From positions 1 to 45,012 of the forward strand of contig CANSGN010000014.1 of NCBI GenBank assembly GCA_947646415.1: DNA of 45,012 bases, given 5' to 3'. This document shows positions 1 to 45,012 of the stretch, one piece after another; the stretch's first letter is position 1, and each line of letters begins with the position of its first letter. This stretch comes from an uncultured Clostridia bacterium. GTDB taxonomy: Bacteria > Bacillota > Clostridia > Christensenellales > UBA3700. The notes beneath the pieces were generated by a model. It ran no database searches. It worked only from the letters and a program-made list of their open reading frames with translations, and was not told where the DNA came from. Made by a program: the position numbers and the translations under genes.

Positions 1-23
1 GGGTTATACCCGTATGTGAAAAA

Positions 24-54
24 CCCCACGTTTAACGTGGGGATATTTATTTTT
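24..54 (+). terminator. Rho-independent terminator of an upstream gene
   Basis: A perfect stem CCCCACG / CGTGGGG with a 5-nt loop is followed by a T-rich run. It ends a transcript entering from the left and insulates the GH29 gene that starts 20 bases later. Confidence 0.8.
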
Positions 55-73
55 TTATAGAAGGGAGAGTTTT

Positions 74-1726
74 ATGAAGTTAAAAAAATTATTAATCGGT
101 TTGGTAGTAGCTATTATGTCGATAAGCTGTGTTATATTGGCTGGATGCCAAGGTAAAATACGCAGTAGGTATGAAACCGTTACAACCAAATACAAAAACG
201 GAGTTACGGATTTTGAACACGGCTGGTCTAATTATAACAACGGCTACGATAAAGATGGCGAAATTGTGGACAAACTACTTGAGTGCCGTCCAAACGAAAG
301 ACAACTTTTACATACTGACAATGAATATTATAACTTTGTACACTTTGGTATGAATACCATGACGGATAAGGAATGGGGTGACGGCACAGAAACAGTAGAT
401 ATGTTCAACCCCGAAAATGTGGATACCGACCAATGGTGCAAGGTGTTTAAAGATAGTGGCAGCAAAGGAGTGATTTTTGCTGTAAAACATCATGATGGTT
501 TTGCTTTGTGGGATACCAAAACAACTGACTTTAACGTTATGAACAGTGGGTATAAACGCGACATTATGCGAATGGTGGCAGAGTCTTGCAAAAAGTACGA
601 TTTGAAATTTGGCGTTTACTTATCGCCTTGGGATATACACGAGCCTAGTTACGGCAAAGCAGGCGGAATAAACGACATAGGCAGCTATAACTACGTTTTT
701 TATAACCAAGTTAAGGAAGTTTTGGGCATTGTGAAAGAAGTTGAAGTGGAACTGTTTGAGTTTTGGTTTGACGGAGCAAGGGCAGACGATGCGGAAGTTG
801 ACGAGGGCTTTGAATATGCTTGGAGTGATATATACGAATTGATAAATGAGCAATTTCCTAAATGCGTAATAGGTAATTGCGGCGATGATGTAAGATGGGT
901 AGGCAATGAGGCAGGTTATGTTCGTGACTCCGAATGGTCTGTGATTTTAACGAGTATACCAGAAGATAAGCAACAGTCGAGTGAAGATGACGCTAAAAGA
1001 TTAGGTTTACACTACGAGTCTACCGATAGGGGGAGCCGTGATATTATAAATGCTGCCAACGAGATAAGCAAAGATTGGCAGGTAAAATATTATCCTGCGG
1101 AATCGGATGTTCGTATACGTTCAAAATGGTTTTGGCACAAAAACGATAAAGTTAAAACAGCAAATCAACTAGCCGATTTGTATTTTACAAATATAGGTAT
1201 GAATTCGCATTTTTTATTGAATGTTGCCCCTAACAATAAAGGAGTAATCGAAAGTAAAGACATCAAGTCTTTGATGGGAATGAAAGAAATTGTGGATAAA
1301 ACAATGGCAAAACAGCTTATGCCAATAAATGTTTTTACAAGTGGTTACAACAGCGACGGCATTGTATTGGTTGATAACTCAAGTGCACCTTGTGCTGTTT
1401 TGAGTGATGGTATTTATGGTACGACTGCTTACACTAGTTACAAATTGCCTGATAACGGATATATGATGGACTTTGTTTTTGACGGCAACCAATCAATAGG
1501 AAGAGTGGATATAAGGGAAGATTTGACTTATTCGCAAAGGATAGAGGCGTTTGAAGTTTGGGCAGTAGTTGGTGGAAAATGGAAGTTAGTTGCGGATAAT
1601 ACAATAGTAGGTAACCGCAAGATTTTTGTACTCAAAAAAGCAGTTAAAACCAATCAAGTTCGTTTTGTGTTCAAACAATCAAGGAGCAATCCTTATATTA
1701 GAGCAATTTCATTTTATGAAAAATAA
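74..1726 (+). CDS. GH29 alpha-L-fucosidase-like lipoprotein
   Basis: Predicted extracytoplasmic glycoside hydrolase that removes alpha-L-fucose from glycans, anchored as a lipoprotein. Residues 1-25 form a signal peptide ending in the lipobox LAGC (Cys25). The GH29 barrel follows: the HHDGF segment (His139-Asp141), the FGVYLSPWD strand near 190-200, and FWFDGA with Asp233 in the position of the GH29 nucleophile. The last ~150 residues resemble a beta-sandwich (F5/8 type C-like) carbohydrate-binding module. A GGGAG ribosome site seven bases upstream supports the start. It is monocistronic, bounded by terminators on both sides. The GH29 assignment is firm from motifs; the substrate is inferred, and GH29 includes enzymes for different fucosyl linkages. 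Its size (550 aa) is normal for the family with an added C-terminal module. Confidence 0.88.
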   Translation: MKLKKLLIGLVVAIMSISCVILAGCQGKIRSRYETVTTKYKNGVTDFEHGWSNYNNGYDKDGEIVDKLLECRPNERQLLHTDNEYYNFVHFGMNTMTDKEWGDGTETVDMFNPENVDTDQWCKVFKDSGSKGVIFAVKHHDGFALWDTKTTDFNVMNSGYKRDIMRMVAESCKKYDLKFGVYLSPWDIHEPSYGKAGGINDIGSYNYVFYNQVKEVLGIVKEVEVELFEFWFDGARADDAEVDEGFEYAWSDIYELINEQFPKCVIGNCGDDVRWVGNEAGYVRDSEWSVILTSIPEDKQQSSEDDAKRLGLHYESTDRGSRDIINAANEISKDWQVKYYPAESDVRIRSKWFWHKNDKVKTANQLADLYFTNIGMNSHFLLNVAPNNKGVIESKDIKSLMGMKEIVDKTMAKQLMPINVFTSGYNSDGIVLVDNSSAPCAVLSDGIYGTTAYTSYKLPDNGYMMDFVFDGNQSIGRVDIREDLTYSQRIEAFEVWAVVGGKWKLVADNTIVGNRKIFVLKKAVKTNQVRFVFKQSRSNPYIRAISFYEK

Positions 1727-1821
1727 TGCTTTTTATATAGTTATTTGATTCACATTTTATAAAATTTCTAAGCCTAAAAATTTCTATATTAAATACAAGA
1801 TTTTTTAAAGGTATTAAAAAT

Positions 1822-1860
1822 AAACACCTTAATCAATAATTTTAGGGTGTTTATTTTTTT
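1822..1860 (+). terminator. Terminator upstream of invertible segment 1
   Basis: The stem AAACACC / GGTGTTT is followed by seven or more T residues. It closes the fucosidase transcript and would also stop reverse-facing or incoming transcription before the invertible promoter segment. A similarly placed hairpin precedes segment 2 at 26137. Confidence 0.75.
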
Positions 1861-1917
1861 GTAAAGTTTAATGTATGAAAAAAATAGTTTTCACTGCAAT
1901 AATCACGTCGAAAATCG
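1861..1917 (+). repeat. Conserved 57-nt block upstream of invertible segment 1
   Basis: This block aligns without gaps to 26175-26231, upstream of the second surface-protein gene; by hand count about 45 of 57 positions match, with the core TTCACTGCAATAATC shared exactly except at its first base region. Both copies sit directly after a terminator hairpin and before an invertible segment. It could be a binding site for an accessory factor or simply the remnant of duplication of the whole cassette. Confidence 0.65.
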
Positions 1918-1959
1918 TGGGTAAATTAAAAACTAAGGCGAAATCAAAGTGTAAAAAAA

Positions 1960-2108
1960 GTACATAGAATATATATAATCTATGTACATTTTTCGTATTT
2001 TTTTATATTAAAGTTTTTACAAAATATTTAGTTTAATATTGACATTACTTTATATTTAATCTTATAATATAATTGATTAAGTACATAGATTATATATATT
2101 CTATGTAC
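1960..2108 (+). promoter_or_regulatory. Invertible promoter segment 1 (inverton), ON orientation
   Basis: Two 28-bp sequences (1960-1987 and 2081-2108) are perfect reverse complements and flank 93 bp. Each repeat is itself a partial palindrome, GTACATAGA - 10 nt - TCTATGTAC, the form of a tyrosine-recombinase crossover site with two binding arms and an asymmetric centre. Between them lies a consensus sigma-A promoter, TTGACA at 2039-2044, 18-nt spacer, TATAAT at 2063-2068, pointing to the surface-protein gene at 2154. Repeat identity stops exactly at the 28-bp boundaries. Inversion would turn the promoter away from the gene. Inversion itself is inferred. Confidence 0.85.
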
Positions 2109-2153
2109 ACCTGTTTCTTTTTAAGAAGAAGTATACTTTAGGAGAAGATAGTT

Positions 2154-5100
2154 ATGCACATGACTCGGAAAAAATCTTATTTGCTTATAGCAATAATTGT
2201 AATGTTAATTGTAGTAATTTCTTGCGGAGTTGCGTCAACTTTTCTTGCACCTAACGAAGTTTTGGCTTTGACAAATACAGATTCTGCAACTAAGGTTGCA
2301 GGTGGTGTAGATATATATGATTCTTCTTCGCAATCTTTTAATAGTTTTGCTATTTATGATTTAAAAAAGAAATTGTTTAATGGCAAAGACCCGTTTAGTT
2401 ATATAAAATCAAGCATAGATACCCAAACTAATGCTTATGTAGTTCCTGCGTCAACAATTAACTCTAATGTGGGAAATGCTACAGGAGGATTGGTATTAAA
2501 TTTTGGCGGATATACATGGATAGTATCTTGCTTAACATTGACTGACACCACCAATTTTGGCAAGGAAGACATTGTTGTAACATTGTATATGGCAGATAAT
2601 TCCAATGTCGGCAGTGTTTATAACTCTAATAGTTCCGCGGTAAAAGGCAATAACGCTTATAGTGCAAGTGAATTAAGACAAAATCTTTTATCCAATTCCG
2701 CTTTTGCACAGTTTTCGGGTGGAAGCTTTGCCACAAAATATTTAGTCCAACCATCTAAAATAAAATATCAATATACTCAGTCTTGGTCAAGATTCGGTAC
2801 TGCTAATTTTTACAATCTTCCAAATGATGCTTTACATAATTTAACAACAGGTTGGAATAGTTCGCCTTTATATGTGCCGGAGGACATTTTACAAGCCCCA
2901 AACGGAGATAACGTTAGATATGACGCATGGGGCAATGATTATATTTGGATTCCTAGTATAACTGAGATTGGTGGTAGCTTTTCGTCGACTGCTTTAAATG
3001 GTTCAATTTGGAGTTTATCACAAAATCAACTAACTTCAAATTCCAATGTTTGGTTACGTTCCGGTAATAGTTATGGCGAAGCCTTAATTCAAGGTAGCAA
3101 TGGCATAAGCAGTGCATTAACTGTTAGTAGCAGCAATTATATAAGACCTGCAATACATATAAATTTAAGCGAAATATTAAGCGGTTTGGAAAATGGAGTG
3201 CAAAATCCTCAAGATTTGCAGACAACATACAACGAAACAGCTCAAACATTAAGTGAAATTGTAAAGTCAAACAAAAACACTGCTTGGTATGACAAAAATC
3301 TTTATGAAACAGATAATGAGTTTATAAAGCTTACTTATCCCGACAGTACTAAAGCATTTGAAAACGCAGGAGAGTATTGGGTAAAAGTAGAGATAAAAGA
3401 GAGTTGGACAAACAAAATAATTGCACTAGTAGAACAAGATGCCGCAAAATATAATTGGACGGAAGCCGAAAAGCAGCAAGTAATAGATTTTAGAAAACCT
3501 AAGTTTTTGGGAACTGCGGATATAAGCGACCCAAATCATACCGAGACAGATACTGAACGTTGGATAAAAATAACTGTAAAAAAGGCGGATATAGATTTTA
3601 GCAATGTCAAGTGGAGTGCGGACAGTTTGGAATACAATGTCACAAAACAGTCCGTAAGCATTGTATCGGGCTTGCCATCATTTTTAAAACCATTATACAT
3701 AGGCGAAACTGAAAAAGACGTGAATATCGGTAATACATTTTACACTGCAAAAGTAATTGGCTTTGAAAGCACAAACAGCAACTACAACATACCTAATACA
3801 ACAGCGGAATTGGAAAGTATACCGCAGTTACAACTTAAATGGAGAATAACAAAAAAGAAGATAAATGTAAGTTGGAAAACGGAAGAAAAGGTAATAAACG
3901 GAATAAACTTAAAGATACCTGTACTAGTAGTGGATAGTAGTTATGAAAGTGCAATAGAGTATAAGTATTACACTGATGCAAATTGCAATACATCTATTAC
4001 GCTAGAAAAAATAGCCGAAGAATATAGTGCAACCCAATCAAAACCATATTGGGTAAAGGCAAGCTTAAAGACAGAAGGGGACTATAACAACACTAATAGT
4101 ATACTTTTGCTAGATGGTAGCGAAGTTATAGAAACAATTTCGTCGTTTAAAGTAGGAGAGGAAAATAACGGAGTAACAGTAAGCCTTGAAACAAGTAAAG
4201 TAACATATAACGGTAGCGAGCAAAGGGCAGTATTCCAAGTAAGTGGCGGACTTAATGCGGATGCTTTGTTGGTAACATATAAAAAGGAAAATGGTGTAGA
4301 AATACCATATATACCAACCGAGGCAGGAAGATACAAGGTAACAGTAAACCTAAAAGATGGCTTGGGTAACTTTGTAATAGTAGGACAAAAAGAGTTTGAC
4401 TATGAGATAGAAAGTTTAAAGATAACAAAACCACAAGCAAATCAAGCAAAAGTATTTAAGGCAAGCGGATTTGAGTTTAGGGATATAACCAACTTACCAA
4501 AAGAATGGGCAAAGTACTTTGATATAAAAGTATTTGATAAAGATAATAACGAGATAGGCAAAGTAAACGGAAGTTGGACATTTGTAGGCGTAAATAAGTA
4601 CCGAATCCAAATACAGTATAAAAACGGAATGAACACCAATAACGGTGGAGAAGTAGACAATGTAGTATGGCAGGACGGAAGTAAAGGGAATTGCCAAGTA
4701 AGCCTTGATATCGAAAAACTAGTGTTGACCATAAACGGATGGCAGGACGGAGAGGAAAACGGAAGAGCAACACTAAAGTCAGACTATACGCAAGAGATAG
4801 AAAAGTATTTTGACTATGTAATAAACGAGTGCAGCGGGGATGAAACAGTAGGCGAGGAGCTTGTAGGAAATGCAACCTTAAAGTACTCAACAAATTACCA
4901 AATAGCGTTAAGGATAAAGAACGAATATAAGGGAAATGTAGTAGTAGAGTATAATGGTCAAAATGTAGAGGAAACAGAGCCATACAAATTTAAAACAAAG
5001 GCAAATCCATTTACAGACGGGAATGGCAGTGACGATGACAACAACGGCACAAGCGGTAAACCGAATGGTGGTAGTAACGGAATGGATGACTTTGTTGAAA

Positions 5101-5597
5101 CAATAAAAAAATTACCTTATTATGTATGGATATTGGTAGGAATAATTTTATTTTTAATCATACTTATAATTGTAATTTTGATATTAAAACGCAATAAAAA
5201 CAAAGGCGCTCCAAAGCAAGCAATGACATACGGAAATTACCCAACAGCTAGCAATGAACAACAACCTGCAAAGGATAACGTAGTAATAAGTAGCGAAACC
5301 TCAAATGACAGTTTCCGCAATGTAAGAGGAACGATTGTCAATAACTACAAAGTAGGATATAAGGATTGGACGTTTGTAATGAAAGAGACTGATATACTTA
5401 ATTTGGATGTATTGGAATCTCCTCAAGATGAAGTAATGTTTTACGCTTTTAAGAAAAACGATTTGAGGAAAGTTAAAAAATTACAAAGTCAAATTGACCA
5501 ATCCGAAAGTAATGTAAAAGCTAATAATTCAAACGATACTTCAACGGCAGAAACACAATTAAATAGCAAAAAGCAAAAAGGTAAAAAGCGTTACTAA
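2154..5597 (+). CDS. Large membrane-anchored surface protein, CLec/DUF6273-like domain
   Basis: Secreted, membrane-anchored protein of 1147 aa. Residues 1-40 are a signal peptide. Residues ~55-341 are homologous to the DGR target protein at 26478, sharing the AGG..DIY/ELW opening, the VGNA segment, WGNDYIWIPS and the WLRSG...RPAIHINLS block (Trp300-Ser341), which resembles the C-type-lectin/DUF6273 fold. The rest to ~970 is beta-rich, Ig-like repeat material (for example VTYNGSEQRAVF). Residues 987-1011 form a transmembrane helix followed by a ~135-residue lysine-rich cytoplasmic tail. AGGAG at 2140-2144 supports the start. Its WLRSG block differs from the DGR template at many non-adenine bases, so it is not a current retrohoming target. 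Transcription depends on the invertible promoter; I see no other promoter between segment and gene. Ligand unknown. Confidence 0.85.
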   Translation: MHMTRKKSYLLIAIIVMLIVVISCGVASTFLAPNEVLALTNTDSATKVAGGVDIYDSSSQSFNSFAIYDLKKKLFNGKDPFSYIKSSIDTQTNAYVVPASTINSNVGNATGGLVLNFGGYTWIVSCLTLTDTTNFGKEDIVVTLYMADNSNVGSVYNSNSSAVKGNNAYSASELRQNLLSNSAFAQFSGGSFATKYLVQPSKIKYQYTQSWSRFGTANFYNLPNDALHNLTTGWNSSPLYVPEDILQAPNGDNVRYDAWGNDYIWIPSITEIGGSFSSTALNGSIWSLSQNQLTSNSNVWLRSGNSYGEALIQGSNGISSALTVSSSNYIRPAIHINLSEILSGLENGVQNPQDLQTTYNETAQTLSEIVKSNKNTAWYDKNLYETDNEFIKLTYPDSTKAFENAGEYWVKVEIKESWTNKIIALVEQDAAKYNWTEAEKQQVIDFRKPKFLGTADISDPNHTETDTERWIKITVKKADIDFSNVKWSADSLEYNVTKQSVSIVSGLPSFLKPLYIGETEKDVNIGNTFYTAKVIGFESTNSNYNIPNTTAELESIPQLQLKWRITKKKINVSWKTEEKVINGINLKIPVLVVDSSYESAIEYKYYTDANCNTSITLEKIAEEYSATQSKPYWVKASLKTEGDYNNTNSILLLDGSEVIETISSFKVGEENNGVTVSLETSKVTYNGSEQRAVFQVSGGLNADALLVTYKKENGVEIPYIPTEAGRYKVTVNLKDGLGNFVIVGQKEFDYEIESLKITKPQANQAKVFKASGFEFRDITNLPKEWAKYFDIKVFDKDNNEIGKVNGSWTFVGVNKYRIQIQYKNGMNTNNGGEVDNVVWQDGSKGNCQVSLDIEKLVLTINGWQDGEENGRATLKSDYTQEIEKYFDYVINECSGDETVGEELVGNATLKYSTNYQIALRIKNEYKGNVVVEYNGQNVEETEPYKFKTKANPFTDGNGSDDDNNGTSGKPNGGSNGMDDFVETIKKLPYYVWILVGIILFLIILIIVILILKRNKNKGAPKQAMTYGNYPTASNEQQPAKDNVVISSETSNDSFRNVRGTIVNNYKVGYKDWTFVMKETDILNLDVLESPQDEVMFYAFKKNDLRKVKKLQSQIDQSESNVKANNSNDTSTAETQLNSKKQKGKKRY

Positions 5598-5600
5598 TTA

Positions 5601-5630
5601 AAAAAGCCATTCAACCGAATGGCTTTTTTG
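5601..5630. terminator. Bidirectional terminator between convergent genes
   Basis: A perfect 12-bp stem AAAAAGCCATTC / GAATGGCTTTTT with a 4-nt loop lies between the convergent genes ending at 5597 and 5634. The A and T runs on either side let it work in both directions. Confidence 0.9.
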
Positions 5631-5633
5631 TTG

Positions 5634-6218
5634 CTAAATAAATCCGTAACTATTTTTTAATGTGTCGTAAAATAAATTTATATGAGGAGGAAAATAAGTG
5701 AAAATAATAAGCAATAACATTGTAATAAATGCGATTATGGCATAAAGATAATAAAATTTCGAGGTGTAATTGTTTGCCATTATTTTAAAACTCGCGATAT
5801 TCATTGCAATAATTATCAATACTGCGATTGAAATATCTACAGCAACAAAGTTTTTTCCTATTATACCTGAATAAGTGTAAAATAAGGTTATCATAATAGG
5901 AATACATAAAATAAGAGGTAAGCTTTTTGCTGTCAAAAATGCTTTGATATTAGGCTTTAAAATAAAATATTCTATTAGGCTAAATATTAAAAAAGGATAA
6001 AAAATTATTTTCCCGTGCTCCCAAACACTTTCATTAGTTGCAAAAAGCCAAGCAATGGCAGGTGTTTTGTTTAGCCATTCAAAAGCAAAATGAAAAACAA
6101 AGGACATAACAATACAAAATATTAAGCCGATTGTTGAACATATTAAAGCTTTTTTAGTAGACACAAATGCAAGTAAGTGAGGGATTTTATTTTGTCCGAT
6201 ATTTTTAAATTTATTCAT
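5634..6218 (-). CDS. DUF6512-like integral membrane protein
   Basis: A 194-aa protein with about five to six hydrophobic segments. The motif NESVWEHGKI after the first helices resembles the DUF6512 family of uncharacterised Firmicute membrane proteins. There is no catalytic or transporter signature that I recognise. It overlaps the upstream 72-codon ORF by eight bases, so the two are probably co-transcribed. Function unknown. Confidence 0.75.
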   Translation of the reverse strand: MNKFKNIGQNKIPHLLAFVSTKKALICSTIGLIFCIVMSFVFHFAFEWLNKTPAIAWLFATNESVWEHGKIIFYPFLIFSLIEYFILKPNIKAFLTAKSLPLILCIPIMITLFYTYSGIIGKNFVAVDISIAVLIIIAMNIASFKIMANNYTSKFYYLYAIIAFITMLLLIIFTYFPPHINLFYDTLKNSYGFI

Positions 6219-6429
6219 TATTTCTATTATCCTTAATTTTAATGTTTAGTTTGCTTGCAAGTACAAAATACTCTTGCCATCTATGCTCACGTATTGGGTA
6301 GTTGCCGCTATCTGTCGCAATTACCAAGCAAGGGGAAATGTTGTTGTAACTGTTAACAAGTATCATTTGTACAGTAGTTGATTGGTTTATTTTCTTTTTT
6401 ACGTTAGAGTGATAGTTAAAGTATGACAT
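6211..6429 (-). CDS. Small hypothetical protein
   Basis: A 72-aa soluble, basic ORF whose 3' end overlaps the DUF6512-like gene by eight bases, suggesting translational coupling. The C-terminal half (PCLVIATDSGNYPIREHRW) looks like a compact alpha/beta domain, but I do not recognise a family. The ribosome site upstream is weak. It is kept because of the coupling and of the non-repetitive, protein-like composition. Confidence 0.5.
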   Translation of the reverse strand: MSYFNYHSNVKKKINQSTTVQMILVNSYNNISPCLVIATDSGNYPIREHRWQEYFVLASKLNIKIKDNRNNE

Positions 6430-6621
6430 AGTTACCGCTTTTTAATATATTTATAAAAATTATAAACAAAACTTCAAATTTATATTCGCAAAATATCATT
6501 CGCAATATTAATATATTGATAAGTATATGTAATTAAACTGCAAAATTAAAAATTTTAAAAATTTTACCTAAAAAAGTGTTGATTTTTTAAAAGTAATATG
6601 CTATTATATATAAGAAATCAA

Positions 6622-6707
6622 GCCGAAGTGGTGGAATGGCAGACGCGCTGGACTCAAAATCCAGTGAGGGCGACCTCGTGCGGGTTCAAGTCCCGCCTTC
6701 GGCACCA
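6622..6707 (+). tRNA. tRNA-Leu (CAA)
   Basis: The acceptor GCCGAAG pairs with CTTCGGC, followed by A and an encoded CCA. Anticodon loop CTCAAAA reads CAA. A long variable arm is present, as expected for leucine tRNA. A terminator follows directly. Confidence 0.95.
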
Positions 6708-7013
6708 TCAAAATGACCTAAGTTAAAAAACTTAGGTCATATTTTTTTTGTGCGAAGACGTGACCGATTGAAATAACGTGACACTCGCAAAAGCTCGTTA
6801 TTCCGTCGCAAGCTCCTTACAAGTCCCGCCTTCGGCACCATCAAAATGACCTAAGTTAAAAAACTTAGGTCATATTTTTTTTGTGCGAAGACGTGACCGA
6901 TTGAAATAACGTGACACTCGCAAAAGCTCGTTATTCCGTCGCAAGCTCCTTACAAGTCCCGCCTTCGGCACCATCAAATGACCTAAGTTGAAAACTTAGG
7001 TCATATTTTTTTT
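6687..7013 (+). repeat. 133-bp tandem repeat containing tRNA-Leu 3' end and terminator (about 2.5 copies)
   Basis: The last 21 bases of the tRNA, the terminator hairpin and ~80 further bases recur at 6820 and, truncated, at 6953, with a period of exactly 133 bp. The full units also contain the dyad AATAACG / CGTTATT (6772-6802). The extra tRNA fragments have only the T-arm 3' side and acceptor end, so they are not functional tRNAs. The arrangement could result from slippage duplication or from repeated site-specific events at a tRNA 3' end. Confidence 0.9.
6713..6750 (+). terminator. tRNA-Leu terminator (first of three copies)
   Basis: A 12-bp stem ATGACCTAAGTT / AACTTAGGTCAT with a short A-rich loop is followed by eight T residues. 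Near-identical copies follow at ~6846-6884 and ~6977-7013 as parts of the tandem repeat; the third has a shorter loop. Confidence 0.9.
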
Positions 7014-7260
7014 AATTATTCCTCATTCACACAGTACTGTATTTGTTATGAGCGTCCTATTATTTTACTTGAGATTAAAAGCCAATTTATTATCTATTTT
7101 GTTGTACTGTAACTATTATGTGGAAAAAATCATATCATATAGTAAGATAAAACTAGCTTTGACATATAATTAAAACTCTTAGAATATTTAAATTGTTACT
7201 ACATATTTAGCTCTTGTCGCGGGGGCTTTATGTAGTAATTTTATTTAGGGGGCAAAAATA

Positions 7261-8034
7261 ATGCTCATACAAAATCAATCGAACATAACCTATAATGAAG
7301 TAATGCCAAGCGGGGAAAAATCTTTAAGGAATGCGGTAAGTAATCTAGTAACTACTGAGGTACTCTCTTATATGATATCTAAAATAATAAGTTGTGATAA
7401 AACTTTCGTTCAAGAGGGGGAAACTGCTTGTAATACTGTAACGATTACCAACAATTCGGCAACCAAGTTGTTTGATAACATTTTTAAAATTCCGCAACTT
7501 AACGGCGCAAGTTTTGTGGAGGGAAGTGTGAAAATAAATGGAATGTCCGTGCCAGATTATGACCCAATAAAAGGATTTACTATCCCTGACTTGAATGCTC
7601 ACGAGACAGTCATTATTGAATATGAAATAAAAGCAACCAATCCATTGAAAACCGAGCAGGCGGCTCACTTTGCTACACTGAATTATAATGTACTAGACCC
7701 TGTAAGAGGTAATGTAAATTATTCCGAAAAAACTGATACGCTTTTGTTAAAAATTATATCCGATAAATTAAGTTTTGTAAAAAGTGTAGATAAATATGTT
7801 GCGGTAAAAGGCGAAAAACTACACTATACCATAAAGATTACCAATATAGGCAATATTACAAAAACCGATATGGTATTTAAAGACCCAATCCCTTACGGTA
7901 CGACTTTTGTTGCAAATAGTGTTAAGGTAAACGGCATAGGTTATTCCGTTTATAATCCTGAAATAGGATTTGCTATCCGCAGCTTGGCGCCTAATGAATT
8001 TATCACAATAGAATTTGATGTGAGGGTAAATTAA
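7261..8034 (+). CDS. DUF11 repeat protein, N-terminal part of a probably split gene
   Basis: A 257-aa protein with two DUF11-type beta-sandwich repeats, about residues 48-155 and 160-257. The repeats share the elements ..FVEGSVKINGMSVPDYDP.. and ..FVANSVKVNGIGYSVYNP... There is no signal peptide. Such repeats occur in surface and spore-outer-layer proteins of Firmicutes. The second repeat stops just after IEFDVRVN, at the point where the first continues with NPLKTEQAAHFATLNY. The missing strand is found in the +1 frame immediately downstream (8036). A one-base change near 8030-8034 would restore one protein of about 326 aa with a Cys-rich tail. RBS AGGGGG lies ten bases upstream. Confidence 0.75.
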   Translation: MLIQNQSNITYNEVMPSGEKSLRNAVSNLVTTEVLSYMISKIISCDKTFVQEGETACNTVTITNNSATKLFDNIFKIPQLNGASFVEGSVKINGMSVPDYDPIKGFTIPDLNAHETVIIEYEIKATNPLKTEQAAHFATLNYNVLDPVRGNVNYSEKTDTLLLKIISDKLSFVKSVDKYVAVKGEKLHYTIKITNIGNITKTDMVFKDPIPYGTTFVANSVKVNGIGYSVYNPEIGFAIRSLAPNEFITIEFDVRVN

Positions 8035-8035
8035 A

Positions 8036-8242
8036 ATGAAAACAATAACAAATATCGCAAGCTTAACACAACTTTCGGGAACTTCGCGAGTTATAACTTA
8101 CAGCAATGAAGTTCAAACGCTAATCAAAACACCTAACACAAACGACAGAGGGACTTATTATATAATCATTTGTGATTGCCCTTGTTGTAGCTGTAATTGT
8201 TGCAACTGCTGTAATTGTAATAATTGTTGTAAATATTATTAA
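8036..8242 (+). CDS. Cys-rich tail ORF (continuation of DUF11 protein)
   Basis: A 68-aa ORF starting one base after the DUF11 stop, in the +1 frame. Residues 1-32 (TITNIASLTQL..ITYSNEVQTLI) align with the last strands of the preceding DUF11 repeat, so they are probably the rest of that domain. Residues 45-68 are dominated by Cys and Asn (CDCPCCSCNCCNCCNCNNCC), with 12 or more cysteines. Such tails could crosslink by disulfides or bind metal. A TGAGGG ribosome site inside the end of the first ORF could allow separate translation. Either the gene is frameshifted (or a base-calling error), or two coupled chains are made. Confidence 0.65.
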   Translation: MKTITNIASLTQLSGTSRVITYSNEVQTLIKTPNTNDRGTYYIIICDCPCCSCNCCNCCNCNNCCKYY

Positions 8243-8305
8243 ATGGTTGTTACATTAAAATGCGTTTCTTGATTTTGTTGTACAAATAAAGCTTTGAAAA
8301 CAAAT

Positions 8306-8340
8306 AAAGCTCGACTGTTTTTGCAGTCGGGCTTTATAAA
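8306..8340 (+). terminator. Terminator after the DUF11/Cys-rich genes
   Basis: An imperfect hairpin AAAGC-T-CGACTG / CAGTCG-G-GCTTT lies downstream of the Cys-rich ORF. The T tract is weak, so confidence is moderate. Confidence 0.6.
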
Positions 8341-8491
8341 TTAAAATAGTATGTGAAAATTTTTGTACAATTCATAAAAATTTGATTATTGACTTTTATT
8401 TGAATTTAGGATAAAATATTGATAAAGATATAAAAGTAAATTAAATATAAATTGAATATTTTTACTTAATTTTAAACAAAAAGGAAATTTT

Positions 8492-10333
8492 ATGAGCGAA
8501 ATTTTAAAGAACAATGTAAATGACGATATTGTCAATACCAAAACAGAAGATTTTACAACTGTATTTGTTAACAGTTTTGAGCAATATCAACAAAAGGACT
8601 ACAATAAAATATTATTAAATAACAATGGGAACAGCATAAAACTTTGGGCATGGAAAAATGATAAAGCCATAGCCGAATTTGCCATTTTAACCGCAGATAA
8701 AGTAGCTCATCACGTTACATTGACAGCTTCCGATTTAATTGGAGAAAAGGAAAATATCCAAAATAAAAATGTCAGTTTGTCTTTCATAAAGGAAGTAAAA
8801 GCATATACAGGTCATGCAGGTTGGTATGCACAAAATCCAAAACAGTGTATGCCTCGCGGGGAAAGGGAAAGCTATCCCGAAGTTATTTATTCCGACAACC
8901 CGATTTCTATTGATAAGGACACAGTTCAATTAGTATGGGTACAAATAAATGTGCCAAAGAATATCGCTGCCGGTATATACCGCGGAACTATTATAATATC
9001 GTCAGATAATATTGACAATAAAACAGAGCTTAATTTTGAGCTAGAAATTTTAAATATAACTATGCCGGAGCATGACAAATATTTGTTTGATGTTGAATAT
9101 TGGAGTCATCCGTACAACGTGGCATATTATTACGATGTTGAGCCTTTTTCGGACAAACATTTGCAAATTTTAGAGCAACACATGAGCTTGTATAAAAGCT
9201 TGGGTGGACATGCAATTACGGCAAGTATTGTAGAAGAGGCTTGGGGCGGTCAAACTTATGGCGGAAATAATTCTATCCATTATCCGTCTATGATAAAATG
9301 GATAAAATCGGATAGTGGCGAATGGAAATTTGATTTTACTCAGTTTGACAAATGGGTGCAGTTGAATAAGCAAATAGGCATTGCGGATAAAATCATTTGT
9401 TATAGTATGATGCCGTGGAAAAATACTGTGCGTTATTATAATGAGTCAACTAAAAAATTGAAAAAAATAAAAATTAATCCTGCTATCAAAGCTAAATATT
9501 GTAAGGTTTGGAGGCCTTTCTTAAAAGCATTTATCGAACATATAGACGATAAAGGTTGGTTTGATACAATTTATATGGGATTTGACGAACGCCGAAATAT
9601 GGAAACAGCACTTGATTTGATAGCATCTTTAAAAAATAAAGACGGAAAGACCCTAAAAATATCTGCATCATTCAATGATTTTAAACACAACGCGGCTATT
9701 TTTAACAGGTTAGATTACGCATCTGTCGGATTGCAACAGATAAGAAATAATTTATCGGATTTTAAGGAGCAAGTCAAATTAAGAAGAGCTAATAACCAAG
9801 AAACTACAATGTATACAGCAACGGAGCATGTGCCTAACAGTTTTACAAAGTCCATACCTGTAGAAAGCTATTGGACGATTATGTTTGCAGGTGCCCTAGA
9901 TACAACAGGTTTTTTGAGGTGGGCTTATGACGCGTGGGTAGAAAATCCGTTAGAGGAGTCAACACATTGGTCTTTCCCTGCAGGCGATTGTTTTCTTGTT
10001 TATCCGTCGGCTAAAGATGACGTAAATAAGGAAAGCAAATTATCTGTCCGTTTGGCAAAACTTGATGAAGGAGTTAGGGATATTAACAAACTTTATCTAT
10101 TGCGAAATATGGATAATGCAGTATCGGATAAAATTGAGAAATTGTTTTCCCAAATAAAAGGGGATAAGGAGAACAGTTATGAGTTTTACACTATAGCAAA
10201 AACAAACTTTTGGGGACGTACCGCAAAATGGTTAACTGAAAAGGGCAAAAACAATATGATTGAGGATATGGAAAAAGTTAAACAGGCAATTTATGAAATA
10301 TCCAAAATTTACTGCGAAAACTTAAATAAATAA
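8492..10333 (+). CDS. GH123-like (DUF4091) glycoside hydrolase
   Basis: A 613-aa enzyme without a signal peptide, so probably cytoplasmic. Residues ~1-190 are a beta-rich N-terminal domain (..WVQINVPKNIAAGIYRGTI..). Residues ~200-560 resemble the TIM-barrel domain called DUF4091/GH123, whose characterised members are N-acetyl-beta-galactosaminidases using substrate-assisted catalysis. The motif YMGFDER at Asp365-Glu366 fits the Asp-Glu catalytic pair of GH123. A terminator follows. With the GH29 lipoprotein it suggests use of host-type glycans, but substrate is inferred. AAAAGGA lies about ten bases before the ATG. Confidence 0.75.
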   Translation: MSEILKNNVNDDIVNTKTEDFTTVFVNSFEQYQQKDYNKILLNNNGNSIKLWAWKNDKAIAEFAILTADKVAHHVTLTASDLIGEKENIQNKNVSLSFIKEVKAYTGHAGWYAQNPKQCMPRGERESYPEVIYSDNPISIDKDTVQLVWVQINVPKNIAAGIYRGTIIISSDNIDNKTELNFELEILNITMPEHDKYLFDVEYWSHPYNVAYYYDVEPFSDKHLQILEQHMSLYKSLGGHAITASIVEEAWGGQTYGGNNSIHYPSMIKWIKSDSGEWKFDFTQFDKWVQLNKQIGIADKIICYSMMPWKNTVRYYNESTKKLKKIKINPAIKAKYCKVWRPFLKAFIEHIDDKGWFDTIYMGFDERRNMETALDLIASLKNKDGKTLKISASFNDFKHNAAIFNRLDYASVGLQQIRNNLSDFKEQVKLRRANNQETTMYTATEHVPNSFTKSIPVESYWTIMFAGALDTTGFLRWAYDAWVENPLEESTHWSFPAGDCFLVYPSAKDDVNKESKLSVRLAKLDEGVRDINKLYLLRNMDNAVSDKIEKLFSQIKGDKENSYEFYTIAKTNFWGRTAKWLTEKGKNNMIEDMEKVKQAIYEISKIYCENLNK

Positions 10334-10351
10334 TAAAACAACAAAAAAAAT

Positions 10352-10388
10352 AAAAGGTAATGGTTTGACATTACCTTTTATTTTTTTA
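10352..10388. terminator. Bidirectional terminator
   Basis: An 11-bp perfect stem AAAAGGTAATG / CATTACCTTTT with a 6-nt loop lies between the convergent genes ending at 10333 and 10411, with T runs on both strands. Confidence 0.9.
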
Positions 10389-10410
10389 ATAATTTACAAT
10401 TAAATATAGG

Positions 10411-10857
10411 TCAGTTTATATTTTTAGGGGTATTTTTAACAGATATTAAAATATGGGTTACGGCAAATATTATCGCAAAAATTATAAGTGGTATGCTAGC
10501 AGTAATCACGCCCGAAAAAATGAATACAAGTGACGGAAGTATGGAGAGTAATAACGATTTTAACATTCCATCTTTATTCCAAAGTATTATCCAAATTATG
10601 CAATATGCAGTTACTAGTGCAGAGTTTACGACGATATAAACGATATTTGCGTAGTCAAAATAAAAACCAAACCATGTATATGGGATATTAAAAATCATAA
10701 AAGCCATACAAGCATATCTTCCGATTTGTTCAAATATCTCGGCGATTTTGTTTGTATAGTTGTTTGTTATCGAATTTTTATTTTTTATCGAATAAACAAT
10801 GTTTGGAAACATTATCAAAACAATAAATATAAGACCATAGTAATTAAACCAACTCAT
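10411..10857 (-). CDS. Small multispanning membrane protein, unknown function
   Basis: A 148-aa protein with about five hydrophobic segments and a short lysine-rich loop after the first. The conserved-looking GRYACMAFMIFNIP segment follows helix 1. I do not recognise the family. GAGGT about eight bases upstream supports the start. The gene lies 51 bp downstream of ung on the same strand and could be co-transcribed with it. Confidence 0.7.
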   Translation of the reverse strand: MSWFNYYGLIFIVLIMFPNIVYSIKNKNSITNNYTNKIAEIFEQIGRYACMAFMIFNIPYTWFGFYFDYANIVYIVVNSALVTAYCIIWIILWNKDGMLKSLLLSILPSLVFIFSGVITASIPLIIFAIIFAVTHILISVKNTPKNIN

Positions 10858-10908
10858 TATACTTACCTCACAATTTGTATTTCATTTTAATGTTGATAAT
10901 TACAAATT

Positions 10909-11580
10909 TTATTTATTTAAATCCCAATCTATAGGCTTTTTGCCGTGAGCTTTTAAATATTCGTTTGTTTTTGAAAAATGTTTGCAACCAAAAAATCCGT
11001 TGAATGCCGAAAGTGGAGACGGATGCGCACATTGCAATATAAGGTGCTTGCTTTGGTCAATTAGTGGTACTTTGCTCCTAGCATTGCCACCCCATAAAAT
11101 AAACACAACATTTTCGGTGTTGTCGGAAATAAGTTTAATTACACTATCGGTAAACCACGCCCAACCGCATTTTGAATGGGAATTTGCCAAATGTTCTTTT
11201 ACGGTAAGGGTAGTGTTTAGCAAAAGCACACCCTCATTTGCCCACTTGGTAAGATTACCGCAGTTTGGCTCTTTAATGCCTAAATCGCTTTCAATTTCCT
11301 TATAAATATTTACAAGAGACGGTGGCAATTTTACTCCGTCTTTTACAGAAAAGCAAAGTCCATGTGCTTGTCCCGGCTCGTGATATGGGTCTTGCCCCAA
11401 AATCACAACTTTTAAATTTGCAACGGGAGTATATCTAAAACAGTTGTAAATGTCATACATATTCGGATATATCGTTCCGTGAGTGTATTCGTATTTTAAA
11501 AATTCACGAATTTTTGTGTATTTGTCATCGGAAAATAAATTTTCCAAAAGTTCATCCCAACCGCCGCCAAGAGCTTTCAT
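10909..11580 (-). CDS. ung: Uracil-DNA glycosylase
   Basis: Removes uracil from DNA in base-excision repair. The family-1 motif GQDPYH is at residues 62-67 (catalytic Asp64), and HPSPLSAF near the C-terminus is the second active-site motif. I place the start at 11580 (223 aa; MKALGGGW...) because AAAGGAG lies seven to eight bases upstream; an in-frame ATG 14 codons earlier has no such site and would overlap the neighbour. It follows the AAA ATPase gene on the same strand with only ~40 bp between, so the two probably form a transcript. Confidence 0.95.
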   Translation of the reverse strand: MKALGGGWDELLENLFSDDKYTKIREFLKYEYTHGTIYPNMYDIYNCFRYTPVANLKVVILGQDPYHEPGQAHGLCFSVKDGVKLPPSLVNIYKEIESDLGIKEPNCGNLTKWANEGVLLLNTTLTVKEHLANSHSKCGWAWFTDSVIKLISDNTENVVFILWGGNARSKVPLIDQSKHLILQCAHPSPLSAFNGFFGCKHFSKTNEYLKAHGKKPIDWDLNK

Positions 11581-11618
11581 ATTGTTTTCTCCTTTAGTTT
11601 TATCATATTTAAGCATTT

Positions 11619-12317
11619 TCAATCGAATAAAAGATGCTGCATTTTTTCGTGTCTGTCTAAAAACATTTTGTAAGTTTGGTAAATTTCCGTATCTTCGTAA
11701 GCTATAATTTTAAAATTATCGTCCAAATTCATAATTTCGCCGTCTCGGTAGGATAGCAGAATAGGAGAGTGAGTAACAATAATAAATTGTGCTCCGTGTT
11801 TTGCTAATTGGTCGATAATACATAGTAATTTAATTTGATTGTTTGGCGAAAGAGCTGATTCCGGCTCATCTAATAAATAAAGTCCTTGTGGCGAAAAAGT
11901 CTCGAAAATCGATAAAAATTCTTCCCCATGAGAGTGTATGTGCATACTTTCGGAATTATCTATTTGCTCGTAAGCGTTTGCCAAAGTATAAAAAGATTCC
12001 GCCCTTAAAAAATATTTCCATTTAGGTAGTATAGCAGATTTATATACAGTCAAATAGTTATGTAATTCGGAAGTTGAATTAAAACTTTCAAAATTCAAAT
12101 AAGCTGAGCCACCTTCGGGTGAAAGTTTTAAACAAACAGCAAGGGCCTCGATAATTGTGGATTTGCCGCTGCCGTTTTCGCCAACTAGAAAAGTCACATT
12201 TTTGTTAAATATAACTTCGTTTAAATTTTGTATAATAGGTATATTAAAAGGATATACATTAAAATTTTTTACCGTATCCCTTTTTAATTTTATGCCTTTT
12301 ACAAATAATGAATTCAT
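11619..12317 (-). CDS. AAA/ABC-type ATPase (RecF/SMC-like)
   Basis: A 232-aa cytoplasmic ATPase. Walker A GENGSGKS is at residues 46-53, Walker B LYLLDEPE near residue 150, and the switch histidine follows in IIVTHSP. The arrangement, with a short insert and no transporter-type signature context, fits the stand-alone predicted-ATPase group related to RecF/SMC/OLD heads rather than an importer. It is immediately upstream of ung, which hints at, but does not prove, a DNA-related role. No nuclease (TOPRIM) domain is present. Confidence 0.85.
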   Translation of the reverse strand: MNSLFVKGIKLKRDTVKNFNVYPFNIPIIQNLNEVIFNKNVTFLVGENGSGKSTIIEALAVCLKLSPEGGSAYLNFESFNSTSELHNYLTVYKSAILPKWKYFLRAESFYTLANAYEQIDNSESMHIHSHGEEFLSIFETFSPQGLYLLDEPESALSPNNQIKLLCIIDQLAKHGAQFIIVTHSPILLSYRDGEIMNLDDNFKIIAYEDTEIYQTYKMFLDRHEKMQHLLFD

Positions 12318-12400
12318 AAAACTCCAACTGTAAATTTACTTTTTATTTATTTTATCATAAATTTAAAATTTTTTCAAGGTATTATAATTTAATAACAAAA

Positions 12401-12423
12401 AAAGTCGGATAAAATCCGACTTT
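12401..12423 (-). terminator. Terminator of the scaffold-GGGtGRT operon
   Basis: A 10-bp stem AAAGTCGGAT / ATCCGACTTT lies 30 bp beyond the stop on the minus strand, followed in that direction by a long T run. Confidence 0.88.
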
Positions 12424-12452
12424 GATTTGCTTAATATCAATTTTTATTTTGA

Positions 12453-13454
12453 TTAGTTCATTGCCTTTTCAACTGCAACTGCAACTGCAACGCTTGCACC
12501 AACCATTGGGTTGTTACCCATACCGATAAGTCCCATCATTTCTACGTGAGCAGGAACGGAAGAACTTCCGGCAAATTGTGCATCACTGTGCATACGTCCC
12601 ATTGTATCTGTCAAACCATAAGATGCAGGACCTGCAGCCATATTATCAGGATGAAGAGTTCTACCTGTACCGCCACCGCTTGCAACAGAGAAGTATTTGA
12701 TACCTTTTTCATAGCAAAGCTTTTTGTAAGTACCGGCAACAGGATGTTGGAAACGAGTTGGGTTAGTAGAGTTACCTGTGATGGAAACGTCAACTTTTTC
12801 AGCTTGCATAATAGCAACGCCCTCGTTAACATCGTTAGCACCGAAAACTCTTACAGCAGCACGCTCGCCATTGCTGTATGGAGTAGTAGAAACTACTTTA
12901 AGTTCGCCTGTAGCTTGGTTGAACTCTGTTTTTACATAAGTGAAACCATTGATACGGCTGATGATATATGCAGCATCTTTACCAAGACCGTTAAGGATAA
13001 CCTTAAGTGGAGTTTTACGAACAGTGTTAGCAGTTCTTGCAATACCGATAGCACCCTCTGCAGCAGCAAAAGACTCGTGACCGGCAAGGAAAGCGAAACA
13101 TTTAGTTTCTTCTCTTAGTAGCTTAGCAGCAAGGTTACCGTGACCTAAACCAACTGAACGTTGGTCAGCAACAGAGCCTGGAATACAAAAAGCTTGTAAA
13201 CCTACACCGATAGCCTCAGCAGCATCTGCAGCTACTTTGCAACCTTTTTTGATAGCGATTGCACAACCTGCAGTATATGCCCAAATAGCATTTTCAAATG
13301 CGATTGGTTGAATATTTCTAACGATTTCGTCAACATTGATGCCTTTAGCAGTGCAAATGTTATAAGCATCTTCCAAGTCTTTGATACCGTTTTCGTTTAG
13401 GCAAGCATTGATTTTGTCAATTCTTCTTTCATATCCTTCAAATTTAATTTCCAT
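12453..13454 (-). CDS. GGGtGRT family protein
   Basis: A 333-aa protein of the family named for its GGGTGRT motif (here SGGGTGRTLHPDN, near residue 260). The family is widespread in anaerobic bacteria and archaea and usually sits beside a NifU-like scaffold, as here: the scaffold gene is upstream with a 15-bp gap. The biochemical role is not established to my knowledge; a link to Fe-S cluster metabolism is inferred from the pairing. The C-terminal half is rich in Gly/Ala and well conserved in appearance (MGLIGMGNNPMVGASVAVAV). RBS AGGAGG lies upstream. Codon use (many GCA, GTA) suggests high expression. Confidence 0.9.
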   Translation of the reverse strand: MEIKFEGYERRIDKINACLNENGIKDLEDAYNICTAKGINVDEIVRNIQPIAFENAIWAYTAGCAIAIKKGCKVAADAAEAIGVGLQAFCIPGSVADQRSVGLGHGNLAAKLLREETKCFAFLAGHESFAAAEGAIGIARTANTVRKTPLKVILNGLGKDAAYIISRINGFTYVKTEFNQATGELKVVSTTPYSNGERAAVRVFGANDVNEGVAIMQAEKVDVSITGNSTNPTRFQHPVAGTYKKLCYEKGIKYFSVASGGGTGRTLHPDNMAAGPASYGLTDTMGRMHSDAQFAGSSSVPAHVEMMGLIGMGNNPMVGASVAVAVAVEKAMN

Positions 13455-13469
13455 AATCCATACCTCCTA

Positions 13470-14162
13470 TTACTCTTTACGAGGGTTAATTGTCTTAACC
13501 GCTTCGTTGTATCTACCATATTGACCGCTAAATTTCTCATAAGCATCGTTAGGAGACATACCTTTTTCGATAGCTTCCATCATTTTGCCTAGATGAACGA
13601 ATCTGTAACCGATAACTTCGTTGTTTTCGTCCAAAGCGATTCTTGTGATGTAACCCTCAGCCATTTCCAAGTATCTTACACCTTTTAGCTTAGTAGAGTA
13701 CATAGTACCAACTTGAGTTCTCAAACCTTTGCCCAAATCTTCTAGTCCGGCACCGATTGGCAAGCCGTCTTCAGAGAAAGCAGATTGAGTTCTACCATAA
13801 ACGATTTGCAAGAATAGCTCACGCATAGCAGTGTTGATAGCATCGCATACTAGGTCAGTATTTAATGCTTCAAGAATAGTTTTACCAGGTAAAACTTCAG
13901 CAGCCATAGCAGCAGAGTGAGTCATACCGGAACAGCCAAGAGTTTCGATAAGAGCCTCTTCGATAACGCCGTTTTTAACATTTAAAGTAAGTTTGCATGC
14001 ACCTTGTTGTGGAGCACACCAGCCAACACCATGTGTAAGTCCTGAAATGTCCTTAATTTCACGTGCTTGAATCCATTTTCCCTCTTCAGGAATAGGTGCA
14101 CAACCGTGGTTAGGACCTTGTGCTACAGGGCACATTGACATAACTTCATGTGAATATTGCAT
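13470..14162 (-). CDS. NifU-like iron-sulfur cluster scaffold
   Basis: A 230-aa protein resembling the NifU N-terminal/IscU fold. Candidate ligand cysteines lie in GVGWCAPQQGACKL and ETLGCSGMTHSAAMAAEVL. The ~70-residue C-terminal extension carries a helical YEKFSGQYGRYNEAVKTINP segment typical of the version paired with GGGtGRT proteins. First gene of a two-gene operon on the minus strand, with a strong upstream promoter and a GGAGG ribosome site. A second, shorter IscU-type protein is encoded at 33782. Confidence 0.88.
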   Translation of the reverse strand: MQYSHEVMSMCPVAQGPNHGCAPIPEEGKWIQAREIKDISGLTHGVGWCAPQQGACKLTLNVKNGVIEEALIETLGCSGMTHSAAMAAEVLPGKTILEALNTDLVCDAINTAMRELFLQIVYGRTQSAFSEDGLPIGAGLEDLGKGLRTQVGTMYSTKLKGVRYLEMAEGYITRIALDENNEVIGYRFVHLGKMMEAIEKGMSPNDAYEKFSGQYGRYNEAVKTINPRKE

Positions 14163-14197
14163 TAGATTTCCTCCAAAATTGTATTCAATTTTAATCT

Positions 14198-14226
14198 ATT
14201 ATAACATATAGACGGTACTTTTTCAA
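14198..14226 (-). promoter_or_regulatory. Sigma-A promoter of the scaffold-GGGtGRT operon
   Basis: On the minus strand, TTGAAA (14226-14221) and TATAAT (14203-14198) are separated by 17 bases, about 35 bp before the start codon. Confidence 0.75.
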
Positions 14227-14662
14227 GCGTTTATAATAAATTTTTTTGCAAATAAATTATTAATTTTTTAATGTCGATTTTTTACAAAACAAAATAAAAA
14301 CAATCGCAAATTAAAATTAAATTAGTATAAAACTTTCTATATTAAATTATCTTTATTAATTTTTTTTAGCTTATCTAAAAATTAATATACATATTTTTTA
14401 TAACATTTTTAATGTAAAATACGATTAATTACTATATAAAAACATTATGAGTGATACATTTAGCATTTTTTATACTCAATTATTTAGAAGTTAAAATAAA
14501 AACACTGCAAAAATCGATACTAAACAATTCAATTTGCATTATCCGGCTTAATTTTGTAAACAAAAAAATCTTATTATTTGTAAGAGTTTTAGGACAAATT
14601 TAAAAATAGGACCTTTAATTTGAATATTACATATAATGAATTAGACATATAGGAGAATATTT
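14227..14662. other. AT-rich intergenic region, possible sporulation promoter at its end
   Basis: No ORF, hairpin terminator or RNA gene is evident in most of this stretch. Near its end, AC at 14611-14612, 17 bases, then CATATAAT at 14630-14637 matches the sigma-K pattern (AC-N17-CATAnnnT) upstream of the glycosyltransferase. That match is short and could be chance, but fits the exosporium-like genes downstream. Confidence 0.4.
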
Positions 14663-15745
14663 GTGATTATGACGCTTGGGTTATGTATGATTGTAAAAAA
14701 CGAAAGTGAAGTGCTGGAAAGAGTTCTTGAAAATGCGAAAATTTTTGCAGACGAAATTGTCATAGTGGATACAGGCTCAAATGACAATACTGTTGAGATT
14801 GCAAAAAAATTTACCGACAAAGTATATTCGTACGAATGGAATGATGATTTTTCCGCTGCACGTAATTATGCACTGTCAAAAGTTACATCCGACTATTGGA
14901 TGTGGCTTGATGCAGATGACATAGTCCCGCAAGAAACTGCAAAGAGTATTGCGGAATTTATAGCTCAAGCAGACGGTAGTGTAGATTTTGTCATGCTACC
15001 ATATACAGTCAGCATGACTCAGGACGGCAAACCTTTATTTTCCTATTATCGTGAACGCATCATCAAAAATAATCAAAAATTTTATTGGCAAGGCTTTGTG
15101 CATGAAGCTGTTGTGCCGAGTGGCAATATTATAAAACTATCCTATCCCATTGTTCACGATAAACCTAAGGGCAGAAGTAGTGGGACGCGTAATTTGGATA
15201 TTTACCACAAAAACATTGCTTTAGGTTTTGTTTTGTCGGCAAGAGAAAAATATTACTATGCTCGAGAGCTGTATTATAATGGTTTTGTATCGGATGCGAT
15301 TGCACAGTTTAATGACTTTATTAATATGGCAGATGGGTTTTATGTCAATAAAATCGATGCGTGCAAAATGTTGGCAAATTGTTATATGCAGATTAAAGAT
15401 TTGAAATCTGCATTGTCGATAGCTTTTCATAGCTTTGTTTATGGTTTGCCAACAGGAGAAGTTTGTTGTAAAATAGGCGAAATATATATGGCATACAACG
15501 ATTATGTAAAAGCCATATATTGGTATGAGTGTGCTACACGTTTAAAACCTGATATAAATTCGGGTGCATTTATCGATTATTCTGCTTACGGAATTATTCC
15601 GTATATTTGGCTTACTGTGTGCTATGATAAGATTGGCGATTATGGTAAAGCTTATTATTATCACAAACAAGCAAGTATGTTAGAGCCTAATAATTCTAGC
15701 GTTGTTAGTAATCAAAAATATTTTGAACGTTTAGGATACAATTAA
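14663..15745 (+). CDS. Family 2 glycosyltransferase with TPR-like C-terminus
   Basis: A 360-aa cytoplasmic glycosyltransferase. The GT-A domain fills residues ~1-190, opening with LCMIVKNESEVLERVLEN and carrying the metal-binding WLDADD motif at 81-86. Residues ~200-355 form TPR-like helical repeats (..KIGEIYMAYNDYVKAIYWYECATRLKP..). The translation start may be the GTG at 14663, six bases after AGGAGA; an ATG two codons later is the alternative. Twenty-six bases separate it from the collagen-like gene, so it is a good candidate for glycosylating that Thr-rich protein, as known for exosporium collagens of Bacillus. The acceptor is inferred. Confidence 0.85.
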   Translation: MIMTLGLCMIVKNESEVLERVLENAKIFADEIVIVDTGSNDNTVEIAKKFTDKVYSYEWNDDFSAARNYALSKVTSDYWMWLDADDIVPQETAKSIAEFIAQADGSVDFVMLPYTVSMTQDGKPLFSYYRERIIKNNQKFYWQGFVHEAVVPSGNIIKLSYPIVHDKPKGRSSGTRNLDIYHKNIALGFVLSAREKYYYARELYYNGFVSDAIAQFNDFINMADGFYVNKIDACKMLANCYMQIKDLKSALSIAFHSFVYGLPTGEVCCKIGEIYMAYNDYVKAIYWYECATRLKPDINSGAFIDYSAYGIIPYIWLTVCYDKIGDYGKAYYYHKQASMLEPNNSSVVSNQKYFERLGYN

Positions 15746-15768
15746 AAGTTAATCTTCAAAGGAGATAA

Positions 15769-17049
<1,281 letters not shown>

Positions 17050-17221
17050 TATTGTAATACCATTTTAAATATCAATAAAACAAATAGTATGTTAAATATT
17101 AAATAAATTTTACTTTAAATTGCAAGGGAGTATTTAGGTACTTCCTTGTTTTATAGCAGATTTAAAAAATCAAAAATAAAGGTAAATTGTTAAAAAATTA
17201 CAAAGATATTTCAAAAATATC

Positions 17222-17250
17222 TTGACAAAGCAAAATGGTGGGTGTATAAT
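17222..17250 (+). promoter_or_regulatory. Consensus sigma-A promoter of the Tyr-rich leader
   Basis: TTGACA at 17222-17227 and TATAAT at 17245-17250 with a 17-base spacer, both hexamers perfect. Transcription should begin near 17257, only a few bases before the ribosome site of the leader ORF. Confidence 0.9.
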
Positions 17251-17274
17251 GACAAAAAATAAAGGAGAGCGACG

Positions 17275-17355
17275 ATGTTAAAAAATATTTGTGTCTACAG
17301 CATATACTTTTATATTTACGTTGGTAACAAGTTATCAAGGTCGCTTTTGCATTAA
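17275..17355 (+). CDS. Tyr-rich leader peptide (26 aa)
   Basis: A 26-codon ORF, MLKNICVYSIYFYIYVGNKL..., with Tyr at positions 8, 11, 13 and 15. AAAGGAGA (17260-17267) precedes its ATG at good spacing and the promoter is consensus, so it should be well translated. Codons 21-24 overlap AAGGTCGC, the 5' arm of a potential antiterminator. A ribosome stalled at the Tyr codons would leave that arm free; one reaching the stop would cover it. Downstream genes are an aminotransferase and tyrosyl-tRNA synthetase. The attenuator role is inferred. Alternatives are a drug-sensing stalling peptide or a small hydrophobic type I toxin. Confidence 0.65.
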   Translation: MLKNICVYSIYFYIYVGNKLSRSLLH

Positions 17356-17414
17356 TTTTAAATTGGCAATTTAACCAAACGGCGACCTTAAAATATGGTC
17401 GTCATTTTTTATTA
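17337..17414 (+). promoter_or_regulatory. Putative transcription attenuator (antiterminator/terminator)
   Basis: AAGGTCGC (17337-17344) is perfectly complementary to GCGACCTT (17382-17389). The same 3' segment (GGCGACC, 17381-17387) can instead pair with GGTCGTC (17397-17403), followed by a six-T run, giving an intrinsic terminator. The two stems exclude each other, which is the hallmark of leader-peptide attenuation. Confidence 0.7.
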
Positions 17415-17602
17415 TAAAATAGTTATAATCGTACTTATAAGTTTTTAATACCGATTTTTGTAATGTTTTTTTAAGATTTTAGGTACATATAAAAAACGTA
17501 TTTATTTGCGATTGTCGATATAATGTAGCATTTTGTTTTTTAATATTTTTTGGTAGTTTTTTGAATGTAAGAGTAAAAATTGATAAAATATATTTATTTT
17601 TC

Positions 17603-17631
17603 TTGTAATATATCTTATTTAGTGTTATAAT
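17603..17631 (+). promoter_or_regulatory. Promoter proximal to the aminotransferase gene
   Basis: TTGTAA at 17603-17608, 17 bases, TATAAT at 17626-17631 with an extended -10 TG at 17623-17624. It would supply attenuator-independent transcription of the aminotransferase. The region 17415-17600 between attenuator and promoter is AT-rich with nothing else that I recognise. Confidence 0.7.
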
Positions 17632-17655
17632 AAAAAAATAATGTGAGGTATCGGT

Positions 17656-18861
17656 ATGGAATATGTTTATAGTGACAGAGTAAAAAATTTAGGCGGCAAT
17701 GCCATTAGGGAAATTTTTAAATTACTTCAAGACCCGGAAGTTATTTCGTTTGCAGGCGGTTTTCCTACAAAAACTACATTGCCGACAGAGCTTATTGCGG
17801 ACATTACAAGCAAGTTGATGACAAGTGATAAGGCACAGGACATTTTGCAGTACGGGGAGACTGAAGGATATAGACCTTTAAGGCTTGCCGCTATAGATTA
17901 TGTTAAAAGATACGGCATTGAAAATATAGATATCGATAACACTTTGATTATAAGCGGCGGTCAACAAGGCATTGATTTGACATTTAAGTCGTTTGTCAAC
18001 AAAGGGGATGTCGTGCTTGTGGAAGACCCTACATATCTTGCAAGTCTACATATTCTAAAGACTTACGAGGGCGTTCCTGTAGGCGTAAAATCTGGCGATG
18101 ACGGGCTTGATATAAAAGATTTGGAAGATAAAATAATAAAATATAATCCTAAAGTTTTGTATGTAGTACCTACTTTTTCCAATCCGACAGGCAGAACTTA
18201 TAGCGTGGAAAACAGGAAAGCTATTGCAGAGCTTACTGCTAAATACAATGTAATGGTGCTTGAAGACGACCCATATTCCGAGCTTAGATTTAGCGGGGAG
18301 AGAGTGCCTAGCATTAAGTCTTTTGATAAGGTAGGCAATGTTACATACATTACTTCGTTCAGCAAGACTTTGGCACCGGGGTTACGTACAGGTATTGCAA
18401 TAGGTGCAAAGGAAGTTATACGTAAAATGACAATAGGCAAGCAAGCAACCGATGTACATACTTGTTTGTTATCGCAAGCAATTATCGATTACTTTTTGCG
18501 CAACAATTCCATGGACGAAAGACTTGAGGAATTAAAAGCAGTGTATTTGGAGAAAAAGACCGCAATGCTAAATGCAATCAAAAAATATATGCCTGCGGAG
18601 TTTAAATACACAAATCCAGATGGCGGATTGTTTATTTACGGCGAGTTTGACGAAAGTTTGGGAATAAATACTTTGGAAGTTTTCCCTGAACTTGTCAAAA
18701 AGTATAAAGTTGCTTATGTATCGGGTTATAGCTTTTATGCGGGAGAAAACAAGTTCAATACTTTGAGACTTAATTATTCAAACGCAAGTTTGGAGCAAAT
18801 TGATGACGGTATTTGCAAAATGGGTAAGTTTTTTAAAGAATTACTTGCCGCAAAACAATAA
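17656..18861 (+). CDS. PLP-dependent aminotransferase, class I (ARO8/LysN-like)
   Basis: A 401-aa fold-type I PLP enzyme transferring amino groups between amino acids and 2-oxo acids. The N-terminal VISFAGGFPT.., the YGETEGYRPLR segment, NPTGRTYS and SFSKTLAPGLRTG (Schiff-base Lys237) match the family containing aromatic/2-aminoadipate aminotransferases and the catalytic half of MocR regulators; there is no GntR domain here. Substrate cannot be fixed from motifs. Its place between a Tyr-rich leader and tyrS favours aromatic amino acids. TGAGGT precedes the start. Confidence 0.88.
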   Translation: MEYVYSDRVKNLGGNAIREIFKLLQDPEVISFAGGFPTKTTLPTELIADITSKLMTSDKAQDILQYGETEGYRPLRLAAIDYVKRYGIENIDIDNTLIISGGQQGIDLTFKSFVNKGDVVLVEDPTYLASLHILKTYEGVPVGVKSGDDGLDIKDLEDKIIKYNPKVLYVVPTFSNPTGRTYSVENRKAIAELTAKYNVMVLEDDPYSELRFSGERVPSIKSFDKVGNVTYITSFSKTLAPGLRTGIAIGAKEVIRKMTIGKQATDVHTCLLSQAIIDYFLRNNSMDERLEELKAVYLEKKTAMLNAIKKYMPAEFKYTNPDGGLFIYGEFDESLGINTLEVFPELVKKYKVAYVSGYSFYAGENKFNTLRLNYSNASLEQIDDGICKMGKFFKELLAAKQ

Positions 18862-18936
18862 AAAACACATTTATTGCATTTTAATGGTTTGTAAATGCAG
18901 TATTAAACTAAAAATGACTTATTATAGGAGAGCGAA

Positions 18937-20154
18937 ATGGAAAAGAAAAATGTAATGGATACCCTAAGAGAACGTGGATTTATCAAGCAAGTAGTGTATG
19001 AGGACGATTTATACAAAATGCTTGGAGAGCAAAGTGTATCCTTTTATATAGGTTTTGACCCTACGGCTGATAGTTTGCATGTAGGACACTTTTTGGCACT
19101 TATGGCAATGGCTCACATGCAAAAAGCGGGACACAAACCTTATGCTTTGGTCGGCGGCGGAACGGGTAAAGTAGGCGACCCAAGCGGCAGAACAGATATG
19201 CGCCAAATGATGACTAACGATATTATCAATCACAACTGCGAAAGATTTAAAAAGCAAATGAGCAAGTTTTTATCTTTTGACGGGGATAACGGAGTTGTTA
19301 TGGTTAACAATGCCGATTGGCTTGATAACCTAAACTATATCGACTTTCTCAGGGAAGTCGGAGTGCATTTTTCTGTTAACAGAATGTTAACTGCGGAGTG
19401 CTTTAAAAAGAGGATGGAAAAAGGGCTGTCATTCCTTGAGTTCAATTATATGCTTATGCAGTCTTACGACTTTTTACACCTTTTCCAAAATTACGGAGTT
19501 GCTTTGCAATGCGGTGGCGATGACCAATGGAGTAATATTTTGGCAGGTGCCGATTTGATAAGAAGAAAGGAGAAAAAGCCTGCTTTTGCAATGACTTTTC
19601 AACTTTTGACCACCTCTGAGGGAATAAAAATGGGTAAAACACAAAAAGGTGCTTTGTGGCTTGACAGGGAAAAAACTTCTCCTTACGAATTTTATCAATA
19701 TTGGCGTAACATAAACGATGCGGACGTTGAAAATTGTTTAAAGTTATTGACATTTGTAGAGCTTGACGAGATTGAAGAGCTTTGCAAACATAAAGATGAA
19801 AGGATAAATGCCGCAAAGGAAAGACTAGCTTTTGAAGTTACTAAAATCGTACATTCGGAGCAAGACGCAATCGAGGCTCAAAACGCAAGCCGTGCAGCTT
19901 TTGTAACAGGCGATAGCGCTAATATGCCGCAAGCAGAAATCGAAAAAGGCATAAATCAAGTTGTTGATATTATGGTTGCAATAAATGTTGCAAAATCCAA
20001 AGGCGAGGCAAAGAGGCTTATCGAAGGTGGCGGAATCAAGATTGGCGACGATAAAGTAACCGACATTGCAGCAACTGTTTCCGATGAAGATTTAAAGGAC
20101 GGAATCGTGTTGCACAAAGGTAAAAAAGTGCACATAAAAGTAACCGTAAAATGA
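18937..20154 (+). CDS. tyrS: Tyrosyl-tRNA synthetase
   Basis: Class I synthetase (405 aa) that charges tRNA-Tyr. The HIGH signature is HVGH at residues 48-51, after [12 protein letters not shown]; the KMSKS loop is KMGKT at 231-235. A C-terminal S4-like RNA-binding domain ([22 protein letters not shown]) is intact. AGGAG lies upstream. In many Firmicutes this gene is controlled by a T-box; no T-box motif is visible before this copy or the aminotransferase gene, which makes the upstream Tyr-rich leader more notable. The stop overlaps the next start by four bases. Confidence 0.97.
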
Positions 20155-20777
20155 AAAGTTACAAACAAGTAGTTACTCCTATCGAGTGTGAAATCATAAT
20201 AAAAAAATCTAAGTTTATAACCAACTTAATACCTGTTTGCGATAGTGTGCAAGCAGAGGCAGAACTTAGCAAAATACGCAAAAAATACTCGGATGCAACG
20301 CATAATTGTTATGCTTATATTTCAAACATAATAGCAACCGAGCAAAGGTTTAGCGACGACGGCGAACCGCAAGGTACAGCAGGCATACCAATGTTGGAAG
20401 TGCTAAAAAAACGTGAGGTTTATTTGACACTTGCGGTTGTTACAAGGTATTTCGGCGGTGTAAAACTTGGGGCAAACGGTCTTATAGGCGCATATACCGA
20501 AAGTGTATGCAACGCACTTGAAAATGCTGATTTAAGGCAGTTTATTTACAGCACAGTGCAAAAGACAGAAGTTTCCTATTCCGTTGCACCTAAAATAGTA
20601 CAAATGATAAACGATTTCGGCGGTAGAGTAATAAGCACGGAGTATGATAGCAATGTATGTATCGAATATTCCGTCGAAGAGGGCAAAAGTCTAGAACTTT
20701 CGGATAAAATGATTGATTTTTGTGCGGGAAAGATTAATATAGAATTTATAAAAAAAGATTTTGTCGATTATGTTTGA
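20151..20777 (+). CDS. YigZ/IMPACT family protein
   Basis: A 208-aa protein with the UPF0029 N-terminal domain: [26 protein letters not shown] and [20 protein letters not shown] are the family's conserved blocks. A ~60-residue C-terminal alpha/beta domain (DUF1949-like) follows. The molecular role in bacteria is unsettled; the eukaryotic relative IMPACT regulates GCN2. ATGA overlap with tyrS indicates translational coupling. Confidence 0.92.
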
Positions 20778-20792
20778 CAAACGGAGGTATAT

Positions 20793-21848
20793 ATGAAAAT
20801 CACATTGACAAGCAAACCAAAGGCAAAACCCGATTTTACAAAATTGGGCTTCGGAAAGTATTTTACCGACCACATGTTGTTGATGGAATATCACAATGGT
20901 GTTTGGGGCGAGCCTGAAATTATCCCTTACGATGATTTTAAAATGAGCCCTGCAACAAATATTTTGCACTACGGACAAGGTATTTTTGAAGGGGTAAAGG
21001 CTTACAAGGATAACAATGGCAAAATAACTACTTTCAGAATTGACGAAAACATTAAAAGAATGAACAAAAGTGCGGAAAGGCTTTGTATGCCTACATTGGA
21101 TGCAGATGTTGTTATCCCTGCTATATTCGAACTTATCAAAATTGAAAAAGATTGGATACCTACAGAAAGCGGCACAGCACTTTACATAAGACCTACTATG
21201 ATAGCCGATGACCCTATGCTTGGTGTTCACGCAGCACATAACTACAAATTTTTCGTAATTTTATCTCCTGTAGGTGCATACTATGCAAACGGTTTACAAC
21301 CAACCAAGATTATGGTTGAGGAACATTTTGTTCGTGCACCTCTTGGCGGTACAGGCGAGGCTAAATGTATGGGTAACTATGCAGCAAGTCTGCTTGCAAG
21401 TGAAATCGCAATGTCAAAAGGATATGACCAAGTACTTTGGCTTGATGCTGTAGAACATAAATATGCCGAGGAAGTTGGCGCAATGAATATGTTTTTCGTA
21501 ATTGACGGCGAAGTTATCACACCTGCATTAGTAGGAAGTATTTTACCGGGAATTACAAGAAAATCTTCAATCGAGCTTTTAAAGAGTGAAGGATATAAGG
21601 TTACCGAAAGACGTATTTCTTTGGATGAGGTTGCAAAAGCTTATGACGAAGGCAGACTGAATGAGGCATTTGGTACAGGCACTGCTGCAGTAGTTTCTCC
21701 TGTTGGCGTTATCCATTACAATGGTCGCGATATGATTATTAACAATCAAGAAATGGGACCTATCACAGCTGACTTGTATGAAAAATTGACAGGTATCCAA
21801 TACGGCAAACGTGAGGATAAATTCGGTTGGATTTTTAAAATCAACTGA
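20793..21848 (+). CDS. ilvE: Branched-chain amino acid aminotransferase
   Basis: Fold-type IV PLP enzyme (351 aa) catalysing the last step of Leu, Ile and Val synthesis or the first step of their breakdown. Recognisable blocks are HYGQGIFEGVKAYK, the substrate-loop ARAPLGGTGEAKCMGNYAASL-like stretch around 180-200, and VEHKYAEEVGAMNMFFV containing the Schiff-base Lys223. Length and sequence fit the eukaryote-like BCAT II group. ACGGAGGT precedes the start, 15 bp after the YigZ gene, so it is the last gene of the aminotransferase-tyrS operon. A hairpin follows. Confidence 0.93.
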   Translation: MKITLTSKPKAKPDFTKLGFGKYFTDHMLLMEYHNGVWGEPEIIPYDDFKMSPATNILHYGQGIFEGVKAYKDNNGKITTFRIDENIKRMNKSAERLCMPTLDADVVIPAIFELIKIEKDWIPTESGTALYIRPTMIADDPMLGVHAAHNYKFFVILSPVGAYYANGLQPTKIMVEEHFVRAPLGGTGEAKCMGNYAASLLASEIAMSKGYDQVLWLDAVEHKYAEEVGAMNMFFVIDGEVITPALVGSILPGITRKSSIELLKSEGYKVTERRISLDEVAKAYDEGRLNEAFGTGTAAVVSPVGVIHYNGRDMIINNQEMGPITADLYEKLTGIQYGKREDKFGWIFKIN

Positions 21849-21919
21849 TTGAAATTACTTAATCGGATTTTAGATTTAAAACAATAAAAATTAATTCAAT
21901 AGTAAATATAATATAAAAC

Positions 21920-21953
21920 AAAAAAATCCCGCAATATTTTGCGTGATTTTTTG
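21920..21953 (+). terminator. Terminator after ilvE
   Basis: An imperfect hairpin around CCGCAA / TTGCGTG is preceded by an A run and followed by six T residues. Confidence 0.7.
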
Positions 21954-22003
21954 TTGCAATGTAAAACCTCTAATTAATAAAGGTTAGTGTATAATAGAAA
22001 AAC

Positions 22004-22024
22004 GGGCACCGATATTTGGTGCCC
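22004..22024 (-). terminator. Terminator of rpsT
   Basis: The 7-bp stem GGGCACC / GGTGCCC with a 7-nt loop is followed on the minus strand by CG and a T run. It lies 24 bp beyond the rpsT stop. Confidence 0.85.
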
Positions 22025-22047
22025 AAACTTAGTTTTATAAAAAATAA

Positions 22048-22314
22048 TTAAGCCTTTGCTTTGTCTAAAGCCTTGCTAAGTCTGCTGATTTTTCTGCTAG
22101 CGTTGTTTTGAGTATAAATACCATCACTTTTAGCACGATTAATCAAAGAAATAGCATTTTTCAATAGTTCTTCAGCTTTAGCAATTTCACCATTTTCCAA
22201 AGCAACGTTAAACTCTTTAACAGCACCTCTTACTCTTGAACGTTTAGCTCTATTTGCCTCATTAGCTTTATTATTAGTAATTACTCTTTTCTTTTGAGAT
22301 TTAATATTAGGCAC
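22048..22314 (-). CDS. rpsT: 30S ribosomal protein S20
   Basis: An 88-aa, strongly basic, helical protein that binds 16S rRNA in the small subunit. The opening MPNIKSQKKRVITNNKANEANRA and the RSRVRGAVKEF segment are typical of bacterial S20. Translation starts at GTG, seven bases after AAAGGAGAT. Monocistronic, with its own promoter and terminator, divergent from gpr; the rpsT-gpr adjacency is common in Firmicutes. Confidence 0.96.
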   Translation of the reverse strand: MPNIKSQKKRVITNNKANEANRAKRSRVRGAVKEFNVALENGEIAKAEELLKNAISLINRAKSDGIYTQNNASRKISRLSKALDKAKA

Positions 22315-22348
22315 AACAGTATCTCCTTTATATCTTTATTTCCTACTA

Positions 22349-22377
22349 ATTTTAGCATATAAAAAAAGTTTTGGCAA
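22349..22377 (-). promoter_or_regulatory. Promoter of rpsT
   Basis: On the minus strand TTGCCA (22377-22372) and TAAAAT (22354-22349) are separated by 17 bases, about 35 bp before the GTG start. Confidence 0.7.
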
Positions 22378-22444
22378 TCATTTTAACCTAAATTTTTAAT
22401 AATTTCGATAATTTTGTCAATAATGCGATTATATGGGAGGATTT

Positions 22445-23137
22445 ATGCAGATAAATAGTGATTTGGCGGTTGAATTTGCGGCAGACTTATTGCAAAACAG
22501 CGATACAAAATACAAAAATACCGATGTTGTACGCAGGGTGGAAATAACCGAAAAAAGCTTGTTTTCGGACAGGTGCGGGGTGTATTACGATATAAATTGC
22601 GAACAGACAGGGACGGATATTGAAAATATTTTTGCAAACTGCATTTCGGAATATGGTTACAACACGGATAAAATATTATTTGTGGGACTTGGAAATGCAA
22701 AGTATATCTCGGATGCACTTGGCGAAATGGTGCTTGACAATTTGCCTCCGCCAAATGACAGTACGGCAAAATTTAAACCGCAAGTGGGCAGAATAACGGG
22801 CATAGAGTCGCACGATTTGATAATTTCTGCTAAAAAAATAGTAAAACCTACTTTGATTATTGCAATAGATTCGCTTGCAACAAATGATATCGCAAAGGTA
22901 GGGAAAAGCATACAAATTACAAATGTAGGGCTGGTACCGGGTAGCGGAGTAGGAAATGCACGAAAAATTTTAACTTCCAAAAGTCTTGGAGTACCAATTT
23001 TGGCAATAGGAGTGCCATTGGTTGCAAACATTAAAGTTAATGAGAATAGGAAACTTGTCATCCCTATTGATATTGAAGATATTGCCGAAAAATTAGCAAA
23101 AACCATTTCAAATGGCATAAGGCTAATTTTGCACTAA
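22445..23137 (+). CDS. gpr: Spore germination protease GPR (short form)
   Basis: Aspartic-type protease (family A25) that degrades small acid-soluble spore proteins on germination. VGLGN..SDALG, TGIESHDLI, LIIAIDSLAT and LVPGSGVGNARK match the family's conserved blocks. I take ATG 22445 as start (230 aa) because GGGAGG lies five bases upstream; the ATG four codons earlier overlaps that site. At 230 aa it is much shorter than characterised GPRs (about 320-370 aa); the reduction seems to be internal and at the C-terminus, with motifs kept. It shows that the organism belongs to a spore-forming lineage. Confidence 0.88.
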   Translation: MQINSDLAVEFAADLLQNSDTKYKNTDVVRRVEITEKSLFSDRCGVYYDINCEQTGTDIENIFANCISEYGYNTDKILFVGLGNAKYISDALGEMVLDNLPPPNDSTAKFKPQVGRITGIESHDLIISAKKIVKPTLIIAIDSLATNDIAKVGKSIQITNVGLVPGSGVGNARKILTSKSLGVPILAIGVPLVANIKVNENRKLVIPIDIEDIAEKLAKTISNGIRLILH

Positions 23138-23174
23138 TAATATATATAATAGTAATATATTTATTAAGGTGATT

Positions 23175-23942
23175 ATGTTAAAAATAGGAATGATTGACAG
23201 CGGTATGGGCGGACTTAGCGTGCTTAAAGGCTTGGTAGATAGCGGGGTAAATGCAGAGTATTATTATTTGTACGACAATAAATATCATCCCTACGGCAGT
23301 AAGTCGCAATGCGAACTTGTAGCAATCGGCTACAGCAACATGCAAAAGTTGATGGACTTTAAAGTAGATATTGTTATAATTGCGTGCAACACGCTTACGG
23401 CAGGAGCGGTAAGCAAATTAAGAGGGATGTTTGATATTCCTATTATAGGCGTAGAGCCTCCTATAAAACCTGCCACAATGCAGTGCGAAAATATACTTTT
23501 ACTTGCAACTCCGTCCACAGTAAAATCGGATAGAGTGATGGAGATGATGCACAGCTTTACAAATAAAAATTTTTATTTTCCCGATATGTCAAAACTTGCA
23601 AATTTGATAGAGGAAAATTACAGCAATAAAGAGATTATATATCGATTTTTGATGGATAATTTATCAAAATACAAAAATATTCAAGGCATTGTAATTGGTT
23701 GCACACACTATAATTTTGCAGTGAAGGAAATTCAAAAAATTTATCCCGATGCAAAAATATTCAGTAACACTGCGGGTGTGGTAAAGCGTACCCAATACAT
23801 AATAAATAAAAACAAATTTATTGTCCCTAACTATCTTGCTGTAAAAGTATATTCTACGGGTAATGAGATTGATATCGAAAAAAAATATTTCCTTGGCGAT
23901 TATTTGGGGCTTGGCATAGAGTTTTATGAAAACTTAAAATAA
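23175..23942 (+). CDS. murI: Glutamate racemase
   Basis: Converts L- to D-glutamate for peptidoglycan. The N-terminal GMIDSGMGGLSVLKGL, the first catalytic Cys in IIACNTLTAG and the second in IVIGCTHYNF are all present. Both ATG 23175 and GTG 23169 are possible starts; the ATG (256 codons including stop) is preferred, with AAGGTGAT just upstream. Length is normal for the family. A terminator follows at once. Confidence 0.93.
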   Translation: MLKIGMIDSGMGGLSVLKGLVDSGVNAEYYYLYDNKYHPYGSKSQCELVAIGYSNMQKLMDFKVDIVIIACNTLTAGAVSKLRGMFDIPIIGVEPPIKPATMQCENILLLATPSTVKSDRVMEMMHSFTNKNFYFPDMSKLANLIEENYSNKEIIYRFLMDNLSKYKNIQGIVIGCTHYNFAVKEIQKIYPDAKIFSNTAGVVKRTQYIINKNKFIVPNYLAVKVYSTGNEIDIEKKYFLGDYLGLGIEFYENLK

Positions 23943-23943
23943 C

Positions 23944-23968
23944 AAAAAGCGTTTCGGCGCTTTTTTTG
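23944..23968 (+). terminator. Terminator of murI
   Basis: The stem AAAAAGCG / CGCTTTTT with a short loop, followed by further T residues, lies two bases after the stop. Confidence 0.9.
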
Positions 23969-23986
23969 TTATTTTATCTAAAAAAG

Positions 23987-24015
23987 TGGACATAAAAGTT
24001 GCTATATAGTATAAT
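23987..24015 (+). promoter_or_regulatory. Promoter of the DGR reverse transcriptase operon
   Basis: TGGACA at 23987-23992, 17 bases, TATAAT at 24010-24015. It follows the murI terminator and precedes the RT start by about 65 bp, so the DGR is its own transcription unit. Confidence 0.75.
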
Positions 24016-24080
24016 TTTATAATGTGTGTAAAAAAATGTAAATTTTATATAAAAATATTAATATGAGCAAAGGAGAATTA

Positions 24081-25172
24081 ATGATAACAATAACCTATGA
24101 AGATCTGTTTGATTACCCTACATTATATCGCGGGCATTTATGCGGACGAAAAAGCAAAAGGGACAAAAAGCCGCTTGTTCAGTTTGAAATGACAATGCTT
24201 GACCATATATCCGATTTACATAACAATATTATAAATTTAAAATACAAGCCTAGTAAATATAGTACTTTTACCGTAAAAATACCAAAACTGCGTGAAATAC
24301 AAACTCAGCCTTACGATAACAGAGTGGTGCAACATGTTTTATGTGATAATGTGTTGACACCTTATTTTACTTCACGTACGGTAATTGATAATTGTGCATG
24401 TCAAAAAGGCAAGGGGATGCACTATGCATTGGAACGTTTTGAGCGTATGTTGCAAAAGCATATTCGTAAATACGGAGTGACAGGATATTTTTTGAAATGC
24501 GATATACTAAAGTATTTCCCAAGCATACCGCACAAACGCTTAAGTCAAATAATATGCGCACACATAGCCGATGAAAAAATTAAAAAGCTTGTGCAGGATA
24601 TTATTGATAGTTATCATACAAAAGCATCATTTTTGGATAAATACAACATACCTTATCGCGGAGAGGGAGATTTGACGGGCAGGGGTATACCGATAGGCAA
24701 TCAAACAAGTCAAATTTTTGGTGTATTTTATCTTGATAAGGTGGACAGACTTATAAAGGAACGTTTAAGGATAAAAGTGTATTCAAGATATATGGATGAC
24801 TTTGTGTTATTACACCATGATAAGGAATACGTAAAATACGCTTTGAAGGAGATAACAAAAGTAGTACAATATCTTGGGTTAGAGTTTAACTCTAAAACGC
24901 AAATAATACCAATAAAAAACGGAATAACTTATTTGGGTTTTCGCTTTATAATAACGCCTACGGGCAAAGTTATAAGAGCTGTAAAGAAAACTACTAAAAA
25001 ACGCTTACGATGGCGTGCAAAATTGGTAAAAAAGGCTTATTTGGACGGCATTATCCCGATAGAAAGAGTTTCTGCGTCGCTCGCAGCCTTTCACGGACAT
25101 TTACATTACGGTAATTGCTATCGTTTTGAAAGGGAATTAAAAGAAAAATTGACATTTAAAAGTGAGGATTAA
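24081..25172 (+). CDS. DGR-type reverse transcriptase
   Basis: Reverse transcriptase (363 aa) of a diversity-generating retroelement. It copies the template RNA with adenine-specific errors, and the cDNA replaces part of the target gene. The catalytic box YMDD is at residues 237-240. RT motif 4 is IGNQTSQ (205-211), the Q/S-Q form typical of DGR enzymes rather than the QG..SP form of group II introns. No maturase or endonuclease domain is present. I choose ATG 24081 because AAAGGAG lies five bases upstream; the ATG six codons earlier precedes that site. The next gene starts three bases after its stop, and the template and variable repeats lie downstream on the same strand. Confidence 0.95.
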   Translation: MITITYEDLFDYPTLYRGHLCGRKSKRDKKPLVQFEMTMLDHISDLHNNIINLKYKPSKYSTFTVKIPKLREIQTQPYDNRVVQHVLCDNVLTPYFTSRTVIDNCACQKGKGMHYALERFERMLQKHIRKYGVTGYFLKCDILKYFPSIPHKRLSQIICAHIADEKIKKLVQDIIDSYHTKASFLDKYNIPYRGEGDLTGRGIPIGNQTSQIFGVFYLDKVDRLIKERLRIKVYSRYMDDFVLLHHDKEYVKYALKEITKVVQYLGLEFNSKTQIIPIKNGITYLGFRFIITPTGKVIRAVKKTTKKRLRWRAKLVKKAYLDGIIPIERVSASLAAFHGHLHYGNCYRFERELKEKLTFKSED

Positions 25173-25174
25173 AA

Positions 25175-25669
25175 ATGAATGAACAACAGACATTATTGCA
25201 AGTAATTGACAACGAAATCAAAGTTGAAGTAGCCGAAACCAAGCAAGACGAAAAAGCCGCTACACCCTCAACGGCAGGTAGGAAACCTTTTAGAGTGCCT
25301 GATTTTGACACTCCAAAAGATAGGGAAATGGCGGTGTTTACGCACGCAAAAAAATTAAGTGAATACATATTTGTAATTTCGGAAAAATCGCCCGTAAAAT
25401 TTAGGTGGAATATAGTATCACGTTTGCTTAATACTTCGGTGGACGTAATTGAAAATTTGTATCACGCAAATTACGATAAAGGGGAGGAACGTGTAATTTG
25501 GCAAAAGAAAGCGATGGTATCACTTAATTTGCTTGATTTTTATACGGAAACCGCAAAAACCAAACAAGCAATTACTTTTAGGCAAATGGAAATTATCGCA
25601 TTGCAAATATACGAAACCAAAAAGTTGCTTAGCGGCTGGGTACGTAGTACAAAAAAGAAAAAACAATAA
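25175..25669 (+). CDS. DGR accessory protein, Avd-like
   Basis: A 164-aa basic protein. Residues ~1-50 look disordered (acidic then Ala/Pro-rich). Residues ~50-160 form a helical bundle: AVFTHAKKLSEYIFVISEK, WNIVSRLLNTSVDVIENLYHAN, ERVIWQKKAMVSLNLLDFYTETAK, FRQMEIIALQIYETKKLLSGWV. Length, helix pattern and position between RT and template repeat fit the Avd/four-helix-bundle accessory factors, which form a ring that binds RT and template RNA. The N-terminal extension is longer than in the typical ~125-aa proteins. The RT and Avd genes are co-transcribed. Confidence 0.85.
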   Translation: MNEQQTLLQVIDNEIKVEVAETKQDEKAATPSTAGRKPFRVPDFDTPKDREMAVFTHAKKLSEYIFVISEKSPVKFRWNIVSRLLNTSVDVIENLYHANYDKGEERVIWQKKAMVSLNLLDFYTETAKTKQAITFRQMEIIALQIYETKKLLSGWVRSTKKKKQ

Positions 25670-25694
25670 TATTAATTGGCCTTATCATAATTGC

Positions 25695-25723
25695 TTGTAT
25701 TTAACACTGCATTATGATACAAT
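25695..25723 (+). promoter_or_regulatory. Candidate promoter of the DGR template RNA
   Basis: TTGTAT at 25695-25700, 17 bases, TACAAT at 25718-25723 with extended -10 TGA at 25715-25717. It lies after the avd stop and 35 bp before the TR, so the template RNA may be made independently of RT mRNA. Confidence 0.6.
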
Positions 25724-25729
25724 AGTTTA

Positions 25730-26062
25730 AAAGGGCGGCGGTTTTCTCGTTTTTGGACTCGTGGTTGCGTTCCGGCAACAATAACAATTACAACAATGCT
25801 TATGTTCTTGGCTCGTCGGGCGCGTATAACAACAACAATGTATCAAACAACAACGGCGTGCGTCCCGCGCTTCACTCAGCCGCAAATTTGAGCGGTGTTT
25901 CCCGTATCCGTATTTATTGAACAACGATGTACGGACAGATGATTTGAGATGAAGGGACTTTCCGTCCTGCCTTTTGTCAAAAAAGGCGAAACAAATCCGA
26001 CCTTTCCCTAACGGCTTGTCTTTTAGGGCATGAGCTTGAAAAAAGCGGTCGGGTTATTTTTT
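25730..26062 (+). ncRNA. DGR template RNA with structured 3' spacer
   Basis: Predicted transcript carrying the TR and then a non-coding structured region. After the TR come a hairpin GCCTTTT / AAAAGGC (25969-25987) and a composite stem AATCCGACC / GGTCGGGTT (25994-26002 with 26047-26055) that encloses CCCTAA / TTAGGG. A seven-T run follows, giving an intrinsic terminator. In the phage BPP-1 system, RNA downstream of the TR is needed to prime cDNA synthesis; this spacer occupies that position. Ends are inferred from promoter and terminator. Confidence 0.7.
25759..25874 (+). repeat. DGR template repeat (TR)
   Basis: 116 bp aligned without gaps to the variable repeat at 27471-27586. The two differ at ten positions, every one an adenine in the TR; the 84 non-adenine positions are identical. 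Adenines (32 by count) are clustered in 13 AAY codons equivalent, while the first 18, a central 21 and nearly the last 20 bases contain almost none. This is the signature of a template tuned for adenine mutagenesis. Confidence 0.97.
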
Positions 26063-26136
26063 TACAATAATTCAACAAGTTTAGCCGAATTATTTCTTAA
26101 AAACAAAGTAAAATACAAAAATTAAAAATAAAAAAT

Positions 26137-26172
26137 ACACCCCGAAACATTTAGTTTTGGGGTGTTACTTTT
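26137..26172 (+). terminator. Terminator-like hairpin upstream of invertible segment 2
   Basis: A 12-bp stem (one G-T pair) ACACCCCGAAAC / GTTTTGGGGTGT with a 5-nt loop, followed by a modest T stretch. It corresponds in position to the hairpin before invertible segment 1. Confidence 0.7.
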
Positions 26173-26174
26173 GT

Positions 26175-26231
26175 GTAAAGTTTAAAGTGGGCAAAAAGTG
26201 GCGTTCACTGCAATAATCCTATCAAAAATCG
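26175..26231 (+). repeat. Conserved 57-nt block upstream of invertible segment 2
   Basis: Gap-free partner of 1861-1917, placed identically between a terminator hairpin and the invertible segment. The shared core contains TCACTGCAATAATC and AAAATCG. Confidence 0.65.
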
Positions 26232-26273
26232 GGACTATTGGAGTTGAAATTTTGCCTTTAATGTAAAGTTTGG

Positions 26274-26450
26274 GTACATGGAATAAGTATATCTATGTAC
26301 AAAATCACGTTTTTTTTGAGTTTTAATATAAATTTTTTGTACAATTTAAGTAAAGAGTTTACAAAACCTTTTCTATAACGTTGACATTATCTTACATTTT
26401 AGCTTAAAATATATATATTAAAAGTACATAGATATACTTATTCCATGTAC
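26274..26450 (+). promoter_or_regulatory. Invertible promoter segment 2 (inverton) controlling the DGR target, ON orientation
   Basis: Two 27-bp perfect inverted repeats (26274-26300 and 26424-26450) enclose 123 bp. Each has the outer arm GTACATGGA, a 9-nt asymmetric centre and the inner arm TCTATGTAC. TTGACA at 26381-26386, 18 bases and TAAAAT at 26405-26410 point to the target gene. The spacing (promoter -10 ends 13 bp before the right repeat) matches segments 1 and 3. I see no other promoter between the right repeat and the gene. Inversion would silence the gene; inversion itself is inferred. Confidence 0.85.
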
Positions 26451-26477
26451 TTGAAAAAATTAAGATAGGAGAGTATT

Positions 26478-28172
26478 ATGGAAAATTTAAAAAACAAAAT
26501 CAAAAAAAATATTTTTCATAACAAAACGGTACTTGTCAGTATTCTAATAATAGTGCTTACAGGTGCATTGCTTATTTTTTCTTTTAAACCTGTCTTTGCT
26601 CTAGGTAGCAACAATGGTGCCATACAGGCAGGTGGCGGAGCAGAGCTTTGGAATAGTTCAACCAATACTTTTAACCCAAATGTAATTAACGATATCAAAG
26701 CAAAGCTATTTGGTACAACAAATCCTGTAGATTATATTAATAGCAATTACGATGCAAAAGAATTTTCTTTGTCAAAAAGCAAAGTAGTGACTGCTTCAAC
26801 TATTAATACTAAAGTAGGAAACGCTCAAGAGGGTATGGTGGTAACTTTGGGTGGCAAACAATGGATGGTAACCTCGTTGACACTTGCAGATACTCCACGT
26901 GGATTTACCGACGTAATTATGACACTGTATTTAAAGCAAAATGAGGGTACATCAAGATATTTTGGTACTTCGATAGATACAAGCGGTAGCGATGCCAAAA
27001 ATTGGGGCAGAAACATGTATAGTAATAGTACGATACGTAACCATCTTTTGACAGCAGATAATTGGAGTTTGTTCAGTGATGGCTATTTTGCGGAAAATTA
27101 CCTTGTAAAGCCTAAATATATAAATTATCAACAAAACTTGACTAGAGCAGGCAGAGATGATAGCTATGACCTTAAAAACGATGCTTTGGGAACACCTGAG
27201 TCACAACATTGGTATGATGGTTGGAACTATAATTGGCCAAATAATAACAGGGTAGAGGCTAATGGCAAACACAATCCTTATACCGCAGATACGAACATAA
27301 ACGGCCATAGATACAACGATTGGGGTGAGGACTATATATGGTTACCTTCCATGACAGAAACAGGCGCATTGCTTGAGGCTGGCGTTACAACAGGTGGTGC
27401 TAGCTACTTGGATAAGGAATGTGTGTGGAAATTGTCTCAGGCTCAACGTAAGCATTCAGGTGCAACCTGGTCGTGGTTGCGTTCCGGCAACCCTAACAAT
27501 TACTACGCTGCTTATGTTCTTGGCTCGTCGGGCGCGTATACCTACAGCAATGTGTCAAGCAACAACGGCGTGCGTCCCGCGCTTCATCTAAATCTAAGCT
27601 CTGCCGTGCTGGGCACGGCGCAGGGAGTTGCTCCTACCAATGAAAGTGGCTATGATTATCAATGTTTGGATACAAACAATTTAAGACAATACTATACAAC
27701 TTTAAATTATAAACATGGCGAGAGTGACAAAACTGCGGAAAGAAATGTATTGGGTAAAATTGCACCTAATACCAAATTAGCTACCTTTGTAGCTAATCTG
27801 GAAAATCCAAAAAACTTGCTAATGGTATATGATAACAAAGGTGCATTAATATACAATAAAGGGACCGAGGTCAAAACCGATTGCATAATAGGAACGGGAT
27901 ATAAAGTGGAATTGTACGATACAAACGGAAGCACGCTTTTAGATACTGTTTATATATCTGTGCTGGGCGATGTAAACGGAGATGGTAGGATAACAGCAAG
28001 TGACGTAGCTTATTTAAGACAAATAGCAAGCAGTGAATCTTTATACAAAGGATTAACGCTTGAGAAAAAGCTTGCAAGTATGCTTATAAATAAGGGAAGT
28101 GTGACATCTGCGGATGCAGAGATTGTCAGAAATATAATTGATAAAAAACTATGGATTGAGCTATTCTATTAA
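26478..28172 (+). CDS. DGR target: secreted CLec/DUF6273-like variable protein with dockerin-like C-terminus
   Basis: A 564-aa secreted protein. Residues 1-41 are a signal peptide (cleavage probably after VFA). Residues ~50-375 form the domain shared with the 2154 protein and resembling the C-type-lectin fold used by DGR targets; WGEDYIWLPS precedes the variable block. The DGR variable repeat covers codons 332-370. Diversified codons are 339, 343, 344, 355, 356, 357, 359 (silent) and 361, in the loop WLRSGN...RPALHLNL. Residues ~490-555 resemble a dockerin: DVNGDGRITASD (498-509) is a calcium-loop consensus, the second half is weaker. There is no membrane anchor, so it may be held by a cohesin or released. 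AGGAGAG precedes the start. The VR is unusually far (~195 codons) from the C-terminus. Ligand unknown. Confidence 0.92.
   Translation: MENLKNKIKKNIFHNKTVLVSILIIVLTGALLIFSFKPVFALGSNNGAIQAGGGAELWNSSTNTFNPNVINDIKAKLFGTTNPVDYINSNYDAKEFSLSKSKVVTASTINTKVGNAQEGMVVTLGGKQWMVTSLTLADTPRGFTDVIMTLYLKQNEGTSRYFGTSIDTSGSDAKNWGRNMYSNSTIRNHLLTADNWSLFSDGYFAENYLVKPKYINYQQNLTRAGRDDSYDLKNDALGTPESQHWYDGWNYNWPNNNRVEANGKHNPYTADTNINGHRYNDWGEDYIWLPSMTETGALLEAGVTTGGASYLDKECVWKLSQAQRKHSGATWSWLRSGNPNNYYAAYVLGSSGAYTYSNVSSNNGVRPALHLNLSSAVLGTAQGVAPTNESGYDYQCLDTNNLRQYYTTLNYKHGESDKTAERNVLGKIAPNTKLATFVANLENPKNLLMVYDNKGALIYNKGTEVKTDCIIGTGYKVELYDTNGSTLLDTVYISVLGDVNGDGRITASDVAYLRQIASSESLYKGLTLEKKLASMLINKGSVTSADAEIVRNIIDKKLWIELFY
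27471..27586 (+). repeat. DGR variable repeat (VR)
   Basis: The counterpart of the TR inside the target gene, in frame with codon 332. Substitutions relative to TR are A to C (4), A to T (2) and A to G (4). It ends in an adenine-free, GC-rich block (GGCGTGCGTCCCGCGCTTC) identical to the TR, the expected place of the initiation-of-mutagenic-homing site. Confidence 0.97.
27603..27619 (+). promoter_or_regulatory. Hairpin downstream of the VR, candidate homing element
   Basis: A perfect 7-bp stem GCCGTGC / GCACGGC with a 3-nt loop begins 16 bp after the VR, within coding sequence (the surrounding codons encode AVLGTAQG). Bordetella phage and other DGR targets have a hairpin/cruciform just downstream of the VR that promotes retrohoming; this one has comparable position and size, though the loop is smaller. 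Confidence 0.65.
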
Positions 28173-28534
28173 AAACAGAATCTTAAAATATAGTTCGCAT
28201 AATCAAAATAAGCCTATATAGAAATATATCGGCTTATTTGTTAAAATTAAGCAAGTAAATTAAAGTATATTTATGCAAAAACAATATGTGATTTTAACGC
28301 TAAAAACAGGGCTTTAACGGCAATAATCGCAATATTAAGTAAATGTGTATAATTATGTATACATAATGTTCTAAGCGGCTTATAACGGCTTAAATGACGC
28401 CATTGACTTTACATTGCGACAAAAGTTTTGATATTGTATATTTTATGGGTATTAAAAAATGAAACACGCTGCTAAACAAAATTATAGCAACGTGTTTTTT
28501 AGTTTTACATTAATTAATATCGATTTTTGTACGG
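28173..28534. other. Intergenic region with a 16-bp palindrome and a bidirectional hairpin
   Basis: No gene is visible. It holds the perfect palindrome ATTATGTATACATAAT at 28352-28367 and, at ~28464-28502, the hairpin AACACGCTGCTA / TAGCAACGTGTT followed by T residues on both strands, which probably terminates the DGR-target transcript and the convergent Na/Pi transporter gene. Confidence 0.6.
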
Positions 28535-30253
28535 TTATTTGATAATAGCGTAAACCTTTTTAGGTTTTGCAGTATAGTCTGTTATACTTTTTGCGATATT
28601 TTGCATGTGGTCGGAAATACGCTCTAGGTTAGAAACCAAGCTTAAATAAACCGCACCTGTATTTGCCGAGCATTGATTGCTGTTAAGACGTTTAATGTGG
28701 TCTCTGTCAAGTTGCATTTTAAAGTCGTCGACCATATCCTCATATTTATATACAACTTCCAAAATTTCCATATCTTGATACTCAAATGCTTTTATTGCAT
28801 TTTCAAAAACTTTATGTATAGCATCGGTCATTTCGTCTATTTGTTTTAGGGCAGCATCCGAAAAAGTTGTTTTTAGCTTTTGCAATTCTTCCGCATACTC
28901 CATAATGTTTTCCGAGTAGTCGCCCACTCTTTCCAAGTCGGATACAACGTGATAAAATGATGCAAGCATTAATTCGTCTTTAAATGAAATTTCTTTTGCA
29001 GATAGTTCAACAAGGAACTTGGATATCTCTCTGTTTAAAAAGTTAAGGTGTTTTTCGCGGTTTGAAAACTTTTCCTGTTTTTCCACCCTGCCGTTTTTAA
29101 CGCAAGATAAGGATAATTTAAAGTTTTTATACGCTATTTCACTCATCAAAAGTATTTCGTGTTTTGTTTGGTTTATAGCGATTGCAGGGGTTGATAAGAT
29201 ACGCTTATCGATATACTTAAATCTTTCCTGCAAATAATTTTCTTCCACTTCGTCTTTGGACTTTTTATCAGGTATCATTTTTGTAGCAATCCATACAAGC
29301 GTTTTTACAAACGGAATTAACAAAATTGTCATTGTCACGTTAAAGAATGTATGGAACATTGCACTTTGTGTTGCAATCAAGTCAGGGAACATCAATTCAA
29401 ACCATTTGTCAAGTGGTGCCCAATATATTATCGGGAAGAATACTATTGCGCCAATGGAGTTGAATAATAAATGAATCAAGCTTGCTCGTTTTGCATTTGT
29501 GTTTGTACCAAATGATGCTATAATGGATGTTACACAAGAGCCGATATTTACGCCAAGAGTTGCAAACATTATCGATTTTATCGGAATGTTTACCGATGCC
29601 GCCAAAGTTATCATAATACCTGTTGTGGCACTTGAACTTTGAACTAAAGCCGTTAGGGCAAGTGCTACAAGTATCAATATAGCGGGGTTAGTTGTATTTA
29701 CAAGAATATTTTGAATAGCGGGGATTTCTTGAAAAATGCTCATTGATTCTTTCATTACATTAAGGCCTACGAAAATCATACCAAGACCTGCAAGTAACGA
29801 GCCGATTTTTTGTACGGTATCTTTTTTGCTAAGCATTTGCATAAATGCGCCTACTGCGGTAAGCACTGCAAACCAAGCGGTTATACCCAAAGATTCAAGC
29901 TGAACTATTTGTGCGGTTATTGTTGTACCTATGTTCGCACCCATTATAATCGGTGTTGCTTGTACAAGCGTCATAAGTCCTGCATTTACAAAACCGACAA
30001 CCATTACCGTTGTAGCACCTGATGACTGAATAACTGCCGTTACGCCCGCACCTGTAAGTAATCCTGTAAAACGATTGCCGCTTATTTTGTCAAAAATAGT
30101 ACGTATTTTACTGCCTGCCAATGTCTCCAGATTACTACCCATCATATTAATACCTATAAGGAAAACACCTGTACCCGCAAGCATAAGCAAAATGCTAACG
30201 ACAATGTCCATAGCTTTCGGGGCGGTAGCCAATAAAGCATTTAAAAAATTCAT
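28535..30253 (-). CDS. Na/Pi-cotransporter II family protein with PhoU-like domain
   Basis: A 572-aa membrane protein predicted to couple sodium and phosphate movement. Residues ~10-330 contain eight or more helices and the duplicated signature QSSGATT / QSSSATTG in the inverted-repeat halves, typical of NptA/PF02690 carriers. Residues ~350-560 form a PhoU-like helical cytoplasmic domain (ERVGDYSENIMEY and NLERISDHMQNIAK, the E-R-x-x-D metal-binding motifs). GAGGT precedes the start. Single-gene unit with its own promoter. Confidence 0.92.
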   Translation of the reverse strand: MNFLNALLATAPKAMDIVVSILLMLAGTGVFLIGINMMGSNLETLAGSKIRTIFDKISGNRFTGLLTGAGVTAVIQSSGATTVMVVGFVNAGLMTLVQATPIIMGANIGTTITAQIVQLESLGITAWFAVLTAVGAFMQMLSKKDTVQKIGSLLAGLGMIFVGLNVMKESMSIFQEIPAIQNILVNTTNPAILILVALALTALVQSSSATTGIMITLAASVNIPIKSIMFATLGVNIGSCVTSIIASFGTNTNAKRASLIHLLFNSIGAIVFFPIIYWAPLDKWFELMFPDLIATQSAMFHTFFNVTMTILLIPFVKTLVWIATKMIPDKKSKDEVEENYLQERFKYIDKRILSTPAIAINQTKHEILLMSEIAYKNFKLSLSCVKNGRVEKQEKFSNREKHLNFLNREISKFLVELSAKEISFKDELMLASFYHVVSDLERVGDYSENIMEYAEELQKLKTTFSDAALKQIDEMTDAIHKVFENAIKAFEYQDMEILEVVYKYEDMVDDFKMQLDRDHIKRLNSNQCSANTGAVYLSLVSNLERISDHMQNIAKSITDYTAKPKKVYAIIK

Positions 30254-30315
30254 TTTAACCTCGCTGTTTTATCTAAATGTATATAGCAATTTTAAAAAAT
30301 ATTGCTATCACTAAA

Positions 30316-30344
30316 ATTTTATAATAATATGATAACCCTGTCAA
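30316..30344 (-). promoter_or_regulatory. Promoter of the Na/Pi transporter gene
   Basis: On the minus strand TTGACA (30344-30339) and TAAAAT (30321-30316) are separated by 17 bases. The rest of the divergent spacer up to 30600 is AT-rich with nothing else evident. Confidence 0.75.
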
Positions 30345-30615
30345 GCAAATTAAGATAAATTTATACGGGGAATAAGAAAAATTTATATCAATTTGTTGTC
30401 ATATTTTCAAAAGCGTATAAATATGGCTATCAATAAATTTTATTTGCTTAAATTATAATTATGATTAGACTTATTTTTTTATTTAATGCGGCTATTTAAA
30501 AAACAAATAAAATGCATAATTTTTTTTTATAAATTAAAAAATATTTGGTTTGAGTAAGTAAAAATAGCATTTAATTGACTAATATTAATTAATAATTATA
30601 TTTTTTAATATTGTA

Positions 30616-30644
30616 TTGCAAGTTGGGGTAAAATAATGTATAAT
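30616..30644 (+). promoter_or_regulatory. Promoter of the polA operon
   Basis: TTGCAA at 30616-30621, 17 bases, TATAAT at 30639-30644, 26 bp before the polA start. Confidence 0.75.
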
Positions 30645-30669
30645 TAAAATATTACATAATGAGGTAAAT

Positions 30670-33225
30670 ATGGAAAAACTTGTTTTATTGGATTCAAATA
30701 GTTTGCTTAACCGTGCTTTTTACGCTTTGCCGCCTATGAGTGCTGTGGACGGCAGACCTACTAATGCGGTATACGGCTATGTCAATATGCTGCTTAAAAT
30801 TATATCGGAGACAAAACCAACTCACATTATTGCGACATTTGACGTAAAAGCACCGACTTTCAGAAAAAAAATGTACGACGGCTATAAGGCACAACGTAAA
30901 CCAATGCCCGAGGACTTGGCTTTGCAACTTCCAATTATAAAGGAAGTACTTAAGGCTATGAAAATAAATATTGTTACTCTTGAGGGGTACGAGGCGGACG
31001 ATTTGATTGGCACACTTGCAAAAAGATGTCCTTTTGATACGATTATCGTAACAGGAGACCGTGACAGCTTGCAGTTGGTGTCGGATAGCACAAAAGTTTG
31101 GCTTACCAAAAAAGGCATTACTGAAATTGTGGAGTATGATATTGAAAGATTGGCACAAGACGGCCTTACTCCTAAAGGCGTGATAGATTTAAAATCATTA
31201 ATGGGAGATAGCGCAGACAATATCCCGGGTGTAAGCGGTGTTGGGGAAAAAACGGCTAAAACTTTGCTAGAAACTTATGGTAATCTTGACGGAGTTTATG
31301 CAAATATCGAACAAATAAAAGGCAAATTGCAGGAAAAATTGATTGTAAACAAAGATATGGCATATTTATCTTACGAGCTTGCGACAATAAATGTAGATAG
31401 CCCTATTGATGTTAATCTTGACGATTGTAAAATAGCTGATTATATAAATAACGAAAGTATTACGGTATTTAAAAAGTTGAATTTTAAAACTATTGTCAAC
31501 AGGTTTGGAGATAAAGTGGCCGAAAGTGAGGAGGCTAATACTGTCGAAGAAGAAAGTGTGCCAACTTGCGAAAAAGTTGAAATAGAGGATTTGACACAGT
31601 TTAAAAGTGTGATTAAAAAACTTGAAAAAACAGAATGTGTTTCCGTATATGTCGACAATGACTGCGAAGTTTACGCCGATGGTGTTTGCTACGTCATTAA
31701 AGTAAGTCAAGACTTGCTTGGCAGTGGAATCGACTTTTTTGAAATAGCGGACGAAATTAACAAATTGTTGAAAAATCAAGCCGTAAAAGTGATTTTGTAT
31801 GATGCAAAAACTTGTTTTTATCAACTTAGGACGGAAAATGCGAATAATTTTGAGGATGTCGCATTAAAAGTCTACCTTTTGGATGCAAACAGAAACTATA
31901 AAAACATACAAGAAGTTTTGCAAGATTATAATGTAAATAGCGATAGTATTAGCTACTCGATAATGCTATTAAACTCGATTGCCGATGAAAAAATGGCAAA
32001 AATAGGCGTTGTGGATTTATATAATAATGTGGAATTACCACTTGTCAGTGTACTTTACCAAATGGAACGCGAAGGTGTACGAGTGGATATGGGGTTGCTT
32101 GAAGAGTTGCGAGTGCAATTTGTCGATATTATTGCTGACCTTACAAATAAAATATTAGAGTTTAACGACGGAGAAGTGTTTAATATAAATTCGCCAAAAC
32201 AGTTGGGAGATTTCTTGTTTACAAAACTAGGTTTAAAACATGGCAAAAAAACTAAAACAGGATATTCGACCAATGTAGAGGTTTTACAATCGCTTGTTGG
32301 CAGTCATCCTGTAATAGAATATATTTTGAAATATCGTGAAATAAACAAATTGCTTTCCACTTATATAGACGGGCTAAAGCCTTTGATAGTAAATGGCAGA
32401 GTTCATACAATTTTTAAACAAACGGTAGCAGCAACAGGCAGACTTAGCTCCACAGAGCCAAACTTGCAAAACATACCTGTTCGTAAAGCTGTGGGCAGAG
32501 AGCTAAGAAAAATGTTTATCGCAAGCGAAAACTGCAAAATCGTATGCGCGGACTATTCGCAAATCGAGCTTAGGCTAATGGCACATTTTAGTGAGGACGA
32601 AAACCTTATAAAAGCATTTAATGACAATTTGGATGTGCATAAATTTACTGCGAGCCGTGCGTTCGGCGTGCCATTTGAAGAGGTAACTTCCGATATGCGT
32701 AGGCGAGCAAAAGCGATAAACTTCGGTATAATTTACGGCATAAGTTCTTTTGGATTGTCAAATGACATTGGCATAAGCCCTTACGAGGCAAAACGCTTTA
32801 TCGACAAATACTTTGAAATGTATCCAAAAGTAAAGCAATATATGGATAGCAATGTTGCTTTTGCAAAGGAGCATGGATTTATTTCCACTCTTGCAGGACG
32901 AATAAGATATATACCCGAGATTAATGTTTCAAACTTTCAAACGCGTTCGTTTGGGGAGAGGATAGCTATGAATATGCCGCTTCAAGGCAGCAGTAGCGAT
33001 ATTATCAAAATGGCGATGATTGACGTTGCGGAAAAACTTAAAAATCAAGGCTTAAAAGCAAAACTTGTTTTGCAAGTTCACGATGAGTTGCTTATCGATT
33101 GCCCTGACGAGGAAATTGAGATTGTTCAAAAATTGGTAAAATCAAGTATGGAAAACATAGTATCGCTAAAAGTTAAATTGGATGTGGATATTTCGGTAGG
33201 CAATAATTGGTTGGAGGCTAAATAA
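30670..33225 (+). CDS. polA: DNA polymerase I
   Basis: An 851-aa replication and repair polymerase. Residues 1-~290 are the 5'-3' (FEN-like) nuclease with TFDVKAPTFRKKMYDGYKAQR, VTGDRDSLQL and GDSADNIPGVSGVGEKTA. Residues ~300-460 hold the 3'-5' exonuclease fold but lack the recognisable DxE and DEDD residues, so proofreading is probably absent, as in several Firmicute enzymes. The polymerase domain is intact: TGRLSSTEPNLQNIPVR, VCADYSQIELRLMAHFS (motif A), RRRAKAINFGIIYG (motif B) and VLQVHDELLID (motif C). Stop and next start share one base (TAATG), so coaE is coupled. Confidence 0.96.
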   Translation: MEKLVLLDSNSLLNRAFYALPPMSAVDGRPTNAVYGYVNMLLKIISETKPTHIIATFDVKAPTFRKKMYDGYKAQRKPMPEDLALQLPIIKEVLKAMKINIVTLEGYEADDLIGTLAKRCPFDTIIVTGDRDSLQLVSDSTKVWLTKKGITEIVEYDIERLAQDGLTPKGVIDLKSLMGDSADNIPGVSGVGEKTAKTLLETYGNLDGVYANIEQIKGKLQEKLIVNKDMAYLSYELATINVDSPIDVNLDDCKIADYINNESITVFKKLNFKTIVNRFGDKVAESEEANTVEEESVPTCEKVEIEDLTQFKSVIKKLEKTECVSVYVDNDCEVYADGVCYVIKVSQDLLGSGIDFFEIADEINKLLKNQAVKVILYDAKTCFYQLRTENANNFEDVALKVYLLDANRNYKNIQEVLQDYNVNSDSISYSIMLLNSIADEKMAKIGVVDLYNNVELPLVSVLYQMEREGVRVDMGLLEELRVQFVDIIADLTNKILEFNDGEVFNINSPKQLGDFLFTKLGLKHGKKTKTGYSTNVEVLQSLVGSHPVIEYILKYREINKLLSTYIDGLKPLIVNGRVHTIFKQTVAATGRLSSTEPNLQNIPVRKAVGRELRKMFIASENCKIVCADYSQIELRLMAHFSEDENLIKAFNDNLDVHKFTASRAFGVPFEEVTSDMRRRAKAINFGIIYGISSFGLSNDIGISPYEAKRFIDKYFEMYPKVKQYMDSNVAFAKEHGFISTLAGRIRYIPEINVSNFQTRSFGERIAMNMPLQGSSSDIIKMAMIDVAEKLKNQGLKAKLVLQVHDELLIDCPDEEIEIVQKLVKSSMENIVSLKVKLDVDISVGNNWLEAK

Positions 33226-33800
33226 TGAAAAAAATCGCCGTAACAGGTGGGATAGCAAGCGGCAAATCGGTTGTTTGTGACATAATCGAAAACCTTGGCT
33301 ACACAGTAATATATACGGACAAAATAAACAGCGAGTTGCTGGCGGACGCAGAGTATCAAAAAAAATTGGCATTGATTTTTCCGTCTGCAATTAAAAATGG
33401 TATTGTTGATAAAAAATATATTAGAAATGAAATTTTGCAAGACGATAGCAAAAGACTTGCTTTAAATGCGCTTGCACACAGCGAAATTAAGACTCGCGTA
33501 CTTAATATGCTGGAAAAAGTCGACACAAAAGCGATTTTTGTAGAAATTCCACTTATTGTGGAAAGCGGTATGAAAGATTATTTTGACCAAATTTGGTGTG
33601 TAGTTGCGGATATAGATACAAAAATCAAACGCATTGCAAATCGTGATAATGTAAGTAGCTTAGATGCACAAAAAATCATCCAATGTCAAAAAAAAGATAG
33701 CGAGTTGATATCGATTGCCGACATTGTGATTGAAAATAACGGGGATTTAAATAAACTAAAAGAAGAAGTTGGTAGACTAATATGTACAGCGATAAAATAA
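33225..33800 (+). CDS. coaE: Dephospho-CoA kinase
   Basis: Last step of coenzyme A synthesis, phosphorylating the ribose 3'-OH of dephospho-CoA. P-loop GGIASGKS is at residues 8-15; YTDKINSELL, the EIPLIVESGM block and RIANRDNVSSLDAQKII are family features. Length (191 aa) is normal. It overlaps polA by one base and the next gene by 19 bases, so polA-coaE-iscU-like form one coupled operon; polA-coaE linkage is common in Firmicutes. Confidence 0.94.
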   Translation: MKKIAVTGGIASGKSVVCDIIENLGYTVIYTDKINSELLADAEYQKKLALIFPSAIKNGIVDKKYIRNEILQDDSKRLALNALAHSEIKTRVLNMLEKVDTKAIFVEIPLIVESGMKDYFDQIWCVVADIDTKIKRIANRDNVSSLDAQKIIQCQKKDSELISIADIVIENNGDLNKLKEEVGRLICTAIK

Positions 33801-34189
33801 TGGAACATTTTATGTGCCCGCAAAATGCGTATTATATGCAGGACAGTGATGCCGAGGGCGAATATGGCGACGAGGGGTGCGGAGATAAGGTTATTTGTTA
33901 TATTAAAGTTAGGGATAATGTGCTTGTGGAAGTGAGTTACTTGGTTTACGGCTGTGCTACTTCGATTGCATGTGCGAGTATGATGTCTGTTTTGGCAAAA
34001 GGCAAAACTATTGAGGAGGCAAGTAAAATAACCGAGCAAATGGTGGATGACGAGCTTGGCGGACTTCCTCCGCTAAAAAAACATTGTTCAAACTTAGGTG
34101 TTGGTGCGTTAAGGTATGCAATAGCTGACTATAATTATCGCAAAAACAATTATAAACCTAAACCTTATATTGATACAAATAAAAAATAA
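33782..34189 (+). CDS. IscU/NifU-type Fe-S scaffold protein
   Basis: A 135-aa cytoplasmic scaffold. It begins MYSDKIMEHFMCPQNAY, as many IscU/NifU N-domains do, and carries the three ligand cysteines in EGCGDKV, YGCATSIACAS and KKHCSNLGVGAL. No cysteine desulfurase gene is next to it. It overlaps the end of coaE by 19 bases. This is the second scaffold-type gene in the window, shorter than the one paired with GGGtGRT. Confidence 0.9.
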   Translation: MYSDKIMEHFMCPQNAYYMQDSDAEGEYGDEGCGDKVICYIKVRDNVLVEVSYLVYGCATSIACASMMSVLAKGKTIEEASKITEQMVDDELGGLPPLKKHCSNLGVGALRYAIADYNYRKNNYKPKPYIDTNKK

Positions 34190-34201
34190 TATAGTAAATT
34201 T

Positions 34202-34235
34202 GACTATGCGCGTAATTCGTTCATAGTCTTTTTTA
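34202..34235 (+). terminator. Terminator of the polA operon
   Basis: The 7-bp stem GACTATG / CATAGTC is followed by six T residues. Confidence 0.88.
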
Positions 34236-34345
34236 ATAGTATTATACAGTTTAAAATTTTAATTGATATTGATTTTTAAACTTTGCTGTGGTATAATTTA
34301 ATCAATTAAAACAAATTGAAAATTTTAAAAAATTTGGAGATAAAT

Positions 34346-35452
34346 ATGTTTGAAGAAGTAAAAAAGAATTTTGGCTTTGGTTGTATGCGATTACCTATGA
34401 AAGGGGTTAGGGTAGACCACAAACAATGCTGTCAAATGGTAGATTATTTTTTAGAGCAAGGCTTTAATTATTTTGATACAGCACACGGATATCTGTTGGG
34501 AATGAGTGAAAAGGCTTTAAAAAAATGCTTGGTAGATAGGCATCCGAGAGATAGCTTTGTGCTGGCAAATAAATTGACAGAAAATTATTTTAAAAAAGAG
34601 CAAGATGTAAAGCCATTTTTTGAAAAACAGCTTAAAATTTGTGGCGTAGACTATTTTGATTTTTATCTATTGCATGCACAAAACTCTGAAAATTATAAAA
34701 AGTACAAAAAATGTAAAGCGTATGAACAAGTTTTTGAACTTAAAAAAGCGGGTAAAATCAAACACGTTGGGTTGTCATTTCATGACACTGCCGATGTTTT
34801 GGATATGATATTAACAGAATATCCCGATGTTGAATTTGTGCAAATTCAGCTTAATTATATAGATTACAATAGCCCTGCTGTACAAGGCAAAGAGTGTTAT
34901 GAAGTTTGCAGAAAGCATAACAAGCCTGTTATTGTAATGGAACCTGTAAAAGGCGGAACTTTGGTTAATTTGCCTGATGAGGCAAAAACCATATTAAATA
35001 ACTTAAATGGTGGTAGCCCTGCAACCTATGCAATTAGATATACTGCATCGTTTGATGGTGTCTTTATGACTTTGTCGGGTATGAGTAATATGGAACAAAT
35101 GATAGATAATCTTTCCGCAATGAAGGACTTTAAGCCTTTAAATGAAGAGGAAACTAACGCGATAAATGCTGTTTGCGATGTGTTGAACAAGGCAAACCTA
35201 ATTCCTTGCACTGCTTGTAGATATTGCATTGAGGGCTGTCCAAAAAATATATTGATACCTGATATTTTCTCATTGATGAACATAAAAAATTTGGGTAAAG
35301 ATTGGAATCCGGGTTTTTATTATGACTCTGTGTGTACACGTAATCATGGTAAGGCAAAAGATTGTATTGGATGCGGTAAGTGTGAACATATATGTCCGCA
35401 GCATTTACATATTAGAGATTTGCTAAAAAAGGTATCAAAAGAATTTGACTAA
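34346..35452 (+). CDS. Aldo/keto reductase with C-terminal 2[4Fe-4S] domain
   Basis: A 368-aa oxidoreductase. The N-terminal AKR barrel shows FGFGCMRLPMKG, YFDTAHGYLLGMSEKAL (catalytic Asp and Tyr) and the strand HVGLSFHDTADVLD. The last ~90 residues carry two ferredoxin-type clusters, CTACRYCIEGCP and CIGCGKCEHICP. This fused type is common in anaerobic Clostridia; substrate is unknown. I choose ATG 34346, preceded by TTGGAGA; an ATG-less extension 10 codons upstream lacks a ribosome site. Confidence 0.92.
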   Translation: MFEEVKKNFGFGCMRLPMKGVRVDHKQCCQMVDYFLEQGFNYFDTAHGYLLGMSEKALKKCLVDRHPRDSFVLANKLTENYFKKEQDVKPFFEKQLKICGVDYFDFYLLHAQNSENYKKYKKCKAYEQVFELKKAGKIKHVGLSFHDTADVLDMILTEYPDVEFVQIQLNYIDYNSPAVQGKECYEVCRKHNKPVIVMEPVKGGTLVNLPDEAKTILNNLNGGSPATYAIRYTASFDGVFMTLSGMSNMEQMIDNLSAMKDFKPLNEEETNAINAVCDVLNKANLIPCTACRYCIEGCPKNILIPDIFSLMNIKNLGKDWNPGFYYDSVCTRNHGKAKDCIGCGKCEHICPQHLHIRDLLKKVSKEFD

Positions 35453-35507
35453 CATTAAATAACCCGTCAAAAATCGGGGTTAATTCGTAAATTTATAAGG
35501 AGTAATT

Positions 35508-36092
35508 ATGATTGAAAGTGTTTTGACAAAAAAACAAATGACATTTAAAACAAAAATAACTATAAAAAGTTTGGTAAGCATTGCTATTGTAGCACTTGCC
35601 GTTGGACTTCCTCAACTAGTACACTTATTTGCGGGTGCTACAGGTGGTGCAAGTTGGCTACCAATGTATTTGCCTGTTTTGCTTGGCGGATGTCTGGTTG
35701 GTACTTTATGGGGGCTTGGCGTGGGAGTAGCATCTCCTATTGTTAGCTTTTTAATCACTTTAGCGGCAGGGAATCCAATGCCGACACTTGAAAGACTACC
35801 TTATATGGTAGTTGAGCTTGCAGTTTTTGCAATGGTAACAGGTATGTTTTCAAAACAAATTATTAAAAATGATGCATTTGCTTTTTTAGCCGTAATATTG
35901 GCGTTTGTTGTTGGAAGGGCAACTTTTGTTTTGACAGCCGCTATTTTGCAACCTGTATTTGGTCTTACTGTGCAAATGGTTTGGACACAAATAAAAACGG
36001 GACTCATTGCTGTTGCAGTTCAAATAGTTATTGTGCCTATAGTTGTAATACTTTTAAAGCACTTAATGATAAAAAGAGGTTTTAATGAGTGA
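35508..36092 (+). CDS. ECF transporter S component
   Basis: A 194-aa membrane protein with six hydrophobic segments and the GGxxGxxWG-like LLGGCLVGTLWGLGVGVASPIVSFL region characteristic of substrate-binding S components of energy-coupling factor importers. The vitamin or cofactor bound cannot be told from sequence. No EcfA/EcfT genes are nearby, so it would use a shared module. It overlaps the DUF1893 gene by eight bases; RBS AAGGAG lies upstream. Confidence 0.8.
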   Translation: MIESVLTKKQMTFKTKITIKSLVSIAIVALAVGLPQLVHLFAGATGGASWLPMYLPVLLGGCLVGTLWGLGVGVASPIVSFLITLAAGNPMPTLERLPYMVVELAVFAMVTGMFSKQIIKNDAFAFLAVILAFVVGRATFVLTAAILQPVFGLTVQMVWTQIKTGLIAVAVQIVIVPIVVILLKHLMIKRGFNE

Positions 36093-36504
36093 TTTGGAAA
36101 ATGCAAAAATAGCACTTCACAGACATACTATTGTGCTTTGTAAAGGCGACAAAATTTTGACAAGTGACAAAAAAGGCGTTACCCCTATGGTTGAGTTTAT
36201 TGATAGTGGACTAAATTTAAAGGGGTATTCTGTAGCCGATTTAATCGTTGGAAAAGCTGTTGCTATGCTTTACGTTAAAGCAGGAATAGTTGCGGTGTAT
36301 GCTAAAACTATTTCAAAGTCTGCTATACAAGTACTTAAAAATTTTAACATCTCATTTTGCTACGACGTTTTAACAGATAAAATCATAAACCGAAAAGGGG
36401 ATGACATTTGCCCAATGGAAAAAGTGGTTTCGGACACTGATAATATTGATATTGCTTATAATTTAATTAAAAATAAATTATTTGAATTGAAAAATAATAA
36501 ATAA
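36085..36504 (+). CDS. DUF1893 family protein
   Basis: A 139-aa protein resembling DUF1893, a small family with a cytidine-deaminase-like fold. Recognisable parts are the ..HTIVLCKGDKILTSDKKGVTPMVEFI.. opening and ..GYSVADLIVGKAVAMLYVKAGI.. . The zinc ligands of true deaminases are not evident, so catalysis is doubtful. The overlap with the ECF S-component gene suggests a shared metabolic job, a recurrent pairing in Firmicutes as far as I know. Function unknown. Confidence 0.8.
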   Translation: MSDLENAKIALHRHTIVLCKGDKILTSDKKGVTPMVEFIDSGLNLKGYSVADLIVGKAVAMLYVKAGIVAVYAKTISKSAIQVLKNFNISFCYDVLTDKIINRKGDDICPMEKVVSDTDNIDIAYNLIKNKLFELKNNK

Positions 36505-36566
36505 GTTGTTAAACTAGTAATTATTATTTTTGCGTAATGTTGCAAATACATTAAATGGAGTAAATT

Positions 36567-37361
36567 ATGTACAAAAAGTTTTTTAAATTGGATTGTGGAG
36601 ATAAAAATTTTTGCAGGTTGTATTTGCCGTATAAAGGTGCAAAAGATATACCTGTAATAATTTATTGCCATGGTTGGACAAAACCTGTCCAAGGCGGAGG
36701 TAGGATATTAGGCGGTGCACCTAAAGCCGTACGTGATTTGGCAATTAAAAACAATATGGCGTTTTTATCCTTCGACCAATTTGGGGAATACCGTACTTGG
36801 GGAGATAACAGGTATTTTACTCATGCAAGGTGGGGAGAGGGCGTAAAAAATGTATACGATTACATAGTAAACAGCGGATTGTCCCATGATGGCTTGATAG
36901 GTTGCTTTGGTATAAGCAGCGGTACTACTGCGGCGTTCAGGATGGAACAAAAGTATCAAAAACTTGCGTTTAATGTATCGGTTGCAACTGCAATAAGCAA
37001 CAATATTATCAATCCCGGTGGTCCAAGACAGTTTTATTTGGATAATAAGGAACATTTGGATAGCGGAGGTTTGGTAAAGTATTGCGGCAAAAAAATCTCA
37101 AAATTGTTTTTTGAGGATGACGATAAAAATCTTTGTACTGAGCATTTAGAAAAAGTAAAATGTCCTACATTGTTTTTGCAAGGGGCTCTTGACAATGATA
37201 GACGCAAACAAGATGCTTTGGACGGTTATAATTTTTTAAAGGAGAACGGTATTTATACCGAATATTATTTGGTAGAGGGTGGTGGACACGGTTTGGAACA
37301 AAAAGCCGATATTTGTGCAACAAAGACTATCAACTTTATAAAAAGAGTTTTGAAAATTTGA
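36567..37361 (+). CDS. Alpha/beta hydrolase
   Basis: A 264-aa cytoplasmic serine hydrolase. The oxyanion-side YCHGWTKP motif, the nucleophile elbow G-I-S-S-G (Ser117) and the late GGGHGLEQ histidine give a plausible catalytic triad. The sequence resembles prolyl-oligopeptidase/acyl-esterase-like hydrolases, but the substrate is unknown. AATGGAG precedes the ATG. Single gene ended by a hairpin; the promoter in invertible segment 3 currently points toward its 3' end. Confidence 0.82.
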   Translation: MYKKFFKLDCGDKNFCRLYLPYKGAKDIPVIIYCHGWTKPVQGGGRILGGAPKAVRDLAIKNNMAFLSFDQFGEYRTWGDNRYFTHARWGEGVKNVYDYIVNSGLSHDGLIGCFGISSGTTAAFRMEQKYQKLAFNVSVATAISNNIINPGGPRQFYLDNKEHLDSGGLVKYCGKKISKLFFEDDDKNLCTEHLEKVKCPTLFLQGALDNDRRKQDALDGYNFLKENGIYTEYYLVEGGGHGLEQKADICATKTINFIKRVLKI

Positions 37362-37372
37362 ATTATTGTAAA

Positions 37373-37405
37373 AAACAGCTTTGATATACAAAGTTGTTTT
37401 TTTGT
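37373..37405 (+). terminator. Terminator of the hydrolase gene
   Basis: The stem AACAGCTTT / AAAGTTGTT (one G-T pair), followed by seven T residues. Confidence 0.75.
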
Positions 37406-37589
37406 TTGAAATATTAAAATTTAAGTTGTTTGCATAAATAATTGTTTAGTAATGTATGATAGAAAAGTTAATGTTTAAGTATTGAAAATTAATGTAAATA
37501 TTTTTTTATAAGATTTGTCCTATATTACAAAAAACTAGTTGAAAATCGTTATTATTTTTGTAAAAACTAAGTTTTTTAAAACAAAAAAA

Positions 37590-37768
37590 GTACATAGAAT
37601 AAATATAATCTATGTACTTTTTATAAATTAATTATAGCATTAAAAGTAAATTTTTGTCAATATATAAATAGGCAAAAAGTAAAATATAATGCAAATTTTA
37701 TATTTAATTTACAATCGACATACTAAATTAAGCCGTATATGTACATAGATTATATTTATTTCATGTAC
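37590..37768 (+). promoter_or_regulatory. Invertible promoter segment 3 (inverton), OFF orientation
   Basis: Inverted repeats 37590-37617 and 37741-37768 match at 26 of 28 positions and enclose 123 bp. The left repeat differs from that of segment 1 at one base. A perfect consensus promoter lies on the minus strand: TTGACA (37660-37655), 18 bases, TATAAT (37636-37631), ending 13 bp from the left repeat and pointing away from the gene at 37846. Inversion would place it 13 bp from the right repeat and facing the gene, as in segments 1 and 2. No equally good plus-strand promoter exists within the segment. Confidence 0.82.
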
Positions 37769-37787
37769 ATTACTTTTGGGCAAATTA

Positions 37788-37816
37788 TTGATTATTTTTT
37801 ATATTAATGCTATAAT
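37788..37816 (+). promoter_or_regulatory. Fixed promoter candidate upstream of the nuclease-like lipoprotein
   Basis: TTGATT at 37788-37793, 17 bases, TATAAT at 37811-37816, outside the invertible segment. If active it gives a basal level independent of inversion. Confidence 0.6.
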
Positions 37817-37845
37817 TAAAATATAAATTTAACGATGGTGGATTT

Positions 37846-38712
37846 ATGAAAAAATTTTCGATAGTTGTGCTTGTGCTGTTAATGCTGTTGACACTGACAG
37901 CTTGTGGCAAAAAAATTACGCCTAATGAGCCTTACGATATGAGTGACGGAATAGTATTGGGGGAGTATAAGGAAATGGAATTTACTGTTTGTACTTACAA
38001 CATAAAAGGCGGTGCTGCCACTTTTGAATCGGTAACCAAAATTAAAGATAATATTCAAAGTGTAGGTGCAGATATTGCGGGGCTTCAAGAAGTTGACCAT
38101 TTGTCAAACAGGACAGGCAAACAAGATTTTTTAAGCATTTTTAAAAACAGTTCAAACTTAAATAAGGTTGCTTATTTCCCTTTGCATTTACAAGGTTTTG
38201 GGGATAGTTACGGAATTGCTCAAGTCTCTAAAAATAATTTTGATAGAAAACATTCCTTTAAACTTCCATACCCTTATGAATATGAAAAAGCCGATGTGGA
38301 AAAAAGGATAATAATGCGTACATTGATTACGATAAATGGTGTGCAAATAGCCTTTTATAATACGCATTTATCTTACGAAGAGGTTAAACTAGATAACGGA
38401 ATAAGCTTGAGAGAGGCTCAGTTTGACTATATTTTACAGCTTTTAAAAAGCGACCTATGTCCATACAAAATCGTAACAGGCGATTTTAATGTGCTAGGCT
38501 TTGACGAGTTTGCAAAATTATTAGATAACGGATATAGCATAGTGAATAACCAAAATAAAATATATGACAGCTATCGTGGCGATGACTGTAACTTTAAAGC
38601 AATAGATAATATCATATATTCAGATAATCTTGCGCTTATATCAAGCGGTATGAAAGAAGACGACTGTTCCGACCACAACATGCTGTATGCAAAATTTAAA
38701 ACTTTAGAATAA
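37846..38712 (+). CDS. Endonuclease/exonuclease/phosphatase-family lipoprotein
   Basis: A 288-aa surface lipoprotein. The signal peptide ends in the lipobox LTAC (Cys20). The EEP domain shows FTVCTYNIKGG, GLQEVDHL (metal-binding Glu), FYNTHLSYE, VTGDFNVLG (Asp-x-Asn) and CSDHNMLYAKF (catalytic Asp-His). Family members include DNases, sphingomyelinases and phosphatases, so an extracellular DNase or phosphodiesterase role is possible but unproven. Its upstream region carries the third invertible segment. ATGGTGG precedes the start. Confidence 0.87.
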   Translation: MKKFSIVVLVLLMLLTLTACGKKITPNEPYDMSDGIVLGEYKEMEFTVCTYNIKGGAATFESVTKIKDNIQSVGADIAGLQEVDHLSNRTGKQDFLSIFKNSSNLNKVAYFPLHLQGFGDSYGIAQVSKNNFDRKHSFKLPYPYEYEKADVEKRIIMRTLITINGVQIAFYNTHLSYEEVKLDNGISLREAQFDYILQLLKSDLCPYKIVTGDFNVLGFDEFAKLLDNGYSIVNNQNKIYDSYRGDDCNFKAIDNIIYSDNLALISSGMKEDDCSDHNMLYAKFKTLE

Positions 38713-38725
38713 AAGTTGGTGCATT

Positions 38726-39091
38726 ATGGATAAAGAACATTTGATTGAATATTGTCTTTCTAAAAGCGGGGCGTATTTGGACTTTCCTTTTGCGGGGGAT
38801 GACTATGCAGTAGTAAAGTTGAAAAACGAAAAGACACAAAAATACAGGATTTTTGCGGAAGTCTTTGTGCTGTATAATCAAAATATGCTTATTTTTTCTA
38901 CGGATAGCGAGCTTGCCATTATACTGCGCAATCAATATCCAGATATTGTAATTAAAGGTTATCATTGTCCACCTGTACAGGCAAAATATAAAAGCAGTGT
39001 TTACCTTGACAAAATGAATGAGGAAATGATAAAAAAATTTATTGATTGTTCGTATGCAATCGCAAAGCAAAAACTTAAAATAAAACAATAA
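38726..39091 (+). CDS. MmcQ/YjbR family protein
   Basis: A 121-aa cytoplasmic protein of the YjbR/MmcQ family (DNA-binding-like double-wing fold). LIEYCLSKSGAYLDFPFAGDDYAVVKL and the SVYLDKMNEEMIKKFIDCSYAIAKQKL end fit the family; the role is unknown. It begins 13 bp after the nuclease-like gene and so would share its phase-variable transcription. Confidence 0.83.
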   Translation: MDKEHLIEYCLSKSGAYLDFPFAGDDYAVVKLKNEKTQKYRIFAEVFVLYNQNMLIFSTDSELAIILRNQYPDIVIKGYHCPPVQAKYKSSVYLDKMNEEMIKKFIDCSYAIAKQKLKIKQ

Positions 39092-39144
39092 TCTTTTAAA
39101 AATCGGTATTAAAAGCATAAAAGAAACAAAAATAAGGAGTCACT

Positions 39145-40053
39145 ATGATTGTAAAGATTGAAAATTTACATAAAAGTTTTAAAGACGTTAAAGCAGTGGA
39201 TGGCATTTCGTTTTGTGTGAAAGAAGGCGAACTTTTTGCGTTTTTGGGTGTTAATGGTGCAGGAAAATCTACTACCATAAACATTATAAGCGGCATACTT
39301 CAAAAGGATGGCGGTAAAGCCCTGATTTGCGGTGAAGATTTGGACAAAAATATTGATAAAATAAAAAGCAATATAGGTATTGTTTTTCAAAACTCCGTGC
39401 TTGATAAAAAGTTAAGCGGTTATGATAATTTGAAATATAGGGCTGCTTTGTATGGCATTTTCGGTGCAGATTTTAAAGCTAAATTGAAAGAAATGACTGA
39501 GCTTTTAGATTTAAAAGATATTTTAAAAAGACCTATCAATAAACTTTCAGGCGGACAAAAAAGACGTTTGGATATTGCAAGGGCACTTATTCACAATCCT
39601 AAACTTTTGATTTTGGACGAGCCTACTACAGGGCTTGACCCTAAAACAAGAATCACTGTTTGGAGTGTAATTGATAAATTGAGGAGTGAGCAGGGATTGA
39701 CTGTATTTCTAACAACTCATTATATGGAAGAAGCATCTGACTCCGATTATGTGGTTATTTTGGATAGCGGAAAAATTGCGACGGAGGGTACTCCACATGA
39801 GCTAAAAAACAAATACGCTAATGATTATATTAAGTTTTATAACAAAAAGGACGAGGCGGAAGAATTTTTTGTAGGTTTGGGTAAACATATACGTAAGGAA
39901 AGAGATTTTATTCTGGTTAAATTGGATAGCACTAACGAAGTGCCAAAATATATAGCACAAAAACCGGAAATATTTGACGATTTCGAAGTGCTAAAAGGCA
40001 ATATGGACGATGTTTTTCTTAATGTAACAGGTAAATATTTGAAGGAGGTGTGA
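39145..40053 (+). CDS. ABC transporter ATP-binding protein
   Basis: A 302-aa exporter ATPase (DrrA/CcmA type). Walker A GVNGAGKST, Q-loop FQNSVLDK, signature LSGGQKRRLDIARAL, Walker B LLILDEPTTGLDP and switch His TTHYMEE are intact; a ~80-residue C-terminal domain follows. An AAGGAGGTG site at its end serves the permease gene that starts one base after the stop. Substrate unknown; export of a small molecule, lipid or drug is typical. Confidence 0.94.
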   Translation: MIVKIENLHKSFKDVKAVDGISFCVKEGELFAFLGVNGAGKSTTINIISGILQKDGGKALICGEDLDKNIDKIKSNIGIVFQNSVLDKKLSGYDNLKYRAALYGIFGADFKAKLKEMTELLDLKDILKRPINKLSGGQKRRLDIARALIHNPKLLILDEPTTGLDPKTRITVWSVIDKLRSEQGLTVFLTTHYMEEASDSDYVVILDSGKIATEGTPHELKNKYANDYIKFYNKKDEAEEFFVGLGKHIRKERDFILVKLDSTNEVPKYIAQKPEIFDDFEVLKGNMDDVFLNVTGKYLKEV

Positions 40054-40054
40054 T

Positions 40055-41023
40055 ATGCAGGAAGCAAAAAAATTATGTTCACTTATAGGTCGTAATACCA
40101 AGACATATTTTAAAGACAAATTTTTATTTTTCACATCAATGCTTACTCCGTTGATTTTGTTAATATTGTTTTTTACATTTTTAAGGAATATTTATATTGA
40201 CAGTTTTACTGCTGCATTCCCCGAGGGGTTCAGTGTGGACAGCAAGATTATAAATGGAATGGCAGGGGCTTGGATTTTGTCATCTGTACTAAGCGTTAGT
40301 TCCGTGACGGTAGCTTTTTGTGCAAATATGGTTATGGTGGACGATAAAATTCATTCTTCAATAAATGACTTTAAAGTTGCACCTGTAAAATCGACTACAA
40401 TTTCGATATCTTATTTGATTTCTAATATTTTTGTAGTTACACTTGTGATAATTAGTGTTTTAGTTTTGGGCTGTATATATTTGGCTGCAGTTGGTTGGTA
40501 TATTTCGGTTTCCGATTTCTTTATGATTTTGCTTGGTTGTTTATGCAACATTCTGTTTGGAAGTTTGCTTGCAACTATTGTATTGTCATTTGTGTCAACT
40601 CAAGGTATGCAATCTGCTGTTGCTTCATTGATTACCGCTTTATATGGTTTTATAAGCGGTGCTTATATGCCTATTTCGTCATTTTCAAAAGGACTAGCAA
40701 ACTTTTTGGGTTTGTTACCGGGTACTTACGGTACTTCGCTTTTGCGTAATCATTGTATGAACGGGTATTTGAATGAACTAGCAAATGTCGGTTTGCCAAG
40801 CGAGGCTATAAAAGGTATAAGGGATGGTTTTGACGCTAATATTTATTTTTTTGATAACAGCGTGCCTTTACCTGTAATGTATGGAATAATTGTCGGTACT
40901 TGTGCAGCATTGCTTATAATATACATATTGATAGTAATTTTAAAAAATAAAAATATTTCGTTTAAATTTTTAGATAAAATTAAAGACAAATTTAGTAAAA
41001 AGTCAATTTGCGAAAAGGATTGA
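40055..41023 (+). CDS. ABC-2 type transporter permease
   Basis: A 322-aa membrane protein with six predicted helices, the first preceded by FKDKFLFFTSMLTPLILLILFF. The ABC-2 hallmark region SLITALYGFISGAYMPISSFSKGLANFLGLLPGTYG is clear. It pairs with the ATPase gene directly upstream to form a half-size exporter. No accessory genes reveal the substrate. Confidence 0.92.
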   Translation: MQEAKKLCSLIGRNTKTYFKDKFLFFTSMLTPLILLILFFTFLRNIYIDSFTAAFPEGFSVDSKIINGMAGAWILSSVLSVSSVTVAFCANMVMVDDKIHSSINDFKVAPVKSTTISISYLISNIFVVTLVIISVLVLGCIYLAAVGWYISVSDFFMILLGCLCNILFGSLLATIVLSFVSTQGMQSAVASLITALYGFISGAYMPISSFSKGLANFLGLLPGTYGTSLLRNHCMNGYLNELANVGLPSEAIKGIRDGFDANIYFFDNSVPLPVMYGIIVGTCAALLIIYILIVILKNKNISFKFLDKIKDKFSKKSICEKD

Positions 41024-41053
41024 TATTTAGCAATAAGGGATAATCGAACTTTT

Positions 41054-43153
41054 ATGAACAAACTAACAAAACATAAAATTTTTGATTTAATCATTTTAGT
41101 TGTCATAATATTTACTGCTTTAGTTTTTAAAGCAGTGACTTTTGATTATCCTATTACCGCAAAAATTCAATCAAACGAGTGTCAATCGGTTAGCGATTTG
41201 CAAAATGCAGATGTTTACCAAATTGCGGGTATGTCAACTTATGACAGTAGGGACTATGGGCTTGTAACGCCTGTTCGCGACCAAGGCAATAGCAATTTAT
41301 GTTGGGCGTACTCAAGCATAAGTGCCTCCGAAACTTCTATTTTGCGTAGCGGAATTGATAGTAGTGTAAATGCAAATACTTTAAAATTGTCTCCGCAAAA
41401 TGTTGCTTATGCAAGACATTTTCGCGGTGCAGACCCACTTGGTAATACCCGTGGGGAATATACAGGACAAAATTGGCTTAGCGCTGCAGGTAATCCCTCT
41501 TATTGTGCAAATTTATTTTCTCAATGGTGCGGTCCGACAGATAGTTCGTTAAGTACAACGGAAAATCAATTTGAAAATGGCAAATACAGATTGACAAATG
41601 CTGTTCATATTGATACAGACGATATTTATCAAATTAAACTTGCCATTGCCAAGTATGGGGCTATAACGTTCTCATACAACAATGTTCGTGAGACGGAATA
41701 TTACAACCCAAAGCTTGAAAGTAATAGCGGTGTTGCACATGCAGTAACACTTGTTGGTTGGGATGATAATATTGCAGCAAATAAATTTGTTCCGGGAGCA
41801 GCATCGCAAAACGGAGGTTGGATTGTTAAAAACAGCTATGACAGTTTACCTTATTTTTATTTATCTTATGACAATAAAAGTAGTGCAAAATATGCGTTTG
41901 AATTTTCGTTAAAAGAGGAAAATGAATATAATTATTTTTATGATAGTAGCCTTACAAGTGCGCTAAGCAGTACGATAAACAAAGACTACAGTATGTTTGC
42001 CAATGTGTTTGAGGCAAAATGCGGCGAAAATAATTTGTCGGAGTATGTGCAAGCGGTTAATGTGGGAATTACAAATAAAAATGTATCATTAAAAGTAAAA
42101 ATTTATACAAATTTAAAAGATTCCGACAATCCGCAAAGCGGTACTTTAAGTGGCGAGGGTAGCAGCTATTTTGATTTTGGCGGATATAGAACGGTAAAAC
42201 TGAACAAACCTGTAAAAGTAGAAAAAGGCAGTAAATATGCAGTTGTGGTAGATGTTGGCACTAACACGGGTAAGGCGGAAATATTATTTACGGCAATCGG
42301 TGGCAAGTCATCCATGCGTTATAAAGACTATTGGAGCAGTGTAAATGGTACGGCTGCAATAAAGGCAATCACTTATACTGCCATTGAAGAAACACCGTTG
42401 TTATCCGTAGCTGAGAGCGAAATAGACATTCAAAGCGGCGAATTTGTATATAACGGCTCTGTAATAACGCCTACTATTACAGTAAAGCATAATGGGATAG
42501 TTTTAACTGAAAAAGATTATACTATCAGTTACAAAAATAATATAAATGCAGGCACTGCAACTGCAATAGTTTGTGGTATAGGCAAATATACAGGCGAAAA
42601 ACAAATAACCTTTACAATAAACAAAGCAAGCAATCCGCCTATAATGCCAAGTTTAAATATCAAAGTTTCAAACGACATTATTAAATTGAGTATGGTAGAT
42701 TTGCCTGACGGGTGGAGTTGGTTAAATGGCAGTAAGCAACTTTCGGTAGGCATTAACTCCGATTTAACGGCAGAATATTTTGATAAAATTAATTACAAAA
42801 ACTATCAAATTAAAATTACTGTTGAAAGGGAAAATAAAGAGGAGATAAAACCTCCAATCGACCCTGACCCTGTCGAGCCACCAGACCCTGACCAAGAAAA
42901 ACCAGACATAGATGAGGTAATAAAACCACCGACAGACTCTGTCGAGCCGCCGGATAGTGAACAAGAAAAACCAAACGAGGACGAAGTAAATCCTCCAATA
43001 ATTCCTACGGAGCCGCCTGTGTTAAACAAGCCGTCCGAAACTGAAGAGCAAAAAGTATATACGGATTTGACTGCTTTATGGTGGTTAATGGTAATACCAG
43101 GTTTGGGAGTGATTGCTATGGTAGTTTTTCTTGTATTAAAATTAAAAAAGTAA
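41054..43153 (+). CDS. Membrane-anchored papain-like (C1A) cysteine protease
   Basis: A 699-aa surface protease. Residues 10-35 are a signal/anchor helix. Residues ~60-290 form a C1 peptidase with an intact active site: DQGNSNLCWAYSS (Cys83, oxyanion Gln nearby), GVAHAVTLVGWDD (His229) and GGWIVKNSYDS (Asn260). Residues ~300-450 resemble the lectin-like domain found after such proteases in Clostridia, followed by an Ig-like/MBG-type repeat (..FVYNGSVITPTITVKHNGIVL..). A Pro/Glu/Asp-rich stalk (~595-670) and a C-terminal membrane helix with a short Lys tail anchor it. It starts 31 bp after the ABC permease gene. Confidence 0.9.
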   Translation: MNKLTKHKIFDLIILVVIIFTALVFKAVTFDYPITAKIQSNECQSVSDLQNADVYQIAGMSTYDSRDYGLVTPVRDQGNSNLCWAYSSISASETSILRSGIDSSVNANTLKLSPQNVAYARHFRGADPLGNTRGEYTGQNWLSAAGNPSYCANLFSQWCGPTDSSLSTTENQFENGKYRLTNAVHIDTDDIYQIKLAIAKYGAITFSYNNVRETEYYNPKLESNSGVAHAVTLVGWDDNIAANKFVPGAASQNGGWIVKNSYDSLPYFYLSYDNKSSAKYAFEFSLKEENEYNYFYDSSLTSALSSTINKDYSMFANVFEAKCGENNLSEYVQAVNVGITNKNVSLKVKIYTNLKDSDNPQSGTLSGEGSSYFDFGGYRTVKLNKPVKVEKGSKYAVVVDVGTNTGKAEILFTAIGGKSSMRYKDYWSSVNGTAAIKAITYTAIEETPLLSVAESEIDIQSGEFVYNGSVITPTITVKHNGIVLTEKDYTISYKNNINAGTATAIVCGIGKYTGEKQITFTINKASNPPIMPSLNIKVSNDIIKLSMVDLPDGWSWLNGSKQLSVGINSDLTAEYFDKINYKNYQIKITVERENKEEIKPPIDPDPVEPPDPDQEKPDIDEVIKPPTDSVEPPDSEQEKPNEDEVNPPIIPTEPPVLNKPSETEEQKVYTDLTALWWLMVIPGLGVIAMVVFLVLKLKK

Positions 43154-43197
43154 AATAGTATCGATTTTTGTTAGGATAATGCATTTATAGGAGTTTT

Positions 43198-43695
43198 ATG
43201 AAATTAAGAAAATACATATTGGAAGATGCAAATACAATCGCAAGTTGGATTACAGATAAAAAAAGCTTATACCAATGGTCTGCTGACAGGATAAACAAAT
43301 TTCCCATTTGCGGCAATGATATTAATAGGTTCTATACTCCTATAATTGGAACGGATAGGTTTATTCCGTTAACGTATGTTTGCGATGACAAAATTATTGG
43401 ACATTTGACGATTAGATATCCGATTAACGGGAATGACAAAGTTGTGCGTTTTGGATTTGTAATTGTTAACCCTACATTACGCGGTCAAGGTTATGGTAAA
43501 AAAATGTTGATAGCTGCTATTGAATATGTGAAAAATATTTTAAAGGCAGATAAAATTACCTTAGGAGTTTTTGCAAATAACGATAATGCAAAATACTGCT
43601 ATAAATCTGTTGGGTTTGAAAATATAGGTAAAAATGAATTTTACTGCCTTAAGATAGGCGAGTGGGAATGTGAGGAAATGCAATTAAATTTGTAA
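43198..43695 (+). CDS. GNAT-family N-acetyltransferase
   Basis: A 165-aa acetyltransferase. LRGQGYGKKMLIAAIEYV is the acetyl-CoA-binding motif A, and NDNAKYCYKSVGFENIG is motif B. It opens with MKLRKYILEDANTIASWI, as in RimJ/RimL-like enzymes, but the substrate is unknown. AGGAG lies nine bases before the ATG. Confidence 0.9.
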   Translation: MKLRKYILEDANTIASWITDKKSLYQWSADRINKFPICGNDINRFYTPIIGTDRFIPLTYVCDDKIIGHLTIRYPINGNDKVVRFGFVIVNPTLRGQGYGKKMLIAAIEYVKNILKADKITLGVFANNDNAKYCYKSVGFENIGKNEFYCLKIGEWECEEMQLNL

Positions 43696-43838
43696 TATTT
43701 TTATAATAGACAGTATAATACAATAGGTGAAAAACAAAATTTTATTGTTTAATTGTATAAATACAATAATAATGTAAATAAGAGTATTAATTATAGCGGA
43801 TAATTTGTTATTTTGTTGTAAAATATGCATTTTTTTGC

Positions 43839-43867
43839 TTGACATAATATATTAAAATCTTTATAAT
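43839..43867 (+). promoter_or_regulatory. Consensus promoter of unclear target
   Basis: TTGACA at 43839-43844, 17 bases, TATAAT at 43862-43867, both perfect. It may be the first of two tandem promoters for the tRNA cluster. The preceding 43696-43838 is AT-rich without recognised features, and no RNA fold stands out in 43874-43950. Confidence 0.7.
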
Positions 43868-43952
43868 ATATAGTCGAGGGTACAGCCAAGTATTTTTTCA
43901 ATCTTTAAATAATCTATATAAAAATTATTTTTGAAAAATTTAATCAAAATAA

Positions 43953-43981
43953 TTGACAATAATTCATTTATATGGTATTAT
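43953..43981 (+). promoter_or_regulatory. Promoter of the tRNA cluster
   Basis: TTGACA at 43953-43958, 17 bases, TATTAT at 43976-43981, ending 20 bp before tRNA-Gly. Confidence 0.8.
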
Positions 43982-44000
43982 CTAATGGCGTTGAGATTAT

Positions 44001-44074
44001 GCGGGTGTAGTTCAATGGTAGAATCCCAGCCTTCCAAGCTGGTCGTGTGGGTTCGATTCCCATCACCCGCTCCA
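44001..44074 (+). tRNA. tRNA-Gly (TCC)
   Basis: Acceptor GCGGGTG pairs with the CACCCGC end; anticodon loop CTTCCAA reads TCC; encoded CCA. Confidence 0.95.
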
Positions 44075-44077
44075 TAT

Positions 44078-44154
44078 GGGTCAGTAGCTCAGTTGGATAG
44101 AGCAACGGCCTTCTAAGCCGTAGGTCAGGGGTTCGAATCCCTTCTGGCTCACCA
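44078..44154 (+). tRNA. tRNA-Arg (TCT)
   Basis: Acceptor GGGTCAG pairs with CTGGCTC; anticodon loop CTTCTAA reads TCT; encoded CCA. Confidence 0.95.
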
Positions 44155-44159
44155 AATGT

Positions 44160-44237
44160 GGTGGGTATAGCGCAGTTGGCTAGCGCGCCAGGTTGTGGCC
44201 CTGGAGGTCAAGGGTTCAATTCCCTTTACTCACCCCA
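44160..44237 (+). tRNA. tRNA-His (GTG)
   Basis: Acceptor GTGGGTA pairs with TACTCAC. The extra G at 44160 can pair with the C discriminator, as tRNA-His requires. Anticodon loop TTGTGGC reads GTG; encoded CCA. Confidence 0.95.
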
Positions 44238-44263
44238 TTAAATTTTTAAAAGTGCGATACTAT

Positions 44264-44338
44264 TGGGGTGTCGCCAAGCGGTAAGGCACCAGATTTTGAT
44301 TCTGGCATTCGTAGGTTCAAATCCTGCCACCCCAGCCA
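44264..44338 (+). tRNA. tRNA-Gln (TTG)
   Basis: Acceptor TGGGGTG pairs with CACCCCA; anticodon loop TTTTGAT reads TTG; encoded CCA. Confidence 0.94.
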
Positions 44339-44370
44339 ATATAATTGTTACATAAAATATAAGATATCGA

Positions 44371-44445
44371 TGGGGTATCGCCAAGCGGTAAGGCAACGGA
44401 CTCTGACTCCGACACTCGGGGGTTCGAATCCCTCTACCCCAGCCA
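44371..44445 (+). tRNA. tRNA-Gln (CTG)
   Basis: Acceptor TGGGGTA pairs with TACCCCA; anticodon loop CTCTGAC reads CTG; the top pair of the anticodon stem is A-A. Encoded CCA. It is close in sequence to the preceding Gln tRNA. Confidence 0.92.
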
Positions 44446-44502
44446 AAGTAACAATTTTATGACAAATATTTTGCTTAGCAAAATCAAAAAAATTTATTTT
44501 AT

Positions 44503-44578
44503 GATCCATTAGCTCAGTCGGTAGAGCACTTGACTTTTAATCAAGGTGTCTGGAGTTCGAATCTCCAATGGGTCACCA
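44503..44578 (+). tRNA. tRNA-Lys (TTT)
   Basis: Acceptor GATCCAT pairs with ATGGGTC; anticodon loop CTTTTAA reads TTT; encoded CCA. Confidence 0.95.
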
Positions 44579-44589
44579 TTAATTTTTAT

Positions 44590-44673
44590 GCGGATGTGGC
44601 GGAATTGGCAGACGCGCTAGACTTAGGATCTAGTATCTACGATGTGGGAGTTCAAGTCTCTTCATCCGCACCA
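44590..44673 (+). tRNA. tRNA-Leu (TAG), copy 1
   Basis: Acceptor GCGGATG pairs with CATCCGC; anticodon loop CTTAGGA reads TAG; long variable arm; encoded CCA. The 84-base sequence recurs unchanged at 44852. Confidence 0.95.
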
Positions 44674-44678
44674 AATAT

Positions 44679-44754
44679 GCACCTTTAGCTCAGTTGGTAG
44701 AGCAAATGACTCTTAATCATTGGGCCCAGGGTTCGAGTCCCTGAAGGTGCACCA
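44679..44754 (+). tRNA. tRNA-Lys (CTT)
   Basis: Acceptor GCACCTT pairs with AAGGTGC; anticodon loop CTCTTAA reads CTT; encoded CCA. Confidence 0.95.
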
Positions 44755-44767
44755 ATTTAAAAAAATT

Positions 44768-44842
<75 letters not shown>

Positions 44843-44851
44843 TTTATATAT

Positions 44852-44935
44852 GCGGATGTGGCGGAATTGGCAGACGCGCTAGACTTAGGATCTAGTATCT
44901 ACGATGTGGGAGTTCAAGTCTCTTCATCCGCACCA
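44852..44935 (+). tRNA. tRNA-Leu (TAG), copy 2
   Basis: Identical to the copy at 44590; last gene of the cluster before the terminator. Confidence 0.95.
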
Positions 44936-44964
44936 TAACAGGGGTATACAAACACCTAGATTGA

Positions 44965-44990
44965 GAAACCGAGTTTTCGGTTTCTTTTTC
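44965..44990 (+). terminator. Terminator of the tRNA cluster
   Basis: A perfect 8-bp stem GAAACCGA / TCGGTTTC with a 4-nt loop, followed by a T-rich run. Confidence 0.9.
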
Positions 44991-45012
44991 TTTTGCGCTG
45001 TTTTCGTCCTCG

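Follow-up and report, generated by a model that had tools for sequence, protein, structure and literature searches.

A diversity-generating retroelement with its target gene behind a predicted invertible promoter, one of 37 related switch cassettes in an uncultured Clostridia bacterium

Diversity-generating retroelements (DGRs) have been described in Bordetella phage BPP-1, for a Legionella lipoprotein and for pilin tips of Bacteroides. Like the element presented here, they comprise a reverse transcriptase (RT), an Avd protein, a template repeat (TR) and a variable repeat (VR), and they introduce adenine-specific changes into a surface-type protein. The difference lies in the predicted location of the target's own promoter on an invertible segment, an arrangement that the consulted parts of the accounts of surface-target DGRs do not mention. 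With respect to the switch, the available parts of the accounts of Bacteroides fragilis describe capsule promoters governed by one global invertase, which we take to be Mpi, acting on one site family at many surface loci, and the organization found in our study is alike. Compared with that system, however, the recombinases would here likely be tyrosine recombinases of the Xer type, the cassettes number 31 + 6 and mostly have 123-bp spacers, and the switched genes are mostly dockerin and DUF6273-like genes, one of them being the target of a DGR. Clostridioides difficile is also reported to carry a phase-variable switch in front of a large surface protein gene, cwpV, in a Gram-positive background. 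The recombinase of that switch is presumably RecV, and to our knowledge cwpV is not a DGR target; the switches of this species have few sites, which differ in sequence. In Mycoplasma agalactiae, a Xer-type recombinase (Xer1, as we assume) is reported to vary the Vpma family of surface lipoproteins, and our candidates are of the Xer type as well. Vpma genes share one promoter through rearrangement, whereas here every gene has its own switch.

The original prediction regarded the coupling of a DGR with an inverton on one gene as undescribed, and the literature searched, subscription papers lying mostly outside its reach, yielded no account of a DGR whose target is preceded by an invertible promoter. 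Likewise, no such target occurs in the passages available from PMC12632263, PMC8042965, PMC8008677, PMC12135933, PMC4319957, PMC8987985, PMC12386605 and PMC5883640, and PMC6642488 contains no mention of promoter, inversion, phase, recombinase or transposase. DGRs and invertons are each known kinds of systems, and their union on one gene within a 37-member set is, as far as searched, new.

The window, i.e., the whole stretch of DNA that was analysed, comprises 45,012 nt of contig CANSGN010000014.1 (assembly GCA_947646415.1; UBA3700, Christensenellales) from a bacterium that is likely a gut dweller. The source genome (G000) amounts to 1.73 Mb on 31 contigs and is 96.5% complete. In the labels, G stands for genome, C for contig, L for an analysed locus or gene and P for a database protein. 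Promoters are consensus matches throughout, and ON and OFF states are predictions from promoter direction that apply to the assembly, with one orientation per locus. The features of the window are collected in Table 1; ten tRNA genes in a row were also observed near the contig end (44001-44932). We consider it quite probable that the promoter of an active DGR's target is located on a segment flipped, likely by a Xer-type tyrosine recombinase, and that mutation and expression of this target, a predicted surface protein, are thereby separately controlled.

Table 1. Position, strand and basis of the annotated features in the window.
Feature	Position	Strand	Basis or remark
Class-B inverton, arms 1960-1987 / 2081-2108, gap 93	1960..2108	+	Predicted ON, faces ORF 2154-5597
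DGR reverse transcriptase (RT), 369 aa	24063..25172	+	RVT_1 E 6.7e-16
Avd accessory protein, 164 aa	25175..25669	+	bAvd E 1.2e-8, NCBIfam DivGenRetAVD E 2.8e-10
Template repeat (TR)	25759..25874	+	TR/VR alignment
Terminator-like stem-loop, 12 pairs, upstream of switch	26137..26165	+	Kept in 28 aligned class-A copies
Conserved left flank, common to class-A cassettes	26166..26273	.	Core also in 5/6 class-B cassettes
Left arm, 27 bp	26274..26300	+	Inverted-repeat match, genome-wide arm search
Invertible spacer, 123 bp, predicted ON orientation	26301..26423	.	Comparison with paralogues, promoter direction
Predicted promoter TTGACA-18-TAAAAT	26381..26410	+	Consensus match
Right arm, 27 bp, exact inverse of left arm	26424..26450	-	Inverted-repeat match, genome-wide arm search
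Likely ribosome-binding site AGGAGA	26467..26472	+	Read from sequence
DGR target, 564 aa: hydrophobic N-terminus, DUF6273 head with VR, dockerin tail	26478..28172	+	Domain search
Variable repeat (VR), residues 332-370 of target	27471..27586	+	TR/VR alignment, allele comparison
Class-B inverton, arms 37590-37617 / 37741-37768, gap 123	37590..37768	-	Predicted OFF, promoter away from gene

RT, Avd, TR and VR of the DGR were all found where the original prediction had placed them, with Avd adjoining an RT of the DGR type. Both Avd models match over nearly the full length, with scores below the curated cut-offs. Of the 116 positions of TR and VR, 10 differ, and all ten are TR adenines (p ~8e-7). 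The TR search of the source genome gave this VR as its sole other match and found no further VRs. Comparison of the target with database proteins adds natural alleles to this picture. In P0001, aligned over the full length, 13 of the 39 VR residues are changed vs 3 of 525 elsewhere, and all VR changes fall at TR codons with A at position 1 or 2, while P0002 (90 member sequences) holds 12 changes in the 39 VR residues and 13 in the remaining 525. P0003 fits less well (15/39 in the VR, 11 of these 15 at A codons; 88/525 elsewhere) and is a more distant allele or a paralogue. By the adenine bias between TR and VR, together with the alleles P0001 and P0002, the DGR is live in nature.

The arms in front of the target, described in the original prediction as perfect 27-bp inverted repeats, are complementary at 27/27 positions with 123 nt between them, and the chance expectation for such arm pairs is ~2e-7 in 45 kb. 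They enclose a promoter match that faces the target and lies 67 nt upstream of its ATG. This is the best of seven promoter-like matches in 25860-26520, where shuffled sequences gave a mean of 2.4 (sd 1.8). Two weaker matches on the + strand are located outside the segment, at 26451-26479 (10/12, its -10 overlapping the ATG) and 26188-26217 (9/12), so that calling the enclosed promoter the only visible one was slightly too strong, even though the best match is indeed inside.

This switch belongs to a genome-wide set in which two classes of arms can be distinguished. A search of the source genome with the class-A arm, tolerating up to 3 mismatches, gave 60 occurrences vs none for the reversed control pattern; at up to 6 mismatches, the analysed stretches comprise 61 arms, i.e., 30 pairs and a single arm that has lost its partner to a contig end. 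Start-to-start distance is 150 in all 30 complete pairs. The better promoter match (TTGACA-18-TATAAT or -TAAAAT) faces away from the gene in 29 of the 30, as it also does in the half cassette on contig C23, and class A amounts to 31 cassettes, with 30 predicted OFF and one, the DGR cassette, predicted ON. Behind 28 of the 30 complete class-A cassettes lies an ORF of 513 to 1198 aa; of the other two, one lacks a long ORF and one is cut by a contig end. A Dockerin_1 match (E<=0.001) is present in 23 of the 28 encoded proteins. The class-A units, 177 bp in length, mostly end 20-22 bp before the start codon, with a distance of 27 bp at the DGR target and of 46 and 55 bp in L026. Class B, with 28-bp arms, has six cassettes in the source genome. 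Their promoter is directed toward the gene in two (C1:195189 and window 1960) and away from it in four, and the units end 44-45 bp before the start codon, one of them 77 bp. A lipoprotein-like ORF (37846-38712) is located behind the class-B switch at 37590 in the window.

Altogether, 37 cassettes (31 + 6) were found, three of them predicted ON, and the spacer, where complete, is 123 bp in 36 of the 37. As two of the three ON cassettes are class B, the DGR target is the sole class-A ON gene, not the sole ON gene. Many loci with one site sequence are what characterizes a global switch regulon, which would here have two related classes of sites. The predicted pairing of a DGR and an inverton on one gene is thus supported by the comparison, although as one member of a 37-cassette set and not as a lone case. 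Class-A arms were absent from the 58 other genomes searched (1/59 when the source genome itself is counted) and from viral contigs, and class-B arms from 33 other genomes.

Several further observations concern the build of the cassettes. An orphan class-A switch (L016:7502-7678), with no long ORF directly behind it, is located just past a dockerin gene. A flank core (TGTAAAG ... TGCAATAATC) is common to class A and five of the six class-B cassettes despite their differing spacers and genes, and this core may be accessory recombination DNA or part of an RNA. In 28 class-A cassettes, a conserved box AG...CT (alignment columns 205-219), palindromic in some copies, lies ~40 bp upstream of the terminator-like stem.

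Inversion of the segments can be read from the paralogues. When the DGR cassette was compared with five class-A paralogues taken from the 18 nearest, the left flank reached 91-98% identity over 100 nt. For the spacer, identity was 41-43% in the given orientation and 86-89% after reverse complementing. In the reverse complement comparison with all 29 other complete cassettes, 18 spacers reach 85-89% and nine, representing a second spacer type, 67-70%. The remaining two are the spacers of L026:4212 (63%, reverse complement) and of L026:6300 (52%, compared in the opposite sense), the latter too diverged to tell its orientation, so that its state is taken from the promoter. Class B presents the same pattern: between L131 and L132, identity amounts to 97% over 60 nt upstream and 93% over 117 nt downstream, with the spacers matching at 88% only in reverse. 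Since the left flank matches in one orientation and the spacer in the other, the DGR segment has inverted in evolution; both orientations exist among paralogues rather than at one locus. The interpretation originally proposed, a live DGR with an invertible promoter, gains from this, the spacer being opposite to its paralogues with the orientation of the flank kept, and class B behaving likewise.

Mismatches between the two arms of a cassette, inspected in the 30 complete cassettes, occur at the outer positions 1, 2, 3, 7 and 10, once at 14, and never at 15-27. Such a distribution fits a crossover located centrally within the site. Position 14 is changed from G to A in one arm of L011:6999 and in both arms of L021:4990, which is the pattern to be expected if the centre of the site is exchanged during inversion.

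The target protein itself is related to other switched proteins of this genome. Over residues 19-384, it shows 36% identity to the product of the gene behind the class-B switch at 1960, and over residues 21-377 it shows 42% identity to that of the gene behind the class-A cassette L026:6300. Residues 392-564 match the tail of a class-A dockerin protein at 48% identity. The variable head thus belongs to one switched family and the dockerin tail to another, and it seems that the target entered the switch regulon by domain fusion. The search for a cohesin partner of the dockerins gave no PF00963 match in the source genome at E<=0.001, though a diverged cohesin may be present. Regarding the fold of the target, there was no C-type lectin among the matches listed, and the structural model is of low confidence.

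Other genomes were also searched for DGR targets near invertons. In the order, 36 RT matches are present in 33 of 396 genomes, the source genome included, and 37 other DGR loci were compared, i.e., all 35 further RT loci together with L067 and L068 from named genomes. TR and VR are on one contig in 20 of the 37, and in none of those 20 could an inverton be placed before the target; the repeats of L170, L174, L177 and L182 were inspected and the remaining loci judged by list position, and switches may go unnoticed where a locus is truncated by a contig end. Three inverted repeats were rejected as target switches: that of L177 encloses a small gene, that of L182 sits beyond a serine recombinase, and that of L174 begins inside an ORF. 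Small serine recombinases 48-49% identical to L036 of the source genome are found at L174:6139-6942 (G118) and L182:14033-14647 (G262), a few kb from the RT, in L182 followed by a 20-bp inverted repeat. The closest DGR relative, L067 (RT 79% identical), has no inverton before its target, so the pairing of DGR and switch was not simply inherited with the RT. The pairing held up in one of the 37 loci, L170 of genome G168.

G168 belongs to the same order but to another family, and its RT is 64% identical. On its DGR contig (L170), a 27-bp arm-like site starts at contig base 51, ~930 bp past the TR; the scan of the other 36 DGR loci found no arm-like site. The VR is located on contig C31 (L216), where 14/14 core differences between TR and VR are at adenines, in a target protein of 2529 aa (DUF6273 23.4 bits vs a cut-off of 23.5). 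An arm lies 472 nt upstream of the first ATG of this ORF, and a TTGACA promoter faces the target. The target contig stops 92 bp into the spacer and the DGR contig 50 bp into it, adding up to 142 bp, the same length as two other G168 spacers; the two half switches, although on separate contigs, are likely one switch. Related arms are present on 11 of 40 further G168 contigs, including five pairs with spacers of 141-153 bp and TTGACA promoters. Including L170, the 41 G168 contigs analysed carry 17 arms at up to 4 mismatches, distributed over 12 of these contigs, with 0 for the reversed control. Where a gene can be assigned, the switches of G168 face both ways, toward the gene in L230, L234 and L216 and away from it in L220, L205 and L206. 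A gene for a XerC-like protein, 64% identical to L038 and 65% to L037 of the source genome, is located ~1.5 kb past the target on the same contig. It is therefore likely, as far as can be read from these contigs, that the pairing of a DGR target with a switch recurs in a bacterium of another family.

Among the 3 Resolvase and 8 Phage_integrase matches of the source genome, L037 (C2:172536-173414) and L038 (C21:19429-20310) are XerC-like and 73% identical to each other. Their best models are those of the XerC, XerD and Xer subfamily, all below cut-offs. Both genes are uninterrupted, and the aligned residues R, K, H, R, H and Y, which we take to be the catalytic ones of XerC-like proteins, are conserved in them. 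A XerC-like protein at E<=1e-40 is encoded in 3 of 35 genomes, i.e., the source genome with two copies, G008 (62%) and G041 (34%), and two genomes of the same genus, one of them 73% complete, have neither such a match nor the arms. In G008, no arm-like site was found in 413,616 bases sampled of ~1.7 Mb, although the XerC-like gene is present; arm-like dyads were also absent from 400 kb sampled of G002, and exact inverted repeats of at least 14 bp in these samples (14-18 bp; two in G008, one in G002) bear no resemblance to the arms. The class-A arm can be divided as 11 + 5 + 11 and the class-B arm as 11 + 6 + 11, presumably the form of dif-type Xer sites. By co-occurrence, L037 and L038 are assigned as candidate recombinases of the arms, and the presence of two XerC-like enzymes alongside arms of two classes (27 and 28 bp) suggests one enzyme per class. 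A third protein, L039, is XerS-like, below the model cut-off, and is likelier the housekeeping enzyme. The XerC-like genes L037, L038, L075 (G008) and L216 (G168) all start ~90-140 bp from a contig end, as if the sequence upstream of them were repeated or rearranging.

Flipping by another enzyme appears unlikely, the candidates being the small serine recombinase L036 on contig C4 and the integrase pair L040/L041. All three are present in the source genome, L036 has a weak match to the Mpi family (51.7 bits vs a cut-off of 272), and L041 sits 2 kb from a cassette. However, relatives of the integrase pair occur in 12 of 35 genomes and relatives of L036 in 6 of 35, vs 1 of 59 for the arms; the arms, with 11 + 5 or 6 + 11 bases, presumably have the dyad of Xer sites, and in G168 it is a XerC-like gene that shares the contig with the DGR target. 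Somewhat less probable still is that the cassettes inverted in the past and are now fixed, the DGR target having locked its promoter in the useful direction. The small number of cassettes in the toward orientation (1 of 31 in class A, 2 of 6 in class B) would agree with this. On the other hand, the arms of the DGR cassette are exact and the inner arm halves are identical in 30/30 cassettes, the arms being kept even though spacers differ by 11-15% from those of the 18 nearest paralogues and by more from those of the other 11, and the intact XerC-like genes with their conserved residues likewise speak against fixation.

The remaining explanations dispense with a switch as the main function. It is highly doubtful that the principal product is a conserved RNA made from the common orientation, with the gene behind being incidental. 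In its favour, 28 copies retain the left flank together with arm and stem at a mean column identity of 86%, and the core of this flank is common to both classes; yet a double change was found in just 1 of 32 predicted pairs, there was no Rfam match in the four sources searched, and a long ORF follows in 28 of the 30 complete class-A cassettes. A trans-acting OFF RNA was rejected as main function: when paired with the ON leaders of six genes, five of class A and the target, the L013 flank RNA gave duplexes not above shuffles, 20-68% of 100 single-base shuffles being equally strong. As for the 177-bp units being MITE-like mobile elements with the inverted repeats as transposon ends, the units are dispersed and repeated and do have terminal inverted repeats, but they mostly end at set distances before start codons, each contains a promoter match, homology extends ~150 bp beyond the left arm and the spacer alone reverses, which makes this origin hardly tenable.

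According to the preferred reading, a promoter flipped by a Xer-type enzyme, the promoter in the ON orientation would read into the target, while in the OFF orientation it would read away from it and halt at the terminator-like stem, which would also shield the target from transcription from the RT and TR side. Since the best promoter of the target is inside the switch and RT, Avd and TR are not, the events that govern rewriting of the VR would differ from those that govern expression of the target, and copying from TR to VR could continue while the target is silent. A new variant would then be displayed only upon the flip back to ON. Independent mutation and switching, and with them silent diversification, we infer from this arrangement. 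A wider model, which we put forward tentatively and hold to be possible, has two layers: Xer-flipped cassettes would choose among ~37 surface proteins and the DGR would rewrite the binding head of a single one, new variants being sheltered by the OFF state, and a module of RT, Avd, TR, switch, target and Xer gene would exist in at least two families.

DGRs give sequence variants and invertons give ON and OFF variants, and here both would act on one gene. The locus makes it testable whether a DGR needs transcription of its target and whether a receptor can diversify while silent, and rewriting and switching of a protein could be studied as a single system. It would also show how a DGR target may be drawn into an existing phase-variable regulon via domain fusion, and may represent a natural design by which a binding protein evolves hidden from selection.
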